Source: Sedimentisphaera salicampi (GTDB taxonomy: Bacteria > Planctomycetota > Phycisphaerae > Sedimentisphaerales > Sedimentisphaeraceae). From it: a stretch of DNA of 64,000 nt. The notes beneath the pieces are model-generated. The model was not told the origin of the DNA. It saw only the letters and a list, made by a program, of their open reading frames with translations, and made no database searches. Both the position numbers and the translations under genes were made by a program. Each line of letters opens with the position of its first letter. The stretch's first letter is position 1. The stretch spans positions 2,590,995 through 2,654,994 of the forward strand of contig NZ_CP021023.1 of NCBI RefSeq assembly GCF_002117005.1, written 5' to 3'. This document shows, one piece after another, positions 1 through 64,000 of this stretch.

Positions 1-77
1 AGGCTCAGAAAAAGCTCAAGGAAATTCTTACCGTTGTGCAGGAGGCGCAGATGGTATCAATGGGGCTTCTCAAATAG
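1..77 (+). CDS. 3' end of an unidentified CDS (partial)
   Basis: The third frame is open from the window edge to TAG at 75-77 and reads as a charged, coding-like tail ending in MVSMGLLK. It lies upstream of gspE on the same strand, so it may be the preceding gene of the operon. Too short to name. Confidence 0.45.
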   Translation, partial: AQKKLKEILTVVQEAQMVSMGLLK

Positions 78-161
78 CTCTGTAAATAAAAAACAGTGCC
101 GGCTGCGTTAATTGCGGCCGGCAGTGAACATAAAAAAACTATTTTTCCGGACCTACTGCTA

Positions 162-1844
162 ATGAGTTTTTTATCGCAGAAATTGAAGGAAAAGAGCCTG
201 ATAAGTGCGTCTCAGGCTCTTGCCGTTGATGAATCAATCTCCAAAAACAACACCATTCTTGGTGCTGTAAGTTCGAATACGGACTTGGATGAACCAAGTT
301 TGCTGGAGGCGATCGCTGATATTATCGGCTGCAGATACCTGAGCTCTCTGGAAAGTCTCCTGCCCTCTCGAGATATGCTTGCAAAATTCCCAGCGAGGCT
401 GCTGCTTGAACACTGCATAGCTCCCGTAGAGATTGACGAAAGGCTGCATATTGCCGTGAACGATCCTTTCAACAGCAGAGGGATTGATCAGGTGCGCATA
501 TCAACAGGACTGGACTGCCCGATTGCGCTTTGCTGCAGGTCTGATATAGACCGCTTTATCAAAACCCATCTCGGCCTGGGCGCCGATACGATCCAGACTA
601 TGGTAGATGAGGCTGAAAGCAGCGGGCTTACGATACTCAGCGAGATTGAACAGCAGGATATAGACCTTGAAGATGAGGCTGAAGGCGCATCGATAATTCG
701 ATTTGTCAATCAGCTGCTTACAGAGGCCATAGAAAAGAGAGCAACGGATGTTCATATCGAGCCGTTTGAAGATGAACTGCGTGTGAGATACCGGGTGGAC
801 GGAGTGCTTCAGGGGGCGTCAGTACCGCCTGAGGTGAAGCAGTTTCAGGCGGCGATTGTTTCACGTATAAAGATTCTCAGCAATCTGGATATAGCCGAGA
901 AGAGGGTGCCTCAGGACGGAAGAATTAAGGTGCTCCTTTCGGGCAAAGAGGTGGATATCCGTGTTTCGATTATCCCGATGCTCTATGGCGAGGCGGTAGT
1001 ATTGAGGCTGCTGGACTGCTCATCAATGCTGCTTGGGCTTGAGAATATCGGTATGAACCGCGAGGACAGGGAAATTTTCTCTGATGTGATAACGAAGCCG
1101 CACGGGATTATTCTCGTTACCGGTCCGACCGGAAGCGGCAAAACTACCACGCTTTACGCTGCTCTTTCGAAGATAAACGATCTTGAGCGAAAGATTATCA
1201 CTATAGAAGACCCGATCGAATATCAGCTTTACGGCGTAAATCAGATACAGGTGTCTAATAAGCGCGGGCTTACCTTTGCAGCGGGGCTTCGCTCTATTCT
1301 CCGGCACGACCCGGATGTTATTCTTGTGGGCGAAATACGAGATCTTGAGACAGCACGAATCGCTGTGCAGTCATCGCTCACCGGCCATTTGGTATTCAGC
1401 ACACTGCACACAAACGACGCCTCCGGAGCTCTCACAAGGCTTGTGGATATGGGTGTTGAGCCGTATCTTGTGGCTTCTTCGCTTGAAGCTGTGCTCGCCC
1501 AGAGGCTTCTCAGGAAGATCTGCCCATACTGCCGAGAAGAGATTGATAAAGATGAAGCTAATGCCCTCAGGGATAAATACGGCGAGATAATCCCTGAAAC
1601 GCTCTACAAAGGGGCAGGCTGCAGAAACTGCCAGGGGACAGGCTACAGAGGCAGGGCAGGAATCTTTGAGCAGCTTGTTGTAAGCGATGATATAAGAGCT
1701 CTTCTTATGGATAACGCCTCGGTTACAGACATCAAGAAGCAGGCGAAGAAAGAGGGCATGAGAACCCTCAGGGAAGACGTGCAGAGGTATCTTGATGCCG
1801 GCGAGACTACCGTAGAAGAAATGCTCCGAGTAACGAAGGTGTAA
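162..1844 (+). CDS. gspE: Type II secretion / type IV pilus assembly ATPase GspE (PulE)
   Basis: Cytoplasmic hexameric ATPase that powers pseudopilus assembly in type II secretion. The N-terminal part is a MshEN/GspE-N-type region. The catalytic part has Walker A GPTGSGKTT at about residues 321-329, an Asp-box region IEDPIEYQ, a Walker B region (DPDVILVGEIRD) and a His box (STLHTND). A zinc-binding pair of CxxC motifs (CPYC near 455, CRNC near 488) is typical of GspE rather than of PilT. An in-frame GTG at 96 would add 22 residues; ATG 162 starts MSFLSQKLKE, which matches the usual family start better, so I chose it. It is the first clear gene of an 11-gene cluster and lies 9 bp before gspF. 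Confidence 0.93.
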   Translation: MSFLSQKLKEKSLISASQALAVDESISKNNTILGAVSSNTDLDEPSLLEAIADIIGCRYLSSLESLLPSRDMLAKFPARLLLEHCIAPVEIDERLHIAVNDPFNSRGIDQVRISTGLDCPIALCCRSDIDRFIKTHLGLGADTIQTMVDEAESSGLTILSEIEQQDIDLEDEAEGASIIRFVNQLLTEAIEKRATDVHIEPFEDELRVRYRVDGVLQGASVPPEVKQFQAAIVSRIKILSNLDIAEKRVPQDGRIKVLLSGKEVDIRVSIIPMLYGEAVVLRLLDCSSMLLGLENIGMNREDREIFSDVITKPHGIILVTGPTGSGKTTTLYAALSKINDLERKIITIEDPIEYQLYGVNQIQVSNKRGLTFAAGLRSILRHDPDVILVGEIRDLETARIAVQSSLTGHLVFSTLHTNDASGALTRLVDMGVEPYLVASSLEAVLAQRLLRKICPYCREEIDKDEANALRDKYGEIIPETLYKGAGCRNCQGTGYRGRAGIFEQLVVSDDIRALLMDNASVTDIKKQAKKEGMRTLREDVQRYLDAGETTVEEMLRVTKV

Positions 1845-1853
1845 GGAGGGAAT

Positions 1854-3056
1854 ATGCCTTTATTTGAATACAAAGCTTTCGACAGCTCAGGTGCAGCGGT
1901 GTCCGGAAGGCTCGAGGCGGCAGGACGCAAGGCCGCCTTGGATACTCTTGCAGCAAAAGGGCTTATGCCTTCTGAAATCCAGCAGAACGATAAGCAGTCC
2001 GCTTCACAGCGTGCAGGCAGGGTTTCAAAGAACGATATCGAAACATACACGAGGGAGCTTGGCAGCCTGCTTACTTCCGGGATGCCGCTGAGCAGGGCAG
2101 TGAAGGTTCTTGAGAATGAATCGGATAAGCCGGCCAGCAAAAATCTCTGGAAGGATGTTTCAGAGAATATATCCAACGGAGCGAGCCTTGCAGATGCCTT
2201 GAGCCGTTGGCCGAAATATTTCCCGCCTGTGTACTCAGCTATGGTTCGGGCGGGCGAAATGGGCGGATTCCTGGATCTTGTGCTCAATCAGATTGCAGAT
2301 TTCCGTTCAAGCGAGAATGAGCTGAGGAGCAGGGTTCAGTCTGCAATGATTTATCCGATTATCCTGAGCGTATTCTGCTTTGCTATACTTGTATTTCTTA
2401 TGCTTTTTTTTATACCGCGTTTTTCTTCCATTTTTATGGAATTTGGAGGGGAGCTTCCCGGGCTTACCAAAACAATAGTTGCGGCAAGCGAATTCATTAT
2501 GAGCTACTGGTACATAATCCTCTTTGCTGTTTTTGGAGGTGTTGTATTTTTCAAAAACTATATCTCCACGCCGCAGGGACGAGCAAGATATGAGAAAACG
2601 CTCCTTTCGATACCTATTGCGGGGACGATTACGGCAAAATTTGCGTTTGTGCGTTTTACAAGGATGCTCGGAACTCTGATAGGGGCGGGCGTTCCGCTGG
2701 TGGATTCTCTCAAGGTTGCAAGGGAGGCGATCGGCAATCACGTACTCTCAAGAGCTGTGAGTGTTGCGGTTGAAGATGTGCAGAAGGGCAGCTCTCTTTC
2801 GGCAAGTTTGAGAAGATGCCCGGAGCTTTTTTCCGGAGCCAATATTGAAATGATCTCGATTGCTGAGGAAAGTTCAAGACTTGATCAAGAGCTTCAGCGT
2901 CTTGCAGAGATGAATGAAAAGCAGCTCGACAGAAAGCTCAAAACTGCTGTCTCGGTATGCGAGCCGCTGATGCTTTTTATTATGGCTTCAATTGTGGGAA
3001 CGATTGTAGTGGGGATGCTTCTTCCAATATTTAATTTACAGGAACTTATTCATTGA
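1854..3056 (+). CDS. gspF: Type II secretion inner-membrane platform protein GspF
   Basis: Polytopic inner-membrane protein that couples the GspE ATPase to pseudopilin assembly. The 400-residue length is normal. It begins MPLFEYKAFD, the usual GspF/PilC opening, and has two T2SSF repeats with membrane segments near residues 165-190, 215-240 and 370-395. The start follows a strong AAGGAGG site, and gspG begins 8 bp after the stop. Confidence 0.95.
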   Translation: MPLFEYKAFDSSGAAVSGRLEAAGRKAALDTLAAKGLMPSEIQQNDKQSASQRAGRVSKNDIETYTRELGSLLTSGMPLSRAVKVLENESDKPASKNLWKDVSENISNGASLADALSRWPKYFPPVYSAMVRAGEMGGFLDLVLNQIADFRSSENELRSRVQSAMIYPIILSVFCFAILVFLMLFFIPRFSSIFMEFGGELPGLTKTIVAASEFIMSYWYIILFAVFGGVVFFKNYISTPQGRARYEKTLLSIPIAGTITAKFAFVRFTRMLGTLIGAGVPLVDSLKVAREAIGNHVLSRAVSVAVEDVQKGSSLSASLRRCPELFSGANIEMISIAEESSRLDQELQRLAEMNEKQLDRKLKTAVSVCEPLMLFIMASIVGTIVVGMLLPIFNLQELIH

Positions 3057-3063
3057 GGGAAAT

Positions 3064-3495
3064 ATGAAACAAAACAAAAGAAAAGGATTCACGCTCATAG
3101 AGCTTCTGCTTGCCGTGGTGATTCTTGCGGTTTTAGCGGCTGTTGTAGTACCGAAGTTTACAGGCAGAAGTGAAGAGGCAAGAGTGAGCGCAGCTAAAAC
3201 AGATATATCAAATATCGAGCTGGCTCTGGATTCATACGAGATCGATACAGGCGATTACCCATCAGACAGTGAAGGGCTTGAGGCTCTTGTTGACAAACCT
3301 TCGGGCAATGATTCTGAGAGATGGAAAGGCCCTTATCTCAAACGCGGCGTGCCTGATGACCCGTGGGGAAATGAATACAATTATGAGTATCCTGGCAGGC
3401 ATAATGAATACGGCTACGACCTCTATTCAAACGGTCCCGATGGAAGGGGCGGCACTGACGATGACATAATAAACTGGGATGAGGACAGAAACTGA
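3064..3495 (+). CDS. gspG: Major pseudopilin GspG
   Basis: Main subunit of the type II secretion pseudopilus. The prepilin cleavage motif is KGFTLIELLLAV, with Glu at mature position 5, followed by a hydrophobic helix. The C-terminal half has the GspG signature (GDYPSDSEGLEAL, DPWGNEYNYEYPG, YDLYSNGPDGRGGTDDD); the last Asp-rich loop is the known calcium site of the family. The 143-residue length is standard. Confidence 0.96.
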   Translation: MKQNKRKGFTLIELLLAVVILAVLAAVVVPKFTGRSEEARVSAAKTDISNIELALDSYEIDTGDYPSDSEGLEALVDKPSGNDSERWKGPYLKRGVPDDPWGNEYNYEYPGRHNEYGYDLYSNGPDGRGGTDDDIINWDEDRN

Positions 3496-3497
3496 AA

Positions 3498-3995
3498 ATG
3501 CGTTCTGCTGGAACAAAAGCCTTTACGCTTATTGAGCTTATTTTAGTGATGGTGATCATCTGTACGATGCTCGCTGTTGCTGCGCCCTCGCTCAGAGGCT
3601 TTTTCTCTTCGCGGCAGCTCGGCGAGCTTGCTGAGATGTTTGTGGTCTCGGCAAGATACGCCCGTCTTCAGGCTATCTCCGAAAGCAGACCTTACAGCTT
3701 TATGATTGATGAATCCAGAAAGAGTTACTGGGTGGCAGACAACCCCGGTCGAGAGGATGAGCATACAAAGGAGAGTATGTCTGTACCTCGGGATATCCCG
3801 AAGGAAGTTGAGATCACATTTGAGGGTTTCCAGCGTGAAGGAAACGCCCGCTACATTGAGTTTGATTCGCTTGGAGACTGCAAAGACTGCAGCGCACTGC
3901 TTGAAGATTCAAGGGGCAACCGCTTCCTTGTACAGTTTAGAGGATTGGGCAGAAAGTTCACCAGCATAGAGCTTGAGAATTTACGGAGGAACTGA
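3498..3995 (+). CDS. gspH: Minor pseudopilin GspH
   Basis: Prepilin-like protein with cleavage motif KAFTLIELILVMVII and a GspH-type C-terminal domain. In type II secretion GspH is a low-abundance pilin that joins the I-J-K tip complex to the GspG fibre. It sits between gspG and gspI in the canonical order, 2 bp after the gspG stop, and its stop overlaps the gspI start. There is no strong ribosome site, which suggests translational coupling. Identity rests on position and motif as well as sequence. Confidence 0.85.
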   Translation: MRSAGTKAFTLIELILVMVIICTMLAVAAPSLRGFFSSRQLGELAEMFVVSARYARLQAISESRPYSFMIDESRKSYWVADNPGREDEHTKESMSVPRDIPKEVEITFEGFQREGNARYIEFDSLGDCKDCSALLEDSRGNRFLVQFRGLGRKFTSIELENLRRN

Positions 3996-4369
3996 TGGAA
4001 GGTCTGCGGAAAGCCTTTACACTGATCGAAGTTCTTGCGGCAGTGGTGCTTGTGGGAATCATACTTCCCGCTGCTGTTTCAGGGATCTCTATGGCAGTTC
4101 GGGTGGCTTCAAATTCTGCCAAAATCCAGCGTGCGGGTATCCTCGCAGAAAACCGGCTCGCAGAGATCAGACTGGAAGAGAATTGGACAAAAAGCCAGCA
4201 GACCGGGGATTTTGAAGAAGAAGGGTTTAAAGATTTTCGCTGGCTAATGAGAGCAGAAGACTGGACAGACCCCTCGCTTCTGGAGGTAAGTATTACTGTT
4301 TACTGGGGCGAGGATATCCAGCGAGACAGTATTGAGCTTACTACTCTCGTGAAGCAGGAAACGGACTGA
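3995..4369 (+). CDS. gspI: Minor pseudopilin GspI
   Basis: Small pseudopilin of 124 residues with N-terminal motif KAFTLIEVLAAVVL and a GspI-like sequence AENRLAEIRL. The family member nucleates the pseudopilus tip with GspJ and GspK. The ATG overlaps the gspH stop and follows GGAGG. Position four in the pseudopilin run supports the call. Confidence 0.88.
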   Translation: MEGLRKAFTLIEVLAAVVLVGIILPAAVSGISMAVRVASNSAKIQRAGILAENRLAEIRLEENWTKSQQTGDFEEEGFKDFRWLMRAEDWTDPSLLEVSITVYWGEDIQRDSIELTTLVKQETD

Positions 4370-4374
4370 CACAG

Positions 4375-5136
4375 ATGAAAAAGGCAGGTGCAAACAGAGA
4401 ATGTGCTTTCACGCTTATAGAGCTCGTTATGGCGATGGCTCTTATAAATATCATTGCGCTGAGCCTTTATTCATCTTTGCATATTGCTTTCAGGGCTAAA
4501 GATTCCGCTGAAACGGCCCTTCAGCCGTACAGAACGATTGTTCCTGTGTTTGAATCCATAAGGCGTGATTTAACTTGCACCCCTTCGCCTGATGGAACAC
4601 TTTTTGGAGAGTTTACAGGCGAATCTGATGAGCAGGGCGATTTTCCGGCTGATCAGCTTTCGTTTTTTTCAGCAAGCTTAAGCGGGGAAGCAGAAAAGCA
4701 AACCTGCAATATTGCAGAAATAACCTACGCCCTCACCTCAGGGCTGGATGAGGTGCCCGCCCCTGCGCGGGTAAACATAGACGAGCAGAAGAAGAACCTG
4801 CTTGTTAGATACGTAAGGTACAATCCGCTCTCAAAGGATGCCGAACAGCTCAATGAGGATATACTGTTTGAAGGTGTCAGATCGCTTGAGATTGAATATT
4901 ACTATCAGGGCGAGTGGCTCGAAGAGTGGGATTCTCAAGAAAAAGACGGCGTTATCCCTCAAGCGGTGAGATTCAGTATTCAGCTCTCTGACTCTCAGAA
5001 AAATGAGGAGAAAGAGGTGCATAAGAGGCTCAATAATAATGGTGATAACCCCGTTTATTCCAAAACCTTTCTTCTTCGCTGTTATGAAGGAGCCAGTGAA
5101 GACTCTCAGGGAGAAGCAAATGCCGGCCAGCTTTAA
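4375..5136 (+). CDS. gspJ: Minor pseudopilin GspJ
   Basis: Pseudopilin of 253 residues with prepilin motif CAFTLIELVMAMALI. The C-terminal region has GspJ-like text (LSFFSASL, VRYVRYNPLS, LEIEYYYQGEWLEEW). It forms the tip complex with GspI and GspK in known systems. Its 3' end overlaps the start of gspK by 17 bp in another frame, as expected for coupled translation. Confidence 0.88.
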   Translation: MKKAGANRECAFTLIELVMAMALINIIALSLYSSLHIAFRAKDSAETALQPYRTIVPVFESIRRDLTCTPSPDGTLFGEFTGESDEQGDFPADQLSFFSASLSGEAEKQTCNIAEITYALTSGLDEVPAPARVNIDEQKKNLLVRYVRYNPLSKDAEQLNEDILFEGVRSLEIEYYYQGEWLEEWDSQEKDGVIPQAVRFSIQLSDSQKNEEKEVHKRLNNNGDNPVYSKTFLLRCYEGASEDSQGEANAGQL

Positions 5137-6454
5137 AATACACAGCCGAAGAAAAGGCACAGTGCTTATCGTTACGATATGGGTTACGCTCCTGCTTGCC
5201 GGGCTTGTGATTATTATGGGCAGGTCTCTGCGGGTGGATGCCTTGTTTGCAGCAAACAGCCTCTCAACGGTGAAGTGTGAGGCGGCAGCTGAGGGAGCGA
5301 TTGATTACGTTTTAACCAGTATTTCCAGCGAGGAAGACTCTTCGGTGGAGTATGAACAAACGGCGTTTGAGGCGATGAGAATCGGGGATTGTTATTTCTG
5401 GGCGATTTCGCCTGATCTGTCGGATGAAGATCATCTCTCCTATGGACTTATAGACGAGGCGGGGAAAGTTAATCTTAATACTGCTTCCTACGATATGCTC
5501 ACCAAGCTTCCCGGAATGACAAGCGAGCTTGCCTATTCGATAATTGACTGGCGCGACGGCGATCAGGAGGTGAGCCCGGGCGGGGCTGAAAGCGAGTATT
5601 ATCTGCTGCTGGATGAGCCGTATTCGGCCAAGGATGATGATTTCGAAACTGTTGAAGAGGTGCTTCTGGTGAAGGGAGCAGAGAAGGATATACTCTTCGG
5701 CGAGGATACAAACAGAAACGGCCTGCTTGATGAGAATGAAAACGACGGGGCGGCTTCAGCCCCCGACGACGACGGAGACGGAAAGCTCGATCCGGGCTTT
5801 TACAATTATGTTACAGTTTGCAGCAGCCAGCCCAATGAGGCCAGCGGAGGCGGGGAGATGATAAACGTTAATGATCAGGCCAACAGTATGAAAATATTTA
5901 ATCTTCTAAAAGAAAACGAGGGAGAAGAGAGGGCATACGAAATCCTTGCCGCAATTCAAACTCAGCAGAGTTATGATAATATTATTGAGTTCTACTATAC
6001 CAGCGGAATGACCCTTGAAGAATTCGAAAAGTTAGGTGCGAATATTACCACAAGCGATGAGGATACGATAAACGGGCTTATAAATGTAAATTCTGCTCCT
6101 TCCGAAGTGCTTCTCTGCCTGCCCGGGCTTGAGGAGTCTGAGGTGGAGGATTTGGTTGAATACAGGGCAGAGAATCCGCCGGAAGAGGGGAGCATTATCT
6201 GGATTACAGAGGTTCTTGAAGAGGCTAAGGCCGTGGAGATTGGCAGCTTCATAACAGGAAGCTCGCATCAGTATTCGGCGGATTTGGTGGTTGCTGCCTC
6301 CGACGGCAGGGCGTTTGCAAGATACTTCATTATTATCGACACCGCCTCCGGTCAGAGCCCGCAGGTGATTTACAGGCAATCATTAAAACATCTTGGCTGG
6401 CCTCTGGATGCCCAGATTCTTGAAACGCTCAAAAGCGGAAAAGAATTAGAATAA
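5120..6454 (+). CDS. gspK: Minor pseudopilin GspK
   Basis: Large tip pseudopilin. It starts MPASFKIHSRRKGTVLIVTIW, where KGTVLIVTIW is the diverged GspK prepilin motif that lacks the Glu5 of other pilins. Further features are YGLIDEAGKVNLNTAS, a helix-hairpin-helix-like segment (LTKLPGMTSELAYSIIDWRDGD) and a second NVNSAPSEVLLCLPGL segment. Around residues 195-230 there are two Asp-rich calcium-loop-like stretches (DTNRNGLLDENE and DDDGDGKLD). Frames open further upstream (to 5003), but ATG 5120 has GGGAG in front and starts just before the pilin motif. Confidence 0.9.
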   Translation: MPASFKIHSRRKGTVLIVTIWVTLLLAGLVIIMGRSLRVDALFAANSLSTVKCEAAAEGAIDYVLTSISSEEDSSVEYEQTAFEAMRIGDCYFWAISPDLSDEDHLSYGLIDEAGKVNLNTASYDMLTKLPGMTSELAYSIIDWRDGDQEVSPGGAESEYYLLLDEPYSAKDDDFETVEEVLLVKGAEKDILFGEDTNRNGLLDENENDGAASAPDDDGDGKLDPGFYNYVTVCSSQPNEASGGGEMINVNDQANSMKIFNLLKENEGEERAYEILAAIQTQQSYDNIIEFYYTSGMTLEEFEKLGANITTSDEDTINGLINVNSAPSEVLLCLPGLEESEVEDLVEYRAENPPEEGSIIWITEVLEEAKAVEIGSFITGSSHQYSADLVVAASDGRAFARYFIIIDTASGQSPQVIYRQSLKHLGWPLDAQILETLKSGKELE

Positions 6455-6486
6455 TCAGGACGATAGCTTTTTATTTAGGCGAATAG

Positions 6487-7734
6487 ATGAAAAATAACAG
6501 AAAAATACTTGGCATAGTGTTTACCTCAAAGGCCGTTTCGGTTTGCGAGGTTCACAGGCGAAGGACGCATTTTGAAGAAACTGGATTTGCTCAATTCGAG
6601 CTTCATAATAAGCTTTCAGATGAAGCCGGCCGGTTCAGGGAGTTTTTGAAAAATGAGGGGTTCTCCGCATCTCAGGCGGTTCTCTCTTTAAGCTCAAGAC
6701 ACATAATGGCAAGCAGATTTGACGTTCCGGGCAATCTCCAGCAGGCTCAGCTTGCCGGTGCAGCGAGGCTGAAAATTGAGAGCTCGCTGGATATTCCCTT
6801 CGAACAGATTGAAGCGGATTATATTGCCTCAGAGGGAGCTTTGAATGTCTTTGTTATCACAAAGGCTGCATTAAAAGAACGCCTTGATTTTCTCCGTTCA
6901 GCAGGGCTTACCCCCGTTGCGGCCGGCTGTATAGCGTCGGTTTTGCAGCCTGAGGAGCAGGGTCTTTCTGTATTTCCTGTAACAGGCGGTTTTGAGCTGG
7001 CCTGCCGGACGGGTTCGGCCTTGAGCGATGTTGATTTTATCAGCAGTGAAAATGCAGGTGATGATCCTGAATCTGCTGTACGCAGCTATGTCCAGGCGCA
7101 GAAGCTCAAAGGCTCTCTGCCAGAGGAATCGCCGGTAAATATGCCGGAAAAACCGTCTGAAACAATGGATCAGCAGGCTGCAAGGATCGGGGCAGAGCAG
7201 TATTTAAGCTCAGCGTTCAAGATTGATTTTCTTGCCGGAAGGCTCCAGCCTGAGAATGGGAAGGTCTCCCGCCCCCTTATCTTAAAAGCGGGCTTAGCAG
7301 TGGCGGCTGTTTTGATTTTGGCGGGTGTTTTTGCTTATGATACGTGGAGTCGTTTCAAGGATATGAAAGCCTCGCAAACAAGGCTCTCAGAGATATCTCA
7401 GCAGGCTGAGGAGGCTGAGAAGATTATCGGAAGGGTTCAGTTTGCACGAGGCTGGTTTGACAATGAGCCTGTAAGGCTTGATATGCTCAAGGAACTCACA
7501 GATGCCTTCCCCGCTGAAGGCAGCGTTTGGGTGAATTCGATTGCCTCTGATTCTGCTCTCGGGCAGGTCGTTACGGGCAGAGCGGAGAGCGAGAATGCTG
7601 TGAACAAAACTATAGACCGCATCAAAGACGGCTCGGGTATGAAATCGGTGAAAACGCTTTACATAAGAAAATCCGGCAAGGGAAGCGGAATATTTGAATT
7701 TGCGGTGAGTTTTGATTTTGAGGAGGCAGGCTGA
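6487..7734 (+). CDS. gspL: GspL-like assembly platform protein (PilM/PilN-type architecture)
   Basis: 415 residues. An N-terminal actin-like (PilM/GspL cytoplasmic) domain begins KILGIVFTSKAVSVCEV. One transmembrane helix lies near residues 265-285 (AGLAVAAVLILAGVFAYDTW), followed by a periplasmic PilN/GspL-like ferredoxin-fold domain. In type II secretion GspL anchors GspE to the membrane. The sequence is diverged, so the call rests on this architecture and on its place between gspK and gspM. Its stop overlaps the next start (TGATG). Confidence 0.82.
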   Translation: MKNNRKILGIVFTSKAVSVCEVHRRRTHFEETGFAQFELHNKLSDEAGRFREFLKNEGFSASQAVLSLSSRHIMASRFDVPGNLQQAQLAGAARLKIESSLDIPFEQIEADYIASEGALNVFVITKAALKERLDFLRSAGLTPVAAGCIASVLQPEEQGLSVFPVTGGFELACRTGSALSDVDFISSENAGDDPESAVRSYVQAQKLKGSLPEESPVNMPEKPSETMDQQAARIGAEQYLSSAFKIDFLAGRLQPENGKVSRPLILKAGLAVAAVLILAGVFAYDTWSRFKDMKASQTRLSEISQQAEEAEKIIGRVQFARGWFDNEPVRLDMLKELTDAFPAEGSVWVNSIASDSALGQVVTGRAESENAVNKTIDRIKDGSGMKSVKTLYIRKSGKGSGIFEFAVSFDFEEAG

Positions 7735-8279
7735 TGGATCTGACGTTGAGAGAAAAGCGAATTTTGATTATTGCCCTTGCTTCGATAGCAATTCTGTTGT
7801 GCGATAAGTATATCATTTCTCCAGGACTGGGAAAAAGGGCTGAGATTATAAATGCAGGTGAGAAAAATAAAGAAGACCTCGCGCAGGCTCAGAATCTGAT
7901 AAAGCGAAAGAAGCTCTTCCAGCCGCAGTGGGATCGGATGCAGGAAAACGGGCTGACTGAAAATGTTCAGCAGCTCGAGAGCAGGCTTCTTGATTTCATC
8001 GATAAAACCTCCAGCTCCGCCGGCCTTGATATATCCTTTGTTCAGCCGGATGTCTCGGAGGTGAAGGAAGGATTTGGATTGGTGGAAATGTCTATTTCAG
8101 GGAAGGGAAGCATCAGAGCGGTTACTGAATTTATGTACGAAGCGGCTTTATCCGATATGCCCGTGAGGACGGAATCTTTTCAGCTCGGAGCGGCCAATGA
8201 AAACGGCACAGAGATATCGGTTCAGATTGATTTGAGCGCTCTTTTTATAAAACCTGCAAAGGAGGATAATGATGAATAA
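7734..8279 (+). CDS. gspM: GspM/PilO-like inner-membrane protein
   Basis: 181 residues with a short cytoplasmic N-terminus, one membrane helix at about residues 9-24 (ILIIALASIAILLCDKYI), a coiled-coil region and a small periplasmic domain. This is the plan of GspM/PilO, which pairs with GspL. It has AGGAGG in front and overlaps both neighbours. Sequence similarity alone would not separate GspM from PilO. Confidence 0.78.
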   Translation: MDLTLREKRILIIALASIAILLCDKYIISPGLGKRAEIINAGEKNKEDLAQAQNLIKRKKLFQPQWDRMQENGLTENVQQLESRLLDFIDKTSSSAGLDISFVQPDVSEVKEGFGLVEMSISGKGSIRAVTEFMYEAALSDMPVRTESFQLGAANENGTEISVQIDLSALFIKPAKEDNDE

Positions 8280-8805
8280 GGTTCTGCTTGTACTGCTGAT
8301 AACGCTCGCACTCTTTGCCTCAGAAGAAGAAAAGGCATCAAGCCTTGAGGATTACAGCGTAATTTACAAAAAAAATATATTTTCCAAAAACAGAATCCCT
8401 GATTTGCCTCCGGAACAAACAGAGGAAGCTGAAAAGAAGGTTCGCAGGGTGATCAGCGTTTATGTTCTGAAAGGCACTGCCTTCAGCGGCTCAAAGCCTT
8501 CAGCTTTCATAGAGGAGGAAGTTTCGGGAAAGGTTTATATCGTAGGCCCGGGAGAGGAGATTGCAGGCAGAGAGATTTTGAATGTGAGCAAGGATGCGAT
8601 TGTCTGCAGAGAAGGTGATTCAGAGTCTGAGGTGAAAATAGGGGGCGAGCTCGGCAGATCGGAAACAGAGAAAACTGTTTTCGTGCAGCAGGATTCTGAG
8701 CCTGCTGAGCAGGATGATGAGAAAACAGAGCCTGCCGGCGATTCGGATAAAAGCGAGATACTGAAAAAATTAATAGAAAGAAGAAAACGTCAGTTAGATA
8801 AATGA
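8269..8805 (+). CDS. GspC-like protein with HR domain
   Basis: 178 residues. It has a hydrophobic N-terminus (VLLVLLITLALFAS), then about residues 50-115 resemble the homology region of GspC/PilP (VYVLKGTAFSGSKPSAFIEEE, VYIVGPGEEIAGREIL, AIVCREGDSE), which in known systems binds the secretin N0 domain. The C-terminus is acidic and disordered. Unlike classic operons where gspC comes first, it lies directly before the secretin gene. ATG 8269 has AAGGAGG in front. Confidence 0.7.
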   Translation: MMNKVLLVLLITLALFASEEEKASSLEDYSVIYKKNIFSKNRIPDLPPEQTEEAEKKVRRVISVYVLKGTAFSGSKPSAFIEEEVSGKVYIVGPGEEIAGREILNVSKDAIVCREGDSESEVKIGGELGRSETEKTVFVQQDSEPAEQDDEKTEPAGDSDKSEILKKLIERRKRQLDK

Positions 8806-8819
8806 TGAGGTTTAAGCAA

Positions 8820-10877
8820 ATGAAAATTGATAAGAAATTATATATTATCGCAGCGGCTCTTATATCCGCTTGTTTCTGCATGGCTCAGGCGGCCGAAGAT
8901 AAGCCGGCAAAGTTCTCTGAAGATGTTGAGATCAAGCTGAATTTTCAGGATGTCCCAGTTGCTGATGTTTTGGATTATCTCTCGCAGGAGGCCGGGTTTG
9001 TTGTGGTTTCTGATGTAGTGCTTACCGACCGCGTTACTGTTGTGAGCAAGCAGCCGCTGGATGCCGATGAGGTGGTTTCGCTGATAAACAGCGTGCTTGT
9101 GGATATGGATTATGCGGCGGTGAGAGTGGGCAGAACGCTCAAGATCCTTGATATAAGCAGAGCCAAATACAGCAGCATACCTGTTAGCTCCGGCAGTGAG
9201 CTTGAGGATGTGCCGGAGACTGATGAGGTGATCACGCATATCATCCCGATAAAGTATGCAGATGCGGTGAAGGTTAAGGATGATATTGCCTCGCTTATCT
9301 CCGAACAGGCTGATTTTACCTCAAACGAAGCGAGCAACAGCATAATTATCACCGATACCGCCTCAAACATCCGAAGGATTGTAAAGATCATACAGGCCCT
9401 TGATACGAGAATGGCATCAATCGCTTCGGTTAAGGTGTTTAACCTCGTGTACGCTGAGGCAGACAATACTGCCGATTTGATAAATGAAGTATTTGAGCAG
9501 GATACTCAGGAGGAGGGCAGAAGGGGGCGGAATCCCTTTGAGCGTATGATGAGATCTAGAATGGGAGACCGCGATGATAACGGCTCCAGCGGTGCGGGGG
9601 TTATTTCGCAGAATATCAAGGTGCGTGCAGCGGCAGATGAAGACACAAATACAGTTGTGGTAAGCGGGCCTTCCGATACGCTGGAGATAGTGGCAGAGGT
9701 TGTGGAAAAGATAGACAAAAACCCCGCTGAGGAGCGTTCGTTCTTTGTTTACAAGCTCAAAAATGCCGAAGCCGCAAATCTAAAAGATGTCCTTAATAAT
9801 CTTTTCGAGAAGATGGAAGATTTTAATGAAGACGACAGAGAGTCTTCCGGCAGGCGCGGCAATATCCGGCGAGGGGGCTCCGGCTCGTCAGAAACCGATT
9901 TGTCTGAAGAGGTGTATATGGAGGCAGAGGAGGATACCAACTCGCTTATTATTATGACATCGCAGGAAAATTATGATAAGATTAAGCCTATTATCGATGA
10001 GCTTGATGAGCCTGTGCCTCAAGTGCTGATAAAGGTGCTTATTGCCGAGGTTGCAAGGAATGATGATTTCGAGCTCGGCACTGAATTTTCTGTTCTCAGC
10101 GGCAAAGGATTTGTGGATACCGACGGGGACGGCACAGCCGATTCGCTTCAGGCAGACAGCGAACTTTACGGTACTGAATTTCTTCCCTCAGATCTCGGCG
10201 ACGGCGGGGCAGTGAAGATTCTTGAAGGCGATCTGGAGTTTGCATTCAAGGCTTTAAGCAGCATTGGTGAGATGAATGTTCTCTCAAGGCCTTATATCCT
10301 AACCAGCAACAATCAGACAGCTACGATAAACGTAGGCAAGGAAGTCCCCTTTATTACCGATACAAGAACCACCGAAACAGGCCAGACAATCAATACGATT
10401 CAGTATGAGGATATTGGAATTATTCTCGAAGTTACGCCTGTGATAAACGATGAAGGACTTGTTACTATGGATATTGCCCCGGAAATTTCAAATACAACTA
10501 CAGAAACCGTGCCGATATCAGAAACCGTGGATGCTACTGTGTTCAGCAAGCGTTCTTCCGAAAGCAGGGTGGCGATACAGGACGGCCAGACAATCGTTAT
10601 CGGCGGGCTTATGCAGGATGATGATAAGGAAGTGAATAAGAAGGTACCTCTGCTTGGCGATATCCCAATTCTCGGCGAGCTCTTCAAGAGCAGGGATATT
10701 CAAAAGCAGAAAACTGAACTGCTTATATTCCTCACGCCGCACGTGGCTGACAGGAATGAAAATCTAATGAAGATCTCAGAGAACGAAAAGACAAACAGCG
10801 AGAGTATCTCAGAGATCGACAGCAACCCAGCGCTCAAGAAGCATATTGAGAATATGCAGTCTCAGCCGAAACAGTGA
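8820..10877 (+). CDS. gspD: Type II secretion secretin GspD
   Basis: Outer-membrane secretin pore. A signal peptide (IIAAALISACFCMAQAA) is followed by N0 (LNFQDVPVADVLDYLSQEAG), N1-N3 repeats and the secretin core with VGKEVPFITD, GIILEVTPVI and VAIQDGQTIVIGGLMQDD, ending KVPLLGDIPILGELF...TELLIFLTPHV. Two low-complexity Arg/Gly/Asp-rich inserts interrupt the N2 and N3 domains. A calcium-loop-like DTDGDGTAD lies just before the core. An upstream ATG at 8802 adds six residues; ATG 8820 has GAGG at good spacing. Last gene of the operon, followed by a terminator. Confidence 0.95.
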   Translation: MKIDKKLYIIAAALISACFCMAQAAEDKPAKFSEDVEIKLNFQDVPVADVLDYLSQEAGFVVVSDVVLTDRVTVVSKQPLDADEVVSLINSVLVDMDYAAVRVGRTLKILDISRAKYSSIPVSSGSELEDVPETDEVITHIIPIKYADAVKVKDDIASLISEQADFTSNEASNSIIITDTASNIRRIVKIIQALDTRMASIASVKVFNLVYAEADNTADLINEVFEQDTQEEGRRGRNPFERMMRSRMGDRDDNGSSGAGVISQNIKVRAAADEDTNTVVVSGPSDTLEIVAEVVEKIDKNPAEERSFFVYKLKNAEAANLKDVLNNLFEKMEDFNEDDRESSGRRGNIRRGGSGSSETDLSEEVYMEAEEDTNSLIIMTSQENYDKIKPIIDELDEPVPQVLIKVLIAEVARNDDFELGTEFSVLSGKGFVDTDGDGTADSLQADSELYGTEFLPSDLGDGGAVKILEGDLEFAFKALSSIGEMNVLSRPYILTSNNQTATINVGKEVPFITDTRTTETGQTINTIQYEDIGIILEVTPVINDEGLVTMDIAPEISNTTTETVPISETVDATVFSKRSSESRVAIQDGQTIVIGGLMQDDDKEVNKKVPLLGDIPILGELFKSRDIQKQKTELLIFLTPHVADRNENLMKISENEKTNSESISEIDSNPALKKHIENMQSQPKQ

Positions 10878-10901
10878 TACGATTGCAGTGCTTGGTGAAT
10901 T

Positions 10902-10938
10902 CTGGCCGGAAGATTTAATGTTCCGGCCAGTTTTAATT
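10902..10938 (+). terminator. Rho-independent terminator after gspD
   Basis: Perfect 10-bp stem CTGGCCGGAA / TTCCGGCCAG with a 9-nt loop, followed by TTTTAATT, 24 bp after the gspD stop. Confidence 0.88.
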
Positions 10939-11330
10939 CCAGCTTGGTCTTTTAAAACGCAGATTACGCCGATCTTTTTGCGCAAGCTCTTGCGAGAGTC
11001 CGTGATTGTCCGTGAGGGGTAGTGTTTATCTTTCATCGCTGCGTTAAGATTCCCCGCTTCTTGCGGAATTATTATTCCTTAAAAGACTCCCCCATTTTCC
11101 CCACTTTGAACGGTTTGGGGAATTAGGGGAAAGTTTTTGAGTTCAGGTTCACTGCATGGTGTATTATTCCTTTCTCTCTACCTGAATTCATATCCCTGAA
11201 ATCCCCGAAATTCACTTTCCAGGGATATCGGGGATATCTTTTAGGCATACAGTTTAGGATTTACAAAATAAGCCTCTCTCGGTCTGCCGGCTTTATCCCG
11301 CACCTTTAATCGCTTGCGGGAAACATTCTA
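10939..11330. other. Intergenic region with two imperfect hairpins
   Basis: No gene seen. 11091-11131 can fold as CCCCATTTTCCCCA against TGGGGAATTAGGGG, and 11189-11239 as ATCCCTGAAATCCCCGA against CCAGGGATATCGGGGAT with wobbles. The segment at about 10985-11020 has GTCCGTGA-type repeats that resemble 19090-19125. Confidence 0.4.
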
Positions 11331-11358
11331 TTGACATAATTCTAAACGGAACAATAAT
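11331..11358 (+). promoter_or_regulatory. Sigma70-type promoter for the response regulator
   Basis: TTGACA at 11331-11336, a 16-bp spacer, then AATAAT at 11353-11358 (5 of 6 to consensus), 45 bp before the chosen ATG. Confidence 0.6.
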
Positions 11359-11403
11359 AGAATTTCCAGTAAGTGTACAGTGAAAGATTTAACAGGCGGA
11401 ATA

Positions 11404-11838
11404 ATGGGAAGAAAAGTGAATATACTTCTAGCCGAAGATAATCCTGCCGATAAGATGCTTTTTGAAATTGGGATCAATAAAAGCAGTCTGGATGCTCAGA
11501 TTTTCTGGGTTACAGACGGGGTGCAGGTTATGGATTTTCTTCATAATGCCGGCGACTTTGCAGATTCCCCGAAGCCGGACATTGTAATATTAGACCTCAA
11601 TATGCCGAGAAAAGACGGCAGGGAAGTCGTAAAAGAGATAAAAAGAAATAAACTCACAGAAAAAATTATTACTATTGTCTTTACCACATCGGACGCAGAT
11701 GCAGACAGGCAGGTTTGCCTTAAGGCCGGCGCAGACAGGTTTATAATAAAGCCGCTGGAATTTGATGGTATTACTAAGATTGTAAAAGAGATCGAATCTA
11801 TCTGGCTCAGCAGTCAGGCGGATGCAGGGAACGTGTAA
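11404..11838 (+). CDS. Single-domain response regulator (CheY/Rcp1-like)
   Basis: One receiver domain and no output domain. Acidic pocket LLAEDNPAD, phospho-acceptor Asp64 in VILDLNMPRKDG, conserved Thr in FTTSDAD and Lys in IIKPLEFD. Such proteins take phosphate from a phytochrome-type or hybrid histidine kinase and act by protein contact. No kinase lies nearby, so the partner is unknown. A GTG at 11380 is in frame, but ATG 11404 has AGGCGGA at good spacing. It has its own promoter and is followed 18 bp later by the aminopeptidase gene. Confidence 0.88.
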   Translation: MGRKVNILLAEDNPADKMLFEIGINKSSLDAQIFWVTDGVQVMDFLHNAGDFADSPKPDIVILDLNMPRKDGREVVKEIKRNKLTEKIITIVFTTSDADADRQVCLKAGADRFIIKPLEFDGITKIVKEIESIWLSSQADAGNV

Positions 11839-11856
11839 TTATCTGGAGATTCTGTT

Positions 11857-12939
11857 ATGAAAGAGCTTTTCCAGCAGAGGATTAAAAGCGTACGCAAGAA
11901 TATCTATGAGCAAAAATGTCAGGCGGGAATATTTACCTCATGGGCGAATGTGAACTATCTCACGGGCTTCCGCGGGGATGACAGCTGGGTGATGGTTACG
12001 CCGAGGCAGGTGTTCCTTCTCACGGACTCAAGATACACCGAGCAGGCAGAGGGAGAATGCTTCGGATGTAAGATCATTTCGAGGAAAGGCTCAATGATTG
12101 AGGCGGCTGGCAGGATTATCAAGAAATATAAGACTGTAAAAAATATCGCTGTTCAGCGGGATATGCCTTACGGTGCTTCTCAGGATATCGAAGAGAAATT
12201 TGGCGTTCAGCTCCACCCGATAGAGGGCGTTATCTCTTCAGTGAGGGCGATAAAAGACAAGGCGGAAATCGCAAATATCAGAAAAGCGGTTAAGATTTCA
12301 GGAAGCGTTCTGCAGGCGGCCCTAGCAGAGCTAAAGCCGGGAATTACTGAAAGCGAATTCGCAGGCCTTATCGAGTATGAAATGAGAAGGCATTCTGCAG
12401 GCAGGGCTTTCACAACTATCGCCTGCTTCGGAGCAGGCGGTTCCGAGCCGCACCACATCCCGGGAAAAAGAAAGCTTCGCAAGAACGACTATATCCTCAT
12501 AGACTACGGCGCATCCTGGCAGGGCTACTGCAGCGATATAACCAGAAGCTTTGCTGTTGGCAGAGCCGGCAGGGAATACCGCAAGGCATATGAAGCGGTA
12601 AAGCAGGCTCAGAAGGCAGCAATCGATATGATAGCTCCGGGCGTTAGGATGTCGGAGGCGGATAAAGCGGCAAGAAAAGCGATTAAAGACAGCGGCTTTG
12701 ATGTTTACGGACACGGCACAGGCCACGGCTTCGGCCTCGATATACACGAACAGCCCCGCCTTTCGGGCAAGAGCCCGGATGTATTCGCCCCGGGCCACGT
12801 TGTTACTGTTGAGCCCGGGATATATCTGCCCGGGAAATTCGGCATAAGGCTCGAAGATGATATTCTCGTAACAGAAAAAGGGCGGGAAATACTCTCACGA
12901 GGCGAGAAAAGCCCTGAGATGGAGATAATCAAGCTTTAG
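11857..12939 (+). CDS. pepQ: M24B aminopeptidase (Xaa-Pro aminopeptidase/dipeptidase)
   Basis: Cytoplasmic metallopeptidase that cleaves N-terminal residues or dipeptides ahead of proline. A creatinase-like N-terminal domain (ANVNYLTGFRGDDSW) is followed by a pita-bread domain. All five metal ligands are visible: Asp in LIDYGAS, Asp in CSDITRSF, His in GHGTGHGFG, Glu in VEPGIYLPG and Glu in IRLEDDI. Length 360 residues is standard for the bacterial family. Whether it favours dipeptides (PepQ) or longer peptides (PepP/YpdF) cannot be told, so the symbol is tentative. Confidence 0.92.
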   Translation: MKELFQQRIKSVRKNIYEQKCQAGIFTSWANVNYLTGFRGDDSWVMVTPRQVFLLTDSRYTEQAEGECFGCKIISRKGSMIEAAGRIIKKYKTVKNIAVQRDMPYGASQDIEEKFGVQLHPIEGVISSVRAIKDKAEIANIRKAVKISGSVLQAALAELKPGITESEFAGLIEYEMRRHSAGRAFTTIACFGAGGSEPHHIPGKRKLRKNDYILIDYGASWQGYCSDITRSFAVGRAGREYRKAYEAVKQAQKAAIDMIAPGVRMSEADKAARKAIKDSGFDVYGHGTGHGFGLDIHEQPRLSGKSPDVFAPGHVVTVEPGIYLPGKFGIRLEDDILVTEKGREILSRGEKSPEMEIIKL

Positions 12940-12971
12940 AAGTGTTTAGCGTTATCATTTTTTGAAATACA

Positions 12972-13004
12972 GGCCTGTCCGAACAAATGGTGCAGGCTTT
13001 TTTC
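12972..13004 (+). terminator. Probable terminator after the aminopeptidase gene
   Basis: GCCTG-TCC pairs with GG-TG-CAGGC around an 8-nt loop, followed by six T residues. Confidence 0.65.
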
Positions 13005-13109
13005 TTATAGAAAATGCAGAATTTAGAAAAAATCCAGCCTCCAAGATATATAATATAAGGCTTATTGAAAGCATTTACGAATAATTTGAGTTTATATAAG
13101 GGCTATAAT

Positions 13110-16100
13110 ATGTGTTTGAAAATGCGTACAGTTTTGTTTCAGGCTTTGCTGCTTTGTGTATGCAGCGCTTTTGTCAGCGGCGAAAGGCTTTTCACAGACC
13201 CCGCTGACACTCTCGCGGGATGGACAGAAGACTCGCAGTCCTCAAATGAGGCCGGCGATGACACAGGCGGTATCAGATCTGTTGTGAAGAACGGAGAAAT
13301 TGTTTTCCAGCTCAACAGCTGGTGGGACGGGGCAGAAAGCACACAAATCACGAAAAACACATCAATAGATGCAGAAGCCGGCAAAATCTACTGCCTTACA
13401 GCAGAAATCGAGAGCTATTCAGACGGCAAGCCTGTAACGCTTGCTTTATTCAATGCCGGCGCGCCCTCGGAAACTCTTGATTCACGTACCGTTTATCCTG
13501 AAACAGACGGCTTCAGGAACTTTCAGGTATGTATTGACACTGATCAAAATCCCGATATTATCGGCAAAACGATCGGGATAAAGATCAATGCCGGCTCTTG
13601 GAATAATCTGGGCATACGCAAGATTCATCTTGATACAGGGCGTCCTGCTGCTGCAGCTTTGCGGCTTTTCACCGACCCCGCAGAAACGCTCGCCGACTGG
13701 ACAGAAGACTCGAAGGCCGAGAATGAGGCCGGCGATGATACCGGCGGAATAAGAGCGGCAGAAGTAAATGGTGATATGTCATTCCGCCTGAACAGCTGGT
13801 GGGATGGGGCTAAGAGGGTAAAAATAAGCAGAGCAACTGATGCAGCTTCCCGCCCGGGAACAATATACAGCCTCACAGCGGAAATCCTGAGCTACGATAA
13901 CAGCGATCCTGTTGAGCTGAAGATATTCAATGCTGATAACCCTCAGGAGGTAATAGCGGCGGAAACCGTTTACCCCTCTACCCAAAACTTCAGCAGCTGC
14001 GAGGTGCGTTTTGATACGGCAGAGAATCCAGAGCTTGCCGGCAAGACACTTGGAATTGAAATCAATCCTGGCTGGTGGAGCAATTTAGCTGTTAGAAAGG
14101 TCTGCATTGAGGCAAATCCGCCTGAAGCAAACACCGTTTACTTCTCCGCTAAAGCCGCAGGGGAAGACAAATCCCTTGATTACTGGGGAACAGATCAGAC
14201 TTGGATCACCAGCAATAATATGGACGCAGCATTAGATAATTTGGGCTCACTTCTCGATGTTGTGCGGATAAGCTCCAGGGTGATAGAGCCTCTCACTTAC
14301 GAAGGCGGGGAGCCCAAGCTCCCAGATTCAGCCAAAAATACCATAGACAGCGCTATGGCTCAGGCAGGGCGGGCGAGCGAGGCCGATCTCTCTATAATGC
14401 TTCTTCCTACCGATGTGCACCACGAAGTGGCAGACTGGTATATCTCCGATGGCGAGATTATCCCCGACCGCTGGGTTGATGCGCTTATAGCAGCGATTAA
14501 CTACGTAAACAGTACCTACGGCTATTCAATGAGCGACTGGGCATTCGTTGAGGTGTTCAACGAGCCGGATTGGGACTGGCCTGTGGCCACAAAATCTGCG
14601 ATGGCCGATATAATGGCCGAATACAGGACGAGGCCGGAGCTGGATTCGATTCCGCTTCTCGGCCCTTCAACGCTCAGCTCAAACAGCTTCCAAAGCTGGT
14701 ATTCCGCTACATCGCAGTACACCGATATCTGCGGTACACACGTTATAAACGGTTCGCTTGAGAGCCTAATATGGTCTTTAGACAAATCTCACGCAGACGG
14801 CAAACCGTTTCTAAACCCCGAGATTCATAATATTGTTGAGCTTATGGTGCAGGCAAACTGCTCAGACCACGGCTTCGCCGGCGAAGGCGGGATTTACTGG
14901 GGCAAGATAGACGAAACCCGAGGAATATTTTCCAAAGCCCTCAGAGGCAAACGCCTTGGCTATAAAACCCACGAGCCCACTTGGACAGCGGGCTGCGTTT
15001 ACAGGGATCTCGAGAAAAGGGTATGGGCGTTCGGCGCCGGAAACGAGCGAAACGCCTTAAACAGCAGATGGAAATTCCGCTGCATGGACAGAGACGTTTT
15101 CTTTAGCGGCGAAGGGCCGATGAGAAGCTGGGAAATTGATGTTGGCTCTCATACTGAAAAACATCTGGAGGTTACCTGGTCTGACCGCTGCCCGGAATAC
15201 TTCACTATGTATATGTTGAATGAGGGCAGAAATTTAAGGCTCAATGCTGAAAACGGAAACCTCGATACCGAGCCCGCTGCTTACGGCGAAGACTCTGCAC
15301 GCTGGGAGTTTGTGGAGGCGGGAGCCTTCTACTATATAGACAATATAGATTCGGCCTCGAATAAGAGGCTTGCGGCCAGCTCATCAACGGGCGGGCTGAT
15401 CCTAACCGATACTGATAATAATCAGGACTTCGCCAAATGGCAGCTTCTTGAAGCGGGGGATAATTACTATCTCGAAAATATCGGCCTTCAGAGGCAGGAT
15501 GACCCGTGCAGACTTATCATTGATTCTTCAGGCGAGCCCGGATTTGCCGCCTCATCTGATATTTCTCAGCAAGCGGTATGGAATCTTCAGGATGGTGGGC
15601 CTGCGGGGAATACATCCCCCTCTGCCCCGTATAATTTAACTGGAGATGTAGTTGACGGCGGGATCAAGCTCACTTGGGAGCACGAGGCAAGTCCTGAATT
15701 TGCGGGCTTCAATATATACCGCCTGAAAAACAACAATCCGATAGAACAGATCACCTCTAATCTTCAGGAGCCAAATTTCATCGATACTGATGTTGTGGAG
15801 CTTGCAAGATACAGGTATTTTGCAGCAGCGGAGAATCTCTCCGGTATGCTGAGCAGCTTCAGCAATCAGGCGGTTCTTCGGCCGAGGCCTTTTGATGCCG
15901 TGGATGATTTTCAGTCCGGCAATTTCTCCGGCGGCAGCGGCTGGAACGGAAGCTGGGCAGCCTCCGGCAGCGCATCTGTTTCTTCGCTGAATGGAAATCA
16001 TTCCGCCAAGGTTGCCGGCAGCGCAAGCATAACCCGTGAATTAGACCCCGAATGGAGCTGGCTGCTCAGTTTTAAGTATGATGCAGATCTCCTCGCCCCG

Positions 16101-16961
16101 GGCGAATGGGCAGCCGCCCAGATCTATGATTTCGCAGACCAGAGCTGGAGGCCTGTATGGACAGCGAGATACTACAACAACGGCTTAGACTCCTCCGCAG
16201 CCGCAGGCATCCCCGACGGGCTCAAGCAGGCGGAAGTGAGGCTTGCCGATTACGGCTACAACGTATCGCAGATTCGTTTCATAACCTCAGGGACAAGCCA
16301 AAACGGCTGCATATTCATTGATGATGTAAAGCTGATCAAGGAAAACTACGACGAAACAGACTCAACCTCCCCGTGGAGCGATGCTCTCGATACTACCGCC
16401 GGCTGGAACGAGGTTTCCGAGGCGCCCGACGAACCGGGCGATGACACCGGAGGAATTCAGATTATCGAAGAAGACGGCCAAATATGGATGGAGCTATACA
16501 GCTGGGGCAACGGCTCTAAACACAATATGATCTGGAAAGACACATCGGCAGTTGTCCAGCCCGATACTGAATACTATCTCAGGGTTCGGGCGAAAAATCC
16601 CGCAGGCAAAGGCATCACTCTAACTCTGCAAAACGCCGATACCAATACAGATATCGTATCTCAAAAGGTTTATCCGCCGGCGGATGAGTATGCTGATGTT
16701 TCGGTTTACTTCAGCTCAAAGTACAAAACCTCCGCAGTAGGCCATCCGCTGGCTGTGTATATCGATGCCGGCTGGTGGAACAACTGCGCTCTTCAGAGAG
16801 CTTTGATTGAGGCAAAAGAGATTTATCATACAGGCGATTTGGATCAGAGCAGATCGGTAGATATGGAAGATTTCTCTGAGCTTTCAAGCTTCTGGCAGGC
16901 AAACTACTTCCTCGAAGACCTGAAAGAAACATCGCAGGACTGGCTCAAGATAAGCGATTAG
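13110..16961 (+). CDS. Secreted multidomain glycoside hydrolase (clan GH-A-like) with repeated CBM-like modules and dockerin-like tail
   Basis: 1283 residues. Signal peptide (VLFQALLLCVCSAFVSG). Two tandem copies of a roughly 150-residue beta-sandwich-like module at about 23-173 and 184-337 (marker text LFTDPA-TLA-WTEDS, GDDTGGIR, LNSWWDGA, YP). A TIM-barrel-like catalytic region at about 340-690 has candidate acid/base Glu485 in FNEPDW and nucleophile Glu571 in LNPEIHN. Then a ricin-B-like beta-trefoil (about 694-830), a fibronectin type III domain (834-925), another beta-sandwich (930-1085), a third copy of the first module (1087-1239) and a dockerin-like calcium loop GDLDQSRSVDMEDF. The NEP motif and overall plan recall agarase/porphyranase-type GH86 or related GH-A families; the exact family and substrate are not established. 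ATG 13110 has AAGGG in front. Confidence 0.82.
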   Translation: MCLKMRTVLFQALLLCVCSAFVSGERLFTDPADTLAGWTEDSQSSNEAGDDTGGIRSVVKNGEIVFQLNSWWDGAESTQITKNTSIDAEAGKIYCLTAEIESYSDGKPVTLALFNAGAPSETLDSRTVYPETDGFRNFQVCIDTDQNPDIIGKTIGIKINAGSWNNLGIRKIHLDTGRPAAAALRLFTDPAETLADWTEDSKAENEAGDDTGGIRAAEVNGDMSFRLNSWWDGAKRVKISRATDAASRPGTIYSLTAEILSYDNSDPVELKIFNADNPQEVIAAETVYPSTQNFSSCEVRFDTAENPELAGKTLGIEINPGWWSNLAVRKVCIEANPPEANTVYFSAKAAGEDKSLDYWGTDQTWITSNNMDAALDNLGSLLDVVRISSRVIEPLTYEGGEPKLPDSAKNTIDSAMAQAGRASEADLSIMLLPTDVHHEVADWYISDGEIIPDRWVDALIAAINYVNSTYGYSMSDWAFVEVFNEPDWDWPVATKSAMADIMAEYRTRPELDSIPLLGPSTLSSNSFQSWYSATSQYTDICGTHVINGSLESLIWSLDKSHADGKPFLNPEIHNIVELMVQANCSDHGFAGEGGIYWGKIDETRGIFSKALRGKRLGYKTHEPTWTAGCVYRDLEKRVWAFGAGNERNALNSRWKFRCMDRDVFFSGEGPMRSWEIDVGSHTEKHLEVTWSDRCPEYFTMYMLNEGRNLRLNAENGNLDTEPAAYGEDSARWEFVEAGAFYYIDNIDSASNKRLAASSSTGGLILTDTDNNQDFAKWQLLEAGDNYYLENIGLQRQDDPCRLIIDSSGEPGFAASSDISQQAVWNLQDGGPAGNTSPSAPYNLTGDVVDGGIKLTWEHEASPEFAGFNIYRLKNNNPIEQITSNLQEPNFIDTDVVELARYRYFAAAENLSGMLSSFSNQAVLRPRPFDAVDDFQSGNFSGGSGWNGSWAASGSASVSSLNGNHSAKVAGSASITRELDPEWSWLLSFKYDADLLAPGEWAAAQIYDFADQSWRPVWTARYYNNGLDSSAAAGIPDGLKQAEVRLADYGYNVSQIRFITSGTSQNGCIFIDDVKLIKENYDETDSTSPWSDALDTTAGWNEVSEAPDEPGDDTGGIQIIEEDGQIWMELYSWGNGSKHNMIWKDTSAVVQPDTEYYLRVRAKNPAGKGITLTLQNADTNTDIVSQKVYPPADEYADVSVYFSSKYKTSAVGHPLAVYIDAGWWNNCALQRALIEAKEIYHTGDLDQSRSVDMEDFSELSSFWQANYFLEDLKETSQDWLKISD

Positions 16962-16970
16962 AAATTAATG

Positions 16971-18131
16971 TTAGAATAGCGAAGCCCGCCTTCCGCTGAA
17001 TGTTACATATTGACAGGCCCTGCTTTGAACGGCAGGGCTTTTGCTTATATCAGACAGGGCTCTCAAACGCTCCTGCTTTCTTCGCTGGATTATCCTTTTC
17101 GCTGCTGCCGGTCCAATCCCGGGAACTCTAAGCAGCTCGGTTTTTCCCGCTGAATTCACGTCCACAGGGAAACTCTCGGGGTGCTGATTTGCCCATGCGA
17201 GCTTCGGGTCTTTCTCCGCCGGCATACTTCCGTCTTTGAGCAGGGGTATCTCTGAAGCCTTGAAGCCGTAAATTCGGAAGAGATAGTCTGCCTGATAGAG
17301 GCGGTGTTCCCGCAGGCGAAGCTGGTTTGCAGTTGCAGGGTTGCTTTCCCCGGGTAGATCTGGGCTGCCGAGCCCCTTCTGATACGCGCTGAAATAAATC
17401 CGGTGCATATTCATATTGTCGTACAGTCTCTGCATATAGGCCAGCAGTTCGCTGTCTTTCTCCTCTGATGCTCCCACGATAAACTGCGTGGTTTGCTTTA
17501 CCCTGCTGTATCGCCCGCCGGCTGAGGTGAGCTCGTTTATCTGCTTTAAAGGCTGCACGATATCCCGCAGATAGTCCTTCCTGCTTGATAGCCTGCGGAA
17601 GTTCTCCTCGCCCGCAGTTTCAATATTCAGCGATACCGCGCTCGAGAGCGATACCGCCTTTTCGATCGCTGCTGCGCTTGCACCCGGGATAATCTTGAGA
17701 TGTATGTATCCGCGGTAGCGATGCCTTTTGCGGAGGATTTCGGCGGTGTCGATAAGCCGCTGCATTGCGAAGTCTGGGCTCCTCTGCACGCCGCTGCTGA
17801 GGAACAGACCGTGCACTTTGCCTTGGCGGAGATAGTCCATAAAAACGCTGCTGATTCGCTCGGGGCTCAGGCTGAATCGCTGCCCGCCCATCACGCCGCG
17901 CAGGGGGCAGTATTTGCAGTCGTTTGTGCAGGAGTTTGTGAGGAGCGTTTTGAAAAGCAGGCTCCTGCCGCCTTCGGGAAGCGTTGCAGGGTAGATCCAG
18001 TTACCGTCGCTGCCTGGTCTGCGGCTCTGCTCCCCGCTCACATTGCACGCGCAGGCGAGGTCGTATTGGGCGTCCCTGCTCAGGAGGCTGAGCTTTTGCT
18101 CTAAGTCGGGCTTTTTGATAATAGCTGCCAT
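16971..18131 (-). CDS. Radical SAM protein with C-terminal helix-hairpin-helix (putative DNA modification/repair)
   Basis: 386 residues. The cluster motif is CTNDCKYC (Cx3Cx2C), preceded by LLFKTLLTNSC. The text matches the TIGR03916 type of radical SAM protein, usually found beside a uracil-DNA-glycosylase-like gene. The C-terminus carries a DNA-binding helix-hairpin-helix (VNSAGKTELLRVPGIGPAAAKRII). No glycosylase-like partner lies in the window; neighbours are a convergent hydrolase gene only 9 bp away and an RRM gene. The exact reaction is unknown for the family. Confidence 0.85.
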   Translation of the reverse strand: MAAIIKKPDLEQKLSLLSRDAQYDLACACNVSGEQSRRPGSDGNWIYPATLPEGGRSLLFKTLLTNSCTNDCKYCPLRGVMGGQRFSLSPERISSVFMDYLRQGKVHGLFLSSGVQRSPDFAMQRLIDTAEILRKRHRYRGYIHLKIIPGASAAAIEKAVSLSSAVSLNIETAGEENFRRLSSRKDYLRDIVQPLKQINELTSAGGRYSRVKQTTQFIVGASEEKDSELLAYMQRLYDNMNMHRIYFSAYQKGLGSPDLPGESNPATANQLRLREHRLYQADYLFRIYGFKASEIPLLKDGSMPAEKDPKLAWANQHPESFPVDVNSAGKTELLRVPGIGPAAAKRIIQRRKQERLRALSDISKSPAVQSRACQYVTFSGRRASLF

Positions 18132-18306
18132 AAACCAGTCCTTGTTTACTTTGCTCTATGATACCGAACATAACCCGAACAATCAAGGGCTGGATGATAA
18201 TTTTTCATGATTTGCTGCGATTGCCGAAAATTTTTTGCTTTTGCTTATGGAGGTGGGGGAAATATGAAATCTTGCTGTGCGCCGGTTTACTTATATCTCA
18301 GCGCAT

Positions 18307-18336
18307 AAAAAAAGGCGGCAAGTTATCGCCGCCTTT
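18307..18336 (-). terminator. Terminator of the RRM gene
   Basis: Nine-bp stem AAAGGCGGC / GCCGCCTTT around an 8-nt loop. On the minus strand it is followed by a run of T residues, 14 bp after the RRM stop. Confidence 0.85.
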
Positions 18337-18349
18337 CTCGATAGCTGGA

Positions 18350-18634
18350 TTAGTCTCTTCTATTAAATGACCTGCGAGGTTTTTCCTCTCTTGGAGTTGC
18401 CTCGCTGACTTTCATAGTTCTTCCTTCCAACTCGTGGCCGTTCAATTCTTCGATTGCAGTGGCAGCAGAATCATCATCGCCCATTTCAACAAAACCGAAG
18501 CCTTTGCTTCTTTTTGTTTCACGGTCGAGAATAACTCTCGCACTTACAACATCGCCAAACTCTGAGAAAACATCCTCAAGCTGGCCTGCTTCAACCTTAT
18601 AGTTAAGGTTGCCGACATAGATACTCTTGCCCAT
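18350..18634 (-). CDS. RNA-binding protein with one RRM domain
   Basis: 94 residues, nearly all one RNA recognition motif: RNP2 is IYVGNL and RNP1 is KGFGFVEM, with aromatic residues in place to stack on RNA. A short Arg-rich tail follows (PRRSFNRRD). Small RRM proteins of this kind are common in cyanobacteria and planctomycetes and are often linked to cold or mRNA fate. A clear CAGGAG ribosome site precedes the ATG. It has its own terminator and is probably a single-gene unit. Confidence 0.93.
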   Translation of the reverse strand: MGKSIYVGNLNYKVEAGQLEDVFSEFGDVVSARVILDRETKRSKGFGFVEMGDDDSAATAIEELNGHELEGRTMKVSEATPREEKPRRSFNRRD

Positions 18635-19205
18635 TTGAATCTCCTGATAGCTACTGGGCGATGACCCGTTTCTTTCTCTTTCCGGGTCTCTTGGAAAGGG
18701 TTTACATAAACCATCAAGCTCGCATTATAGGGTTGATTGGGGTATATGCAAAACAAATATACACTAATATCAAAAAAATAACAATATTTCTTTTCAATGA
18801 TGAATAAATTGATTAAAACTCAGTACAAAAAGCCATTCAGCCTTGCATGTATGGTCTGGAACGCAAAATGGTTATTAAAATACGTGTAATGGTTTTGAAA
18901 CGAGGTTTGCGTTCTCTATAATCGTAAACTGTCTCAGGTAAATATGGCTGGGATTAAAGGGTTAAAGCGGTTCTGCAGTTTCTGTGCGGCCGCTTTTTTT
19001 GCTGCGAGCAGAGAGTAGATTTCTTGCCCGCGTTTTTTTGCCTGCACCGACCAACACGGACTGTTACAGATTCGCGATTATTCCCCTGCAAGAGTCCGTG
19101 AGTGATTGTGAGAGTCAGTGAGTATTTCTTTTCCGATTTCCGCCGGCCAATCTTACATCTTGAAATGGAGGGGTTTCTCAGTATAATTCCATGTCTTATA
19201 TTTAT
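18635..19205. other. Intergenic region between the RRM gene and tRNA-Leu
   Basis: No gene seen. 18664-18690 holds an inverted repeat GACCCG ... CGGGTC in the leader of the RRM transcript. 18964-19000 holds AAAGCGG ... CCGCTTT followed by T residues, terminator-like on the plus strand but with no gene before it. 19060-19125 has degenerate GTCCGTGAG-like repeats. Confidence 0.4.
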
Positions 19206-19289
19206 GGCCGAGTGGCGGAATGGGCAGACGCTGGGGATTTAAAATCCCCTGACCGAAAGGTCGTGTGGGTTCGAGTCCCACCTTGGCTA
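19206..19289 (+). tRNA. tRNA-Leu (TAA)
   Basis: Acceptor stem GGCCGAG/CTTGGCT with discriminator A. The anticodon stem GGGGA/TCCCC encloses loop TTTAAAA, giving anticodon TAA. A type II variable arm follows, and the T arm is GTGGG-TTCGAGT-CCCAC. No encoded CCA. An integrase-tail scar lies immediately downstream. Confidence 0.93.
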
Positions 19290-19376
19290 AATAGCCCCTT
19301 TTTGCCCTGTTTTGCAGAGAGGGGCTTTTCTTTTGCAAACTCTTGCAATCACAAGGGTTTACATCACTGCTTCCTT

Positions 19377-19441
19377 TGCCTTCCTACGTTTCCTTGCAAC
19401 TGCTTACAGCGGATTTGTGCAGACTTTTTTGCAGACTTTCC
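19377..19441 (-). pseudogene. Tyrosine recombinase 3'-end remnant at tRNA-Leu
   Basis: On the minus strand this reads as the C-terminal tail KKSAQIRCKQLQGN. 49 bp (19387-19435) are identical to 46474-46522, inside the better preserved recombinase remnant next to tRNA-Asn. Homology continues patchily toward the tRNA 3' end. The orientation, with the int tail pointing at the tRNA 3' end, is the usual one for elements integrated at tRNA genes. Only the tail is left. Confidence 0.55.
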
Positions 19442-19454
19442 TCGGCAGGTCTAA

Positions 19455-20666
19455 TCACTTCACAGGCTTCAGAAATCCGGTTACTCTCCTTCCGAGACGC
19501 CAGATTAACAGGCCGTTCAATGTTCCCTCAGAGGCCTTTCCGAGGATGCTCTGGAATGTGCCTGAAATACCGCCCGGGATGTTTTCGGAAACAGATTCCA
19601 TAAATCTCTCTGTAGATTCCTCCAATGCGCCGGAGATATAGATGTTGATAATGCTGAACGAGAGCATAATGAGGCTCTGTCCGGCAGCTGGGCGGAGGTT
19701 GTAGATTCGGATCAAGTCCTGCGTCATCGAAACGCAGACATATATCACCATCGCCTGATCAACAAAAGACACTGGTGAGGCGGCCGTTGCAGCTCCGGCC
19801 TTCAGCGAATACCGGCTCACAACCCTCGCCGCAGCTTTGTCCAGAGTGCTCTGGAACATACGTTTGTATTCATTCAGCCATTCTGTATCGCTGAGCGGCG
19901 TGTTCTCGTCAAGCAGGCGGTCTCTGGCTTTTGTAAGTGCGTGAATATCTTCCTTCTTCAGTCCTGAGGCGATAAGCTCATCTGTTTTATCCCGCTTCAG
20001 GGGATAATCGTTTAAATACTGCTGAAGCTCTCTGCGTGCCTCGGCCTTTCGTTTTCTTGCAGCCTTTTGCAGTTCAGTCCGCTCGGAGAGCGTATTAAGC
20101 GCCCGAACGTTTATTCCCTTTGAGGTTTTTAGTTTGCCTGTGAAAAAAAGAAGACGGAGTATGCTGAAAAGAATCAGCAGTGAGAAAAGGCCGAAGAGGC
20201 TCAAAAGCGAGATCCTCAGGATTTCAGAGCCCTGAGTGAGCTGATTGAGCTCGTTCAAGAATGCGCAGCCTTGGCTTATTATCAAAAGCCCGCAAACGCC
20301 CGCTGCAATCAGAAGTATGAGAGTGAGGATTTTTTTCAGGCCAGCGGGGAAGCGGAAGAATCTGGTGAACCTTTCCAGCTCTCGCAGCTTCCTCTCAAAC
20401 TGCTCCTGCTGCTCGCTTTCGCTTAGCTGCTGTTCATCTTCAAGAACGCCCGCCTGCTCTTTGATAACCTTGATATCCTCAGCCTCCTGCTCGGGCATAC
20501 CGAGCCCGTCATCCCCCGGGCGGTATTGCTCATTTTTTTCCTGCTGAGGCTCTTCGCTTGTTTCAGGCTGCGAGCCTTGATTTTTTTGAGTCTGCTGCTG
20601 TTCACTTTTCTTTTTGCTGAAGTCTTCGGAGAGCGGGTCTCCGAGATTGTCATTTTCTTCGTACAT
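19455..20666 (-). CDS. ycjF: YcjF-like DUF697 membrane protein
   Basis: 403 residues. A long Gln/Glu-rich disordered N-terminus (about 1-95) is followed by two membrane helices (near 110-135 and 147-172) and a C-terminal DUF697-like domain with small-residue-rich helices (SRYSLKAGAATAASPVSFVDQAMVIY shortened here to its core AAATAASP-type region). In Proteobacteria ycjF is paired with ycjX and linked to the phage-shock response. Here it follows the YcjX-like gene by 11 bp on the same strand, which is the main support for the name. Confidence 0.78.
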   Translation of the reverse strand: MYEENDNLGDPLSEDFSKKKSEQQQTQKNQGSQPETSEEPQQEKNEQYRPGDDGLGMPEQEAEDIKVIKEQAGVLEDEQQLSESEQQEQFERKLRELERFTRFFRFPAGLKKILTLILLIAAGVCGLLIISQGCAFLNELNQLTQGSEILRISLLSLFGLFSLLILFSILRLLFFTGKLKTSKGINVRALNTLSERTELQKAARKRKAEARRELQQYLNDYPLKRDKTDELIASGLKKEDIHALTKARDRLLDENTPLSDTEWLNEYKRMFQSTLDKAAARVVSRYSLKAGAATAASPVSFVDQAMVIYVCVSMTQDLIRIYNLRPAAGQSLIMLSFSIINIYISGALEESTERFMESVSENIPGGISGTFQSILGKASEGTLNGLLIWRLGRRVTGFLKPVK

Positions 20667-20677
20667 TTTTTAACCCT

Positions 20678-22039
20678 TCAATTTGCAATAAAATCGAATA
20701 CAGCATCAAGATTGATATGCCTTGGGGGTTTCTGCGTGTTCTTCGGCACTTCCGGAAGCAGGGCCTTGAAGCGGTAGTCTCCCGGCTGCCAGCTGTCCGG
20801 CCAGTTCTCCGGCAGCCTTGGCACTTCGAATTCTACAATCTGCTTTTCGGGGTTGTTTCTCGCAGGACGTCCTCGAAGGGTATAGGGCTTTTCTCCCTTA
20901 ACGCTCGACTGACACGCACTGCATACAAACCAGCGGTATTCAGCCTCGGGAACAATCTTGCGGGCTTTGCTTGTAAGCTGCCTTAAGAGCCCTTCGGCTG
21001 TGCCGTTTTCGATATCATCGTTGTAAATCATATCGGCCTTGGAAGCCGCAAACGCGACTTTCTCAAGCGGACGCTGCCAGAATTTTATCGTGCTTGCCAG
21101 TTTTCTTCCGATTGATGAGTCTGGGCGAAGGGTCTGGAAGAGGTCTTGGAGGATCTGCCGATTATCATTATACTGCCCAACGCCTCCTGCAAGCAGGGTT
21201 GGCAGGTCTATCAGCACAATCAGCTTCCTGCACTTCCCGAGCTCTCGGTACAGCGGCATCACCACATTTCTTCTGTACAGCCTGAAATTCTTGTGCATTC
21301 TCTCTGCGTATTCGGGATTTTGCTCACAGTATTCTCTGCTCAGCGGAACGAATTCGCTGTCAAAATCCAGCCCGGAAGCTCGCTGAGAGGCAAGCTCGTT
21401 AACAGAGCCTTTTTTTGCCGTTATCCCTTCTTTGCTCAAGAGAAACGTGGAGGGGGTAATCAGCGGCTTGAAATTCAGGATAAGCCGGGCGAGGGTAAGC
21501 TTGTATTCGAAGATTATCTCCTCCAGCGGGGCGCTTGGATTTTCAAGTATTTCAAAATACCCTCTGGCATCCTCAAAAAGGGATTTGTGATTTTTCAGAT
21601 GACTTAGAATATGTTCAGACCACTTCCGGTAGTCTGGTACTGCAGCGATCGCGCTGTCTGCAATGCGCTCGCCCGGGAAGTCAAAGAAATTCAGCCTTTG
21701 CTTCCAGAATTTCCAGTCAGAACGCCAGTATTCACAGCTGTAGCAATAAGCGTCTGAGGTTTTCTCAGGCCAGCTTCCCCGCATAGCGAGAAAATCTCGG
21801 TATCTGTCCAGCGGGAACTGGCGGATAAAGTCAGATCTCGTTCTCAGCTCTTTGAATGCCTCGATCTTCGAATTGCCGGCAAATGAGAAGTCTGCCTGAT
21901 CAAATTCTTCGAGCTGGGCGAGCAGGGATGTGAGAAACACCGTTTTTCCGCCTCTTGCTATTCCTGTAACCGCTATGTTGTCATTTTTGCTGAGAATCTT
22001 TTTCATATATGGAGCAATCAAACTGAAAGAATAATGCAA
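20678..22039 (-). CDS. ycjX: YcjX-like DUF463 P-loop GTPase family protein
   Basis: 453 residues. Walker A TGIARGGKT near the N-terminus, then FFDFPGER in the position of the G3 switch and a KADM-like base-recognition motif (AASKADMIY). The C-terminus HINLDAVFDFIAN matches the end of E. coli YcjX. Family members are dynamin-like or stress-linked NTPases, and no biochemical role is certain. It is likely co-transcribed with the DUF697 gene. An internal ATG at 22006 could be the true start; neither site has a strong ribosome-binding sequence. Confidence 0.85.
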   Translation of the reverse strand: MHYSFSLIAPYMKKILSKNDNIAVTGIARGGKTVFLTSLLAQLEEFDQADFSFAGNSKIEAFKELRTRSDFIRQFPLDRYRDFLAMRGSWPEKTSDAYCYSCEYWRSDWKFWKQRLNFFDFPGERIADSAIAAVPDYRKWSEHILSHLKNHKSLFEDARGYFEILENPSAPLEEIIFEYKLTLARLILNFKPLITPSTFLLSKEGITAKKGSVNELASQRASGLDFDSEFVPLSREYCEQNPEYAERMHKNFRLYRRNVVMPLYRELGKCRKLIVLIDLPTLLAGGVGQYNDNRQILQDLFQTLRPDSSIGRKLASTIKFWQRPLEKVAFAASKADMIYNDDIENGTAEGLLRQLTSKARKIVPEAEYRWFVCSACQSSVKGEKPYTLRGRPARNNPEKQIVEFEVPRLPENWPDSWQPGDYRFKALLPEVPKNTQKPPRHINLDAVFDFIAN

Positions 22040-22040
22040 A

Positions 22041-22066
22041 TCCGGAGGCTTCTCTGAGCCTCCGGG
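22041..22066 (-). terminator. Hairpin between the GH2 and ycjX genes
   Basis: Nine-bp stem CCGGAGGCT / AGCCTCCGG with a 6-nt loop, just after the GH2 stop on the minus strand. The T run is only three long, so it may be a weak terminator or a processing stem. Confidence 0.5.
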
Positions 22067-22078
22067 GGTTTTAAGCCG

Positions 22079-24568
22079 CTATTCTACAGTAATTACTGCT
22101 GAATCGGAAGAAAGATTTCTGGATTTTGCGGTTAATTTTATCTCTCCCGTTTCGCCCTTGTATGAACGTATTATTGCAAGACAGAGGCCGTTGAAGGCCT
22201 TCCTTCGGCTTGCCTGAAACGGTTCGTGGCTTGTTTGATCTCCGTTGCCCACAGCCGCAATCTCGCCGGGTCCTTCAATCTCAAAATAAACCATATTATC
22301 AGAACGGGGCACGAGTTTTCCAAGGTTATCAGTTATCTTAACTTTTACAAAGCTCAGATCGCTGCCGTCAGCTTTGATAGTTTTACTGCCTGCCTCAAGC
22401 TCAATCTTTGCCGGTTCGTTTGTGGTTGTTACAACCTCGGAAGCCCATTTCTTACCGTCTTTGTAGGCCACAGCTCTCAGCTCGCCTGCCTGATATTTTA
22501 CTTCATCCCAAACCAGCCTGTACTGATATTCACCTTTCTTCTTTCTGCCAAGAGATGTTCCGTTGAGAAACAGCTCCGCCTCGTCGCCGGAGGTGTAAAC
22601 GTGTACAGGGGTAATTTCGCCTTTTCTCTCAGGCCAGTTCCAGTGCGGGAGGATATGAACCATAGGCTTCTCCGGACGCCAGCGCGCCTGATAGATGTAG
22701 AAGCGGTCTTTCTTGAATCCGCAGAGATCCATTATCCCGAAATAAGAGCTTCTTGAAGGTGCTTTACCGCCAATCTCATCCATCTTCTGCTGCATAGCGA
22801 TTTTTTCCTCTTCGCTCTGGAAGTTCAGCAGGTTGGTTTTGTCTTTGTTGTATGGGGTTGGCTCTCCTATATAATCGAAGCCCGTCCAGACGAATTCTCC
22901 AATACATTGCGGAACTCTGTCCTGCCCTTCAAATTCCAGATCAGGCCTGCTTGCCCAGCTTGGGGCATAAAGGTCGTATGAGCTTACATGAAACTGGAAA
23001 AAGCCCTGATCCTTTTTCTGCTTTACGGGGAAGAAGTATTCGCCCATCGAGCTTACACATGACGCTGATTCAGAGCTGAGGAAGGGCATATTGGGGTTTT
23101 CTTCTGCGAATTTTCCGTAGATGTGCGGCTTGTAGTTGAATCCTATGATATCGACAGTTTTCTGAAAGCCGTTAAATCCCGATTTCCATGAATTGCAGCC
23201 CACTGTTACTGGTCTTGTGGGGTCGAGCTCATGAAATATTCCCGTCAGTTTGCGGGAAACTTCTCTGCCTTCCTCTCCCTGACGCTGCTCTTTTACTTCA
23301 TTCCCTGAGCTCCAGAATATCACAGAGGGGTGGTTTCTGTCTCTTCGGACAAGGTTAGTTACGTCTTTCTTATGCCATTCTTCGAAGAACCTGCCGTAGT
23401 CGTTTTCTGTCTTGCCTTCTTCCCAGCAGTCGAACGCCTCATCCATCACAAGAAAGCCCATCTCATCGCAAAGCTCCAGCAGTTCCGGCGAAGGCGGATT
23501 GTGGGCTGTTCTTATGGCGTTGCAGCCCATTTCCTGCAGGATTTCGAGCTTTCTCTCTATCGCTCTTTTGTGTATAGCTGCGCCAAGCGGTCCTAGGTCG
23601 TGATGCAGGCAGACGCCTTTAATCTCTACCGGCTCATTGTTTATCAAAAGCCCTTCGTCGGCGGTAAATTTCACCGATCTTATCCCAAACTTTGTTTCAT
23701 ATTTATCAACCGTCTCGCCGTTTTGCCGGATTTCTGTAATAAGTGTGTATAGGTCTGGGCTTTCAACGCTCCATAGATGCGGGTCGGTTACCGTAAGGCT
23801 CATCTCGGTTTTCTCGGTTTCGCCGGCTTGAGCTTTTATTTTCCTGCTTTCAGAGCATACAATTTCCCCGCTATCCGGTGCTGCTATCTGATGGGTTATT
23901 TCTGCCCCTGAGTCTTTGCCGGCGGCATTATTTACATCGGTCTTGATTTCAACAATCGCTTTATTTGTCTGCACGAGCGGTGTTGTTACAAATGTTCCCC
24001 ATATATCAACGTGCACGGGTTCTGTTTTTATCAGATATGTGTGCCGGTAAATCCCGCCGCCCGGATACCATCTTGATGAATCGGGTTTGTTATCAAGACG
24101 CACTGCAACAACATTTTCTTCGCCGTAATTCAGGTGTTCTGTTATGTTGAAGTAGAAGGAGTTGTATCCGTAGGGCCAGCGTCCTGCATATTCCCCGTTC
24201 ACCCAGACCTCCGTATCAGACATTGCCCCGTCAAACATAAGGTAGATCTCTTTGTGCTTATCTTCTTTGCTCAGCTTGAAGTCTTTTCTGTACCAGCCGA
24301 TTCCTGCATAGGGGAGCTTCCCCGTACGGTTCGGCAGATCCATTCTGAACGGCCCTTCAATAGCCCAGTCGTGCGGGAGGTTCAGTTCTCTCCAGCCGTC
24401 GTCGCTGAAAGAGGGGTTTTCAAGTCCTTCAGGCTCAGCTTTGGTAGTTCCGTCCGGCATATTGCCGCACCTGAAAAAATTCCATCCTTGGTCGAAAGAA
24501 ATTCTTTCTCTGCCGCCGAAAAGTGATACGCTTAGACAGAGTAAAACAGCGAATTGGATTTTTCTCAT
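22079..24568 (-). CDS. Secreted GH2 beta-galactosidase with DUF4982-like region
   Basis: 829 residues with signal peptide (IQFAVLLCLSVSLFGG). Order: GH2 sugar-binding jelly roll (GWNFFRCG, LPHDWAIEGPF, GIGWYRKDF), immunoglobulin-like domain, TIM barrel and C-terminal Ig-like domains of the DUF4982 and invasin type. Catalytic acid/base is Glu424 in SSGNEVKEQ and nucleophile is Glu558 in CIGEFVWTGFDYIGEPTPY. This subgroup occurs in polysaccharide-degrading Bacteroidetes and Planctomycetes. It probably works in the periplasm on oligosaccharides with terminal beta-galactose; the precise linkage is unknown. It is divergent from the lipoprotein operon at 24763. Confidence 0.92.
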   Translation of the reverse strand: MRKIQFAVLLCLSVSLFGGRERISFDQGWNFFRCGNMPDGTTKAEPEGLENPSFSDDGWRELNLPHDWAIEGPFRMDLPNRTGKLPYAGIGWYRKDFKLSKEDKHKEIYLMFDGAMSDTEVWVNGEYAGRWPYGYNSFYFNITEHLNYGEENVVAVRLDNKPDSSRWYPGGGIYRHTYLIKTEPVHVDIWGTFVTTPLVQTNKAIVEIKTDVNNAAGKDSGAEITHQIAAPDSGEIVCSESRKIKAQAGETEKTEMSLTVTDPHLWSVESPDLYTLITEIRQNGETVDKYETKFGIRSVKFTADEGLLINNEPVEIKGVCLHHDLGPLGAAIHKRAIERKLEILQEMGCNAIRTAHNPPSPELLELCDEMGFLVMDEAFDCWEEGKTENDYGRFFEEWHKKDVTNLVRRDRNHPSVIFWSSGNEVKEQRQGEEGREVSRKLTGIFHELDPTRPVTVGCNSWKSGFNGFQKTVDIIGFNYKPHIYGKFAEENPNMPFLSSESASCVSSMGEYFFPVKQKKDQGFFQFHVSSYDLYAPSWASRPDLEFEGQDRVPQCIGEFVWTGFDYIGEPTPYNKDKTNLLNFQSEEEKIAMQQKMDEIGGKAPSRSSYFGIMDLCGFKKDRFYIYQARWRPEKPMVHILPHWNWPERKGEITPVHVYTSGDEAELFLNGTSLGRKKKGEYQYRLVWDEVKYQAGELRAVAYKDGKKWASEVVTTTNEPAKIELEAGSKTIKADGSDLSFVKVKITDNLGKLVPRSDNMVYFEIEGPGEIAAVGNGDQTSHEPFQASRRKAFNGLCLAIIRSYKGETGEIKLTAKSRNLSSDSAVITVE

Positions 24569-24762
24569 TTTATCTTCTCCAGTAATAATAATTTCTATTT
24601 AAACACTCACCTTATTATGTTCCTATACTACATTTTTTCCTGAAAAAATAAACCAAGATGGGATGGAAAGCGTAAATTTGTTAGAACTTATTAAAATGCC
24701 ATTATTGACTCTCTTTGCTGTTTTGTTACAATGCCGACAGTTGTGTTATATGAGCTCCATTT

Positions 24763-26109
24763 ATGAAGAAATCTTATTTACTTTTTGTTTTCTCAATTAT
24801 ATTTCTGGCAGGCTGCTCAAGCAGTAATGTCCTTAGGTCTTTTGATTCAAGGATTGTCTCAGGGGATTACGGCCGGGCATTGATGTATGCTGAATCCCGC
24901 GTTGAAGATAAATCAGACGCCTCAAAAAATGATGTTCTCTGGAATATGCAGGCCGGCACTGCTTCAAGAATAGTAGGGCTCTATGAAAAGAGCAGTGATT
25001 TTTTCAGCGAGGCAGAGGAAGATCTTAAGGAATTCAATCTGGAAAAAAACGAAGCAGCTAATCAGGCCGCTGCAGCTGCTGTAAATGATAACATCCTGCC
25101 TTACTACCCTATGAACTGCGAAGCTGTGATGCTGAACACCTATAAAGCCTTGAATATGCTTGCTTTGGGGCAGTGGGATAATGCGAGAATCGAATTCAAC
25201 AGGGCGATTGAAAGGCAGAGAAGGGCAAAGAATTTTTTCGCCGAAAAGATTCAGGCCGCAAGAAATGATGCAAAGCAGGAAAGCCTTGCTCAGCGAAATC
25301 TCCAGAGAAACCAGCTCAAACAGGCCTTATACAGCAAATACCCATCTCTTAAAAATTTCGAGCCTTACGGCGATTATATAAACCCTTTCCTTTCGTATGC
25401 AGCGGGCATATACTTTAAGTATGACGGCGAGGATGACAAGGCTGAGTTTCTGCTGAAACAGGCAGCGGGGGCAGTGAGCGAGAGCAGATATGCAGTTTCA
25501 GACTTTGAGAACTTTCGAGCCGGCAAATCGTATAAAAGCCCGAGAGTTTGGATCTTTTTCGAAAACGGACTCGCAGCATACAAAGAAGAATTCCGAATAG
25601 ATCTTCCGATAATGCTTGAATCCAGCGGAATAAATTACGTTGGCATCGCTCTTCCAAAACTTAAATACCGCTCTGCTCCTGTTGAGAGGCTAAAAGCCGC
25701 CGCAGGGGGAGATCTATACTTTACTGAGCCTTTCTGCAGCATGGACAGGGTGATACAGGCGGAATTCGGCAAAACCTACGCCGCAATTTTTACAAGAGCC
25801 GTGGTTTCTGCAACAATGAAAGCTGCTATGCAGTATGCGTTGTATAAAGAGGGCGGTTCCTGGCTTTCGCTTGCCGGTGCGGCCTACTCCTTCGCCACAA
25901 CTTCAGCAGACTGCAGGAGCTGGTCTTCTCTTCCAAAGGAGTTTCAGGTGCTCAGAATGGAAAGGCCGGAAAACGGCGAGATCGTTTTTATGCCCGGAAC
26001 AAAGAGAGAGAAGAAAGTTGAAGTTCCCCCGGAGAAAGACGCCTTGGTTTTCGTCAGGGCAGTCAGCAGCAGGGCGGAGCTTAGCTGTGAGATGATAGAA
26101 TTAAATTAG
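24763..26109 (+). CDS. COG3014-family lipoprotein with TPR-like region
   Basis: 448 residues. Lipoprotein signal MKKSYLLFVFSIIFLAGCSSS with lipobox LAGC. The middle holds helical TPR-like text (YKALNMLALGQWDNARIEFNRAIERQRRA), as in COG3014. The C-terminal half is beta-rich (RVWIFFENGLAAYKEEFRIDLP). In gamma-Proteobacteria this family neighbours ycfL, lpoB and csgG-like genes, exactly as here. No ribosome site is strong. First gene of a four-gene lipoprotein operon; its function is unknown. Confidence 0.82.
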   Translation: MKKSYLLFVFSIIFLAGCSSSNVLRSFDSRIVSGDYGRALMYAESRVEDKSDASKNDVLWNMQAGTASRIVGLYEKSSDFFSEAEEDLKEFNLEKNEAANQAAAAAVNDNILPYYPMNCEAVMLNTYKALNMLALGQWDNARIEFNRAIERQRRAKNFFAEKIQAARNDAKQESLAQRNLQRNQLKQALYSKYPSLKNFEPYGDYINPFLSYAAGIYFKYDGEDDKAEFLLKQAAGAVSESRYAVSDFENFRAGKSYKSPRVWIFFENGLAAYKEEFRIDLPIMLESSGINYVGIALPKLKYRSAPVERLKAAAGGDLYFTEPFCSMDRVIQAEFGKTYAAIFTRAVVSATMKAAMQYALYKEGGSWLSLAGAAYSFATTSADCRSWSSLPKEFQVLRMERPENGEIVFMPGTKREKKVEVPPEKDALVFVRAVSSRAELSCEMIELN

Positions 26110-26130
26110 ATGTTTGATTTGGAGAATATT

Positions 26131-26553
26131 ATGAGATTTTATTTATCAATTGCTGTTATGATGGTTATGTTTGCCGGCGGATGCGCTCAGCAGAATACAG
26201 ACCCGCGCGTTCAGATGGGTGAGGGCGTTTCTCAAAGCAGTCCTGTTCTATCGCCCATCACAAAGGCTGTCAGCGATCTGATTGGTCAGGGGGTGAAGGT
26301 GGAAACTGTTACCGAATCGGTAAATTCCAACGGCTTCTATCAGGTGGATATTACCCTGAGTAACGAATCATACAAGACCAAACGTTTTCAGTACAAGTTT
26401 GAGTGGTTAGATGAAAGCGGTGCTCTTGTGCCTACGAAAACAAGCACTTGGCTTCCGTTCAGCATCAGCGGCAATTCCACTGCCACAATCAAAGGTGTTG
26501 CCCCACGGAGTGAGGCGAAAAATTTCCGAGTTGTAACAAGAGACAAATTTTAA
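26131..26553 (+). CDS. ycfL: YcfL-like (DUF1425) lipoprotein
   Basis: About 140 residues. Lipobox FAGGC at the end of a hydrophobic leader, then a small beta-sandwich (QVDITLSNESYKTKRFQYKFEWLDESG, TTATIKGVAP-like end). This is the YcfL pattern, a periplasmic-side outer-membrane lipoprotein of unknown role that accompanies LpoB. A frame opens at 26110, but ATG 26131 has TTGGAG in front and directly precedes the leader. Confidence 0.8.
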   Translation: MRFYLSIAVMMVMFAGGCAQQNTDPRVQMGEGVSQSSPVLSPITKAVSDLIGQGVKVETVTESVNSNGFYQVDITLSNESYKTKRFQYKFEWLDESGALVPTKTSTWLPFSISGNSTATIKGVAPRSEAKNFRVVTRDKF

Positions 26554-26568
26554 ACAGGAGCGTAAACG

Positions 26569-27183
26569 ATGAAAAAAGCAATATGTTTAATAGCAGTTTC
26601 CTCATTTGTTCTGCTGGCAGGATGTACATCGCCAACAAGGAACATTGATGTGAGAAATGATGAAGGCAAGGCTGTTATGGCTTTGGACTACAGAGACTTT
26701 GATCAGGCTGCCAGCAGGATGGTTCAGGATATGGTGCAGAAAGGCGTTCTCACAAAGCCCGACGGCTCGAGGTATGTCGTAGCAACCGGTGATATAAAAA
26801 ATGACACAACGCAGTATTTCGATACAGACCAGCTTATGGCCAAGATTGAATCTGAAATGCTCAATACGGGCAAGGTGGTTTTTACATCCGCTGTGAGCGG
26901 ACGCAAGGAAGGCGCTACAGATAAGATGATCGAAGAAACCAGAAAACTCCGCGAATCCGACGAGTTCGATCAGTCAACTACGATAGACAAAGGCAGGCTC
27001 ATAGCACCGGAGCTGAGCATTTCCGGGAAGATTATCCAGAGAAACATCTCGTACGACCAGAACACCCAGCAGGTTGAGTATTATTTCCAGCTTTCCCTTA
27101 CAGATCTCACAACAGGAATGAGATACTGGCAGAATGAAGTGGTTCTCGGTAAGCGAGGAAGCAGCAAGTCAGTTTCATGGTAA
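26569..27183 (+). CDS. lpoB: LpoB-like penicillin-binding-protein activator lipoprotein
   Basis: 204 residues with lipobox LLAGC. Globular domain of the LpoB/CsgG-fold type: YVVATGDIKNDTTQYFDTDQLMAKIESEML, APELSISGKIIQRNI, YYFQLSLTDLTTGMRYWQNE. In E. coli LpoB reaches from the outer membrane to activate PBP1B. The short region after the lipobox here suggests a limited reach. The start follows ACAGGAG. Co-transcribed with the YcfL and CsgG-like genes. Confidence 0.88.
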   Translation: MKKAICLIAVSSFVLLAGCTSPTRNIDVRNDEGKAVMALDYRDFDQAASRMVQDMVQKGVLTKPDGSRYVVATGDIKNDTTQYFDTDQLMAKIESEMLNTGKVVFTSAVSGRKEGATDKMIEETRKLRESDEFDQSTTIDKGRLIAPELSISGKIIQRNISYDQNTQQVEYYFQLSLTDLTTGMRYWQNEVVLGKRGSSKSVSW

Positions 27184-27197
27184 TTTAGGAGCATAAA

Positions 27198-29504
27198 ATG
27201 AAACGAATTACAGCAGCTTTACTCATCGTCTCCGCCGCCTTGATGGCAGCAGGCGAGGGAGTTCAGAAGATACAAATAACTGCCGTAGAGGCTGAAGGCT
27301 ATGGAGCAACCGAAAACGGTGCTTTGTATGATGCCTTGAGCAACGCGGTAAGCAAGGCAGGCGGGCTAAGCATAGAGCCCAAATTTACGCCTCGAAGCGG
27401 AGCCGATTATTCAAGGCCGCAGATTGAGCGGCGTTTTAACGGCTATATAAAGACCTATGAAATAATCGATTCCGGTCAGCAGAAGGTTCAGTTTACCGGC
27501 AAAGTTGAGAGGAGAAAATCGAGGCTCGAAGGCAGGGCTGAGCTTGAGATTCAGGAAGAAAAGGCGGGCGAGCTGGAAGTTGACGGCCAGTTAGATGATG
27601 AGTCGTCAAAATCCCGCTACATTATGCGTTTCTTTGTGAAGGTTCGTGCTGAGGTGTATCAGTACAAGCCTGCATTTGAAGAACCGAAAGACAAGAGGGT
27701 GCGGATTGTAGTGATGCCCTTTGATTCTGCGGCGGGCTCAAAAGATTATGCCGATAAGCTTCAGTCCCGCTTGATTGCAAAGCTCTCCAAAACAAACAAT
27801 TTCAACGTATTAGACAGGCAGAACGCCGAAGATTTTGCCCGAGAGAGAAATATATGGCTCAGCGCTGATGGCGATATAGAGGAAAAGGCGAGGCTCGCAA
27901 ACGTCCTCGGAGCTGATATGATGGTATCGGGCAGGCTGGAAAAGCACGAATATCAGGATGCTGTGAGAAATCAAAGTTCCCGAAGGCTCAAGCTCTACAA
28001 GCTCGAATCCGAGCTGAGCTGCAGCCTGATATCAGTGCCGGAAAGGTCGGTTAAGCTTTCCGATAATCTCGATATAACGCTAACGCCCTCTCAGATTAAT
28101 GATCTTATCCCAAGAGATGTGCCCACAGATTTAGAGATGGATTTTGAGGAAGTTAATTCCTCAGTTGCTAATATGACTGCGGAGAAAATTGCAGCTAAAA
28201 TCAGCAGCTATGTATATCCGCCTATGGTGGCGAAGGTGTCCGGAGAGGATATCTTTGTTAATCAGGGCAAAGGCGTCCTCAGAGATACAGATGTCCTGAA
28301 GGTTTACCGCTCAGGCGAGGAAGTTACAGACCCTCAAACAGGGCTGTCTTTAGGCTCTGCTGATAAACCAATAGCCCTTTTAGAGGTGGTTGAACCTATG
28401 GAAAGCCTCACGAGGTGCAGGGTAGTACGCGGTGAAGCCGGTGATATTGAGAAGGGTTTCCGCTGCAGGAAGCTTGAGCAGTCCAGAAAGAACAGAAAGC
28501 AAATCCAGCCTCGCACCATCAAAAATGATCTTGCAAAGCAGTCTTCAGGCGTTCAGCAGGATAAGATGCTCAAGGCAGATGTCTCTATAGAGCCCAAAAC
28601 AATTGCTGTTCTTCCCCCGAGGGTGTTTTCTGATAAATACAGGCTTTACGACACCCTGATACCCTCTGATATTATGGCCTCACGCTTCAGCTCCTCGCTC
28701 ACCTCTGCTTTGAGCAAAACCCAGAGATTTCAGGTGCTCGACAGGGCGTATGAAAGAGAATACGACCGTGAAATCGACCTTCTTATGAAACGCTCAACAG
28801 TAGATCAAATTATGGGAGCTGTGGATTCTGTGGAAGGAGCAGATTACCTGCTTGCAGGAAGCATAACCAATTTCTATCTCAAAAAGGAAAATATCGAGAT
28901 ACAAGCCGCCGGAATGGATTACGATAAATACAGCGCATTTTTCCGCTATGAATATAGGATCATTGAGCTGAAAACGAGGAAGATAAAATTTGCTGATTCT
29001 ATGGACATCGCTTGGGATGACCGCAGCGTTAAGGATGTGGTTCCCGGTCTTACATACTCAGACCAACGCGACCTTGCGGAAAACAAGGCCATCGGCAGCC
29101 TCCTTGGCTCTGCGGCGTCTAAAGTTTGCAGCAAATTCATAGACCAGCTCTATCCCATTCAGGTTGTCGGTAAGGCCTCAGGCAGGGCGGCTGTAAATGC
29201 AGGTGAGGCAGTTCTTGCCCCGGGAACTGAGCTGAAGGTTTACTCCCGCGGCGAGGAAATGACAGATCCTTATTCCGGCAAATCGCTCGGGAGCTTTGAG
29301 AATCCTGCCGGCACGATCTACATAGACAAGGTGAATGCGAAGGTTTCCTATGGCAAGATCACTCAGGGTGATATCGCAGTGGGCAATATTTGCCGGCCGA
29401 TAAAAGACCATCGCTACATTCACCACCCGAGGCCTCCCCGCGGAAGAAAACCGAATGTAGAGAAAAGCACAAGCGGGGGAGTGCGTCTCCCTTATGATAA
29501 TTGA
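27198..29504 (+). CDS. Double CsgG/FlgT-like outer-membrane protein
   Basis: 768 residues. Signal peptide, then an FlgT-N-like domain (ITAVEAEGYGATENGALYDAL). Next come two tandem halves, each with a CsgG-like domain (VRIVVMPFDSA near 166; KTIAVLPPRVF near 467) and an FlgT-C-like domain with the same sentence (KVYRSGEEVTDPQTGLSLGS near 368; KVYSRGEEMTDPYSGKSLGS near 680). There is no lipobox, unlike CsgG of curli. No curli subunit genes are nearby, so amyloid export is unlikely; an envelope scaffold working with LpoB and YcfL is more likely (inference). Start has TTAGGAG. Confidence 0.8.
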   Translation: MKRITAALLIVSAALMAAGEGVQKIQITAVEAEGYGATENGALYDALSNAVSKAGGLSIEPKFTPRSGADYSRPQIERRFNGYIKTYEIIDSGQQKVQFTGKVERRKSRLEGRAELEIQEEKAGELEVDGQLDDESSKSRYIMRFFVKVRAEVYQYKPAFEEPKDKRVRIVVMPFDSAAGSKDYADKLQSRLIAKLSKTNNFNVLDRQNAEDFARERNIWLSADGDIEEKARLANVLGADMMVSGRLEKHEYQDAVRNQSSRRLKLYKLESELSCSLISVPERSVKLSDNLDITLTPSQINDLIPRDVPTDLEMDFEEVNSSVANMTAEKIAAKISSYVYPPMVAKVSGEDIFVNQGKGVLRDTDVLKVYRSGEEVTDPQTGLSLGSADKPIALLEVVEPMESLTRCRVVRGEAGDIEKGFRCRKLEQSRKNRKQIQPRTIKNDLAKQSSGVQQDKMLKADVSIEPKTIAVLPPRVFSDKYRLYDTLIPSDIMASRFSSSLTSALSKTQRFQVLDRAYEREYDREIDLLMKRSTVDQIMGAVDSVEGADYLLAGSITNFYLKKENIEIQAAGMDYDKYSAFFRYEYRIIELKTRKIKFADSMDIAWDDRSVKDVVPGLTYSDQRDLAENKAIGSLLGSAASKVCSKFIDQLYPIQVVGKASGRAAVNAGEAVLAPGTELKVYSRGEEMTDPYSGKSLGSFENPAGTIYIDKVNAKVSYGKITQGDIAVGNICRPIKDHRYIHHPRPPRGRKPNVEKSTSGGVRLPYDN

Positions 29505-29561
29505 TTTATGATTTTAGGGCTGCTGGCTGTTAGTCGGCGGCCTGTATTTTTATTCAGCAAT

Positions 29562-30527
29562 ATGAACGCATACAACTTATTTTTTCAACGGCTAAAAGAT
29601 AATCTTCCGGAAGAATTAGTTTCTAAGGTCAGGCAGAAGTCTGATGCCGTATTCTCAGCTCCCTCCCACGGAGATTTTGACCGCTGGCTTGAGGCAGTTG
29701 AGGATATGCCGGATATTAGGCCTGAAAGCGTGGATTTCAGCGGGGATTTTGCAGCGGCAAATGCTAAGATTGCTGCTGAAGAACAGCTGAAAATCTCCCG
29801 CTCACTCAAGCAGCTCCACCCTTGGCGAAAAGGGCCTTTCGATATTTTCGGTGTACATATTGATGCCGAATGGAAGAGCTCGCTGAAATGGGAGAGAATA
29901 AAGGATAAAATCTCTTCCCTCAGCGGCCGGAAAGTGCTGGATGTTGGCTCGGGCAACGGGTATTACGGCTATCGTATGCTCGCCGGCGGGGCGGAGCTTG
30001 TCTTAGGATTAGACCCTACCCTCCTTTTCGTGGCTCAGTTCCTTGCTTTGAATAAGTATTTCGATTCAAGCAGGAATTTCGTCCTCCCTTTGGGGATTGA
30101 TGATTTTCCTAAAGATTCAGAGGCTTTCGATACCGTCTTTTCTATGGGCGTATTGTACCACAGAAGAGATGCATTAGAGCACCTCAATTCTCTCGCCGGC
30201 CACCTGCGTAAAGGCGGAGAGGTGGTGCTGGAAACGCTGATTATTGATTCACGCGAAGATGTGATTTTCGCTCCGAAGGGCAGATACGCCAAAATGAGAA
30301 ACGTATGGAATCTTGCTTCTCCCTCTGTGATTATGCGCTGGCTCGAAAATGCAGGGCTCAAGAACGTTTCCATGATAGATAAAACCCCCACAACTTCAAA
30401 AGAGCAGAGAAAAACCGACTGGATGAGCTTCGAATCGCTCGACGATTTTCTCGATCCGCAAGACAAAACCAAAACCATAGAAGGCCACCAAGCTCCTATA
30501 AGAGCAGCTTTTACAGCCTCAAAGTAA
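29562..30527 (+). CDS. cmoB: tRNA U34 carboxymethyltransferase CmoB
   Basis: Transfers a carboxymethyl group from carboxy-SAM to 5-hydroxyuridine at the wobble position of tRNAs. SAM-binding motif VLDVGSGNGYYGYRM, plus family text HPWRKGPFDIFGVHIDAEW, FDTVFSMGVLYHRR and [20 protein letters not shown], all close to E. coli CmoB. ATG 29508 also opens the frame, but ATG 29562 (MNAYNLFFQRL) gives the usual length of about 321 residues. CmoA, which makes carboxy-SAM, is not in the window. The last 39 codons lie in the repeat duplicated by the IS insertion, so the gene is intact. Confidence 0.93.
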   Translation: MNAYNLFFQRLKDNLPEELVSKVRQKSDAVFSAPSHGDFDRWLEAVEDMPDIRPESVDFSGDFAAANAKIAAEEQLKISRSLKQLHPWRKGPFDIFGVHIDAEWKSSLKWERIKDKISSLSGRKVLDVGSGNGYYGYRMLAGGAELVLGLDPTLLFVAQFLALNKYFDSSRNFVLPLGIDDFPKDSEAFDTVFSMGVLYHRRDALEHLNSLAGHLRKGGEVVLETLIIDSREDVIFAPKGRYAKMRNVWNLASPSVIMRWLENAGLKNVSMIDKTPTTSKEQRKTDWMSFESLDDFLDPQDKTKTIEGHQAPIRAAFTASK

Positions 30528-30595
30528 TTTTATGCGGATATGAATAATTTTGAATTCGATTTTAATGGTGATGATGGCTCAGTTCTGACGGATCT
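30410..30595. repeat. Left copy of the 186-bp target-site duplication
   Basis: Identical by inspection to 32468-32653. It covers the cmoB 3' end and the 3' end of the convergent membrane-protein gene. Confidence 0.93.
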
Positions 30596-30705
30596 CCTGA
30601 CTTCGGCGGTTGTATTGCGGAAAACTCATCGAAAAGTGCGTTTTGAGGCTGTTACGGGTGGTGTTTTGGGCTGGCTTCCTTGTAGTGCCTAATTTTATTT
30701 TTATA

Positions 30706-30733
30706 TTGACATAATATTTTTATTTCGTATAAT
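30706..30733 (+). promoter_or_regulatory. Transposase promoter
   Basis: TTGACA at 30706-30711, 16-bp spacer, TATAAT at 30728-30733, 8 bp before the chosen ATG; both boxes are perfect. The leader would be almost nil. Confidence 0.7.
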
Positions 30734-30741
30734 CTGTGTTT

Positions 30742-32364
30742 ATGTTTATACGAGTAAAAAAATCAAAAAACAGCCCAAAGAGATCTGTTCAGATTGTTGC
30801 GAGCTATCGCAACGAGAAGAATCAGCCTCGCCAGCGTATAGTACGTCATATGGGCACTGCCTTCACAGAAGAGGATGTTACCCGTCTCAAAGATCTCGCC
30901 GAATTCGAGAAGGCTAAACTTGAGGCGGAGATAACGCCGGCACTTTTCAAGCCTGAGCAGCTTGCAGAGGCTGCTATAGAAGCCCGCAAAAAGATCGATG
31001 ATGAGCCTATAAACGTAAATCTGAAGGATATTAAGGAGCAGGCACGCATCACCACCGGCATCCATGAGGTGTTCGGAAGCATCTATGACGAGCTCGGATT
31101 TAACAATCTTTTTGATAAACGCAAAGAGGCTGCTCGCAGAAACCTTCGCCACATTACCATGGCAAGGCTTGCAAATCCGGTCAGTAAGCGAGGCAGTGTT
31201 CAGGATCTATCTAAAGACTTCGGCATCAGTCTCTCTCTTGACAGCGTTTACAGGATGATGGACAACATCACAGATGATATTATCAGCAAGGCTCAAAACC
31301 ACGCTCACAAGGCTGCTAAAGGGCTTTTAGGCGAAGAGATAAACCTTCTGTTTTACGACTGCACCACCCTCTATTTTGAATCATTTACAGAAGATGAGCT
31401 CAAAAAGAACGGCTACAGCAAGGATATGAAGTTCAATCAGCCGCAGGTTGTGCTTGGCCTTCTCTCAACATCAGAGGGGCTTCCAGTTGGTTATGAGGTG
31501 TTCCCCGGCAATCAGTATGAAGGGCATACTCTGCACACTGTTATTCCTAAGATCAAAGAGAAATACAACCTCAAGCGTGTTATATTTACCGCAGACAGCG
31601 CAATGCTGAGCAAGGCTAATCTGGATTACCTTGAAGAGCAGAAAGTGGAATATATCGTAGCAGCGAGGCTAAAAAGCCTCACTGATCAATGGAAAGCAAA
31701 GATTACAGAATCCGTTGCTCCTCTCAGAAGCTTTGATTACGGCAAGAACAGAAGGCTAATTGTTACCTACAGCGACAAGCTCGCCAAAAAGAATAAACAC
31801 GACAGGGACGAAGCTATAAGAAAACTTCGTGAGAAGCTTGAAAAGAGCAGTAACCCCAAATCCCTTATAAGCAACTACGGCTACAAGAAATTTATGCGAG
31901 TTACCGGCGAGGTAAACTGCGAGATAAATGAAGAGAAATATGCTCAGGCAGCGAAATTTGATGGCCTTCACGGCGTTATAACGAATGTTAAGGATATGGA
32001 TGATTCGGCAGTAGTAGAGCATTACAAGCAGCTCTGGCTAATTGAGGAGTGCTTCAGGATCAGCAAGCACGAGCTGAAGATACGGCCGATATATCACTGG
32101 ACACCGAAACGAATCAAAGCCCATATACTGATATGCTTTATCGCTCTAACCTGCGCGAGGAATCTGGCATACAGGGTTAGGCTAAGATTCGAGGCGATGT
32201 CTGTGGCAAGAATGGTAAATGCGCTAAACCACGTGCAGCTTAGCATCCTCTGGGATAAGAAAAGCGAATGCAAATATGTGCTGCCATCAAAGATTAACGA
32301 GGACGCAAGGAAACTCTACAAAACAGTTAATCTGAGCGCAGATACCACACCCTATAAGATGTAA
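30742..32364 (+). CDS. IS1634-family DDE transposase
   Basis: 540 residues. N-terminus FIRVKKSKNSPKRSVQIVASYRN is typical of the family. The IS4-superfamily catalytic triad shows as Asp in LFYDCTTLYFES, Asp in FTADSAML and Glu in WLIEECFRISKHEL. A GTG two codons upstream could also start. No frameshift or stop interrupts it. Confidence 0.93.
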   Translation: MFIRVKKSKNSPKRSVQIVASYRNEKNQPRQRIVRHMGTAFTEEDVTRLKDLAEFEKAKLEAEITPALFKPEQLAEAAIEARKKIDDEPINVNLKDIKEQARITTGIHEVFGSIYDELGFNNLFDKRKEAARRNLRHITMARLANPVSKRGSVQDLSKDFGISLSLDSVYRMMDNITDDIISKAQNHAHKAAKGLLGEEINLLFYDCTTLYFESFTEDELKKNGYSKDMKFNQPQVVLGLLSTSEGLPVGYEVFPGNQYEGHTLHTVIPKIKEKYNLKRVIFTADSAMLSKANLDYLEEQKVEYIVAARLKSLTDQWKAKITESVAPLRSFDYGKNRRLIVTYSDKLAKKNKHDRDEAIRKLREKLEKSSNPKSLISNYGYKKFMRVTGEVNCEINEEKYAQAAKFDGLHGVITNVKDMDDSAVVEHYKQLWLIEECFRISKHELKIRPIYHWTPKRIKAHILICFIALTCARNLAYRVRLRFEAMSVARMVNALNHVQLSILWDKKSECKYVLPSKINEDARKLYKTVNLSADTTPYKM

Positions 32365-32467
32365 CACAGACCCTGAAAAAACTCAAAAAAACAGGGTTGT
32401 AGTGCCTGCGCAAAAAATCGAGTCCTTTATTGACAGGCACTTATGAAAATTTACCGCCGAAGTCAGG

Positions 32468-32653
32468 AAAAACCGACTGGATGAGCTTCGAATCGCTCGA
32501 CGATTTTCTCGATCCGCAAGACAAAACCAAAACCATAGAAGGCCACCAAGCTCCTATAAGAGCAGCTTTTACAGCCTCAAAGTAATTTTATGCGGATATG
32601 AATAATTTTGAATTCGATTTTAATGGTGATGATGGCTCAGTTCTGACGGATCT
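32468..32653. repeat. Right copy of the 186-bp target-site duplication
   Basis: Identical to 30410-30595. It includes a second copy of the last CmoB codons, which has no start and is not a gene. Confidence 0.93.
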
Positions 32654-33414
32654 TTGCCCGTATATTTTGCCGCAAGCGTTGGGAAAATAATATCGCTCAA
32701 ACAGCAAGGCACAAGCACCGCCGCAAAAAGCACAATCAGAATACCTCCGTAATTCAGCAGAGTAAGCTCCTTGGCAGTATTCATCATTATATGCGCCGTT
32801 GATGCCCAAATGCTTATTAAAACGTGCACAAAGTGCGGTATTCGTGATGCCGAATGAGACAAAAATCCCAGAATGATTCCAAAAATCGCTGAGCCGTTCA
32901 CCAGAAGCGGCTCTTCAATAAAGCCTATATGCACGCCTTTAGATTTGTGATTATGTTCAGTGTGCGCAGAGTGGTCTGCATCTTCGCTGTGATTACGGCT
33001 CTTCTCAGCAATGTTATGTTCGTGTTCATTATGGGCGTTTTGATGTGCATCTTGGCCGCTGCCTTCTTGGTGATGTTCATGGCCGTGTACGGGCACTGAT
33101 ATCCCCATCACTTCCTCACCCATAAACGGTATCACCGAATCGCTCAGAGTTGCTATGCCTATAGAGCCGATATATCCGGCCAGAAACACCTTCCAGAAGG
33201 AAGCCCTGAAGGTTTTGCTCTTAAATAAAAGCGTGGTAGCCCATGCCGATAGAATGATATGGCCGGGATGAAAAACCTTAAACAATCCGTGTCCGGAATC
33301 AGGGAAAATTTTATTAAACAAAATCATACACAGCAGACCAATAGCAGCCCCCCCGAAGGTGTATGGTGAGTGCTTGAGCAGTTCTTTTAATGTATCGTTT
33401 ATTTTCTTTCTCAT
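32620..33414 (-). CDS. Multi-spanning membrane protein with His-rich loop, unknown function
   Basis: 264 residues with several hydrophobic helices in two groups (GGAAIGLLCMILFNKIF, IILSAWATTLLF, FLAGYIGSIGIATL; then AIFGIILGFLSHSA, VHVLISIWASTA, GILIVLFAAVLVPCC). The groups are separated by a hydrophilic loop very rich in His, Asp and Glu (HGHEHHQEGS, DADHSAHTEHNH), and the protein ends HHHH. Such loops often bind Zn, Ni, Co or Cu, so a metal transporter or sensor role is possible (inference). I do not recognise the family. The IS inserted just past its 3' end, and the long duplication kept its stop codon intact. Confidence 0.7.
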   Translation of the reverse strand: MRKKINDTLKELLKHSPYTFGGAAIGLLCMILFNKIFPDSGHGLFKVFHPGHIILSAWATTLLFKSKTFRASFWKVFLAGYIGSIGIATLSDSVIPFMGEEVMGISVPVHGHEHHQEGSGQDAHQNAHNEHEHNIAEKSRNHSEDADHSAHTEHNHKSKGVHIGFIEEPLLVNGSAIFGIILGFLSHSASRIPHFVHVLISIWASTAHIMMNTAKELTLLNYGGILIVLFAAVLVPCCLSDIIFPTLAAKYTGKDPSELSHHHH

Positions 33415-33724
33415 TTACTGCCTTTGTTTAATAAGTATATCTCAGGATACTTTAGCAATGTCCGTTTGTTCTCATAGCAATTATAACGTATTGATGTTTC
33501 GCCGTGAATATCTTTCTAATTTCAATGCCTTCATATTACATCAGCGCCAACCCGAATCAACAAATAAGCGCTAATAACTGCAAGTTTGCGCATACCTGAA
33601 TTGGCAAATTAGCCTTTTCTTTTCAATAGGTTTGCAAGGTGCAATTTTCGTACCTTTCGGCACGGATTTTGCCGATTTATCTCAAAAACGCAAAATTGTT
33701 AATTCTTTTTGAAAGGAGAAATTT
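33415..33724. other. Divergent intergenic region
   Basis: Lies between the His-rich membrane gene (minus) and fmdB-like gene (plus). AT-rich; I see no RNA gene, repeat or clear promoter apart from the AAAGGAG ribosome site before 33725. Confidence 0.4.
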
Positions 33725-33928
33725 ATGCCGATGTATGAGTACAGCTGCGAAGACTGCGGCAAGAAGTTTCAGTTTTTCCAAAAGTCTATTCGCTCAGAGA
33801 AGAAGCAGACCTGCCCGGAATGCGGCAGTTCCAAGGTAAGAAAGCTGATTTCAAGCTTTTCGGCAGTGAGCGATTCGGGCTCTTCGGATTCAGGAAGCTG
33901 CCCGACGGGTACGTGTCCGTTTTCATAA
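33725..33928 (+). CDS. FmdB-family zinc-ribbon protein
   Basis: 67 residues. Zinc ribbon with CEDCG and CPECGSSKVRK, as in FmdB/CxxC_CxxC_SSSS regulatory proteins, then a Ser-rich tail and CPTGTCPFS. Family members are proposed transcription or metal-linked regulators. A perfect AAAGGAG ribosome site precedes it. The ferredoxin gene follows 39 bp later. Confidence 0.88.
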   Translation: MPMYEYSCEDCGKKFQFFQKSIRSEKKQTCPECGSSKVRKLISSFSAVSDSGSSDSGSCPTGTCPFS

Positions 33929-33967
33929 ACAGTGCTAATCGAAAATATGTTTTAGACAGGAGTAATT

Positions 33968-34324
33968 ATGCCGTGGGTAAATGAAGATATGTGCGTAGGC
34001 TGCGGGATCTGCGAGGCAGAGTGCCCCGTGGATGCGATTTCTGTGGTTAAGGGAGTTTCGGCGGAGATTGATGAGGCTGTATGTATTCGTTGCGGAAAGT
34101 GTCATGATGTATGCCCGAAAGAGGCCGTCCGGCACGACAGCGAGAAAATCCCTTTGCTGATTGAGGAAAATTTATCTGATGTTCAGCAGAAATTAAACCA
34201 CTTTCAAACACTTCAGGATAAGAGCGATTTTTTCGAGAGGATTAAACGCTTTTACAGAATGAAGGCGAAAGTTGCTAATATGACGATCGAACGAATCGAG
34301 CAGATGCAGGACGAACAAACTTAA
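33968..34324 (+). CDS. Ferredoxin-type protein with two 4Fe-4S clusters
   Basis: 118 residues. Two CxxCxxCxxxCP motifs (CVGCGICEAECP and CIRCGKCHDVCP) make a bacterial 2x[4Fe-4S] ferredoxin domain in the first half. The second half is a charged helical tail (QQKLNHFQTLQDKSDFFERI) not found in simple ferredoxins. It may be an electron carrier or a small subunit of an oxidoreductase; the partner is not in the window. Start has ACAGGAG. Confidence 0.9.
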   Translation: MPWVNEDMCVGCGICEAECPVDAISVVKGVSAEIDEAVCIRCGKCHDVCPKEAVRHDSEKIPLLIEENLSDVQQKLNHFQTLQDKSDFFERIKRFYRMKAKVANMTIERIEQMQDEQT

Positions 34325-34337
34325 ACGCCCTGCGGGC

Positions 34338-34365
34338 AAAAAAAAAGAACCGCTGAGCGGTTCTG
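34338..34365 (-). terminator. Terminator of tRNA-Ser
   Basis: AGAACCGCT/AGCGGTTCT stem with a very short loop, followed on the minus strand by a long T run, 7 bp after the tRNA. Confidence 0.85.
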
Positions 34366-34371
34366 TAAAAG

Positions 34372-34456
34372 CGGAGGAGGAGGGATTCGAACCCCCGGAA
34401 CGTTTCCGTTCAACGGTTTTCAAAACCGCCACCTTCAGCCACTCGGTCACTCCTCC
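34372..34456 (-). tRNA. tRNA-Ser (TGA)
   Basis: Acceptor GGAGGAG/CTCCTCC with discriminator G. Anticodon stem GCGGT/ACCGT encloses TTTGAAA, giving anticodon TGA. A long variable arm follows (GAACGGAAACGTTC), and the T loop is TTCGAAT. No encoded CCA. Confidence 0.94.
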
Positions 34457-34681
34457 GTTAGAGTTTCCCTGAGCGAGAGAGGAATTATAAAAAAATGTGA
34501 TTGGATATCAACCGTTTTTCACAAAATCTTCCAAACCTTAAAGCCTTCATTGAAATTTTGCCCTAAACTACAGCAAACAGTTATCTAACGGATAAAAAGC
34601 AATTTTCTGGCAAATTTTCTTGCGGTGTTTAAGGAACGAGATATAATATCTTCAGTACGTTAATTAAACTAAGGAGAAAAA

Positions 34682-37600
34682 ATGAACAGGTTTGCTTTTT
34701 TAACAGCGTTGGTAATTCCGGTTTTGGCAATGGGGTTTTCAGGAGGCAGCGGAACTCAGGCTGATCCATACCAGATTTCAACCTCCAATCACCTCGAAGC
34801 GGTGAATAACGAACTTGATGCTCATTACCTCATCGTTAATGATATTGACCTTTCCGGCAATTCGTATCTCAGCAGCCCAGTAGCCCCTTATGCGCAAAAC
34901 GGAGAGGATGGGCTCACAACCGATCTGCCCGCCTTTACCGGCTCATTAGACGGGCAGGGGCATTCGATAATCGGGCTCAACGTAAGCTATCCGGAAAACT
35001 CGGAGGATTCCCTTCGCCACTATAAGGGTCTTTTCGGAAGGCTTGGAGATGGGGCATCAGTGAAAAATCTTACGCTTCAATCGCCTCAAATCAGCGGGCT
35101 GGATTTCCTCGGCGCACTTGCCGGCGAATTCAGCGGCGCATCAATAGAAAACTGCACAGTTTCCGGCGGAACAGTTTCCGGCAGAATGGCCTATGGCGGA
35201 CTACTCGGCGTTGGATTCAGCAGTACAGTATCAAACTGCTCATCCTCTGCCGGCATTGAAACAGGTGATGCCGCCGGCGAGAATACTAATGCCGTGGGCG
35301 GACTTGCCGGAAGAGCCAGCGAATGCACATTCGCAAACTGCACCGCAGATTGCACATTCACAATGACAGAAGTTTCAGAGAGATTGGGCGGGTTTATCGG
35401 CAAGGATTACCTCTGCACAATTTCCTCCTGCTCATCCCAGCCAGATATAACAATCAATGCACCCGAATCGGCTGGATCAAATTTGTATAACGGCGGTTTC
35501 AGCGGTCTGTCTTTCGGCACCCAAATCGAAAACTGCTCTGCTGAAAATGGCACAATAAATATTTCAGGAAACTCAAGCAATTCTGTAGGCGGTTTTTCAG
35601 GTAAAATAGACGCCGGCTGCGAATTGAGTGATTGTCAGGTTACTGCGAACTTGGCTTTTGAAGGAGAAATCTCTAATCTTGGCGGCTTTGCTGGTGTTAT
35701 TGAAGAGAGCACTCTAACAAGCTGCCTATCTTCACAGGGGCAAATCAACTCAGCTGCGAACTGCTCTTACGTAGGTGGATTTGCCGGCAAAACTCTTGCA
35801 GGAACTTCCGCTGAATACTGCAGCAGCCAGATAGCTATAAATATTTCGGGCAAAAATAACATCGTAGCAGGGTTTGCTGGTGTAAACGAAACATCACTAT
35901 TCAATTGCTCTGCAGAATGCAGCATAAATTGTGAGGGGGCTAACGTATTAATTGCAGGGTTCTGCGCAAAAAACAAAAACAAAATTGCAAGATGTAAGAG
36001 CAGTTCAATAATCACAGCAGACTCCTATTTGGAAATAGTAGCGGGGTTTGTTGCTGAAAATGAACAAACTGTTGCAAACTGTTATTGTGATGGAACTATT
36101 CAAACGCAACAAGGTGAGAGTTGCGAAGGATTATATTTATTTATCGGCAACAGCGCTTCGGATGGTCAAATCAGATTTTGCCATGCAAATATGACCATCA
36201 ACCATTCCGGCGAAATACTTTCTTATCCTGACTGTATCGACAGTTCCGGCTGTTTTAAGACATTAAATGGCTATTTCTGGAATCTTGACAAATTGCCTGA
36301 AACGGAACTCAAAAATGTTAATCTTATTGGGGGATTGCCTTCTGCTAATATGGCGAACCGGTCAACCTTCCTTGCAGCAGGCTGGGATTTTATGGAGGAT
36401 GATTTCAACGGCACAAATGATTTTTGGTATATGCCTGCCGGCGCTGATGCGCCAAAGCTTTTCTGGGAAAATACGAATGATCTTTTCAGTGTTAGCTTCT
36501 CAGCAGGTGATAGCGGCGAAATTACTTCCGGCTCTGCCCAGCAGGAAGTTCTGGGCGGCGCAAGCGCTGCTTCGCCTATTGTAACCCCGCAGGAGGGGCT
36601 TTGGTGGACAGGCTGGGACGGCGATTTCAGCTCAATAAATTCAGATACGTTCTTCACAGCAACCTATCAGCCCATAGAAAACAAAGGCAGCGGAACTTCC
36701 GAAGATCCGTTCAAGGTAGCAACGCCGGAAGATTTGTTTGCGGTTAATGAGGCCCCTTCTGCCCATTACATAATGGTTAACGACATAAACCTTGCGGGCT
36801 TGAGTTTAAGCAATGCAGTAATAGATCAAACATTCTCCGGCTCATTCGATGGAGGTGGCTTCGAGATCTTCAATGCATTAGTTGAGGCAGATCTCTCATC
36901 CCCAAACGTTGGTATATTCAGGGAAACTGCGGAGGGAAGCGTAATAAAAAATCTTACCTTCAGAAACTGCAAGATTAAGGCAGACCGTCCCTCAGATAAT
37001 ACCGGCGATTTCAAAACCGCCCCGATTGCCTTAAGCAAAAGTGATGTGATAAACTGCCATTCGATTGATGTTACCTCGATTGGTGTGAACGAGGTATCGT
37101 GTCTCATTGGCCTGCAGGAGGGCGGACAAATCCAAAACTGCTCCGTCTCAGGGAGTGCTAATGGATTTATTCTTGTTGGGGCTGTTGCTGGTTCAGCGGA
37201 AAACTGCACGATTACAGGCTGCACAGCAAATGCATCAGTAACTGGAACGCAGAAAATAGGCGGGCTCATCGGTAAAATTAATGAATGCCATGTAACAGAG
37301 TGTTTTTCAGAATCCGTTGTCGAGCTAACTTCTATTCATAAAGATCAATACGTTTATGGAAAACAAATATCTTTGACCAGAGATGCTGGCGGTATGATCG
37401 GGCATGCTAAGTTCAGTTCGACTGAATACTCTGAATCAGAAGCAAAAATTTACTGCAAAGAAGGTTTTAGCTTAGGAGGATTAGTTGGCAGAACAGAGAA
37501 TTCTGAATTCTTTCGCTGCGGCTCGTTGCCTTTGATTTGCAATTACGGGAGTAGTTCCGGAGGTTTTTCAGGTTATGCCGGTGGTACAGGGAGTAGTGTT

Positions 37601-39715
37601 TATGGCCCTTTCTCCTTATTCGATCAATGTTTTTCAGCGGGCAGCATCAATATTAGAGATGGCTATGCGGCAGGCGGTTTCTGTGCTTATTTATTTAGCG
37701 ATGTTGTCAAATTTCAAAACTGTTATTCTCACACAGATATAACAGTACCTGAAATTCAATCCCATCTTTATAATGATATTGGGGGTTTCGTAGGAAGTGA
37801 ACCGGAAGGAATAATTATCAACTGCTACAGCTCTGGATACCTTGATTATAAGTACGAGGTAAATAAAAATTATGGATTTATCCATCACAACAGTTCTTAT
37901 GTTTATAGCTGTTTCTGGAATTATGAAAATACTGCTCCGGAGTCGGGTTTTGATGCCTCCAGCGAAGACGCTGCTGAAGGTAAAAGTGATTCTGAGATGC
38001 GATCTTTAGATACTTTCCTTGATGCCGGCTGGGATTTTGCAGGCTCCCACAGAAACGGTTCAGAAGATATATGGCATTATGTGCCCGGGGAGCTGCCCAA
38101 ACTTTCTTACCAGCAGGAGGATGAATTCACTGTTACCTTCTCAGCAGGTCTGCATGGCCAGATAGTCTCAGACGATTCTGTGCAGCAGGTAAAGAATGGG
38201 CTGTCAGCAAGCTCGCCTCTGATTGAGCCGGATTCAGGATGGTGGTGGACAGGCTGGGATTCAGATTTCAGTGTAATAAGCGGTGAGCTCACCGTTACCG
38301 CGCAGTACCGCCCGGCATCTGAGAAAGGCGAAGGCACGGAATCCAGCCCTCTGCTTATTGCCTCAATTGGAGATTTGTCTGAAATTAAAGACTTCCCTCA
38401 AGGCTTTTTCAGGCTTATCAAAGATATAAACTGCAAGGGCTTTAACTATTCTGCGAGTATGCCTGAGTCCTTTTCAGGTGAGTTCGATGGAGACGGGTTT
38501 AAATTATTCAACCTCAAATCAAACGGCGAGAGCTGCGAAGGAGGTCTGTTCAGCGAGATCGCTGCAGATGGGGCAGTGCGAAATCTTATCATTGATAACG
38601 CCAGAATCTCTAAAACTCAACCAAACCTTGGATCGCTGGCAGATGTGAATGAAGGCGTAATTCAGTGCTGCAAAATTTATAATTCTCTGATTGTCGGTTG
38701 GGATTATACCGGCGGATTCGCAGGCCTCAACAGCGGAATTATCTATGACTGCAAGCTCCAATACAGCAGAGTAGAATCAACCGAAGGCGCATGGTACACA
38801 GGCGGTCTGGCAGGCGGAAATTCGGGCACAATTGAAGAATCCAAATGCACCTCAAGCTGCAGCATAACAGGTTCAGACGGTTCATGGATGCTCGGTGGGG
38901 CTGTGGGAGTAAACTCAGGCGGATATATCACTATGACATGCAGCAAGGCCGAAGCAGTGGGCGGGTATGCCTCAACATACACCGCAGGATTTGCCGGAGG
39001 CAACGAATCAGGAGGCATTATTGAGAAATCTTGGTGCGAAGCAGACGTTTACGGCAAAGACTTTTCCGGCCAGATTGCCGGCTTCTGCGGAGCTAACGAC
39101 AGAAATTCAGCTATATCAAATTGCTATTATCAGGGAGGCCTCGGGGCTGGAAACGAATATTTCAATGACAAGTTTGCCGGTTTCTGTTTTAGAAACAGCG
39201 GACTCATCGAATACTCATACACCGACAGCTGGACGAATTTCCCAGAACATTGGGAAAATGATATTGAAATACAATTCGCCGATTTCTCTTACCCCGATGC
39301 AGTAAGCGAGATTTACGGCTCTGCGGTTTATTCAGATGGCAGGCATATTGCATGTCTTTACGACTATGACTATCAATGCCCGTCTAATTTCGATCCTCCC
39401 GAAGGGGTTGAATCTTCCAGCTTTACTGATTCAGATTTAAAAGAGGAAGGCTGGGATCTTATCAATGAATCTGATAACGGCACGGAAGATATATGGATCC
39501 CAATACCGGACAGCCCGCCTGCTATCGCAGGATTCAGAGCGTTGTGGGGCGGAGATATCAGCAGGAATGGAGCCGTGGGTTATGGAGACCTGAACCTCCT
39601 GCTCGATAGCTGGCTTACAGAAGGCACTGAATACTACGATGACATAAACGCTGACGGAATAGTGGATATGCTGGATTTTGCAATTTACACAAAAGATTTT
39701 AAAGAGGAACATTAA
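34682..39715 (+). CDS. Giant secreted GLUG-repeat protein with dockerin-like tail
   Basis: 1677 residues, signal peptide (FAFLTALVIPVLAMGFS). Three large beta-helix-like blocks are built of GLUG-type repeats of the form GGFAG...N C SS / GLVGR. Each block opens with a similar sentence (GSGTQADPYQIST..HYLIVNDIDLSG; GSGTSEDPFKVAT..HYIMVNDINLAG; GEGTESSPLLIAS..GFFRLIKDINCKG). Two InlB/Flg_new-like repeats separate them (about 603-659 and 1149-1206, FSAG...WWTGWD.DFS). The C-terminus has two calcium-loop repeats (GDISRNGAVGYGDL, DINADGIVDMLDF). A surface adhesin or polysaccharide-binding protein is likely (inference). Strong AAGGAG start. Confidence 0.85.
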   Translation: MNRFAFLTALVIPVLAMGFSGGSGTQADPYQISTSNHLEAVNNELDAHYLIVNDIDLSGNSYLSSPVAPYAQNGEDGLTTDLPAFTGSLDGQGHSIIGLNVSYPENSEDSLRHYKGLFGRLGDGASVKNLTLQSPQISGLDFLGALAGEFSGASIENCTVSGGTVSGRMAYGGLLGVGFSSTVSNCSSSAGIETGDAAGENTNAVGGLAGRASECTFANCTADCTFTMTEVSERLGGFIGKDYLCTISSCSSQPDITINAPESAGSNLYNGGFSGLSFGTQIENCSAENGTINISGNSSNSVGGFSGKIDAGCELSDCQVTANLAFEGEISNLGGFAGVIEESTLTSCLSSQGQINSAANCSYVGGFAGKTLAGTSAEYCSSQIAINISGKNNIVAGFAGVNETSLFNCSAECSINCEGANVLIAGFCAKNKNKIARCKSSSIITADSYLEIVAGFVAENEQTVANCYCDGTIQTQQGESCEGLYLFIGNSASDGQIRFCHANMTINHSGEILSYPDCIDSSGCFKTLNGYFWNLDKLPETELKNVNLIGGLPSANMANRSTFLAAGWDFMEDDFNGTNDFWYMPAGADAPKLFWENTNDLFSVSFSAGDSGEITSGSAQQEVLGGASAASPIVTPQEGLWWTGWDGDFSSINSDTFFTATYQPIENKGSGTSEDPFKVATPEDLFAVNEAPSAHYIMVNDINLAGLSLSNAVIDQTFSGSFDGGGFEIFNALVEADLSSPNVGIFRETAEGSVIKNLTFRNCKIKADRPSDNTGDFKTAPIALSKSDVINCHSIDVTSIGVNEVSCLIGLQEGGQIQNCSVSGSANGFILVGAVAGSAENCTITGCTANASVTGTQKIGGLIGKINECHVTECFSESVVELTSIHKDQYVYGKQISLTRDAGGMIGHAKFSSTEYSESEAKIYCKEGFSLGGLVGRTENSEFFRCGSLPLICNYGSSSGGFSGYAGGTGSSVYGPFSLFDQCFSAGSINIRDGYAAGGFCAYLFSDVVKFQNCYSHTDITVPEIQSHLYNDIGGFVGSEPEGIIINCYSSGYLDYKYEVNKNYGFIHHNSSYVYSCFWNYENTAPESGFDASSEDAAEGKSDSEMRSLDTFLDAGWDFAGSHRNGSEDIWHYVPGELPKLSYQQEDEFTVTFSAGLHGQIVSDDSVQQVKNGLSASSPLIEPDSGWWWTGWDSDFSVISGELTVTAQYRPASEKGEGTESSPLLIASIGDLSEIKDFPQGFFRLIKDINCKGFNYSASMPESFSGEFDGDGFKLFNLKSNGESCEGGLFSEIAADGAVRNLIIDNARISKTQPNLGSLADVNEGVIQCCKIYNSLIVGWDYTGGFAGLNSGIIYDCKLQYSRVESTEGAWYTGGLAGGNSGTIEESKCTSSCSITGSDGSWMLGGAVGVNSGGYITMTCSKAEAVGGYASTYTAGFAGGNESGGIIEKSWCEADVYGKDFSGQIAGFCGANDRNSAISNCYYQGGLGAGNEYFNDKFAGFCFRNSGLIEYSYTDSWTNFPEHWENDIEIQFADFSYPDAVSEIYGSAVYSDGRHIACLYDYDYQCPSNFDPPEGVESSSFTDSDLKEEGWDLINESDNGTEDIWIPIPDSPPAIAGFRALWGGDISRNGAVGYGDLNLLLDSWLTEGTEYYDDINADGIVDMLDFAIYTKDFKEEH

Positions 39716-39730
39716 AACAATAGTTAGCGG

Positions 39731-39759
39731 CGGGTTTGCCTCATGCAGACCCGTCTTTC
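39731..39759 (+). terminator. Probable terminator after the GLUG gene
   Basis: CGGGTTTGC pairs with GCAGACCCG around a 5-nt loop, followed by a short T-rich run. Confidence 0.55.
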
Positions 39760-39854
39760 ATCTGAATCTGACTGCTTTTCCTTGAGAAATTGAATTCGTT
39801 CAGTACAATTCAGGGCTTTACAAGCAAAATAAGCTAATTTAATTTGGTGATGAA

Positions 39855-41867
39855 ATGAAGATTTCTCTGGAATGGTTAAAGGATTATATAGACCTGAACA
39901 TAAGCCCCGAAGAGATTGGGGATATCCTCAGCGACCTTGGTTTTCCGCTTGAGGAGATGATCAGCTTCGGCGATGATACGGTTCTCGACATCGAGGTAAC
40001 GAGCAACCGCGGCGACTGCCTTAGCTATATGGGCGTTGCGAGGGAGCTTTCCGTTGCCACGGGAAGCCCTCTGAAGCTGCCTGAAGTGAGCCTTAAGGAG
40101 CTGGATTCTGAGGTTGGCCGTCATCTGGCGGTAAACATAAACGAGACCGAACTTTGCAAACGTTATACAGCAAGATATATCGAGGGTGTTGAGGTTGGTC
40201 CGAGCCCTGAATGGATGGTTCGCAGGCTCGAGGCCAGCGGGCTTCGCAGCGTGAATAACGTTGTTGATGCCACAAACTACGCTATGCTTGAGTGCGGACA
40301 GCCCCCGCATGCTTTTGATTATGATAAGCTCTCAGGCGACACGATAAACGTACGCAAGGCAATCTCAGGCGAGAAGCTCACTTCGATAGATCACAGCGTA
40401 TGCGAGCTCAAGCCCGATCAGCTTGTGATAGCTGATGAGGAGAATCCTGTAGCGATTGCAGGGGTGATGGGCGGATTTGAGACAGAAGTAAGCCAGACCA
40501 CAACGAAAATTCTCCTTGAAGAGGCGTTCTTCGATCCCGTCAGTGTGCGCACTACCGCAAGAAGGCTGGGGCTTGGTTCTGAAGCGAGCTTCCGGTTTGA
40601 GAGGAATATAGACATCCGCAGCATCGAGTGGGCATCTCGCCGGTGCGCTCAGCTTATCACTTCAGTTGCCGGCGGGGCGGCAGCAAAGGGCATTGCAGAC
40701 AGCTGTGCAGAGCTTGAAGATATCCCCGAAATTACGCTCAGGCCGGCAAGGCTCTCTCAGATTCTCGGCTTTGATGTGCCGGAGAAAAAGGTTTTCAGCA
40801 TTCTCGAGGACTTAGGCTTCAATCCTCAGGCAGACAAGAAAAGCGGTGAGTTGAAGTGTAAGTCTCCAACTTGGAGAAACGATATCACAAGAGAAATCGA
40901 TTTGATTGAAGAAATCGCACGGGTTTACGGATATAATAAGATTCCTGTGGAAGATAAAATTACAATCCGTGCAGCAAAGGCCGACCCGCGCCAAAAATGT
41001 ATGCAGCAGGTGGGCACATACCTCAACGCCTGCGGCTATTTCGAAACTCTCGGCATAACCTTCACAGATCCGCAGAACGCAAAACTGTTTACGGGCAGAT
41101 CTAAGAAGGAATATATGGCAGTGAAAGATGTTTCGCGGAAAAACTCTAATCTTTTAAGGCAAACTCTCGCAGGCAGTCTTGCTGAGGTTATGAAAAACAA
41201 CAAGAACTTCGGAAATGCCGGCTGCAAATTTTACGAGATAGCAGACACCTATGAACTCGACGGTTCTGAACTAAACGAAAAAACCAAACTCGCATTCATA
41301 GCTGAGGCAGAAATCAGAGAGCTGCGAGGCATTGTCGAAGGGCTTGTTCGCCGCTACAGCAAAACAGCATCGGTTCAGGTGCGTCCTGCTTCTGTATGCT
41401 GGGCTGAGCCGGGAGGCGAGGTGTTTATAAATTCCGAGAGCGTCGGCATCTGCGGAAGGCTTTCAAAAAGCGTATGCGATAAGATAGGCCTCAAAGATAC
41501 CAAGCCTGCGATGCTTGAAATAGATTTCGATAAGATTTATTCACTCATGGGCGAGCAGTTCAAAGTGGCAAGGCTTCAGAAGTTTCCGTCTGTGGAGCGG
41601 GATATCTCGCTTATAGTTTCTGAAGAGCTCAGATGGCTCGATATCGAAAGGGTAATCGAAGAAAACGCCCCGGAGCAGCTTGAGCAGTATGATTATGTAG
41701 ATACATATCGAGGCAAACCAATACCTTCAGGCAGGAAAAGCCTTACAATGCAGTTAGTTTTCAGGGATGACGACGGCACACTCACCCACGAACAGGTGGA
41801 TGAGTTTGAAAAGCCTCTCATAAAGGCTTTAACTAACAATTTCAATGCAGAGCTGAGAACAAGCTGA
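39855..41867 (+). CDS. pheT: Phenylalanine--tRNA ligase beta subunit, short form lacking the N-terminal tRNA-binding domain
   Basis: 670 residues against about 800 in E. coli. The start KISLEWLKDYIDL is normal. The usual OB-fold (EMAP-II-like) insertion of about 110 residues after residue 40 is missing: the chain runs from LGFPLEEMISFGDDTVLDIEVTSNRGDCLS directly into the B3 region. The B3/B4, B5 and catalytic-like domains (RLGLGSEASFRFERNID, SPTWRNDITREIDLIEEIARVYGY) and the ferredoxin-like anticodon-binding domain (FPSVERDISLIV, GRKSLTMQLVFRDD) are all present. pheS is not adjacent. Confidence 0.93.
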   Translation: MKISLEWLKDYIDLNISPEEIGDILSDLGFPLEEMISFGDDTVLDIEVTSNRGDCLSYMGVARELSVATGSPLKLPEVSLKELDSEVGRHLAVNINETELCKRYTARYIEGVEVGPSPEWMVRRLEASGLRSVNNVVDATNYAMLECGQPPHAFDYDKLSGDTINVRKAISGEKLTSIDHSVCELKPDQLVIADEENPVAIAGVMGGFETEVSQTTTKILLEEAFFDPVSVRTTARRLGLGSEASFRFERNIDIRSIEWASRRCAQLITSVAGGAAAKGIADSCAELEDIPEITLRPARLSQILGFDVPEKKVFSILEDLGFNPQADKKSGELKCKSPTWRNDITREIDLIEEIARVYGYNKIPVEDKITIRAAKADPRQKCMQQVGTYLNACGYFETLGITFTDPQNAKLFTGRSKKEYMAVKDVSRKNSNLLRQTLAGSLAEVMKNNKNFGNAGCKFYEIADTYELDGSELNEKTKLAFIAEAEIRELRGIVEGLVRRYSKTASVQVRPASVCWAEPGGEVFINSESVGICGRLSKSVCDKIGLKDTKPAMLEIDFDKIYSLMGEQFKVARLQKFPSVERDISLIVSEELRWLDIERVIEENAPEQLEQYDYVDTYRGKPIPSGRKSLTMQLVFRDDDGTLTHEQVDEFEKPLIKALTNNFNAELRTS

Positions 41868-41873
41868 TTTTGC

Positions 41874-41902
41874 TTGAATTGGCCTTTCGGCAATGATATA
41901 AT
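41874..41902 (+). promoter_or_regulatory. Promoter of the 6S RNA candidate
   Basis: TTGAAT at 41874-41879, 17-bp spacer, perfect TATAAT at 41897-41902. Transcription would begin near 41909-41910. Confidence 0.6.
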
Positions 41903-41909
41903 CTGTTTT

Positions 41910-42143
41910 AGAATTGAGCTTCTGCGGTGTTCGTTACGGTCAGCTTAATTGGAGAACCGATGAAGTTTATATAGGGAAGCTCGTTAGCCCTGCGGGGAGG
42001 AAATGCCTGAAAAACCAGGACTTTCAAACTGCTTGGCCGGCTGCCCACGTTGATTGCAAGGGTTCTTGCAATCGCTTTCCGAACGGCACCCGCGGAGGTT
42101 AGATATCAGCAGGGCTCGCTTCTGGCGGGCTCTGTTTTTTTTT
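41910..42143 (+). ncRNA. ssrS: 6S RNA (SsrS) candidate, with its terminator
   Basis: Mature RNA would be about 41910-42105. A long closing stem pairs CTTCTGCGG (41919-41927) and GTTCG (41929-41933) with CGAAC (42080-42084) and CCGCGGAGG (42090-42098). On the 3' side of the central bubble there is a perfect 9-bp hairpin GATTGCAAG-GGTT-CTTGCAATC at 42052-42073, in the same place as the small hairpin of E. coli 6S RNA. The 5' text GTGTTCG..CGGTCAG..ACCGATGA and 3' text GGCACCCGCGGAGG read like the E. coli ends. 6S RNA binds housekeeping RNA polymerase as an open-promoter mimic. A terminator (42110-42143) follows. Confidence 0.7.
42110..42143 (+). terminator. Terminator of the 6S RNA candidate
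   Basis: 10-bp stem CAGGGCTCGC / GCGGGCTCTG with a 5-nt loop and nine T residues. Confidence 0.9.
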
Positions 42144-42270
42144 CGCAGAGCGGTTTTAAGCATAAAGCTCAGAAAAGGAATCTCCTTTTAGACGCACTAA
42201 AGGGGGCAGTCTCTACTGCCGAGCCGGCAGTGGACTTGCACCACCAAGTTGTTGAACATTCAGGGCAAAC
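42144..42270. other. Structured non-coding stretch, possible intron scar
   Basis: No gene. On the minus strand it contains AACTTGGTGGTGCAAGTCCA followed by GC-rich stem halves (TGCCGGC, GGCAG..CTGCC), which recalls domain I of bacterial group II introns. No intron reverse transcriptase is present. Weak evidence. Confidence 0.2.
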
Positions 42271-42300
42271 AAAAAAAGCCGGAAAAACTTTTTCCGGCTT
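42271..42300 (-). terminator. Terminator of the trpB operon
   Basis: AAGCCGGAAAAA pairs with TTTTTCCGGCTT around a tiny loop; T-rich on the minus strand, 30 bp after the trpB stop. Confidence 0.85.
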
Positions 42301-42329
42301 ATAAAATCTTGTTCTGCAATAACGTGATA

Positions 42330-43529
42330 TTAGAGATTAAGCTTTTCAGCTACAAAATCCACGTCCTTATCCCCTCTTCCGGAGAGATTAACGAGGATAT
42401 TCTTGCCTTTGCCTATCCTTGCGGCTTCCTGCATCGCAAAATGCAAGGCATGAGCACTTTCCAAAGCAGGTATTATCCCCTCGAGGTGAGAGAGCTGCAT
42501 AAATGCCTCAAGACACTGCTCATCGTCAGCAGTTTCATAGCGAACCCTTCCGATGTCCTTCAGATAGCAGTGCTGCGGGCCAACGCCCGGATAATCCAGG
42601 CCTGAGGCGATCGAATAAACCGGAAGGGGATTGCCTTTGTCGTCCTGTAGATTATAGCATTTGAAGCCGTGTATCGTTCCCTTTTTCCCTGCTGTTATAG
42701 TAGCGGCGTGTTCATTTGTGTTCAGTCCGTGGCCGGCCGGCTCAACGCCCACAAGCTCTACATCCTCATCATTCAGAAAGGCCGTAAAAATGCCGATAGC
42801 ATTAGACCCCCCGCCTACGCAGGCGGTAACAACGTCAGGGAGTCTGCCTGTTTTTTCCTGAATCTGCTGCCTTGCTTCCCTGCCCACGACGCTCTGGAAA
42901 TCCCGAACCATTTTCGGGAAAGGATGAGGCCCCACAACCGAGCCGATTGCATACATAAAGTTGTCTGGGTCTCTTAGATACTCCTCAAATGCGCTGTCAA
43001 CGGCATCCTTCAGCGTTTTCGTTCCCCTCGAGACCGGCACAATCCTGCATCCGAGAATCTTCATCTTGGTAACATTTGGATGCTCTTTAACAATATCCAC
43101 CTCTCCCATATGGATCTCGCAGTCAATTCCAACCAGCGCGCACGCTGTAGCCAGAGCCACTCCGTGTTGCCCAGCGCCCGTTTCCGCAAGCACTTTTGTC
43201 TTGCCCATATATTTTGCAAGAAGCGCCTCGCCGAGGCAGTGGTTTATCTTGTGTGCTCCGGTATGGTTGAGGTCTTCGCGTTTTAAGTAGATATTTGCCC
43301 CGCCGGCCTTTTCTGTGATCTTTTTGGCAAAATAGATCGGGCTCGGCCTGCCTACGTAATCAGTGTAGAGGTTGGCAAGGTCTGCCTGAAAATCCTCGGT
43401 GCTTGTTACTCTCTCGTAAGCCGCAGAGATGTCATCCATAACCGCCTTCAGCTCAGGCGGTATCTGCTGGCCTCCATATTCCCCGAAATAGCCTTCCTTA
43501 TCGGGCATTGCGCTGAATTCTAATGCCAT
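42330..43529 (-). CDS. trpB: Tryptophan synthase beta chain
   Basis: 399 residues. PLP enzyme that condenses indole with serine. The start [14 protein letters not shown], the PLP lysine Lys94 in [10 protein letters not shown], the phosphate-binding loop [10 protein letters not shown] and the C-terminal GRGDKD are all typical of TrpB1. No trpA or other trp gene adjoins it; it is the last gene of an operon with rsbV, rsbW, a peptidase and a DJ-1-like gene. Ribosome site AGAGGT precedes the ATG. Confidence 0.95.
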
Positions 43530-43561
43530 TTTTAGTACCTCTGAATTTTGTTTATTAAAAC

Positions 43562-43960
43562 TTAACTAAAATATTTTGTCATCGTAATGCTGTTGCCTTT
43601 ATCGTTATACTGCACGTCATCCATAACGTATTTGATTATATAAACACCTCTGCCCGTTGTTTTATTCAGATTTTCATCTGCAGTAGGGTCTATAAGCTTT
43701 TCTCTTTCAAAACCCTCCCCCTGATCGGTTACTGTTACAGAAAAGGCCTGGTCTGTCCAGGAAAAGTTTACAGTAACCTTCTTGGCCGGGTCACGCTTGT
43801 TACCGTGCACAATCGCATTGTTAAGAGCCTCAGCAACCGCGAGCCTCAGCCACCAGACAGTGTCGGATGAAATCTCGCTGCCTGCTGGAGCAAAAATCTT
43901 ATCGCAAAGCTGCTGGGTTTGTGCAGGATAACTGACGCACAATGTTTCAGATTTCTCCAT
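43562..43960 (-). CDS. rsbW: RsbW-like serine kinase / anti-sigma ATPase
   Basis: 132 residues, one GHKL-type ATPase domain (HATPase_c_2): N box [16 protein letters not shown]1 box VTDQGEGF and G2 box [12 protein letters not shown]. Proteins of this type phosphorylate the STAS antagonist and may sequester a sigma factor. Its ATG overlaps the stop of the STAS gene (TAATG), so the pair is translationally coupled. No dedicated sigma-B gene is adjacent, so the target is unknown. Confidence 0.88.
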
Positions 43961-44328
43961 TACTCGTTAATTGAAAGCAGTATTGCCTTATGCGATTCGC
44001 TTACATCCTTGCGAATGGTGAACACCTGGTCGAGCTTGGTGATTTTGAAAATTTCCAGGATACGTTTATTAATTCCGCACAAGCTCAAGAAGCCGCCCTG
44101 CTTTTTGATTTCGCTGTTTATCCGAATCAAAACACCAAGCGCTGAACTGCTGAGATGTTCTACTCGGCTGAAATCTATAATCATCTTCGTAGGCCTGCAT
44201 TCTTCCACCAGCGGGTTAAGCGTTTCTTCCAATGACAAAATCTGAGCATCTTCAAGAAGCCTTGGGATGGTAATCTCTACTATTACCACCTTCCCTGCAT
44301 ATCTGACACTTACTACTGGGTTGTTCAT
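43960..44328 (-). CDS. rsbV: STAS-domain anti-sigma factor antagonist (RsbV/SpoIIAA-like)
   Basis: 122 residues, one STAS domain. The phospho-acceptor region is VEHLSSSALGVLIRIN, where the second or third Ser is the likely target of the kinase next to it. A frame opens at 44430, but ATG 44328 has CAGGAG in front and begins MNNPVVSVRYAGKVVIVEIT, the normal domain start. Starts 16 bp after the peptidase gene. Confidence 0.88.
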   Translation of the reverse strand: MNNPVVSVRYAGKVVIVEITIPRLLEDAQILSLEETLNPLVEECRPTKMIIDFSRVEHLSSSALGVLIRINSEIKKQGGFLSLCGINKRILEIFKITKLDQVFTIRKDVSESHKAILLSINE

Positions 44329-44344
44329 ATTTATCTCCTGATAT

Positions 44345-45586
44345 TTACAGCCGGGGCTGAGTGTCTTTGTTAGAGCCGAAGCCGCCGAGGCCGGGTTTTT
44401 CCCCGAAGCCCTTGAATCTGCCTGAAGCATTCGAGCTTCCCCCGGCGGATTTATTTCCTGTATTTCTTCCGCCTTTATTATATCTACTAAGCCCTGGACT
44501 GTCCAGTTCGCCTTTGGCTGAGCTTTTTTTGCCGCCCTTTGTTATCAGCGAATAGCTGAAGGTTTGGTACTGCTTTTCCATCTTTTCGTAGTTCGAACCG
44601 AAATACTCCTCGAACACAGCTACTCCCGCTTTGCGGTTTACGGCTGTATTCAGCGTTACATTCCTGTCTTCGAGATTTACAAGTATGTTTCTGCTGATGT
44701 CCCATTTGCCTTCCGCTCCGTCTTGAATAAGGGAAAAGAGCTTGGAGGCGTAGTTCTCTTTGTCGTATTCCCTGAGAAACCTGATAAAGCTGTAAAGCTT
44801 GGAATAGTAGGCGTTCGTTCTCTCAGGATTGGGCTCTTTGAAAAGCGAGGTGGGGTTGATTTTCAATAGCTCGGTGAAAGATATCTCATAATTATCCGCC
44901 GCTGCCTTGCTTAGCCCCTGAATTCGCAGCTTGTTGTATTTCGGGTTGAAATCAAATCCGCCGTCGGTGAAGCGTACGCCTTCAAAGCTCATCGCCATCC
45001 CCTCATCTATCCATGCAGGAAGCTGATAGCGAAAATGCCTTCTGCTGAACTGATGCCAGCATTCGTGGGCTAAAAGCGAGAGCGTTTTGTTCAGTCCCAA
45101 ATTGTAAGCTGCGCAGACACCGTTGTGGTAGAAGGCGCCGTTTTTTATGTTCTTGAAATACGGCCAGTATTCCGCTGTGAAGCCCTCGGTAAACAGCTCC
45201 CACTGCTCCCGCTCGGCAAATAGATACACATCACTCGGGCGTCGGGAAACCGTGCTTATCCCCGATACCTCCTGAAAGCGGCTGTGAAGCGTTTCAAGAA
45301 ACAGCGGGATCCTTCGGGTGAGCAGGAAGTCTTTCAGCGTTGAATGCACCGCATAATGCTCTGTGGTTATAACAATCCCGCCTTCTGCGAAGGCATTTTC
45401 CCACAGCTGCACAGACTCAACAGCCGGAAGCTTTTCAAGCATAAACGTTAAGCCGGCCTCTTGAGACTCTGCTTCACTGCTTTGCTCCTGGCTCTGGAGG
45501 TTTGCTTCAGTGGTGTCTGCTGTTTTCCCGCAGCCTGCTGTTAGAAGGGCGGCGGCTGCCAATAGTAATTTTATATAAACCTTCAT
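44345..45586 (-). CDS. Lipoprotein with gluzincin-like (DUF1570/peptidase MA-like) domain
   Basis: 413 residues. Lipobox LTAGC, then a metallopeptidase-like domain with HECWH (HExxH) near residue 174 and a downstream Glu in AWIDEGMAMSFEG, matching the DUF1570 pattern with zinc ligands. A Gly/Ser/Lys-rich disordered tail (about 360-413) ends the protein. Likely a lipid-anchored peptidase facing the periplasm; its substrate is unknown. The start overlaps the DJ-1-like stop by 4 bp. Confidence 0.82.
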   Translation of the reverse strand: MKVYIKLLLAAAALLTAGCGKTADTTEANLQSQEQSSEAESQEAGLTFMLEKLPAVESVQLWENAFAEGGIVITTEHYAVHSTLKDFLLTRRIPLFLETLHSRFQEVSGISTVSRRPSDVYLFAEREQWELFTEGFTAEYWPYFKNIKNGAFYHNGVCAAYNLGLNKTLSLLAHECWHQFSRRHFRYQLPAWIDEGMAMSFEGVRFTDGGFDFNPKYNKLRIQGLSKAAADNYEISFTELLKINPTSLFKEPNPERTNAYYSKLYSFIRFLREYDKENYASKLFSLIQDGAEGKWDISRNILVNLEDRNVTLNTAVNRKAGVAVFEEYFGSNYEKMEKQYQTFSYSLITKGGKKSSAKGELDSPGLSRYNKGGRNTGNKSAGGSSNASGRFKGFGEKPGLGGFGSNKDTQPRL

Positions 45587-46134
45587 TCAGCAAGCATACC
45601 TCTGGCAGTATTCTCGGCAGTATCTTTTCCTTCGAGCATTTCCGCAAGCTTGAGGGCAAACGCCATAGCCGTTCCGGGGCCTCTGCTTGTTATGCAGTTT
45701 CCGTCTGCCACAACATCCTCGCCTTCAAGATAGCTGTCTGCAAGTGAATGTTCGAGCCCGGGGTAGCAGGTGCCTTTTTTGCCCGCCATAAGCCCGTGAG
45801 AGGCAAGCACTATCGCTGGCGATGCGCATATTGCAGCATACAAGCGACCCGCCTCAGCCTGAGTTTTGAGCATCTCGGTTAGAATTCTGGAATCTCTCAG
45901 ATGCTCGGCCCCGGGCATTCCTCCCGGAAGAACTATAAGATCGTATTCATTCCCAGAGCACACCTCTATAGGGGCATCAGCCACGAGTTTAGTGCCTCTG
46001 CTCATTGTTACAGAAATATCGGCCACCGAAGCTATTGTAAGCTCAGTGCCGGCTCGCCTCAAAACATCGACAACAGTAATAGCTTCGAGCTCTTCGCTGC
46101 CCTCTGCAATGGGTAAAAGCGCTGTTTTGCTCAT
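45583..46134 (-). CDS. DJ-1/PfpI family protein
   Basis: 183 residues. Conserved Glu in PIAEGSEELEA and the nucleophile-elbow Cys in YAAICASPAIVL are visible, as in DJ-1/YajL-type proteins linked to glyoxalase or protein-repair activity. The start has GAGGAG. First gene of the five-gene minus-strand operon, and overlapping the next start by 4 bp. Confidence 0.9.
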   Translation of the reverse strand: MSKTALLPIAEGSEELEAITVVDVLRRAGTELTIASVADISVTMSRGTKLVADAPIEVCSGNEYDLIVLPGGMPGAEHLRDSRILTEMLKTQAEAGRLYAAICASPAIVLASHGLMAGKKGTCYPGLEHSLADSYLEGEDVVADGNCITSRGPGTAMAFALKLAEMLEGKDTAENTARGMLAE

Positions 46135-46350
46135 TTTTTCTTCTCCTCTATTTGAGTTCAGAATAAAATTTCTTTCCGGCTCCTGAGCATTATAACAAAG
46201 ACTTCAAATTTAGAAAATAAAATGTTACGATACGGCAGTACGGGCGTGAGACATTATTTTTGGGCAAAGCTTTGTGCTCCGTCCCGCCTGCGGTGGACAG
46301 ACTCAGGAGGAAATATATATATTAACCACAGAGTGACTGAGCTAATCAAA

Positions 46351-46533
46351 GAAGTTGGTATTGTTGCAGCGACAGCTTGGATTGGTAATTCTGCCGGCGT
46401 TGCGCTGAAACACTATGGACAGGTAACAGATTCAGAAATGAAAGAAGCAGATAATCGAGACCGCAAAAGGTGGTCTGCAAAAAAGTCTGCACAAATCCGC
46501 TGTAAGCAGTTGCAAGGAAACGCAGGAAGGTAA
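46351..46533 (+). pseudogene. Tyrosine recombinase C-terminal remnant at tRNA-Asn
   Basis: Only the end of the catalytic domain remains: AATAWIGNSAGVALKHYGQVTDSEMKEA, where the HYxxV context carries the catalytic Tyr of phage-type integrases, then tail KKSAQIRCKQLQGNAGR. Upstream of 46340 the frame turns into non-coding sequence with a variant of the 15-bp palindrome (near 46283). 49 bp (46474-46522) recur at 19387-19435 beside tRNA-Leu. Probably the scar of an element integrated at the tRNA 3' end. Confidence 0.75.
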
Positions 46534-46620
46534 AGCGGAAGGTGATATAAACCCTTGCGATTGCAAGACTTTGCGGCAAAAAAACAGGGCTTTGCATTTC
46601 CCTGCAAAACCCTATAAAGC

Positions 46621-46709
46621 TCCTCGAGTAGGACTCGATTTATCCTTCGGCCAATCTTCGACCTACAACCTAGCGGTTAATCCGCCTGCGGCGGACTCGC
46701 TCTACCGAT
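46621..46709 (-). pseudogene. Broken tRNA-Asn copy (3' half, palindrome and D-arm piece)
   Basis: On the minus strand: D-arm piece ATCGGTAGAGCGAG, then the palindrome at 46681-46695 in place of CGGCTG, then anticodon-loop TTAA, variable and T-arm sequence and acceptor TCGAGGA. The T loop is split by a 22-bp insert (TTTATCC..CTTCG on the plus strand) flanked by TCGA. The first 13 nt of the tRNA are replaced by the GIY-YIG gene. Cannot make a tRNA. Confidence 0.8.
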
Positions 46710-46982
46710 CTTGGAATCAAGCCATTCTCTTCCGATTCCGGTTTTTAGCCACGCTTCTCGTTTCATAGACTCTGATCTTGTGCTGTATTTTTCGCAGTGC
46801 ACCAGCTCCCATCTGCCGGCATATTTTGAAGTGAATCTATGCTTGTTTATGCTGGCTCCGTTATGCTCTGCGAGCCTTCGGCCAAGGTTTTCTGTCTGAC
46901 CGATATATCGCTTGCCAGCTTCTTTATTTATGATTACATACACCCAAAACAATTCCAAGATTCCATTGAAAAGGCACTGCAA
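46677..46982 (-). CDS. GIY-YIG family endonuclease whose C-terminus is encoded by tRNA-Asn sequence and a palindrome
   Basis: 101 residues. GIY-YIG signature WVYVIINKEAGKRYIGQT, conserved Arg in LGRRLAEHN and the family end KREAWLKTGIGREWL. The TTG start has GGAG in front. The final residues SKIGRASPPQAD are read from the tRNA-Asn D-arm (ATCGGTAGAGCGAG) and the 15-bp palindrome, with TAA supplied by the tRNA anticodon loop. Small GIY-YIG proteins of this type have no firm function; a homing-like nuclease role is inferred from the location. Confidence 0.85.
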   Translation of the reverse strand: MQCLFNGILELFWVYVIINKEAGKRYIGQTENLGRRLAEHNGASINKHRFTSKYAGRWELVHCEKYSTRSESMKREAWLKTGIGREWLDSKIGRASPPQAD

Positions 46983-47062
46983 GATTTCTCCGGCAGCGCA
47001 TTATTAATCTGTTCAATGATACTTAAGATTTTCTTTCAACCTAGCGGTTGAGTATTATAAAA

Positions 47063-47135
47063 CTCCTCGAGTAGGACTCGAACCTACAACCTAGCGGTTA
47101 ACAGCCGCTCGCTCTACCGATTGAGCTATCGAGGA
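47063..47135 (-). tRNA. tRNA-Asn (GTT), intact
   Basis: Acceptor TCCTCGA/TCGAGGA with discriminator G. D arm AGCTCAATCGGTAGAGC. Anticodon stem GCGGC/CCGCT-type pairing around TGTTAAC, giving GTT. T loop TTCGAGT. It is the only whole copy at this locus. Confidence 0.94.
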
Positions 47136-47165
47136 ATAAACGCTATTCAGCGTGCAATAGACGGG

Positions 47166-47195
47166 ATATACTACTAATTTGACGTTCGGTGTCAA
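47166..47195 (-). promoter_or_regulatory. tRNA-Asn promoter
   Basis: Minus-strand TTGACA at 47190-47195 and GTATAT at 47166-47171 (18-bp spacer), about 30 bp before the tRNA. The same -35 box recurs at 47413-47418 and 47636-47641 in the next tandem units. Confidence 0.6.
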
Positions 47196-47299
47196 GCGGA
47201 GAAATCAAAAAAGAACATAAAAACTGTGAAATTTTCTGCCCTTCCCGCAGGACACATAAAATTGAGCTGGAATTTCAAGCAGCGTAATCTTGGCACTGC

Positions 47300-47358
47300 A
47301 CAACCCAGTGGTTAATCCGCCTGCGGCGGACTCGCTCTACCGATTGAGCTATCGAGGA
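47300..47358 (-). pseudogene. tRNA-Asn half-gene, tandem copy 2
   Basis: 28 nt of 5' tRNA (47331-47358), palindrome (47316-47330), then TTAACCACTGGGTTGT, a degenerate anticodon-arm stub. It keeps its own upstream promoter. Confidence 0.8.
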
Positions 47359-47522
47359 ATAAACGCTATTCAGCGTGCAATAGACGGGATATACTACTAA
47401 TTTGGCGTTCGGTGTCAAGCGGAGAAATCAAAAAAGAACATAAAAACTGTGAAATTTTCTGCCCTTCCCGCAGGACACATAAAATTGAGCTGGAATTTCA
47501 AGCAGCGTAATCGTGGCACTGC

Positions 47523-47581
47523 ACAACCCAGCGGTTAATCCGCCTGCGGCGGACTCGCTCTACCGATTGAGCTATCGAGGA
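47523..47581 (-). pseudogene. tRNA-Asn half-gene, tandem copy 3
   Basis: Same structure as the copy at 47300: 28 nt of 5' tRNA (47554-47581), palindrome (47539-47553), then stub TTAACCGCTGGGTTGT. Its promoter is also kept. Confidence 0.8.
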
Positions 47582-47756
47582 ATAAACGCTATTCAGCGTG
47601 CAATAGACGGGATATACTACTAATTTGACGTTCGGTGTCAAGCGGAGAAATCAAAAAAGAACATAAAAACTGTGAAATTTTCTGCCCTTCCCGCAGGACA
47701 CATAAAATTGAGCTGGAATTTCAAGCAGCGTAATCTTGGCACTCCACAGCCCAGCG

Positions 47757-47930
47757 GTTAATCCGCCTGCGGCGGACAGGTTCTGCCGGTGTTGAAATCA
47801 AGCCATTCTCTTCCGATTCCGGTTTTCAGCCAAGCTTCACGTTTCATAGCTTCTGATCTTGTGCTGTACTGTTCGCAGTGCACCAGCTCCCATCTGCCGG
47901 CATTTTCTGCCTCGCAGCTTCTGTTATTTG
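47757..47930 (-). pseudogene. 5'-truncated GIY-YIG gene
   Basis: The minus strand reads NAGRWELVHCEQYSTRSEAM then KREAWLKTGIGREWLDFNTGRTCPPQAD and stops, matching the C-terminal half of the gene at 46677. The GIY-YIG catalytic half is missing; homology ends beside the sigma-like gene. It too ends in the palindrome (PPQAD, TAA), but the residues before it (FNTGRTC) do not come from tRNA-Asn. Confidence 0.85.
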
Positions 47931-47937
47931 CATCTGT

Positions 47938-49596
47938 TTATTTCAGGAGTTTGTCGAACATATCGACAGAGAGGCAGTGGCGGAGTTTCTGCAGGGCCTT
48001 AAGCTCAATCTGCCTTGCTGTTTCCTGGCTCACGCCGAGCTCTTTTCCAATCTGTTTGAGTGTTTTCTTCTTTTTCTTAATCAGCGATGGGTCATCGAGG
48101 CCGTAATGGCTTTTCACCACAAACTGCTCCTTTGGCTCGAGATTTGCCGAGATCACCTCCTCCAAATCCCGTCCGGCCTGCTCAACCACAGGCACCGAGC
48201 TTGCATCCACATTCCGCATATCCGTATGAACTGAATCTTCCAGAGGCAGCGAATCGGACGGAGTGAGCGTTGCGAAGCTTCGCACCACCGCCCAGCCGGC
48301 ATACGTTGAGAATCGAAATCCCTTTGTGTAGTCGTAGCCTTCTATTGCGCGGAATAGTGCCATATTGCCCTCGCTTATCAGCTCTGCGAACGAGATGTGT
48401 TTTCCGATATGCTTTGCAGCAATATTTATTACAACCCTCAGATTAGACTGAAAAACAGCGTGTTTGATTTTCTCTATTTCTTCGAGCCTCTTATGCATTT
48501 TCTGAAGTTTCTTCCCTGAAGGCGAGGAAAGATTCAGCGTTTGTTTTTCCTGCTGATAAAGCTTTTTCAAACAGTTGTACTTAATAAACATCTCGCGTTC
48601 CTGATCACGGGTTGCCGGCCGGATCTTATTTATCCTGCTGATATACCGGTTTACATCATCAGGCGATGTGCTTACCTCAACCGGAGATGGAAGAAATATT
48701 TTTTTCTCTTCAATCTTTCTCATCTGAGCAGGCTTTTGGAAATCAGGCGAATCAACAAAACCAAGCTCCACCGCTTCTATCCTCTTTGCCTTGCTGCGAT
48801 TGATTGCTCTGTACACGCTCGAGCGGCTGCAGCCGAACATTTTGCAGATATCGCAAACGCTTTTCCCGCCCGCATAAAGCTCGCTGATCTGCTTCTGTAT
48901 TTTGCTGTTCACCTTGCCTTTTCTCGGGAGGTAAATATCGCTTTGCTCTTTTTGTTCTGCGTTTTGCAGGGTGCTTCTAACCGTTTCAAAGCTGCGGTTA
49001 GTTTTTTCAGAGATCAGTTTCGCTGCTTTGCTTCTTGTGATATCCGGCCGGCTTTCTTTGAGCTGTTTTGAAAGCTCAAGGATATTCTGCCTGTCTTCCT
49101 CTGAAAGCCTATTAAAGCTTGATGCCTTCTTAATTATTTCCGGATTCTGCTTCCTGAAATGCTCTAAGGACTGCTGAGTTACAGCGAGTTTTTTTATGCC
49201 GTCTTCAAATACGAGGTATCTAACTATAAGCCCGAAGCTTCTCCATCGCCGGATAGTCTTATCACAAACCCCAAGCTCCTCTGCGAGCGAGGCAATAGAA
49301 TATGCAGGCTGATTGAGCATTGCTGCAGGCTGGCTTACTGTTTTGCTGAGCTCAAGGATAAACAGCCTCACATCGGCCTGAACGCTGCTGCCTTCTAGGA
49401 TCTCGATTTCGCCCTCGCCGCCAGGGTTGTATCCTGTGATTTTGCTGCATACAAATTCATAAGGATACTGCTTGCTAGTCTCGAGGAGGCAGTATAGCGA
49501 TTCGGCCTTCTCGAGCATTTCCAGCTTAACCCTTATCGGAGAGAAGCGTACATCAGCCAGCAGCCCTTTGATTTTGTCTGTTCTGAAATCAGCCAT
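47938..49596 (-). CDS. Sigma-70 family factor fused to N-terminal helix-turn-helix domains
   Basis: 552 residues. A MerR/excisionase-like HTH lies near 100-125 (SIASLAEELGVCDKTIRRWRSFG) and a resolvase-like HTH near 242-265 (GKSVCDICKMFGCSRSSVYRAIN). Sigma region 2 is near 377-442 (FAELISEGNMALFRAIEGYDYTKGFRFSTYAGWAV) and region 4 near 482-540 (LEPKEQFVVKSHYGL, TLKQIGKELGVSQETARQIE). Regions 1.1 and 3 are not evident. Such long HTH-sigma hybrids are rare; I know of no assigned role. No strong ribosome site (CGGAAAA). It adjoins the tRNA-Asn array but shows no other mobile signs. Confidence 0.83.
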   Translation of the reverse strand: MADFRTDKIKGLLADVRFSPIRVKLEMLEKAESLYCLLETSKQYPYEFVCSKITGYNPGGEGEIEILEGSSVQADVRLFILELSKTVSQPAAMLNQPAYSIASLAEELGVCDKTIRRWRSFGLIVRYLVFEDGIKKLAVTQQSLEHFRKQNPEIIKKASSFNRLSEEDRQNILELSKQLKESRPDITRSKAAKLISEKTNRSFETVRSTLQNAEQKEQSDIYLPRKGKVNSKIQKQISELYAGGKSVCDICKMFGCSRSSVYRAINRSKAKRIEAVELGFVDSPDFQKPAQMRKIEEKKIFLPSPVEVSTSPDDVNRYISRINKIRPATRDQEREMFIKYNCLKKLYQQEKQTLNLSSPSGKKLQKMHKRLEEIEKIKHAVFQSNLRVVINIAAKHIGKHISFAELISEGNMALFRAIEGYDYTKGFRFSTYAGWAVVRSFATLTPSDSLPLEDSVHTDMRNVDASSVPVVEQAGRDLEEVISANLEPKEQFVVKSHYGLDDPSLIKKKKKTLKQIGKELGVSQETARQIELKALQKLRHCLSVDMFDKLLK

Positions 49597-49693
49597 AATG
49601 TTTTCCGTTTATAAACTCTGCAAAGCGATTATAATCGAAACATCAAGGCAAAACAAACCTGCCTGAAATTCAGCTTGAATAATTAGAGACGCA

Positions 49694-50734
49694 ATGAACA
49701 AACTAAACATAACAATTTGTATTTCAGCGGCATTAGTTCTGCCGCTTATCTGTGCGGGGTGCGGGCGTGAAGGCGTTAAAACCAGCACAAGCAGCAGCAG
49801 AATGCATATGGATACTTTTGTGAGGATTACGGCTTCTGCCGGCTCGCAGAGTGATGCAGAGCGAGCAATCGAAGCAGGCTTTGCGCAGATCAAACGCATA
49901 GAAAAACTTATGGACAGGCACGACCCTGCATCTAAAGTTTCTCAGATAAATTCAAACTCCGGCAGCTGGGTTAAGGCGGGCAGCGATATCGTTGAGGTGA
50001 TCGAAATCTCAAAACGGTTCAGCGATAAAACAGGCGGTGCATTCGATATAAGCATTGCGCCGGTGATTGATTTGTGGATTCAGGCAGCGGAAAAGGGGCA
50101 AAAGCCCACGCAGGCGGAAATGAGAAGGGCAAAATCTCTCGTTGATTACCGGAAAATTAAAACGCGCACCGCCAAAGGGACGGTAAAGCTTGCTGAAAGG
50201 GGCATGGAGATAGACCTTGGCGCAGTTGCCAAGGGCTACGCATTAGACAAGGCAAGAGAGGCGATGAAAGAAGCCGGCGCAAAGGGCGGGCTTATAAACG
50301 CAGGCGGAGATATACTGTGCTTCGGCGATAACGGCAGGGAAGGCGGCTGGAAGATTGGCGTTCGAAGCCCTGAGGCAAACGGCAGGAGTGATATCGAAAG
50401 CGTGCTTGAGGCTGAATCGGGGGCGATAGCAACCAGCGGGGATTATCTTCGGTTTTACGAAATCGGGGGATTAAAAACGAGCCACATAATCAACCCCTCT
50501 ACCGGCGAAGGCAGCTCGGCTTTCAAGAGCGCAACGGTGTTTGCCCATAGAGCAGCTAAAGCAGATGCCTTGGCAACAGCGTTCTCGCTTTTGGGCAGGG
50601 ATAAGGGGCTCAAGCTGATTGAATTGATTGACGGGGCGGAGTGTTTTGCGATAGCTGCAAAAGACGGAGAGCAGATAAAATCTTCCGGCTGGGATAAGCT
50701 TACTTCTCAGAGGTCTTCTCTGGAGGAACGTTGA
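49694..50734 (+). CDS. apbE: FAD:protein FMN transferase ApbE (lipoprotein)
   Basis: 346 residues, lipobox LICAGC. Attaches FMN to Thr residues of partner proteins such as Rnf/Nqr subunits at the periplasmic face. Family motifs MHMDTFVRITA, GAFDISIAPVIDLW, MEIDLGAVAKGYALDKA, LINAGGDILCFG and SGDYLRFYEI..SHIINPSTG are all present; the last holds metal and FAD ligands. Convergent with ftsI, sharing 35 bp of 3' coding sequence. No rnf or nqr gene is in the window. Confidence 0.94.
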   Translation: MNKLNITICISAALVLPLICAGCGREGVKTSTSSSRMHMDTFVRITASAGSQSDAERAIEAGFAQIKRIEKLMDRHDPASKVSQINSNSGSWVKAGSDIVEVIEISKRFSDKTGGAFDISIAPVIDLWIQAAEKGQKPTQAEMRRAKSLVDYRKIKTRTAKGTVKLAERGMEIDLGAVAKGYALDKAREAMKEAGAKGGLINAGGDILCFGDNGREGGWKIGVRSPEANGRSDIESVLEAESGAIATSGDYLRFYEIGGLKTSHIINPSTGEGSSAFKSATVFAHRAAKADALATAFSLLGRDKGLKLIELIDGAECFAIAAKDGEQIKSSGWDKLTSQRSSLEER

Positions 50735-52511
50735 GATAGTCCAGCGTATTATCTAAAATCTCCTTCACCACCGGCGCAGATACCCTTCCGCCGGAATATC
50801 CCATCCCGAGGCTCCTGTCCGGCTTCCTTATAGACACAAGCACCACAGCCCTCGGCTCTTTGAATGGAGCCCCGCCCACAAAAGAAGCGGTGTAATGCTT
50901 ATTGCTGTACTGGCCGGTGGCAGGGTCGTATATGTTGGCAGTGCCGGTTTTCCCGAAAACAGTGTAATCCTCCATTGCAGCGTTCTTGCCTGTTCCGTCT
51001 TCTGAGTTTACTACTCCGGCAAGTGCATCCATTATGAAATCGCAGGTGTCTTCTGAGAATATCTTCCCGTAACGCTCAAAGTCTGCCCCGAGCTGCTGTA
51101 CAGTGTTTCCGTCGTTATCGATTACGGCCTTGGCAAGATAAGGCCGAACAGACCGCCCCCCGTTTGCAACGGCGCAGTATGCCCTGAGGATCTGTATGCC
51201 TGTAATCCCGATTTCCTGCCCGAAGGGGATCCTTGTAACTGAATAGCCCGTCCATCTGTCCAGAGGCCTTATCTTAGGGCTCCTCTCTCCCGGGAGGTCT
51301 ATGTCGGTCTTGTATGTAAAGCCGATCTTTTCGAGGCATTCGTGAAGCCCTTTCTTTTTCAGAATAAGGCCTATCTTTGCCATTCCGATATTGCTTGATT
51401 TGATCAGGATCTCCTTGAGCGGGAGATTCCCGTAGCGGTGGTAGTTGTATTCCTGAATCCGTCCGGAGCCCCTTCTGTAGAACATCCCGTCTTCGCAGTC
51501 TATTATTCTCCCCTTGCTCACAGCTCCCATATCAACAGCTCCAGCCATAATCAGCGGCTTAACCACACTGCCCGGCTCGAAGAGGTCGGTAACAGCCCTG
51601 TTTCGCCGGCTGGAAGGCTCAGACTGCCCAAGGTTTTCGGGGTCGTAATCAGGGTAGTTTGCCATCGCCATCACGCCGCCTGTCTGCGGGTTCATCACTA
51701 TTGCAAAGCCCGATTCTGCTTTGAACTTTTCGCATCTTTTCTCAAGCGCATCGCTTGCGAACATTTGAATAACAGAATCGAGATTGAGGATTATGCTTTT
51801 GCCGTTTTTTGCCCCTGTTTCCCCGCCGAGCCTGCTTACAGGCCTCCGTCCTGAATCAACGAGAAATCTCTGCATCCCCTTTTCGCCTGAGAGCAGGTCG
51901 AAATAGTACCTCTCGAGACCCTCGCTGCCGGCCTTCTGCTGGCCTGCATACCCGACAGTATGGCAGAAGAGCCTGCCCATAGGGTATTCACGTTCCCAGC
52001 GGTAGTCTATCCCTGTACCGTACAGTCTTGAGCGGGTTATCTCCTCTGAGTCTTCATCCCAGCGATACTCAAAAATCTTATCGAACTTGGTTCTCTGCTC
52101 CTGATTTATCCCCCTGGCCACAATGATATGCCTGTATCTGTCTTTTGGGGTTTTGTAAATCTTCTTCTCTATGCTGCAATCAGGGAGCCCGAGCAGCTCT
52201 TCGAGCTTTGCGATTGTTTCGTAACGTGCGATGTAATGCCGGCGTGATTCATTCTTGTAGGGGCTCAGCATTGCAGCGCCGTCGATGAACACATCTTCCT
52301 TTAGTTTGCTCACCGCCAGAAGATTGCCTCTTGCATCAACAATTACGCCCCTCCTTGCACGCTTATCCACTGTAACCTCGAAAGCATCAAGCCTTTCCTC
52401 CAATTCAGGCCTTTTCTCTGAAACAATCAAAACACACTTAACTGCCGCAGCGCAGGCAGCTGCAAGTATTAAGGCAAATATTAAATTCATCCTGTGATTG
52501 TTTCTTTTCAA
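50700..52511 (-). CDS. ftsI: FtsI/PBP2-type penicillin-binding transpeptidase
   Basis: 603 residues. One N-terminal membrane helix (MNLIFALILAAACAAAVKCVLIV), a PBP dimer-type domain (RRGVIVDARGNLLAVS), then the transpeptidase domain with SxxK at Ser315 (EPGSVVKPL), SxN (SSNIGM) and KTG (FGKTGTAN). Size fits class B PBPs that cross-link septal or elongation peptidoglycan. It is isolated here, not in a dcw cluster, so it could be a second FtsI-like paralogue. The frame starts at TTG 52511 with AGGA in front; ATG 52490 is an alternative but has poor spacing. Confidence 0.9.
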   Translation of the reverse strand: MKRNNHRMNLIFALILAAACAAAVKCVLIVSEKRPELEERLDAFEVTVDKRARRGVIVDARGNLLAVSKLKEDVFIDGAAMLSPYKNESRRHYIARYETIAKLEELLGLPDCSIEKKIYKTPKDRYRHIIVARGINQEQRTKFDKIFEYRWDEDSEEITRSRLYGTGIDYRWEREYPMGRLFCHTVGYAGQQKAGSEGLERYYFDLLSGEKGMQRFLVDSGRRPVSRLGGETGAKNGKSIILNLDSVIQMFASDALEKRCEKFKAESGFAIVMNPQTGGVMAMANYPDYDPENLGQSEPSSRRNRAVTDLFEPGSVVKPLIMAGAVDMGAVSKGRIIDCEDGMFYRRGSGRIQEYNYHRYGNLPLKEILIKSSNIGMAKIGLILKKKGLHECLEKIGFTYKTDIDLPGERSPKIRPLDRWTGYSVTRIPFGQEIGITGIQILRAYCAVANGGRSVRPYLAKAVIDNDGNTVQQLGADFERYGKIFSEDTCDFIMDALAGVVNSEDGTGKNAAMEDYTVFGKTGTANIYDPATGQYSNKHYTASFVGGAPFKEPRAVVLVSIRKPDRSLGMGYSGGRVSAPVVKEILDNTLDYLNVPPEKTSEK

Positions 52512-53036
52512 GGGCTATTCCTGCTTTTTTTGAGGGTTATTTTAGCTGAAATAATTTTAGCAATTACGGTTTTGCTGTCCAATATAATAGCAGAATCAAA
52601 GATGTGCGACAATATTTTTTGGGCAAAATGCAAATCATCATTCTGCAATGCTTTGCAGAATTTACTGCTGTCTATTTATTGAGCCTGTCCGCCGCAGGCG
52701 GAGAACAAACGGATAGATTCGCGGCTCGTGGCAAAATCATTAGACAAAAATTAGTGCTGATTAGCGGCTGAAAATTTCTCTCCGCCTTTTCCTTATTTAA
52801 TATTTATCCCGTGAATCCTTGCCCCGCAGCCAAAGCGGTTCGGGGCTGTAAATCCCGTCAAAAAAATCTCCTCTCTCCGCCGCAGGCGGGCAGATTCGGC
52901 TTTAAAAAGCTTTGCAAAAAAGTATTGTCTCACACGATTTATTAAATGAGCTGTTTTTTGTTGGAATTTTTCGCAGTTTATACGTATAATCCGCTTGTTA
53001 ATGTATTCTTAACGTTTAATAATCTGCAGGAGTTAT
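52512..53036. other. Intergenic region with two palindromes
   Basis: Between ftsI (minus) and the lptD-like gene (plus). No gene seen. The 15-bp palindrome TCCGCCGCAGGCGGA occurs at 52688-52702, and a near copy (last base G) at 52876-52890. A CAGGAG ribosome site lies before 53037. Confidence 0.6.
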
Positions 53037-56000
53037 ATGTTGCTGCATTTGAGAATTTTGACAATTTCATTACTCGTATTTTGCTCGGCATACGGGCAGA
53101 TTGAAAATGCGGGGCAGAATATCTACATATCCTCTGATACGGTTAAAATGAGCCGTACAGAAGATGGCAGCCAGATACTGATCTTCGAGGAAGGTTTCAG
53201 TTTGGAGTATTCCTCCAGCACCTTCCAGAGCGAGAAGGCGGTTGTCTGGGTGCGCAAGGAAACTGAACTGGTTCGCGGGATGGAATCGCATTCATACAGG
53301 CTGCGCTGTTATCTTGAAGATCAGATCAAGGTGGGCAGGGAAGGCAAACACAACATCGGAGATGTGCACAACTTCCTTGTTGAGCGGGGCAAGTCTATGA
53401 TAGCAGACTTCTTCGTATCGGGGAAGGTTTTTCTCGAATGCGGGCAGCAGCAACAGGTAAATGCTGCTGAAATAGAGCTTTACCGCAATGCCGTTGATGC
53501 GGCGAGGGGAAGGCGTGAAGGCCTAAAGCTCAAACGAGAGGCTCTCCCTCCCGGCCCCCAAAGGGAGCAGACGGGCGTGCAAACTGCTCAGGAAGATAAA
53601 GGGGGCTCTATTATTGGAAGGCTCCTCGGCAAATCAAGACAATCCGATAAGAGCCCGGAAGCTGGCGGCTCGAGGGAATCAGCAAAACCGGACGAACAGA
53701 AAGATTACCCTGTAAATGTAGCAGCGCTTTGGAAGCCTGCCCCTGTTATCGAGAGAAGCAGGCTCTCTGACGGCGAATCGGTGATCACAGTTATGGGAAG
53801 ATTCTACATCTGGCGAAAGATGGACGATTCAGGAAGGATTCTGGAATTTCAGGCTGATAGGGCGGTGCTGTTTCTCGGGCAGGATGAGGTTAAGGCAGGT
53901 GCAGAGGAAACAGGCAGGAGAGACCTTCTCGCCTCGGGAGATATCAAAGCGGCATATATCGAAGGGAATATTGTTTTCACTGAAGGCCTGCGCACAATCC
54001 GGGCAGACAGGCTCTACTACAACTTCCAGAATTCCCAGGCCCTCGTAGTAAACAGCGAGATGACCCGCTACGATCCCGAACGCAATATTCCAATCTTCAT
54101 CCGTGCTGAGAAGCTCCAGAAAAAGAGCGATTCAGTGTTCACAGCGGAAGGTGTGGAGATCTCCAGCGATGAATTTGCAGTGCCTCAGCTCTCGGTTAAT
54201 GCCTCTTCGGTTGTTATAACGGACAACTCAGCCGTGGACACTAAGCCGCAGGCCGGCAGCTTTTCCGCAGAGCTCGAAGACGTTTCCCTGCAGTACTACA
54301 ATAACACCCTTCTGAAATCAGACCATATGATTACTGGGCTCGAAAGACCCGAGCTTCCGGTAAAGAGCGTTGGCATCGGCGGTTCCACCGCCTTCGGAAC
54401 CTCTCTCGAGACGAACTGGTATCTCTCGAGGGTGCTTGGATTCAAAGAGCCCGAGGGGCTGGATACGACGCTGAACCTCGATTACTACAGCAAACGCGGC
54501 CCGGCAGGGGGAATAGATGCCGAATATGAATCCGACAGCTACTTCGGCAGCATCGAATCCTACGTGATCCACGATACGGGAGAAGACAGGCTTGGAGACC
54601 GTTTCTGGCGAAAGGATCTCGAACCCGAAAATGAGCTTAGAGGCAGATTTAAGCTTCAGCACAGGGAATACCTGGATGATGGATGGCAGTTTTCAGCAGA
54701 GCTGAACTACCTCTCAGACCGCAATTTCCTCGAGAGCTTCTACAGATCAGAGCGTTTTACAGACAAAGAGCCCGAAAGCGTGGTCTACCTCAAAAACTCT
54801 ACGGGCAACAGGGCATTTTCTGTGCTTGGAAAGGTGCGTCTGAACGACTTCCAGAACCAGCTTGAGCAGCTTCCGACGTTTGAATACCACCGCACAGGAG
54901 AAAGCATTCTGGGCGATAATTTCACCTACTACGGCGATACTAAGCTCTCAAGGGCGAGGCAGAGATACGACAGCGATTCTGCTATGGCTGGCAGCGGGTT
55001 CTTCTCCGCCGCAAGCACAAGGCACGAGATAGATTATCCGTTTATCTGGGGCGAAACAAAGTATGTGCCCTATGCCGCCGGAACATACGCATATAACGAC
55101 TATACCGGCTACAATACTGAACTGGACGGCGATCAGATAAACGACCCTGAAAACGGGGCATTCCTTGGCGAAGCCGGAATCAGGGTGTCCTCGCAGTTCT
55201 GGAAGACAGAGCAGTTTGTCAAGAGTGATTTCTGGGACATAAACGGAATCCGCCATTACATCCGTCCGCATATGGAGGCAGCAGTTTTTCAGAGCGATGA
55301 AGACGGGCTGGAAATGCGGAATATGGTGAATCTTGGTCTTTCGCAGAGATGGCAGACAAGGCGGGGCTCTCAGGATAATCTGAGAACTGAAGACCTAATG
55401 AGGCTCGATATAAACGCAACACTTCTCTCAGACGACAGAGACGAAGACGACGATATCCTCCCGGGCAGATACATCTTCAGCAGCCCTTATGAGCCCTTCT
55501 ACAGGCGTTCGGGCTCGGCAGATTTCTCCCTCCAGAGAGACACAATTGATGCCGATTACCTATGGAACATCTCAGATACGTTTGCCTTCAGCAGCTATGC
55601 AAACTACGATTTAGAGAGCAGTGAGCTTCAGCGATTCGATGCAGGGCTCGCAAGATACTGCTGGCCTGATTTGAGCTGGTATTTCGGAGTGCGGCATTTG
55701 AAAAATATTATCCTTACAGACATAGACAAAACCCCTGCGAACAATCAGGACTACTACTACGAACACGGCACCAATTCCTTCCGCACGGCAATGAGCTACA
55801 AGCTGAACCCGAGATACACAATCACCGCTGCGCAGGAATACGATTTCGATTTCGGACAGAGCGTGCGGAGCGAGATCGTGCTTATACGCAGATATCGCAG
55901 ACTGCTCTACAGCCTCGGCTACAGTGTCGATGAGTCTTTGGATTCCAGCTCAGTTACTGTGAGTATATGGCCGCAGGGGGTTAAAGAGCTTGCTGTAGGC

Positions 56001-56045
56001 TCAAGAACCTACGTAGGCCTTACTGGCTCTTCATCATACGAGTAA
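53037..56045 (+). CDS. lptD: LptD/OstA-like outer-membrane assembly protein
   Basis: 1002 residues. Signal peptide (ILTISLLVFCSAYG). N-terminal OstA-like jelly-roll repeats (NIYISSDTVKMSRTEDG, ADRLYYNFQNSQALVVN), with a disordered Pro/Gln-rich insert near 165-225. The C-terminal half is beta-barrel-like with alternating aromatic and polar strands (YRRLLYSLGYSVDESLDSSSVTVSIWP). LptD inserts lipopolysaccharide in the outer membrane. Conserved LptD cysteines are not obvious, so it is a distant member. ATG 53037 follows CAGGAG. Confidence 0.75.
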   Translation: MLLHLRILTISLLVFCSAYGQIENAGQNIYISSDTVKMSRTEDGSQILIFEEGFSLEYSSSTFQSEKAVVWVRKETELVRGMESHSYRLRCYLEDQIKVGREGKHNIGDVHNFLVERGKSMIADFFVSGKVFLECGQQQQVNAAEIELYRNAVDAARGRREGLKLKREALPPGPQREQTGVQTAQEDKGGSIIGRLLGKSRQSDKSPEAGGSRESAKPDEQKDYPVNVAALWKPAPVIERSRLSDGESVITVMGRFYIWRKMDDSGRILEFQADRAVLFLGQDEVKAGAEETGRRDLLASGDIKAAYIEGNIVFTEGLRTIRADRLYYNFQNSQALVVNSEMTRYDPERNIPIFIRAEKLQKKSDSVFTAEGVEISSDEFAVPQLSVNASSVVITDNSAVDTKPQAGSFSAELEDVSLQYYNNTLLKSDHMITGLERPELPVKSVGIGGSTAFGTSLETNWYLSRVLGFKEPEGLDTTLNLDYYSKRGPAGGIDAEYESDSYFGSIESYVIHDTGEDRLGDRFWRKDLEPENELRGRFKLQHREYLDDGWQFSAELNYLSDRNFLESFYRSERFTDKEPESVVYLKNSTGNRAFSVLGKVRLNDFQNQLEQLPTFEYHRTGESILGDNFTYYGDTKLSRARQRYDSDSAMAGSGFFSAASTRHEIDYPFIWGETKYVPYAAGTYAYNDYTGYNTELDGDQINDPENGAFLGEAGIRVSSQFWKTEQFVKSDFWDINGIRHYIRPHMEAAVFQSDEDGLEMRNMVNLGLSQRWQTRRGSQDNLRTEDLMRLDINATLLSDDRDEDDDILPGRYIFSSPYEPFYRRSGSADFSLQRDTIDADYLWNISDTFAFSSYANYDLESSELQRFDAGLARYCWPDLSWYFGVRHLKNIILTDIDKTPANNQDYYYEHGTNSFRTAMSYKLNPRYTITAAQEYDFDFGQSVRSEIVLIRRYRRLLYSLGYSVDESLDSSSVTVSIWPQGVKELAVGSRTYVGLTGSSSYE

Positions 56046-56333
56046 GCTCGGCGAAACTCAGCGGCTTCGGTAATTTGCTGTGAAATGCCCTGAATTCCTG
56101 CTTCGCTCGGGTATTTGAAGGCTTCTCAAGCGTCTGCATGCCTGAGCGATTCTGCGCTTGTTTTTTGTGAAGCGTGGGCGGGGAAATCGCTGCTCAGAGC
56201 GGCAGGGGCAATGCTTGCACAAATTTGCGGTTTTTTTATACAATTCTGCGTAGAACAGCCTCTCTTTGTTGGTATAATACCATTTCTAAACGTATAATCT
56301 GAAAAAATAAACATAATTTAAGAGAGGTTTCTT

Positions 56334-59300
56334 ATGAAGTTTTTTAGTGCTGCCGCAGTTTTTTTAACTGCCGTGTGTATGAACGCACAGACTATTGATT
56401 TATCCGGTCAGTGGCGTTTTTCGCTCGATGAGAAAGATGCGGGTGTTTCCAAAGAGTGGTTTGCAGGCAAGCTTCCAGGAGACGATAAGATCCAGCTCCC
56501 GGGAGCGATTCAGAGCCAAGGCTACGGAGAAGACCCTGGCCCGGACACCGATTGGGTGGGCGATGTAAGGCAGGATGTATGGGATGCCCCGAAATACAAA
56601 CCATACCGCACCGAGGAAAACTTCAAGTTTCCTTTCTTCCTTCAGCCGGACAAATACTATAAAGGTGCTTCCTGGCAGCAGAAAACAGTTACTATCCCGC
56701 AAGACTGGCAGGGAAAGCATATCACTCTCACCCTTGAACGTCCGCACTGGGAAACAACGGTTTGGGTTGATTCCAAGCGGGCAGGAAGCTGTGATTATCT
56801 CTCCATCCCGCACAGATACGACCTTTCAGAGCTTCTTACTCCGGGCAGGCACCGCCTCACTATCCGCGTGGATAACAGGATGATTGTTGATGTGGGGCAT
56901 AATTCCCACAGCGTAACAGACCATACCCAATCCAACTGGAACGGAATTGTAGGCAGTATTAAGCTCTCGGCAGAAGAGCCGGTGTTTATTGAAGATCTTC
57001 AGGTTTACCCCGATATTGATGCAGATAAGGCAAATGTGAAAATTGCCGTAAAGAACAATGCAGGTATCAGCAGGGAAACCAGGCTAAATGTGAAAGCATT
57101 TTACAAGGATAAACTTGCCTGTTCGGAGAGCAAAAAGCTTGAGCTCACCGGCAAAACCGCTTCCGCTGAGATTATCTTGAGCGGGCTGGAAAAACGCTGG
57201 GATGAATTCAACCCGAACCTTTACAGGGTTGAGGCTGAGCTCAAAGCAGGCAAGTTTATTTCAAAAGCTGATGCCCATTTCGGTATGCGTGAGATTGAAA
57301 CAAGAGGCAGCAAGTTTTACCTCAACGACAGGCACATATTCTTCCGCGGCACCCTCGAATGCTGCATATTCCCGAAAACAGGCTATCCGCCAACCACCAC
57401 CGATGAGTGGGAAAGGATTATCAAAATCTGCAAGGCTCACGGCCTGAACCATATACGTTTCCATTCGTGGTGCCCGCCGGAAGCGGCCTTTAAGGCAGCA
57501 GACAAGCTGGGCTTCTATTATCAGGTGGAATGTTCTTCCTGGGCCAATCAAAGCACTAAGCTCGGCGTTGGGCTCCCGATTGATGAATGGATTTACGATG
57601 AGGCTGATGCCGTGCTCAAAGAATACGGCAACCACCCCTCATTCATCCTGTTCGCCTACGGCAACGAACCCGGAGGTCCTCAGCGAGGCGGGAAATACCT
57701 CAAAGACTGGGTAAATCATTACAAGCAGAAAGACTCAAGACGCCTTGTTACAAGCGCTGCCGGCTGGCCTGTAATAGAGCAAAACCAGTTCCACGTTACA
57801 CACCATAATGTACGTATTCAGGGCTGGGGCGAAGAGCTGAACAGCCGGATAAACAGCAAACCTCCCGAAACACAGACAGATTATTCAAAGCCGATAAGCA
57901 AATACAGCAACACCCCCATCATCTCACACGAGATAGGGCAGTGGTGCGTTTATCCGAATTTCGATGAGATCAAAAAGTACGATGGATACCTCAAGCCGAA
58001 GAATTTTGAAGTGTTCAGAGACCTTCTCAAGGATAAAGGTATGCTTGAGAAGGCGGAAGATTTCCTTATGGCCTCGGGCAAGCTCCAAACCCTCTGCTAC
58101 AAGGAGGATATAGAATCTGCTCTCAGAACTGAGGGCTTCGGCGGCTTCCAGCTGCTCGACCTCCACGATTTCCCCGGGCAGGGAACGGCTCTTGTAGGCG
58201 TGCTGGATCCGTTCTGGGACAGCAAGCCTTATGTATCCCCCGAAGAGTACAGGCAGTTTTCAGGGGCGATTGTGCCGCTTGCACGAATGGCAAAACGCAC
58301 ATTCACTACCTCAGGCACGTTTAACGCCCAGATTGATGTAAGCCATTTCGGGGCGGATAACCTTAACAACGTTAAACTTCACTGGAGCCTTGAAAACGAA
58401 AACGGCAAGGTCTTCAAGAAAGGCGTTATGTGGAGGTATGATATGCCCGCAGGCGGGCTTTACACCTTCGGCGATATATCTTTTGACCTTGCAGGTATCC
58501 CTGCGCCTTCCAAATACACCCTCAAAACCGAAATCGAAGGCACAAAGGCGAAAAACAGCTGGGATATCTGGGTGTATCCGGAGGAAGTGAAAACAGAAAA
58601 CGAAGAGGTGCTTCAGGCCAATTCGCTTAATCCAGAGGTATTAGAACACCTCAGCGAAGGAGGGAACGTGCTTCTGGAGATAGACCCGAGCCTTGTGAAA
58701 ACAGATGTGGAACTAGGCTTCTCCTCTATCTTCTGGAACACTGCCTGGACGCAGGGACAGGCGCCGCATACCCTCGGAATACTCTGCGACCCGCAGCACC
58801 CTGCCCTCAAGCATTTCCCAACAGAATACCACAGCAGCTGGCAGTGGTCTCTGCCGATTCAAAACGCAGCTGCGATGAAGCTCGAGAGACTCCCGGAAGG
58901 CGTAGAGCCGATTGTGCAGATAGTTCCGGACTGGTTCGCCCCCGAGAAGCTCGGAATAGTATTCGAGGCGAAAGTGGGCAGCGGAAAAATCCTTGCTGCA
59001 AGCGTTGATATGACAACCAGCATCGATAAATCACCGTCAATCAGGCAGCTCAAGGCATCCCTGCTTTCGTATATGGGCTCAGATAAGTTCTCCCCTGAGG
59101 TTAGCGTTTCCGCCGAGCAGATCCAGAAGCTCTTCAGAGATCCGGGCTTTATGGATAAGGCCGGAGCTGAGGTTGTGAAAACAAACTCCGCCCATTCAGG
59201 CAGAAGCGGCAGCAACGTCCTCGACGGCAAGCCTTCTACCATCTGGCACACTTCCTGGGGCGGCGGCAAAATCCCGCATCCCCACGAGATACATCTCAAG

Positions 59301-59576
59301 ATTGATTATTCTGCCAAGATAAAGGGGCTCACAATACTTCCGAGGCAGGACGGCAATACAAACGGCTACATCAAGAAATGCAGCGTTTACGCAAAACAGA
59401 GCGGAAGCTGGGGCAAGCCGGTATGGCAGGGCAGCTTCAAAAGGAATATGGAGAAAAAGCTGGTGAGCTTTGATAAACCTGTAAAGGCGAAGTATTTCAG
59501 GATTGTTTCTGAAGAAGGCTTCGCAGATGATGACTATACCTCAATAGCAGAAATTAAGCTTCTGCCTGCTGAGTAG
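56334..59576 (+). CDS. Secreted GH2-family glycosidase with C-terminal F5/8-type (CBM32-like) domain
   Basis: 1080 residues, signal peptide (FFSAAAVFLTAVCMNA). GH2 jelly roll (IDLSGQWRFSLDEKD), Ig-like domain, TIM barrel (FFRGTLECCIFPKTGYPPTT, LNHIRFHSWCPPEAAF) with acid/base Glu445 in YGNEPGG and nucleophile candidate Glu533 in ISHEIGQWC. A large middle region follows, and the C-terminus is a discoidin-like domain (SGRSGSNVLDGKPSTIWHTSW). Related enzymes include beta-galactosidases, glucuronidases and rhamnosidase-like GH2 members; the substrate is not settled. A XylR-like regulator follows, probably its controller. Start has GAGAGG. Confidence 0.9.
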   Translation: MKFFSAAAVFLTAVCMNAQTIDLSGQWRFSLDEKDAGVSKEWFAGKLPGDDKIQLPGAIQSQGYGEDPGPDTDWVGDVRQDVWDAPKYKPYRTEENFKFPFFLQPDKYYKGASWQQKTVTIPQDWQGKHITLTLERPHWETTVWVDSKRAGSCDYLSIPHRYDLSELLTPGRHRLTIRVDNRMIVDVGHNSHSVTDHTQSNWNGIVGSIKLSAEEPVFIEDLQVYPDIDADKANVKIAVKNNAGISRETRLNVKAFYKDKLACSESKKLELTGKTASAEIILSGLEKRWDEFNPNLYRVEAELKAGKFISKADAHFGMREIETRGSKFYLNDRHIFFRGTLECCIFPKTGYPPTTTDEWERIIKICKAHGLNHIRFHSWCPPEAAFKAADKLGFYYQVECSSWANQSTKLGVGLPIDEWIYDEADAVLKEYGNHPSFILFAYGNEPGGPQRGGKYLKDWVNHYKQKDSRRLVTSAAGWPVIEQNQFHVTHHNVRIQGWGEELNSRINSKPPETQTDYSKPISKYSNTPIISHEIGQWCVYPNFDEIKKYDGYLKPKNFEVFRDLLKDKGMLEKAEDFLMASGKLQTLCYKEDIESALRTEGFGGFQLLDLHDFPGQGTALVGVLDPFWDSKPYVSPEEYRQFSGAIVPLARMAKRTFTTSGTFNAQIDVSHFGADNLNNVKLHWSLENENGKVFKKGVMWRYDMPAGGLYTFGDISFDLAGIPAPSKYTLKTEIEGTKAKNSWDIWVYPEEVKTENEEVLQANSLNPEVLEHLSEGGNVLLEIDPSLVKTDVELGFSSIFWNTAWTQGQAPHTLGILCDPQHPALKHFPTEYHSSWQWSLPIQNAAAMKLERLPEGVEPIVQIVPDWFAPEKLGIVFEAKVGSGKILAASVDMTTSIDKSPSIRQLKASLLSYMGSDKFSPEVSVSAEQIQKLFRDPGFMDKAGAEVVKTNSAHSGRSGSNVLDGKPSTIWHTSWGGGKIPHPHEIHLKIDYSAKIKGLTILPRQDGNTNGYIKKCSVYAKQSGSWGKPVWQGSFKRNMEKKLVSFDKPVKAKYFRIVSEEGFADDDYTSIAEIKLLPAE

Positions 59577-59607
59577 CCAAAACCAGCATCCAACTGCAAA
59601 ACAAAAA

Positions 59608-59645
59608 GGGGCAAGGCTGTATTTCGGCTTTGCCCTTCTTGCTTT
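59608..59645 (+). terminator. Terminator after the GH2 gene
   Basis: GGGCAAGGC pairs with GGCTTTGCCC (one bulge), then a T-rich tract. Confidence 0.6.
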
Positions 59646-59731
59646 CGGCCTTTCAAATCTTAAAACCTGCTTGACCAAACAGCAAGGTGAGCTTAATATT
59701 AAGCACAAATCAGTTCAAACGGGGAATATAT

Positions 59732-60898
59732 ATGTTTCACTGCCCACAGATACTCCTTCTACTTGAAACCTCTCGAGAATTCGGAAGAGGTCTTTTGCGG
59801 GGCATCTCCCGCTACGCCTCCCGAAACGGGCCGTGGTCTATCCAGCTGGAGCCGCTGTTTTATCTGGGCAGGGAACTTCCCGCCAAGGAAACCTCTCAGC
59901 CTCTCAAGTGGCTCTCAGACGGAGCTATCATAAGAGAAACGTGGGAGGATGAAGAAAGGAGGCTTCCCGTTGACCTGCCCGTGATTCAGAGCTGCTTCCA
60001 CAGCGGGGGCAAGGAGGGTAAGTCTGTAATCCTCACTGATGACTACCAAATCGGTGTGATGGCGGCTGAACACTTCATAAGCAAAGGCCACAAAAGACTT
60101 GCCTTTGCGGGCTTCGAGGGGATGTACTGGTCTCAAATTCGATTTGAGGGCTTCAGGGCAAAGGCCGCTGCTAACGGTTGTGAGGTGATTGAGTATCGCC
60201 AGCCAGAAGACGACGACGGCCGGCTTTGGGATAATGAGCAGTTTGTTCTGGCAGACTGGCTTCGAAGGCTCAAAAAACCTGCCGCTGTGATGGCATGCAA
60301 CGACGACAGAGCAAGCCAGATAATTTCGCTCTGCAGGCAGGAGAGGATCACAATTCCAAGCCAGATTGCGGTTATCGGTGTGGATAATGACGAATTTATA
60401 TGCAAACTCGCCTACCCTCAGCTTTCCAGCATATCGCTTTCTCTGGAAAAGGCCGGCTACGAGGCGGCAGAACATCTCGATAATATGATCAAATCGAAAA
60501 ACAGAACCCCAAAAACGATTATTATCGAGCCGCTGAAGGTAGTGGAGAGAACATCCTCCGATGCCGTGGCTGTGCCCGATCCGGACGTTTCTCGGGCAGT
60601 CCGGTTTATTCTGGACAACAGAATGAGGGCTCTGCAGGTTTGCGATGTTCTCGAAGAGGCCGCTGTTTCAAAGAGAAGCCTCTATATGAAATTCAACCTC
60701 CACCTTGGAACAAGCATTTACACATATATCAAAAACGTGCGTGTAAGCGAGATTGAAAGGCTTCTGCTCTATTCGGATTTGAACATCACCCAGATCTCAA
60801 AAATGCTCGGCTTTGGCAGTTCAGACCATATTGCCGCCTTTTTCCGCTCTGTAAAAGGACTGAATCCAGCCGACTACCGCAAGAGATACCGGCCGTAA
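59732..60898 (+). CDS. XylR-like regulator (LacI-type sugar-binding plus AraC HTH)
   Basis: 389 residues. The N-terminal two-thirds is a LacI/periplasmic-binding-like sensor (LLLETSREFGRGLLRGISRYA, GHKRLAFAGF, VMACNDDRA, IAVIGVDNDEF), without a LacI DNA-binding helix. The C-terminal third is an AraC double HTH (LQVCDVLEEAAVSKRSLYMKF, NITQISKMLGFGSSDHIAAFFRSVKGLNPADYRKRY). This is the plan of XylR, which activates sugar-use genes when a sugar binds. ATG 59732 has GGGGA and directly begins the sensor; a longer frame opens at 59687. Probable control of the GH2 gene upstream. Confidence 0.92.
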   Translation: MFHCPQILLLLETSREFGRGLLRGISRYASRNGPWSIQLEPLFYLGRELPAKETSQPLKWLSDGAIIRETWEDEERRLPVDLPVIQSCFHSGGKEGKSVILTDDYQIGVMAAEHFISKGHKRLAFAGFEGMYWSQIRFEGFRAKAAANGCEVIEYRQPEDDDGRLWDNEQFVLADWLRRLKKPAAVMACNDDRASQIISLCRQERITIPSQIAVIGVDNDEFICKLAYPQLSSISLSLEKAGYEAAEHLDNMIKSKNRTPKTIIIEPLKVVERTSSDAVAVPDPDVSRAVRFILDNRMRALQVCDVLEEAAVSKRSLYMKFNLHLGTSIYTYIKNVRVSEIERLLLYSDLNITQISKMLGFGSSDHIAAFFRSVKGLNPADYRKRYRP

Positions 60899-60980
60899 GA
60901 GGTTGCGATGAGCCGATGCCCTATCTGCAGAAAATTTCAGCAGTGCTTAGAAAGGCATTCCTGCACGAAGCTTTTCCGCC

Positions 60981-61018
60981 AAAAATAAAGCCCCTTGCTC
61001 AATAAAAGCAGGGGGCTT
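60981..61018 (-). terminator. Terminator shared by the regulator and anti-sigma genes
   Basis: 12-bp stem AAGCCCCTTGCT / AGCAGGGGGCTT with one wobble. T-rich on the minus strand, and possibly bidirectional. Confidence 0.65.
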
Positions 61019-61050
61019 AAAGGAAATCCTAAAAACTCTTTATGTATGTA

Positions 61051-62052
61051 TTAAGGAGCCAGGAACGTGTCATTCTTGTCGCTGGGTCTTTCATTTCCGG
61101 AATATGTTTTCAATCCTTCTACAGTGTAAAAATTATCGCCGTTATAAAAGCTGTTTCTGCTGAATTTTACGCTGTTGTCCAAAAGGAGTATGTTCTGTCC
61201 CGCGCCGTTGTGATTTATGCTGCGGAAGTTTTTCATCTTTTCATCAAGCCGAACAGTTTTGAAGAAAGTCTGCTGGTCGAGGCAGTTTCCTTCGAAAAGG
61301 GGGTTTGAGTCTGCGGCTATTGCCCTTTTATTTTCCCTTTCGAGCTTAACGTTCTTGTTTATTACCGGGAAGCTGTAGTTTATAAATTCTTTGTGCGGGA
61401 AGTCGTGCTCGTAATCGCAAACATCGACTCTCTCAAGTTTGGCTTCGGCTTTTATAGGCCTAGCGGGGCACTCGAAATCCTCCATCTGGCAGTATCCGTT
61501 TTTAACGAGAAGCCAGGCATTTCTTGTATTCGAATACTCATCTTCTCTCTGCGAGCCCACTTTCCACCAAGAATCACTGCCTGAGCTTGCAAGCGGCATC
61601 ATCCCTGCGTTATCAAAGGCGTAGTTGTGCAGGCCTGTTCCGATTCTTGCCAGATTGTGTTTGCAGGCGATAGAATCTGCAACCGCTCTCATTTTTTGCG
61701 TAGCTGGGAAATAGGTAGCTGCGATAATGGCTATCATCGCTGCTGCTGCCGCTATCCTTCCTACCTTATTCCAGAAGCGAATATTATCGCTTTCGGCAGC
61801 CGATTCCTTCTCAAGCAGAAGCTCAAGGTCGGTTTGGCTCCCGCTTTTCTCAGTACGAGCGAGAAGGTTTTCAACAAGATAGTCCGGGCAGGGCTCTTCT
61901 TTTAGTGTGTTTAGAGGCTCCAGTGATTTCTTCAAGTTTTTGTAAAATCTTGAACAGTCACTGCGCTGTTCTATGCTTTTTCTAATAGTTTCTTTGTCCT
62001 GGTCAGGACAGGAGCCAAAAAAATAATCGAAAATTGCACTAATACGATTCAA
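61051..62052 (-). CDS. Anti-sigma-like membrane protein with DUF1559-like periplasmic domain
   Basis: 333 residues. Short N-terminal cytoplasmic part (about 1-90, RSDCSRFYKNL), one membrane helix (IAAAAAMIAIIAATYF), then a periplasmic domain with the DUF1559 pattern: CKHNLARIGTGLHNYAFDNAG and an end like SINHNGAGQNILLLDNSVKFS. There is no prepilin cleavage motif, so it is not a pilin. TTG start with AAAGG in the sigma-gene stop, 5 bp after it. An anti-sigma role is inferred from the operon. Confidence 0.72.
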   Translation of the reverse strand: MNRISAIFDYFFGSCPDQDKETIRKSIEQRSDCSRFYKNLKKSLEPLNTLKEEPCPDYLVENLLARTEKSGSQTDLELLLEKESAAESDNIRFWNKVGRIAAAAAMIAIIAATYFPATQKMRAVADSIACKHNLARIGTGLHNYAFDNAGMMPLASSGSDSWWKVGSQREDEYSNTRNAWLLVKNGYCQMEDFECPARPIKAEAKLERVDVCDYEHDFPHKEFINYSFPVINKNVKLERENKRAIAADSNPLFEGNCLDQQTFFKTVRLDEKMKNFRSINHNGAGQNILLLDNSVKFSRNSFYNGDNFYTVEGLKTYSGNERPSDKNDTFLAP

Positions 62053-62057
62053 ATCTT

Positions 62058-62666
62058 TTACCTTTCAAAATCAGGCTCAACATTTTTCCAGTCTTTGGCA
62101 AAACGAGCCACCGCTGAATGCAACCTGCTTTTAACTGTTCCTATAGGTATACTCAGCATTTCGGCCATTTGTTTGTATGAAAATTGCTCAAAATAAGCCA
62201 GCAGTAAAATTTCACGTAATTTCTCTGGCATATTTTCCACAACTTCTCTTACTCTCTCTTCAGTTTCTTCGGTTATGTAGTGGTCAAGCGGTGTAGTGTC
62301 TTCAGAGGAAACTGAGCTGAAAACGTCTTCTATAGACGACTCAGAATCATCCGCTATCGAACCTACCGAGATAGAGCTGTTGCGTTTTCTCTTACGTAAC
62401 AAGTCCTTGGCTTTGTTCGCTGCTATTGTAAAAAGCCATGGTTTCAGCGGTCGGTCGAGATCGAAAGACTCTCTGGACTGATAAAGCTGCATAAAGGTGT
62501 CTTGAAAAACATCTTCAATGAGGTCCTGATTGCCCACAAACCGCCTCAGGAAATTGAACAGAGGATCTTTGTATTCCTGCACAATATCCCTGAACGCTGC
62601 TTCATCGCCTGAGCAGAATCTTCTGAGCAGTTCTTTTTCTTCCCGTTTATTTGCGGATTTGGTCAT
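62058..62666 (-). CDS. ECF-family RNA polymerase sigma factor
   Basis: 202 residues. Region 2 (FRDIVQEYKDPLFNFLRRFVGN, DVFQDTFMQLYQ, KPWLFTIAANKAKDLLRK) and region 4 (LLLAYFEQFSYKQMAEMLSIPIGTVKSRLHSAVARF) are joined by an acidic linker rich in Ser. Typical small ECF sigma, co-transcribed with the anti-sigma-like gene 5 bp downstream. Its promoter targets are unknown. A hairpin lies in its leader (62680-62726). Confidence 0.93.
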   Translation of the reverse strand: MTKSANKREEKELLRRFCSGDEAAFRDIVQEYKDPLFNFLRRFVGNQDLIEDVFQDTFMQLYQSRESFDLDRPLKPWLFTIAANKAKDLLRKRKRNSSISVGSIADDSESSIEDVFSSVSSEDTTPLDHYITEETEERVREVVENMPEKLREILLLAYFEQFSYKQMAEMLSIPIGTVKSRLHSAVARFAKDWKNVEPDFER

Positions 62667-62679
62667 TATTTTAACAGCC

Positions 62680-62726
62680 CCGGGCAGTTAAGTTCCCAAG
62701 AAGTAGTCCATTCTGGGTCTGCCCGG
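62680..62726 (-). promoter_or_regulatory. Hairpin in the ECF sigma leader
   Basis: CCGGGCAG pairs with CTGCCCGG, enclosing an inner CCCAAGAA/TTCTGGG stem, 14 bp upstream of the sigma ATG. Could modulate its expression; no known element recognised. Confidence 0.4.
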
Positions 62727-62851
62727 CTAAAAGCGGGAAGACCTTCACAGCGGGTGATTATATGGATAAGTGTATTTTTTTCAAAATTTAATTGAATCTA
62801 TATTTTATAAACCTATCATAACCATTGAATTATGTTTTTTAAGGTGAGAAT

Positions 62852-63169
62852 ATGTTTGGTGATTATTTCTTAAGTTTGTGCGATCCACCGTGGGTGCTGG
62901 GGATAGTATTCAGCGAGAAGATTCTTATAATCCTTGCGGTTTTGAATCTGCCGGTATATTTTTTTCTTGGCTGGGTGATTTTTGACGACTGGGAAGGATT
63001 CGTTGATTCTGTGAAGTATATAGTTACCAGCGACTGGATTTCTGCATTGAGAGGCGAATACTACGATGATGCGTGGGGCGAGATCAAGTTTTTGTATTTC
63101 CTCGCAACGTGCGCAGCGGCAGTTTTTGGGGAATATTTGCTGATTGAGAAGTACTTTTTGGCAAACTGA
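62852..63169 (+). CDS. Small membrane protein, unknown
   Basis: 105 residues. Two hydrophobic helices (IVFSEKILIILAVLNLPVYFFLGWVIF and FLYFLATCAAAVFGEYLLI) flank an acidic loop. The start has AAGGTGAG. No family recognised; neighbours (ispD, sigma pair) give no clue. Confidence 0.65.
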   Translation: MFGDYFLSLCDPPWVLGIVFSEKILIILAVLNLPVYFFLGWVIFDDWEGFVDSVKYIVTSDWISALRGEYYDDAWGEIKFLYFLATCAAAVFGEYLLIEKYFLAN

Positions 63170-63199
63170 CATTTGAATTAACCGCTTAAAGGAGTGATT

Positions 63200-63931
63200 A
63201 TGAGAGCAGCAGTAATAATATGCGCAGCAGGCGGGAGCACCCGATTTGAAGGGAAAACAAAGAAGGTTTTTGAGAAGGCGGCGGGCAAGCCTCTGTTCCT
63301 GCATTCAGTAAATTTGTTTTCCGAGATGGAGGAAGTGGTTCAGATTATCCTCGCAGCCGCAGAGCAGGACCACGAGAAGATAAAGATCAACTGGGAGGCA
63401 AATCTTGCCTTTGCTGGCGCTGAGCTTTCTGCCGGCGGAGATACAAGGGGCGAAACTGTTGCGAAAGCATTCGAGCTTGTGAGGGAGGATATTGATGTTG
63501 CAGCTGTGCACGATGCGGCAAGGTGCTGTCTTACTGAAAATTGGGCAAGAGATGTCCTTCAGAAGGCCTATCAGAGCGGGGCGGCAATACTTGCCTCACC
63601 TGTAACCTCAACGCTTAAGCGGGTTTCTGAGGAAGGGATAATCTGCGAAACTGTTGACAGAAGCTCGCTTTACAGCGCCCAGACGCCGCAGGCTTTCTCA
63701 AGGCAGCTCTTTGCAGAGGCTCTTGATAAATGCGAAAATCCCGCTGAGTTCAGCGATGATTCTATGATGGCAGAGAAAATCGGGGCAAAGGTGCATATCG
63801 TAGAAACCGACAATACGAATATAAAAGTTACCAAAAAGTCCGATATAGCGATTGCCAATGCGATTATAAGCTCACGCGAGAAGAAAAGCCCCAAAACAAT
63901 TCACCCTTTCCGAGAAGATCAGATGTGGTAG
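63200..63931 (+). CDS. ispD: 2-C-methyl-D-erythritol 4-phosphate cytidylyltransferase
   Basis: 243 residues. Third enzyme of the MEP isoprenoid pathway. Nucleotide-binding loop ICAAGGSTRFEGKTKKVFEKAAGKPL, then AAVHDAARCCLTENW, SPVTSTLKRV, VDRSSLYSAQTPQAF and NIKVTKKSDIAIA are family motifs. The frame opens with GTG at 63194, but ATG 63200 has AAAGGAG at 5-7 bp and the normal start. Confidence 0.95.
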   Translation: MRAAVIICAAGGSTRFEGKTKKVFEKAAGKPLFLHSVNLFSEMEEVVQIILAAAEQDHEKIKINWEANLAFAGAELSAGGDTRGETVAKAFELVREDIDVAAVHDAARCCLTENWARDVLQKAYQSGAAILASPVTSTLKRVSEEGIICETVDRSSLYSAQTPQAFSRQLFAEALDKCENPAEFSDDSMMAEKIGAKVHIVETDNTNIKVTKKSDIAIANAIISSREKKSPKTIHPFREDQMW

Positions 63932-63965
63932 AAGTTTCAGATGAATTTTATGCGAAGGAGAAAAT

Positions 63966-64000
63966 ATGGGTATTATTTCAGGTATAATAGGTAATGCGGG
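63966..64000 (+). CDS. Start of a further CDS (partial)
   Basis: ATG 63966 after AAGGAG gives MGIISGIIGNAG, cut by the window end. Some small PH-domain proteins begin this way, but 12 residues are too few to name it. Confidence 0.45.
   Translation, partial: MGIISGIIGNA

Follow-up and report, generated by a model that had tools for sequence, protein, structure and literature searches.

Palindrome-broken tRNA genes beside a single-domain GIY-YIG nuclease gene: a candidate homing-like element in Planctomycetota and Chloroflexota

Introduction

The described systems that come closest to the locus reported here are the free-standing GIY-YIG homing endonucleases of phages T4 and T6, in which a GIY-YIG nuclease likewise adjoins tRNA genes, and one of which, SegB of phage T6, cleaves within tRNA genes and thereby amplifies the tRNA segment in tandem (PMC13096335). 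Other systems share single features with it. Group I introns that lie in tRNA anticodon loops with homing endonucleases have the same target region, and tRNA-att integrative elements split a tRNA gene and regenerate an intact copy from sequence that the element carries. REP and REPIN sequences are short dispersed palindromes that are sometimes nested in other palindromes (PMC3733652). The UPF0213 (YhbQ-like) proteins resemble the nuclease of the locus in sequence and share its catalytic positions, while SLX1, a further relative, acts in DNA repair together with a partner.

Here we describe a tRNA-Asn locus found in the window, meaning the whole 64,000-nucleotide stretch of Sedimentisphaera salicampi DNA that was analysed, in which copies of the gene are broken in the anticodon arm by a palindrome and lie beside a GIY-YIG gene. 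Other genomes in Planctomycetota and in Chloroflexota share the arrangement, whose nucleases belong essentially to a single clade; a sister clade is associated with tRNA-Pro. No prior description of such an arrangement was found in the open-licence papers that were searched.

Results

The locus had been noticed in a sequence-only reading, which described an intact tRNA-Asn adjoining three 223-bp tandem units, two of them holding only the upstream region and tRNA nt 1-28, a 15-bp palindrome in place of CGGCTG, and a whole and a truncated GIY-YIG gene that each end in the palindrome; this anatomy was borne out throughout by ARAGORN, Rfam, TRF and direct comparison. The functional tRNA-Asn(GTT) lies on the minus strand, as do all features below except the palindromes, at 47062..47136 (ARAGORN; Rfam RF00005, 72.6 bits), and it is the single full-length tRNA-Asn match in the complete one-contig genome. 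It adjoins the array at 47108..47777 (97-99% identity; TRF period 223, 98% matches), every unit of which contains the upstream region of the intact gene, that is promoter and leader (47137..47302 beside the intact tRNA; direct repeat D1, TRF and sequence), with the promoters retained. The broken copies in the window have nt 29-34 (CGGCTG) exchanged exactly for the palindrome TCCGCCGCAGGCGGA. In the first upstream unit a half tRNA-Asn of nt 1-28, without a mismatch to the intact gene (47331..47359; blast and comparison with the intact gene), runs into the palindrome TCCGCCTGCGGCGGA (47316..47330) and then into a stub of about 13 nt from the tRNA 3' side, nt 35-47 (47303..47315; sequence and stub comparison). 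The plan is repeated with a second half of nt 1-28 (47554..47582; blast and comparison with the intact gene), the array's second palindrome (47539..47553) and a stub of nt 35-47 (47526..47538). The outermost stub of nt 35-47 (47749..47761), a remnant also found in the sister species G001 (sequence of the window and of L086), adjoins the palindrome at 47762..47776 that ends the truncated GIY-YIG gene, of which only the 3' part is present (about 47767..47922; HMM match E=7e-16, repeat D2).

The whole nuclease ORF, UPF0213/SLX1-like (46677..46982; PF01541 E=4e-14; PDB relatives 1zg2, 1ywl and SLX1), ends in the palindrome at 46681..46695, which is preceded by a stub of tRNA nt 16-28 (46696..46709; blast). 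An extra broken tRNA-Asn copy, which the earlier reading missed, lies past this gene at 46620-46709 and consists of nt 16-28, the palindrome, nt 35-55, a foreign insert of about 22 nt and nt 56-73, the displaced 3' half with its split T-arm occupying 46620..46680 (blast and sequence). One palindrome-broken copy was called tRNA-Cys by an annotation tool.

The recurrence of the junction was examined in 161 genomes of the host's order by a strict search that fixed the tRNA flanks alone (GGTAGAGCGAG N9-39 TTAACCGC), with the reversed pattern as control. It returned 19 junctions, spread over 15 genomes and 14 genera, and none with the control. All 19 inserts start with TCC and end with GGA, and each is a perfect or near palindrome; about a dozen different sequences are represented. 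A less strict pattern placed the association of GIY-YIG gene, palindrome and tRNA in 17 of the 161 genomes. Over about 85,000 species, 49 of 65 stretches retrieved proved to be genuine tRNA-Asn junctions, every one of them from Planctomycetota or Chloroflexota, and the other 16, from other phyla, were unrelated chance matches. Viral contigs gave one true junction (L275, with the sequence of the G025 locus) and one chance match. Tandem repeats such as the 223-bp units are a well-known source of misassembly, which would speak for a one-off local rearrangement or an assembly artefact, but the genome was assembled as one contig of 3.19 Mb and the same junction occurs in independent assemblies from at least 14 genera, a recurrence that refutes this explanation and leaves it a negligible probability.

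Close relatives differ in whether they carry the element. In G059 the tRNA is followed by two 360-bp units, each with the GIY-YIG gene as its sole content, whereas the related G052, 92% identical upstream through the tRNA, lacks such units; the element is likewise present in G132 and absent from G133, and G080 and G081 are a further pair in which the nuclease gene is present or absent at the presumed target. When G110 was aligned to G108, the native flank of G110 continued into the palindrome-broken copy, while a flank comparison of G087 and G018 gave no alignment.

A second isotype follows the same plan. In eight genomes the 5' part of a broken tRNA-Pro(CGG) is followed by TCCCTNAGGGA or a near variant, a GIY-YIG gene and an intact tRNA-Pro, and a ninth, G053, has the arrangement without the GIY-YIG gene; no tRNA-Pro junction was found in viral contigs. 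A search for other tRNAs in which a longer palindrome replaces the whole anticodon arm gave one chance match. The sequence-only reading had taken a lack of any GIY-YIG and palindrome association at tRNAs elsewhere as evidence against itself; such associations are found in the 17 genomes of the order, in Chloroflexota and at tRNA-Pro.

The tRNA-Asn loci take two mirror forms. Form A, in which the 5' side of the gene is duplicated, runs from promoter/leader and tRNA(1-28) through the palindrome and about 13 nt (35-47) to a spacer or GIY-YIG gene and the intact tRNA, whereas form B, in which the 3' side is duplicated with the GIY-YIG gene in between, runs from the intact tRNA through the GIY-YIG gene, about 11-14 nt (up to 28) and the palindrome to tRNA(35-73) and the native flank. 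Of the 20 form B rows, most have a left stub that ends just before GGTAGAGC, and 10 have nt 35-73 intact. The intact tRNA next to the element keeps an unchanged anticodon arm (identical in G132 and G133), and continued cutting by the nuclease would hence be expected, which counts against a homing-like reading, as do form A units without a nearby nuclease in several genomes.

The junction, some 11 nt, the palindrome and 13 nt, is the same in both forms, which could then correspond to crossovers left or right of the palindrome, and head-to-tail tandem units occur in G059 (360 bp), L152 and L123. These observations would fit movement as a small circle, by site-specific or short-homology recombination at the junction through host recombination rather than nuclease-driven homing. 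Such movement is improbable, however: a 360-bp unit is too small for an integrase, no circle was observed, and plain unequal exchange also yields tandem units.

Retention of the promoters had led the sequence-only reading to suggest half-tRNA transcripts, and the palindrome-capped halves might be functional small RNAs or regulatory leaders, for instance at the 5' end of the GIY-YIG mRNA at the tRNA-Pro loci, where a native tRNA promoter stands ahead of the half-tRNA and the GIY-YIG gene. Conservation of nt 1-28 in form A (0-2 mismatches to the intact gene in 20 of 22 rows) agrees with this, but part of the conserved sequence was demanded by the search pattern itself. Structured half-tRNA RNA was rejected, folding being no better than that of shuffles (z -0.47 and 0.08). 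The spacers are not conserved, almost every upstream copy has random sequence in place of the tRNA 3' side past nt 47 (nt 48-73 in 21 of the 22 form A rows), and in most other genomes the unit lacks room for a promoter, so that a function for the transcripts finds no support and is very improbable.

The window nuclease is a 101-aa ORF in which GIY-YIG is the only domain found. Its invariant residues are V3, Y4, Y15, G17, R25, H29 and E65, with the catalytic V-Y, Y-x-G, R and E positions all kept, and its nearest solved relatives by sequence are the UPF0213 proteins 1zg2 (1.4e-14) and 1ywl (3.7e-14), SLX1 coming next. The C-terminal residues of the ORF, IGRASPPQAD, are encoded by tRNA nt 16-28 and the palindrome. 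A conserved protein tail (GRASPPQAD) was rejected because the frame is not kept everywhere, L081 and L127 stopping at the TAG within GGTAG, and the conservation is thus at the DNA level. In the nuclease tree 24 of 26 tRNA-Asn nucleases form one clade (87/81), to which the tRNA-Pro nucleases are sister (91/89). The idea of a phage or plasmid vehicle was rejected, since the nuclease had no match in phages and one weak match (43% identity) in plasmids.

The palindrome is not private to the locus. It has 71 exact copies in the genome, with varying flanks, and TCCGCCNNNGGCGGA has 178, where about 0.13 would be expected per strand; TCCGCCNNNGGCGGA is found 178 times in G000, 47 in G025 and 33 in G014, while TCCCGAYGNNCATCGGGA, absent from these three, occurs in G132 and G161-G163 at about 8-31 copies on each strand. 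The palindromes at the tRNA site vary between genomes and, in genomes counted in full, usually belong to the genome's own dispersed family. Those of G058 and G035 have almost no other genomic copies, which counts against an origin in a host pool. G037 has 59 palindrome copies and no hit for this GIY-YIG gene; palindromes being this common in genomes without the nuclease, it was rejected as their maker, and the suggestion that the palindrome is specific to it did not hold.

This dispersal, independent of GIY-YIG, would also be expected if the nuclease had no direct part in insertion and broken copies were decaying redundant ones: tandem tRNA duplication, by ordinary recombination or a nearby nuclease, would be followed by insertion of mobile host palindromes into the redundant copy with a preference for hairpin loops of tRNA genes. 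Extra palindromes do lie in the T-loop of displaced 3' halves at seven loci (L137, L181, L182, L129, L174, L157, L123) and in the D-loop at L211, and REP-like repeats inside other palindromes have been described (PMC3733652). However, the anticodon site is struck at identical nucleotides every time and nearly every upstream copy loses the 3' side some 13 nt past this site, neither of which random insertion and decay predict, and the nucleases linked to the loci fall into a single clade whose sister clade is at tRNA-Pro. Redundant-copy decay is judged unlikely.

Discussion

The reading that we favour, at a probability of about 0.6, is that the locus is that of a minimal mobile element of homing-like type that specialises in tRNA genes and whose sole gene encodes a single-domain GIY-YIG nuclease; its route of cleavage and palindrome insertion is inferred from the sequences compared. 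The nuclease would cut the anticodon arm of a tRNA gene, and during repair the element would be joined by way of short tRNA arms, about 11-13 nt long, that flank the cut. A palindrome from the dispersed pool of the host would then seal the broken copy and thereby remove the cut site, and one side of the gene would be duplicated so that one working tRNA is retained, as the gene is essential. Alternatively, the palindromes could have been gained only once the broken copies had become redundant. The window would hold an old footprint, common to the sister species, that unequal recombination amplified into the array of three 223-bp units; on the other side of the array would lie a form B element.

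The earlier interpretation thus stands in part: a tRNA-targeting selfish element made up of a nuclease and a palindromic end is supported by the recurrence in the order, in Chloroflexota and at tRNA-Pro, and tandem amplification is supported, with unit lengths that differ by genome (80-223 bp), while a nuclease-specific palindrome and functional half-tRNA transcripts drop out. More tentatively, at somewhat less than an even chance, the loci may form a distinct class of minimal mobile element in which a GIY-YIG gene and a host-derived palindrome split essential tRNA genes in the anticodon arm, cap the broken half with a hairpin and carry or create the rescuing tRNA, a natural cleave-and-rescue that switches its target tRNA (Asn, Pro) while spreading between phyla. 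If so, an essential single-copy tRNA gene would be the repeated target of a 0.36-kb selfish element, host survival would rest on the one intact copy left per insertion, and cleave-and-rescue gene drives would have a natural counterpart. UPF0213-type GIY-YIG proteins would also gain a plausible role and a link to short dispersed palindromes, and tRNA fragments that annotation tools miss or misname would be accounted for.

Known systems differ from the proposed element in several respects. Whereas SegB belongs to a phage, the element lies in bacterial chromosomes, with a single-domain nuclease of 90-100 aa, one fixed anticodon-arm site, palindrome-capped broken tRNAs and one isotype per nuclease clade. 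Like a free-standing GIY-YIG homing gene, it has the catalytic domain and sits at its presumed target, present or absent among close relatives, but the occupied allele here retains an intact target. Classical GIY-YIG homing enzymes have a DNA-recognition domain and none is visible here outside the GIY-YIG domain, which also counts against the homing-like reading. For members of UPF0213 no tRNA-linked palindrome arrangement was found described. A group I intron interrupts tRNA-Asn after U35 in two relatives, G010 and G041; such an intron was rejected for the window, where Rfam gave no RF00028 hit at E up to 1, and the broken tRNA is rescued by an intact duplicate, not by splicing. No RAYT was seen at the locus, and in contrast to REP/RAYT systems the junction palindromes end TCC...GGA, without a GTAG or CGTC tag at the foot. 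Finally, unlike tRNA-att integrative elements, the element has no integrase, its crossover region is in the anticodon arm with a palindrome, and its length is about 0.36 kb.

Results

The tRNA-Asn array of tandem units and palindromes described in the sequence-only reading is present in the window, on a genome assembled as a single 3.19-Mb contig. The intact tRNA-Asn(GTT) lies at 47062-47136 on the minus strand, and three 223-bp tandem units occupy 47108-47777. In the tRNA direction, the locus begins with a truncated GIY-YIG gene, the palindrome, tRNA(35-47) and the upstream region, continues with tRNA(1-28), palindrome, tRNA(35-47) and upstream region twice running, and closes with the intact tRNA, a GIY-YIG gene, tRNA(16-28), palindrome, tRNA(35-55), ∼22 foreign nt and tRNA(56-73). 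The palindrome TCCGCCGCAGGCGGA replaces CGGCTG (nt 29-34), removing three anticodon-stem nucleotides, C32, U33 and the first anticodon base, G34.

When the locus was used as a DNA query against 59 relatives, pieces of this arrangement turned up at tRNA-Asn in further families of the order Sedimentisphaerales. A junction pattern that fixed the tRNA flanks alone and allowed any 9-39 bases in between matched 19 times, in 15 of the 161 genomes of the order (14 genera), and, when reversed as a control, matched nowhere in the same 161 genomes. All 19 inserts start with TCC and end with GGA, every one is palindromic or nearly so, and about a dozen sequences occur (TCCGCCNNNGGCGGA types, TCCCGATGTCCATCGGGA, TCCCGACCTGTCGGGA, TCCGGCAGCCGAAGGCTGACGGA and others); a slightly looser pattern matched 17 genomes from 15 genera. 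Across ∼85,000 species 65 stretches were matched, 49 of them genuine tRNA-Asn junctions, without exception from Planctomycetota or Chloroflexota, the latter with TCCTTC....GAAGGA or TCCGCC palindromes. The remaining 16 are unrelated sequences of other phyla, in which the insert is no palindrome or a tRNA setting is absent.

Two mirror forms occur. Form A, upstream of the intact tRNA, runs leader, tRNA(1-28), palindrome, ∼13 nt (35-47), spacer and intact tRNA, as one unit or a tandem series with unit lengths of 80 bp (stretch L145), 85 bp (L176), 93 bp (genome G058), 107 bp (G087) or 223 bp (the window); Chloroflexota stretch L159 has a GIY-YIG gene inside the spacer and a visibly duplicated upstream region. 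Nucleotides 1-28 differ from the intact copy by 0-2 mismatches in 20/22 rows and nt 48-73 are random in 21/22, the sole exception being G110, where a full-length tRNA carries the palindrome in the anticodon arm. Form B, downstream, begins with the intact tRNA and GIY-YIG, after which come a stub that stops at nt 28, the palindrome, tRNA(35-73) and the native flank; nt 35-73 are preserved (0-1 mismatch) in 10/20 rows, and left homology stops 0-4 nt before GGTAGAGC in 17/20, the shortest possible arm lengths being measured with bias because the search pattern demanded GGTAGAGC and GGATTAACC.

Comparisons within genera make the extra DNA evident. G059 has two 360-bp units after the tRNA and G052 none; over the upstream sequence and the tRNA itself the two genomes are 92% identical. 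One element is present in G132 and none in G133. The native flank and intact tRNA of G108 align with the palindrome-broken copy of G110, so the native gene in G110 is the broken one and its intact tRNA and GIY-YIG gene are the extra DNA. In G001, sister species to the source of the window, a worn stub, GCAGGCGGATTAACCGC, alone is left upstream of a normal tRNA-Asn, which places the oldest insertion before the split of the two species and the 223-bp amplification recently.

The nuclease consists of one GIY-YIG domain, with UPF0213 proteins and SLX1 among its relatives. We placed 52 GIY-YIG domains in a tree, the order's other GIY-YIG genes serving as outgroups; 24 of the 26 nucleases that accompany tRNA-Asn and a palindrome, drawn from both phyla, group in a single clade (support 87/81), with three tRNA-Pro-adjoining nucleases as sister group (91/89), deep forks being weak with such short sequences (82 columns). 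Because the search alignment was itself made from such nucleases, the order in which hits ranked does not count as independent support.

An independent replicate, reached through the sister nucleases, lies at tRNA-Pro(CGG). There TCCCTNAGGGA or the near variant TCCCTTGGGGA takes the place of the anticodon arm, and ∼13 nt of tRNA, GIY-YIG, a promoter region and a complete tRNA-Pro follow. This layout occurs with the nuclease in eight genomes (G011, G026, G045, G085, G086, G088, G091, G134) and without it in G053; the palindrome is mildly enriched in carrier genomes (78 copies vs 14 for the reversed pattern).

Other elements were seen as well. A group I intron (RF00028, 80-84 bits) follows U35 of tRNA-Asn in G010 (L079, 3102-3760) and G041 (L080, 3073-3722), each with a ∼137-aa ORF that is HNH-like by eye (CxxC...HH...CxxCH) and has no Pfam match. 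A different GIY-YIG lineage, a second, independent nuclease, lies 3′ of tRNA-Asn in G010 (L079, ∼2500-2800) and G071 (L240, ∼1575-2000), with a tRNA 3′-end copy after the gene and no palindrome. GIY-YIG ORFs of G033 and G002 run directly into 23S rRNA-like sequence (L221, L224, ∼1501-1790), which suggests rRNA-intron homing endonucleases. ARAGORN calls the broken tRNA-Asn copy of G025 tRNA-Cys(gca) (L084, 2884-2968; L206), so such copies can reach databases as false tRNAs. One end of L275, a predicted viral contig (IMG/VR, 37.7 kb), carries the GIY-YIG/palindrome/tRNA-Asn sequence of G025, and a predicted prophage may therefore abut that locus.

Palindromes are also dispersed. TCCGCCGCAGGCGGA has 71 exact copies in the window's genome, mostly within mosaic repeats, and with any 3-nt loop 178 copies, vs ∼0.13 expected per strand. 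TCCCGAYGNNCATCGGGA is absent from G000, G025 and G014 and occurs ∼8-31 times per strand in G132 and G161-G163; in G058 and G035 the palindrome at the tRNA site has next to no copies elsewhere. Since palindrome sequence usually tracks the host genome, and palindrome-rich genomes without such a GIY-YIG exist (e.g., G037, with 59), the palindrome is most likely drawn from a host pool and not made by the nuclease. The mosaic repeats that hold TCCGCCGCAGGCGGA are of low complexity (GGCAGAGCTGCAAG-palindrome-TTGCTCGTGGCAAAATCATTAG..., with examples at 52688-52702 and 46283-46300 of the window) and are uneven along the chromosome, with few before 0.99 Mb. Displaced tRNA halves gather further TCC...GGA palindromes in the T-loop (L137, L181, L182, L129, L174, L157, L123) or D-loop (L211, 1770-1820), sometimes in place of ∼6 nt there too, a hint that palindromes favour the hairpin loops of broken tRNA copies.

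Discussion

We propose that the GIY-YIG nuclease would cut the tRNA gene in the anticodon arm, that repair would proceed through short tRNA arms with a palindrome capping the break and abolishing the cut site, that a one-sided duplication would retain one working tRNA, and that unequal recombination could later amplify the units. A weak point of nuclease cutting is that the presumed target is still present in the intact tRNA beside the element. Host palindromes might instead simply enter redundant tRNA copies, a possible explanation that we regard as less probable.

The proposed tRNA-splitting element is not a group I intron, a tagged REP or an integrase element, and no description of such an element was found in the open-licence papers searched; we put at 0.4 the probability that it should count as a separate class. 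By likeness it is a candidate for working as a homing endonuclease element does, and it departs from the usual features of these in that the target stays intact alongside and a DNA-recognition domain is absent. The proposed amplification step has a demonstrated precedent in phage T6, whose GIY-YIG enzyme SegB cleaves tRNA genes and is needed for the tandem amplification of tRNA-Tyr (PMC13096335).
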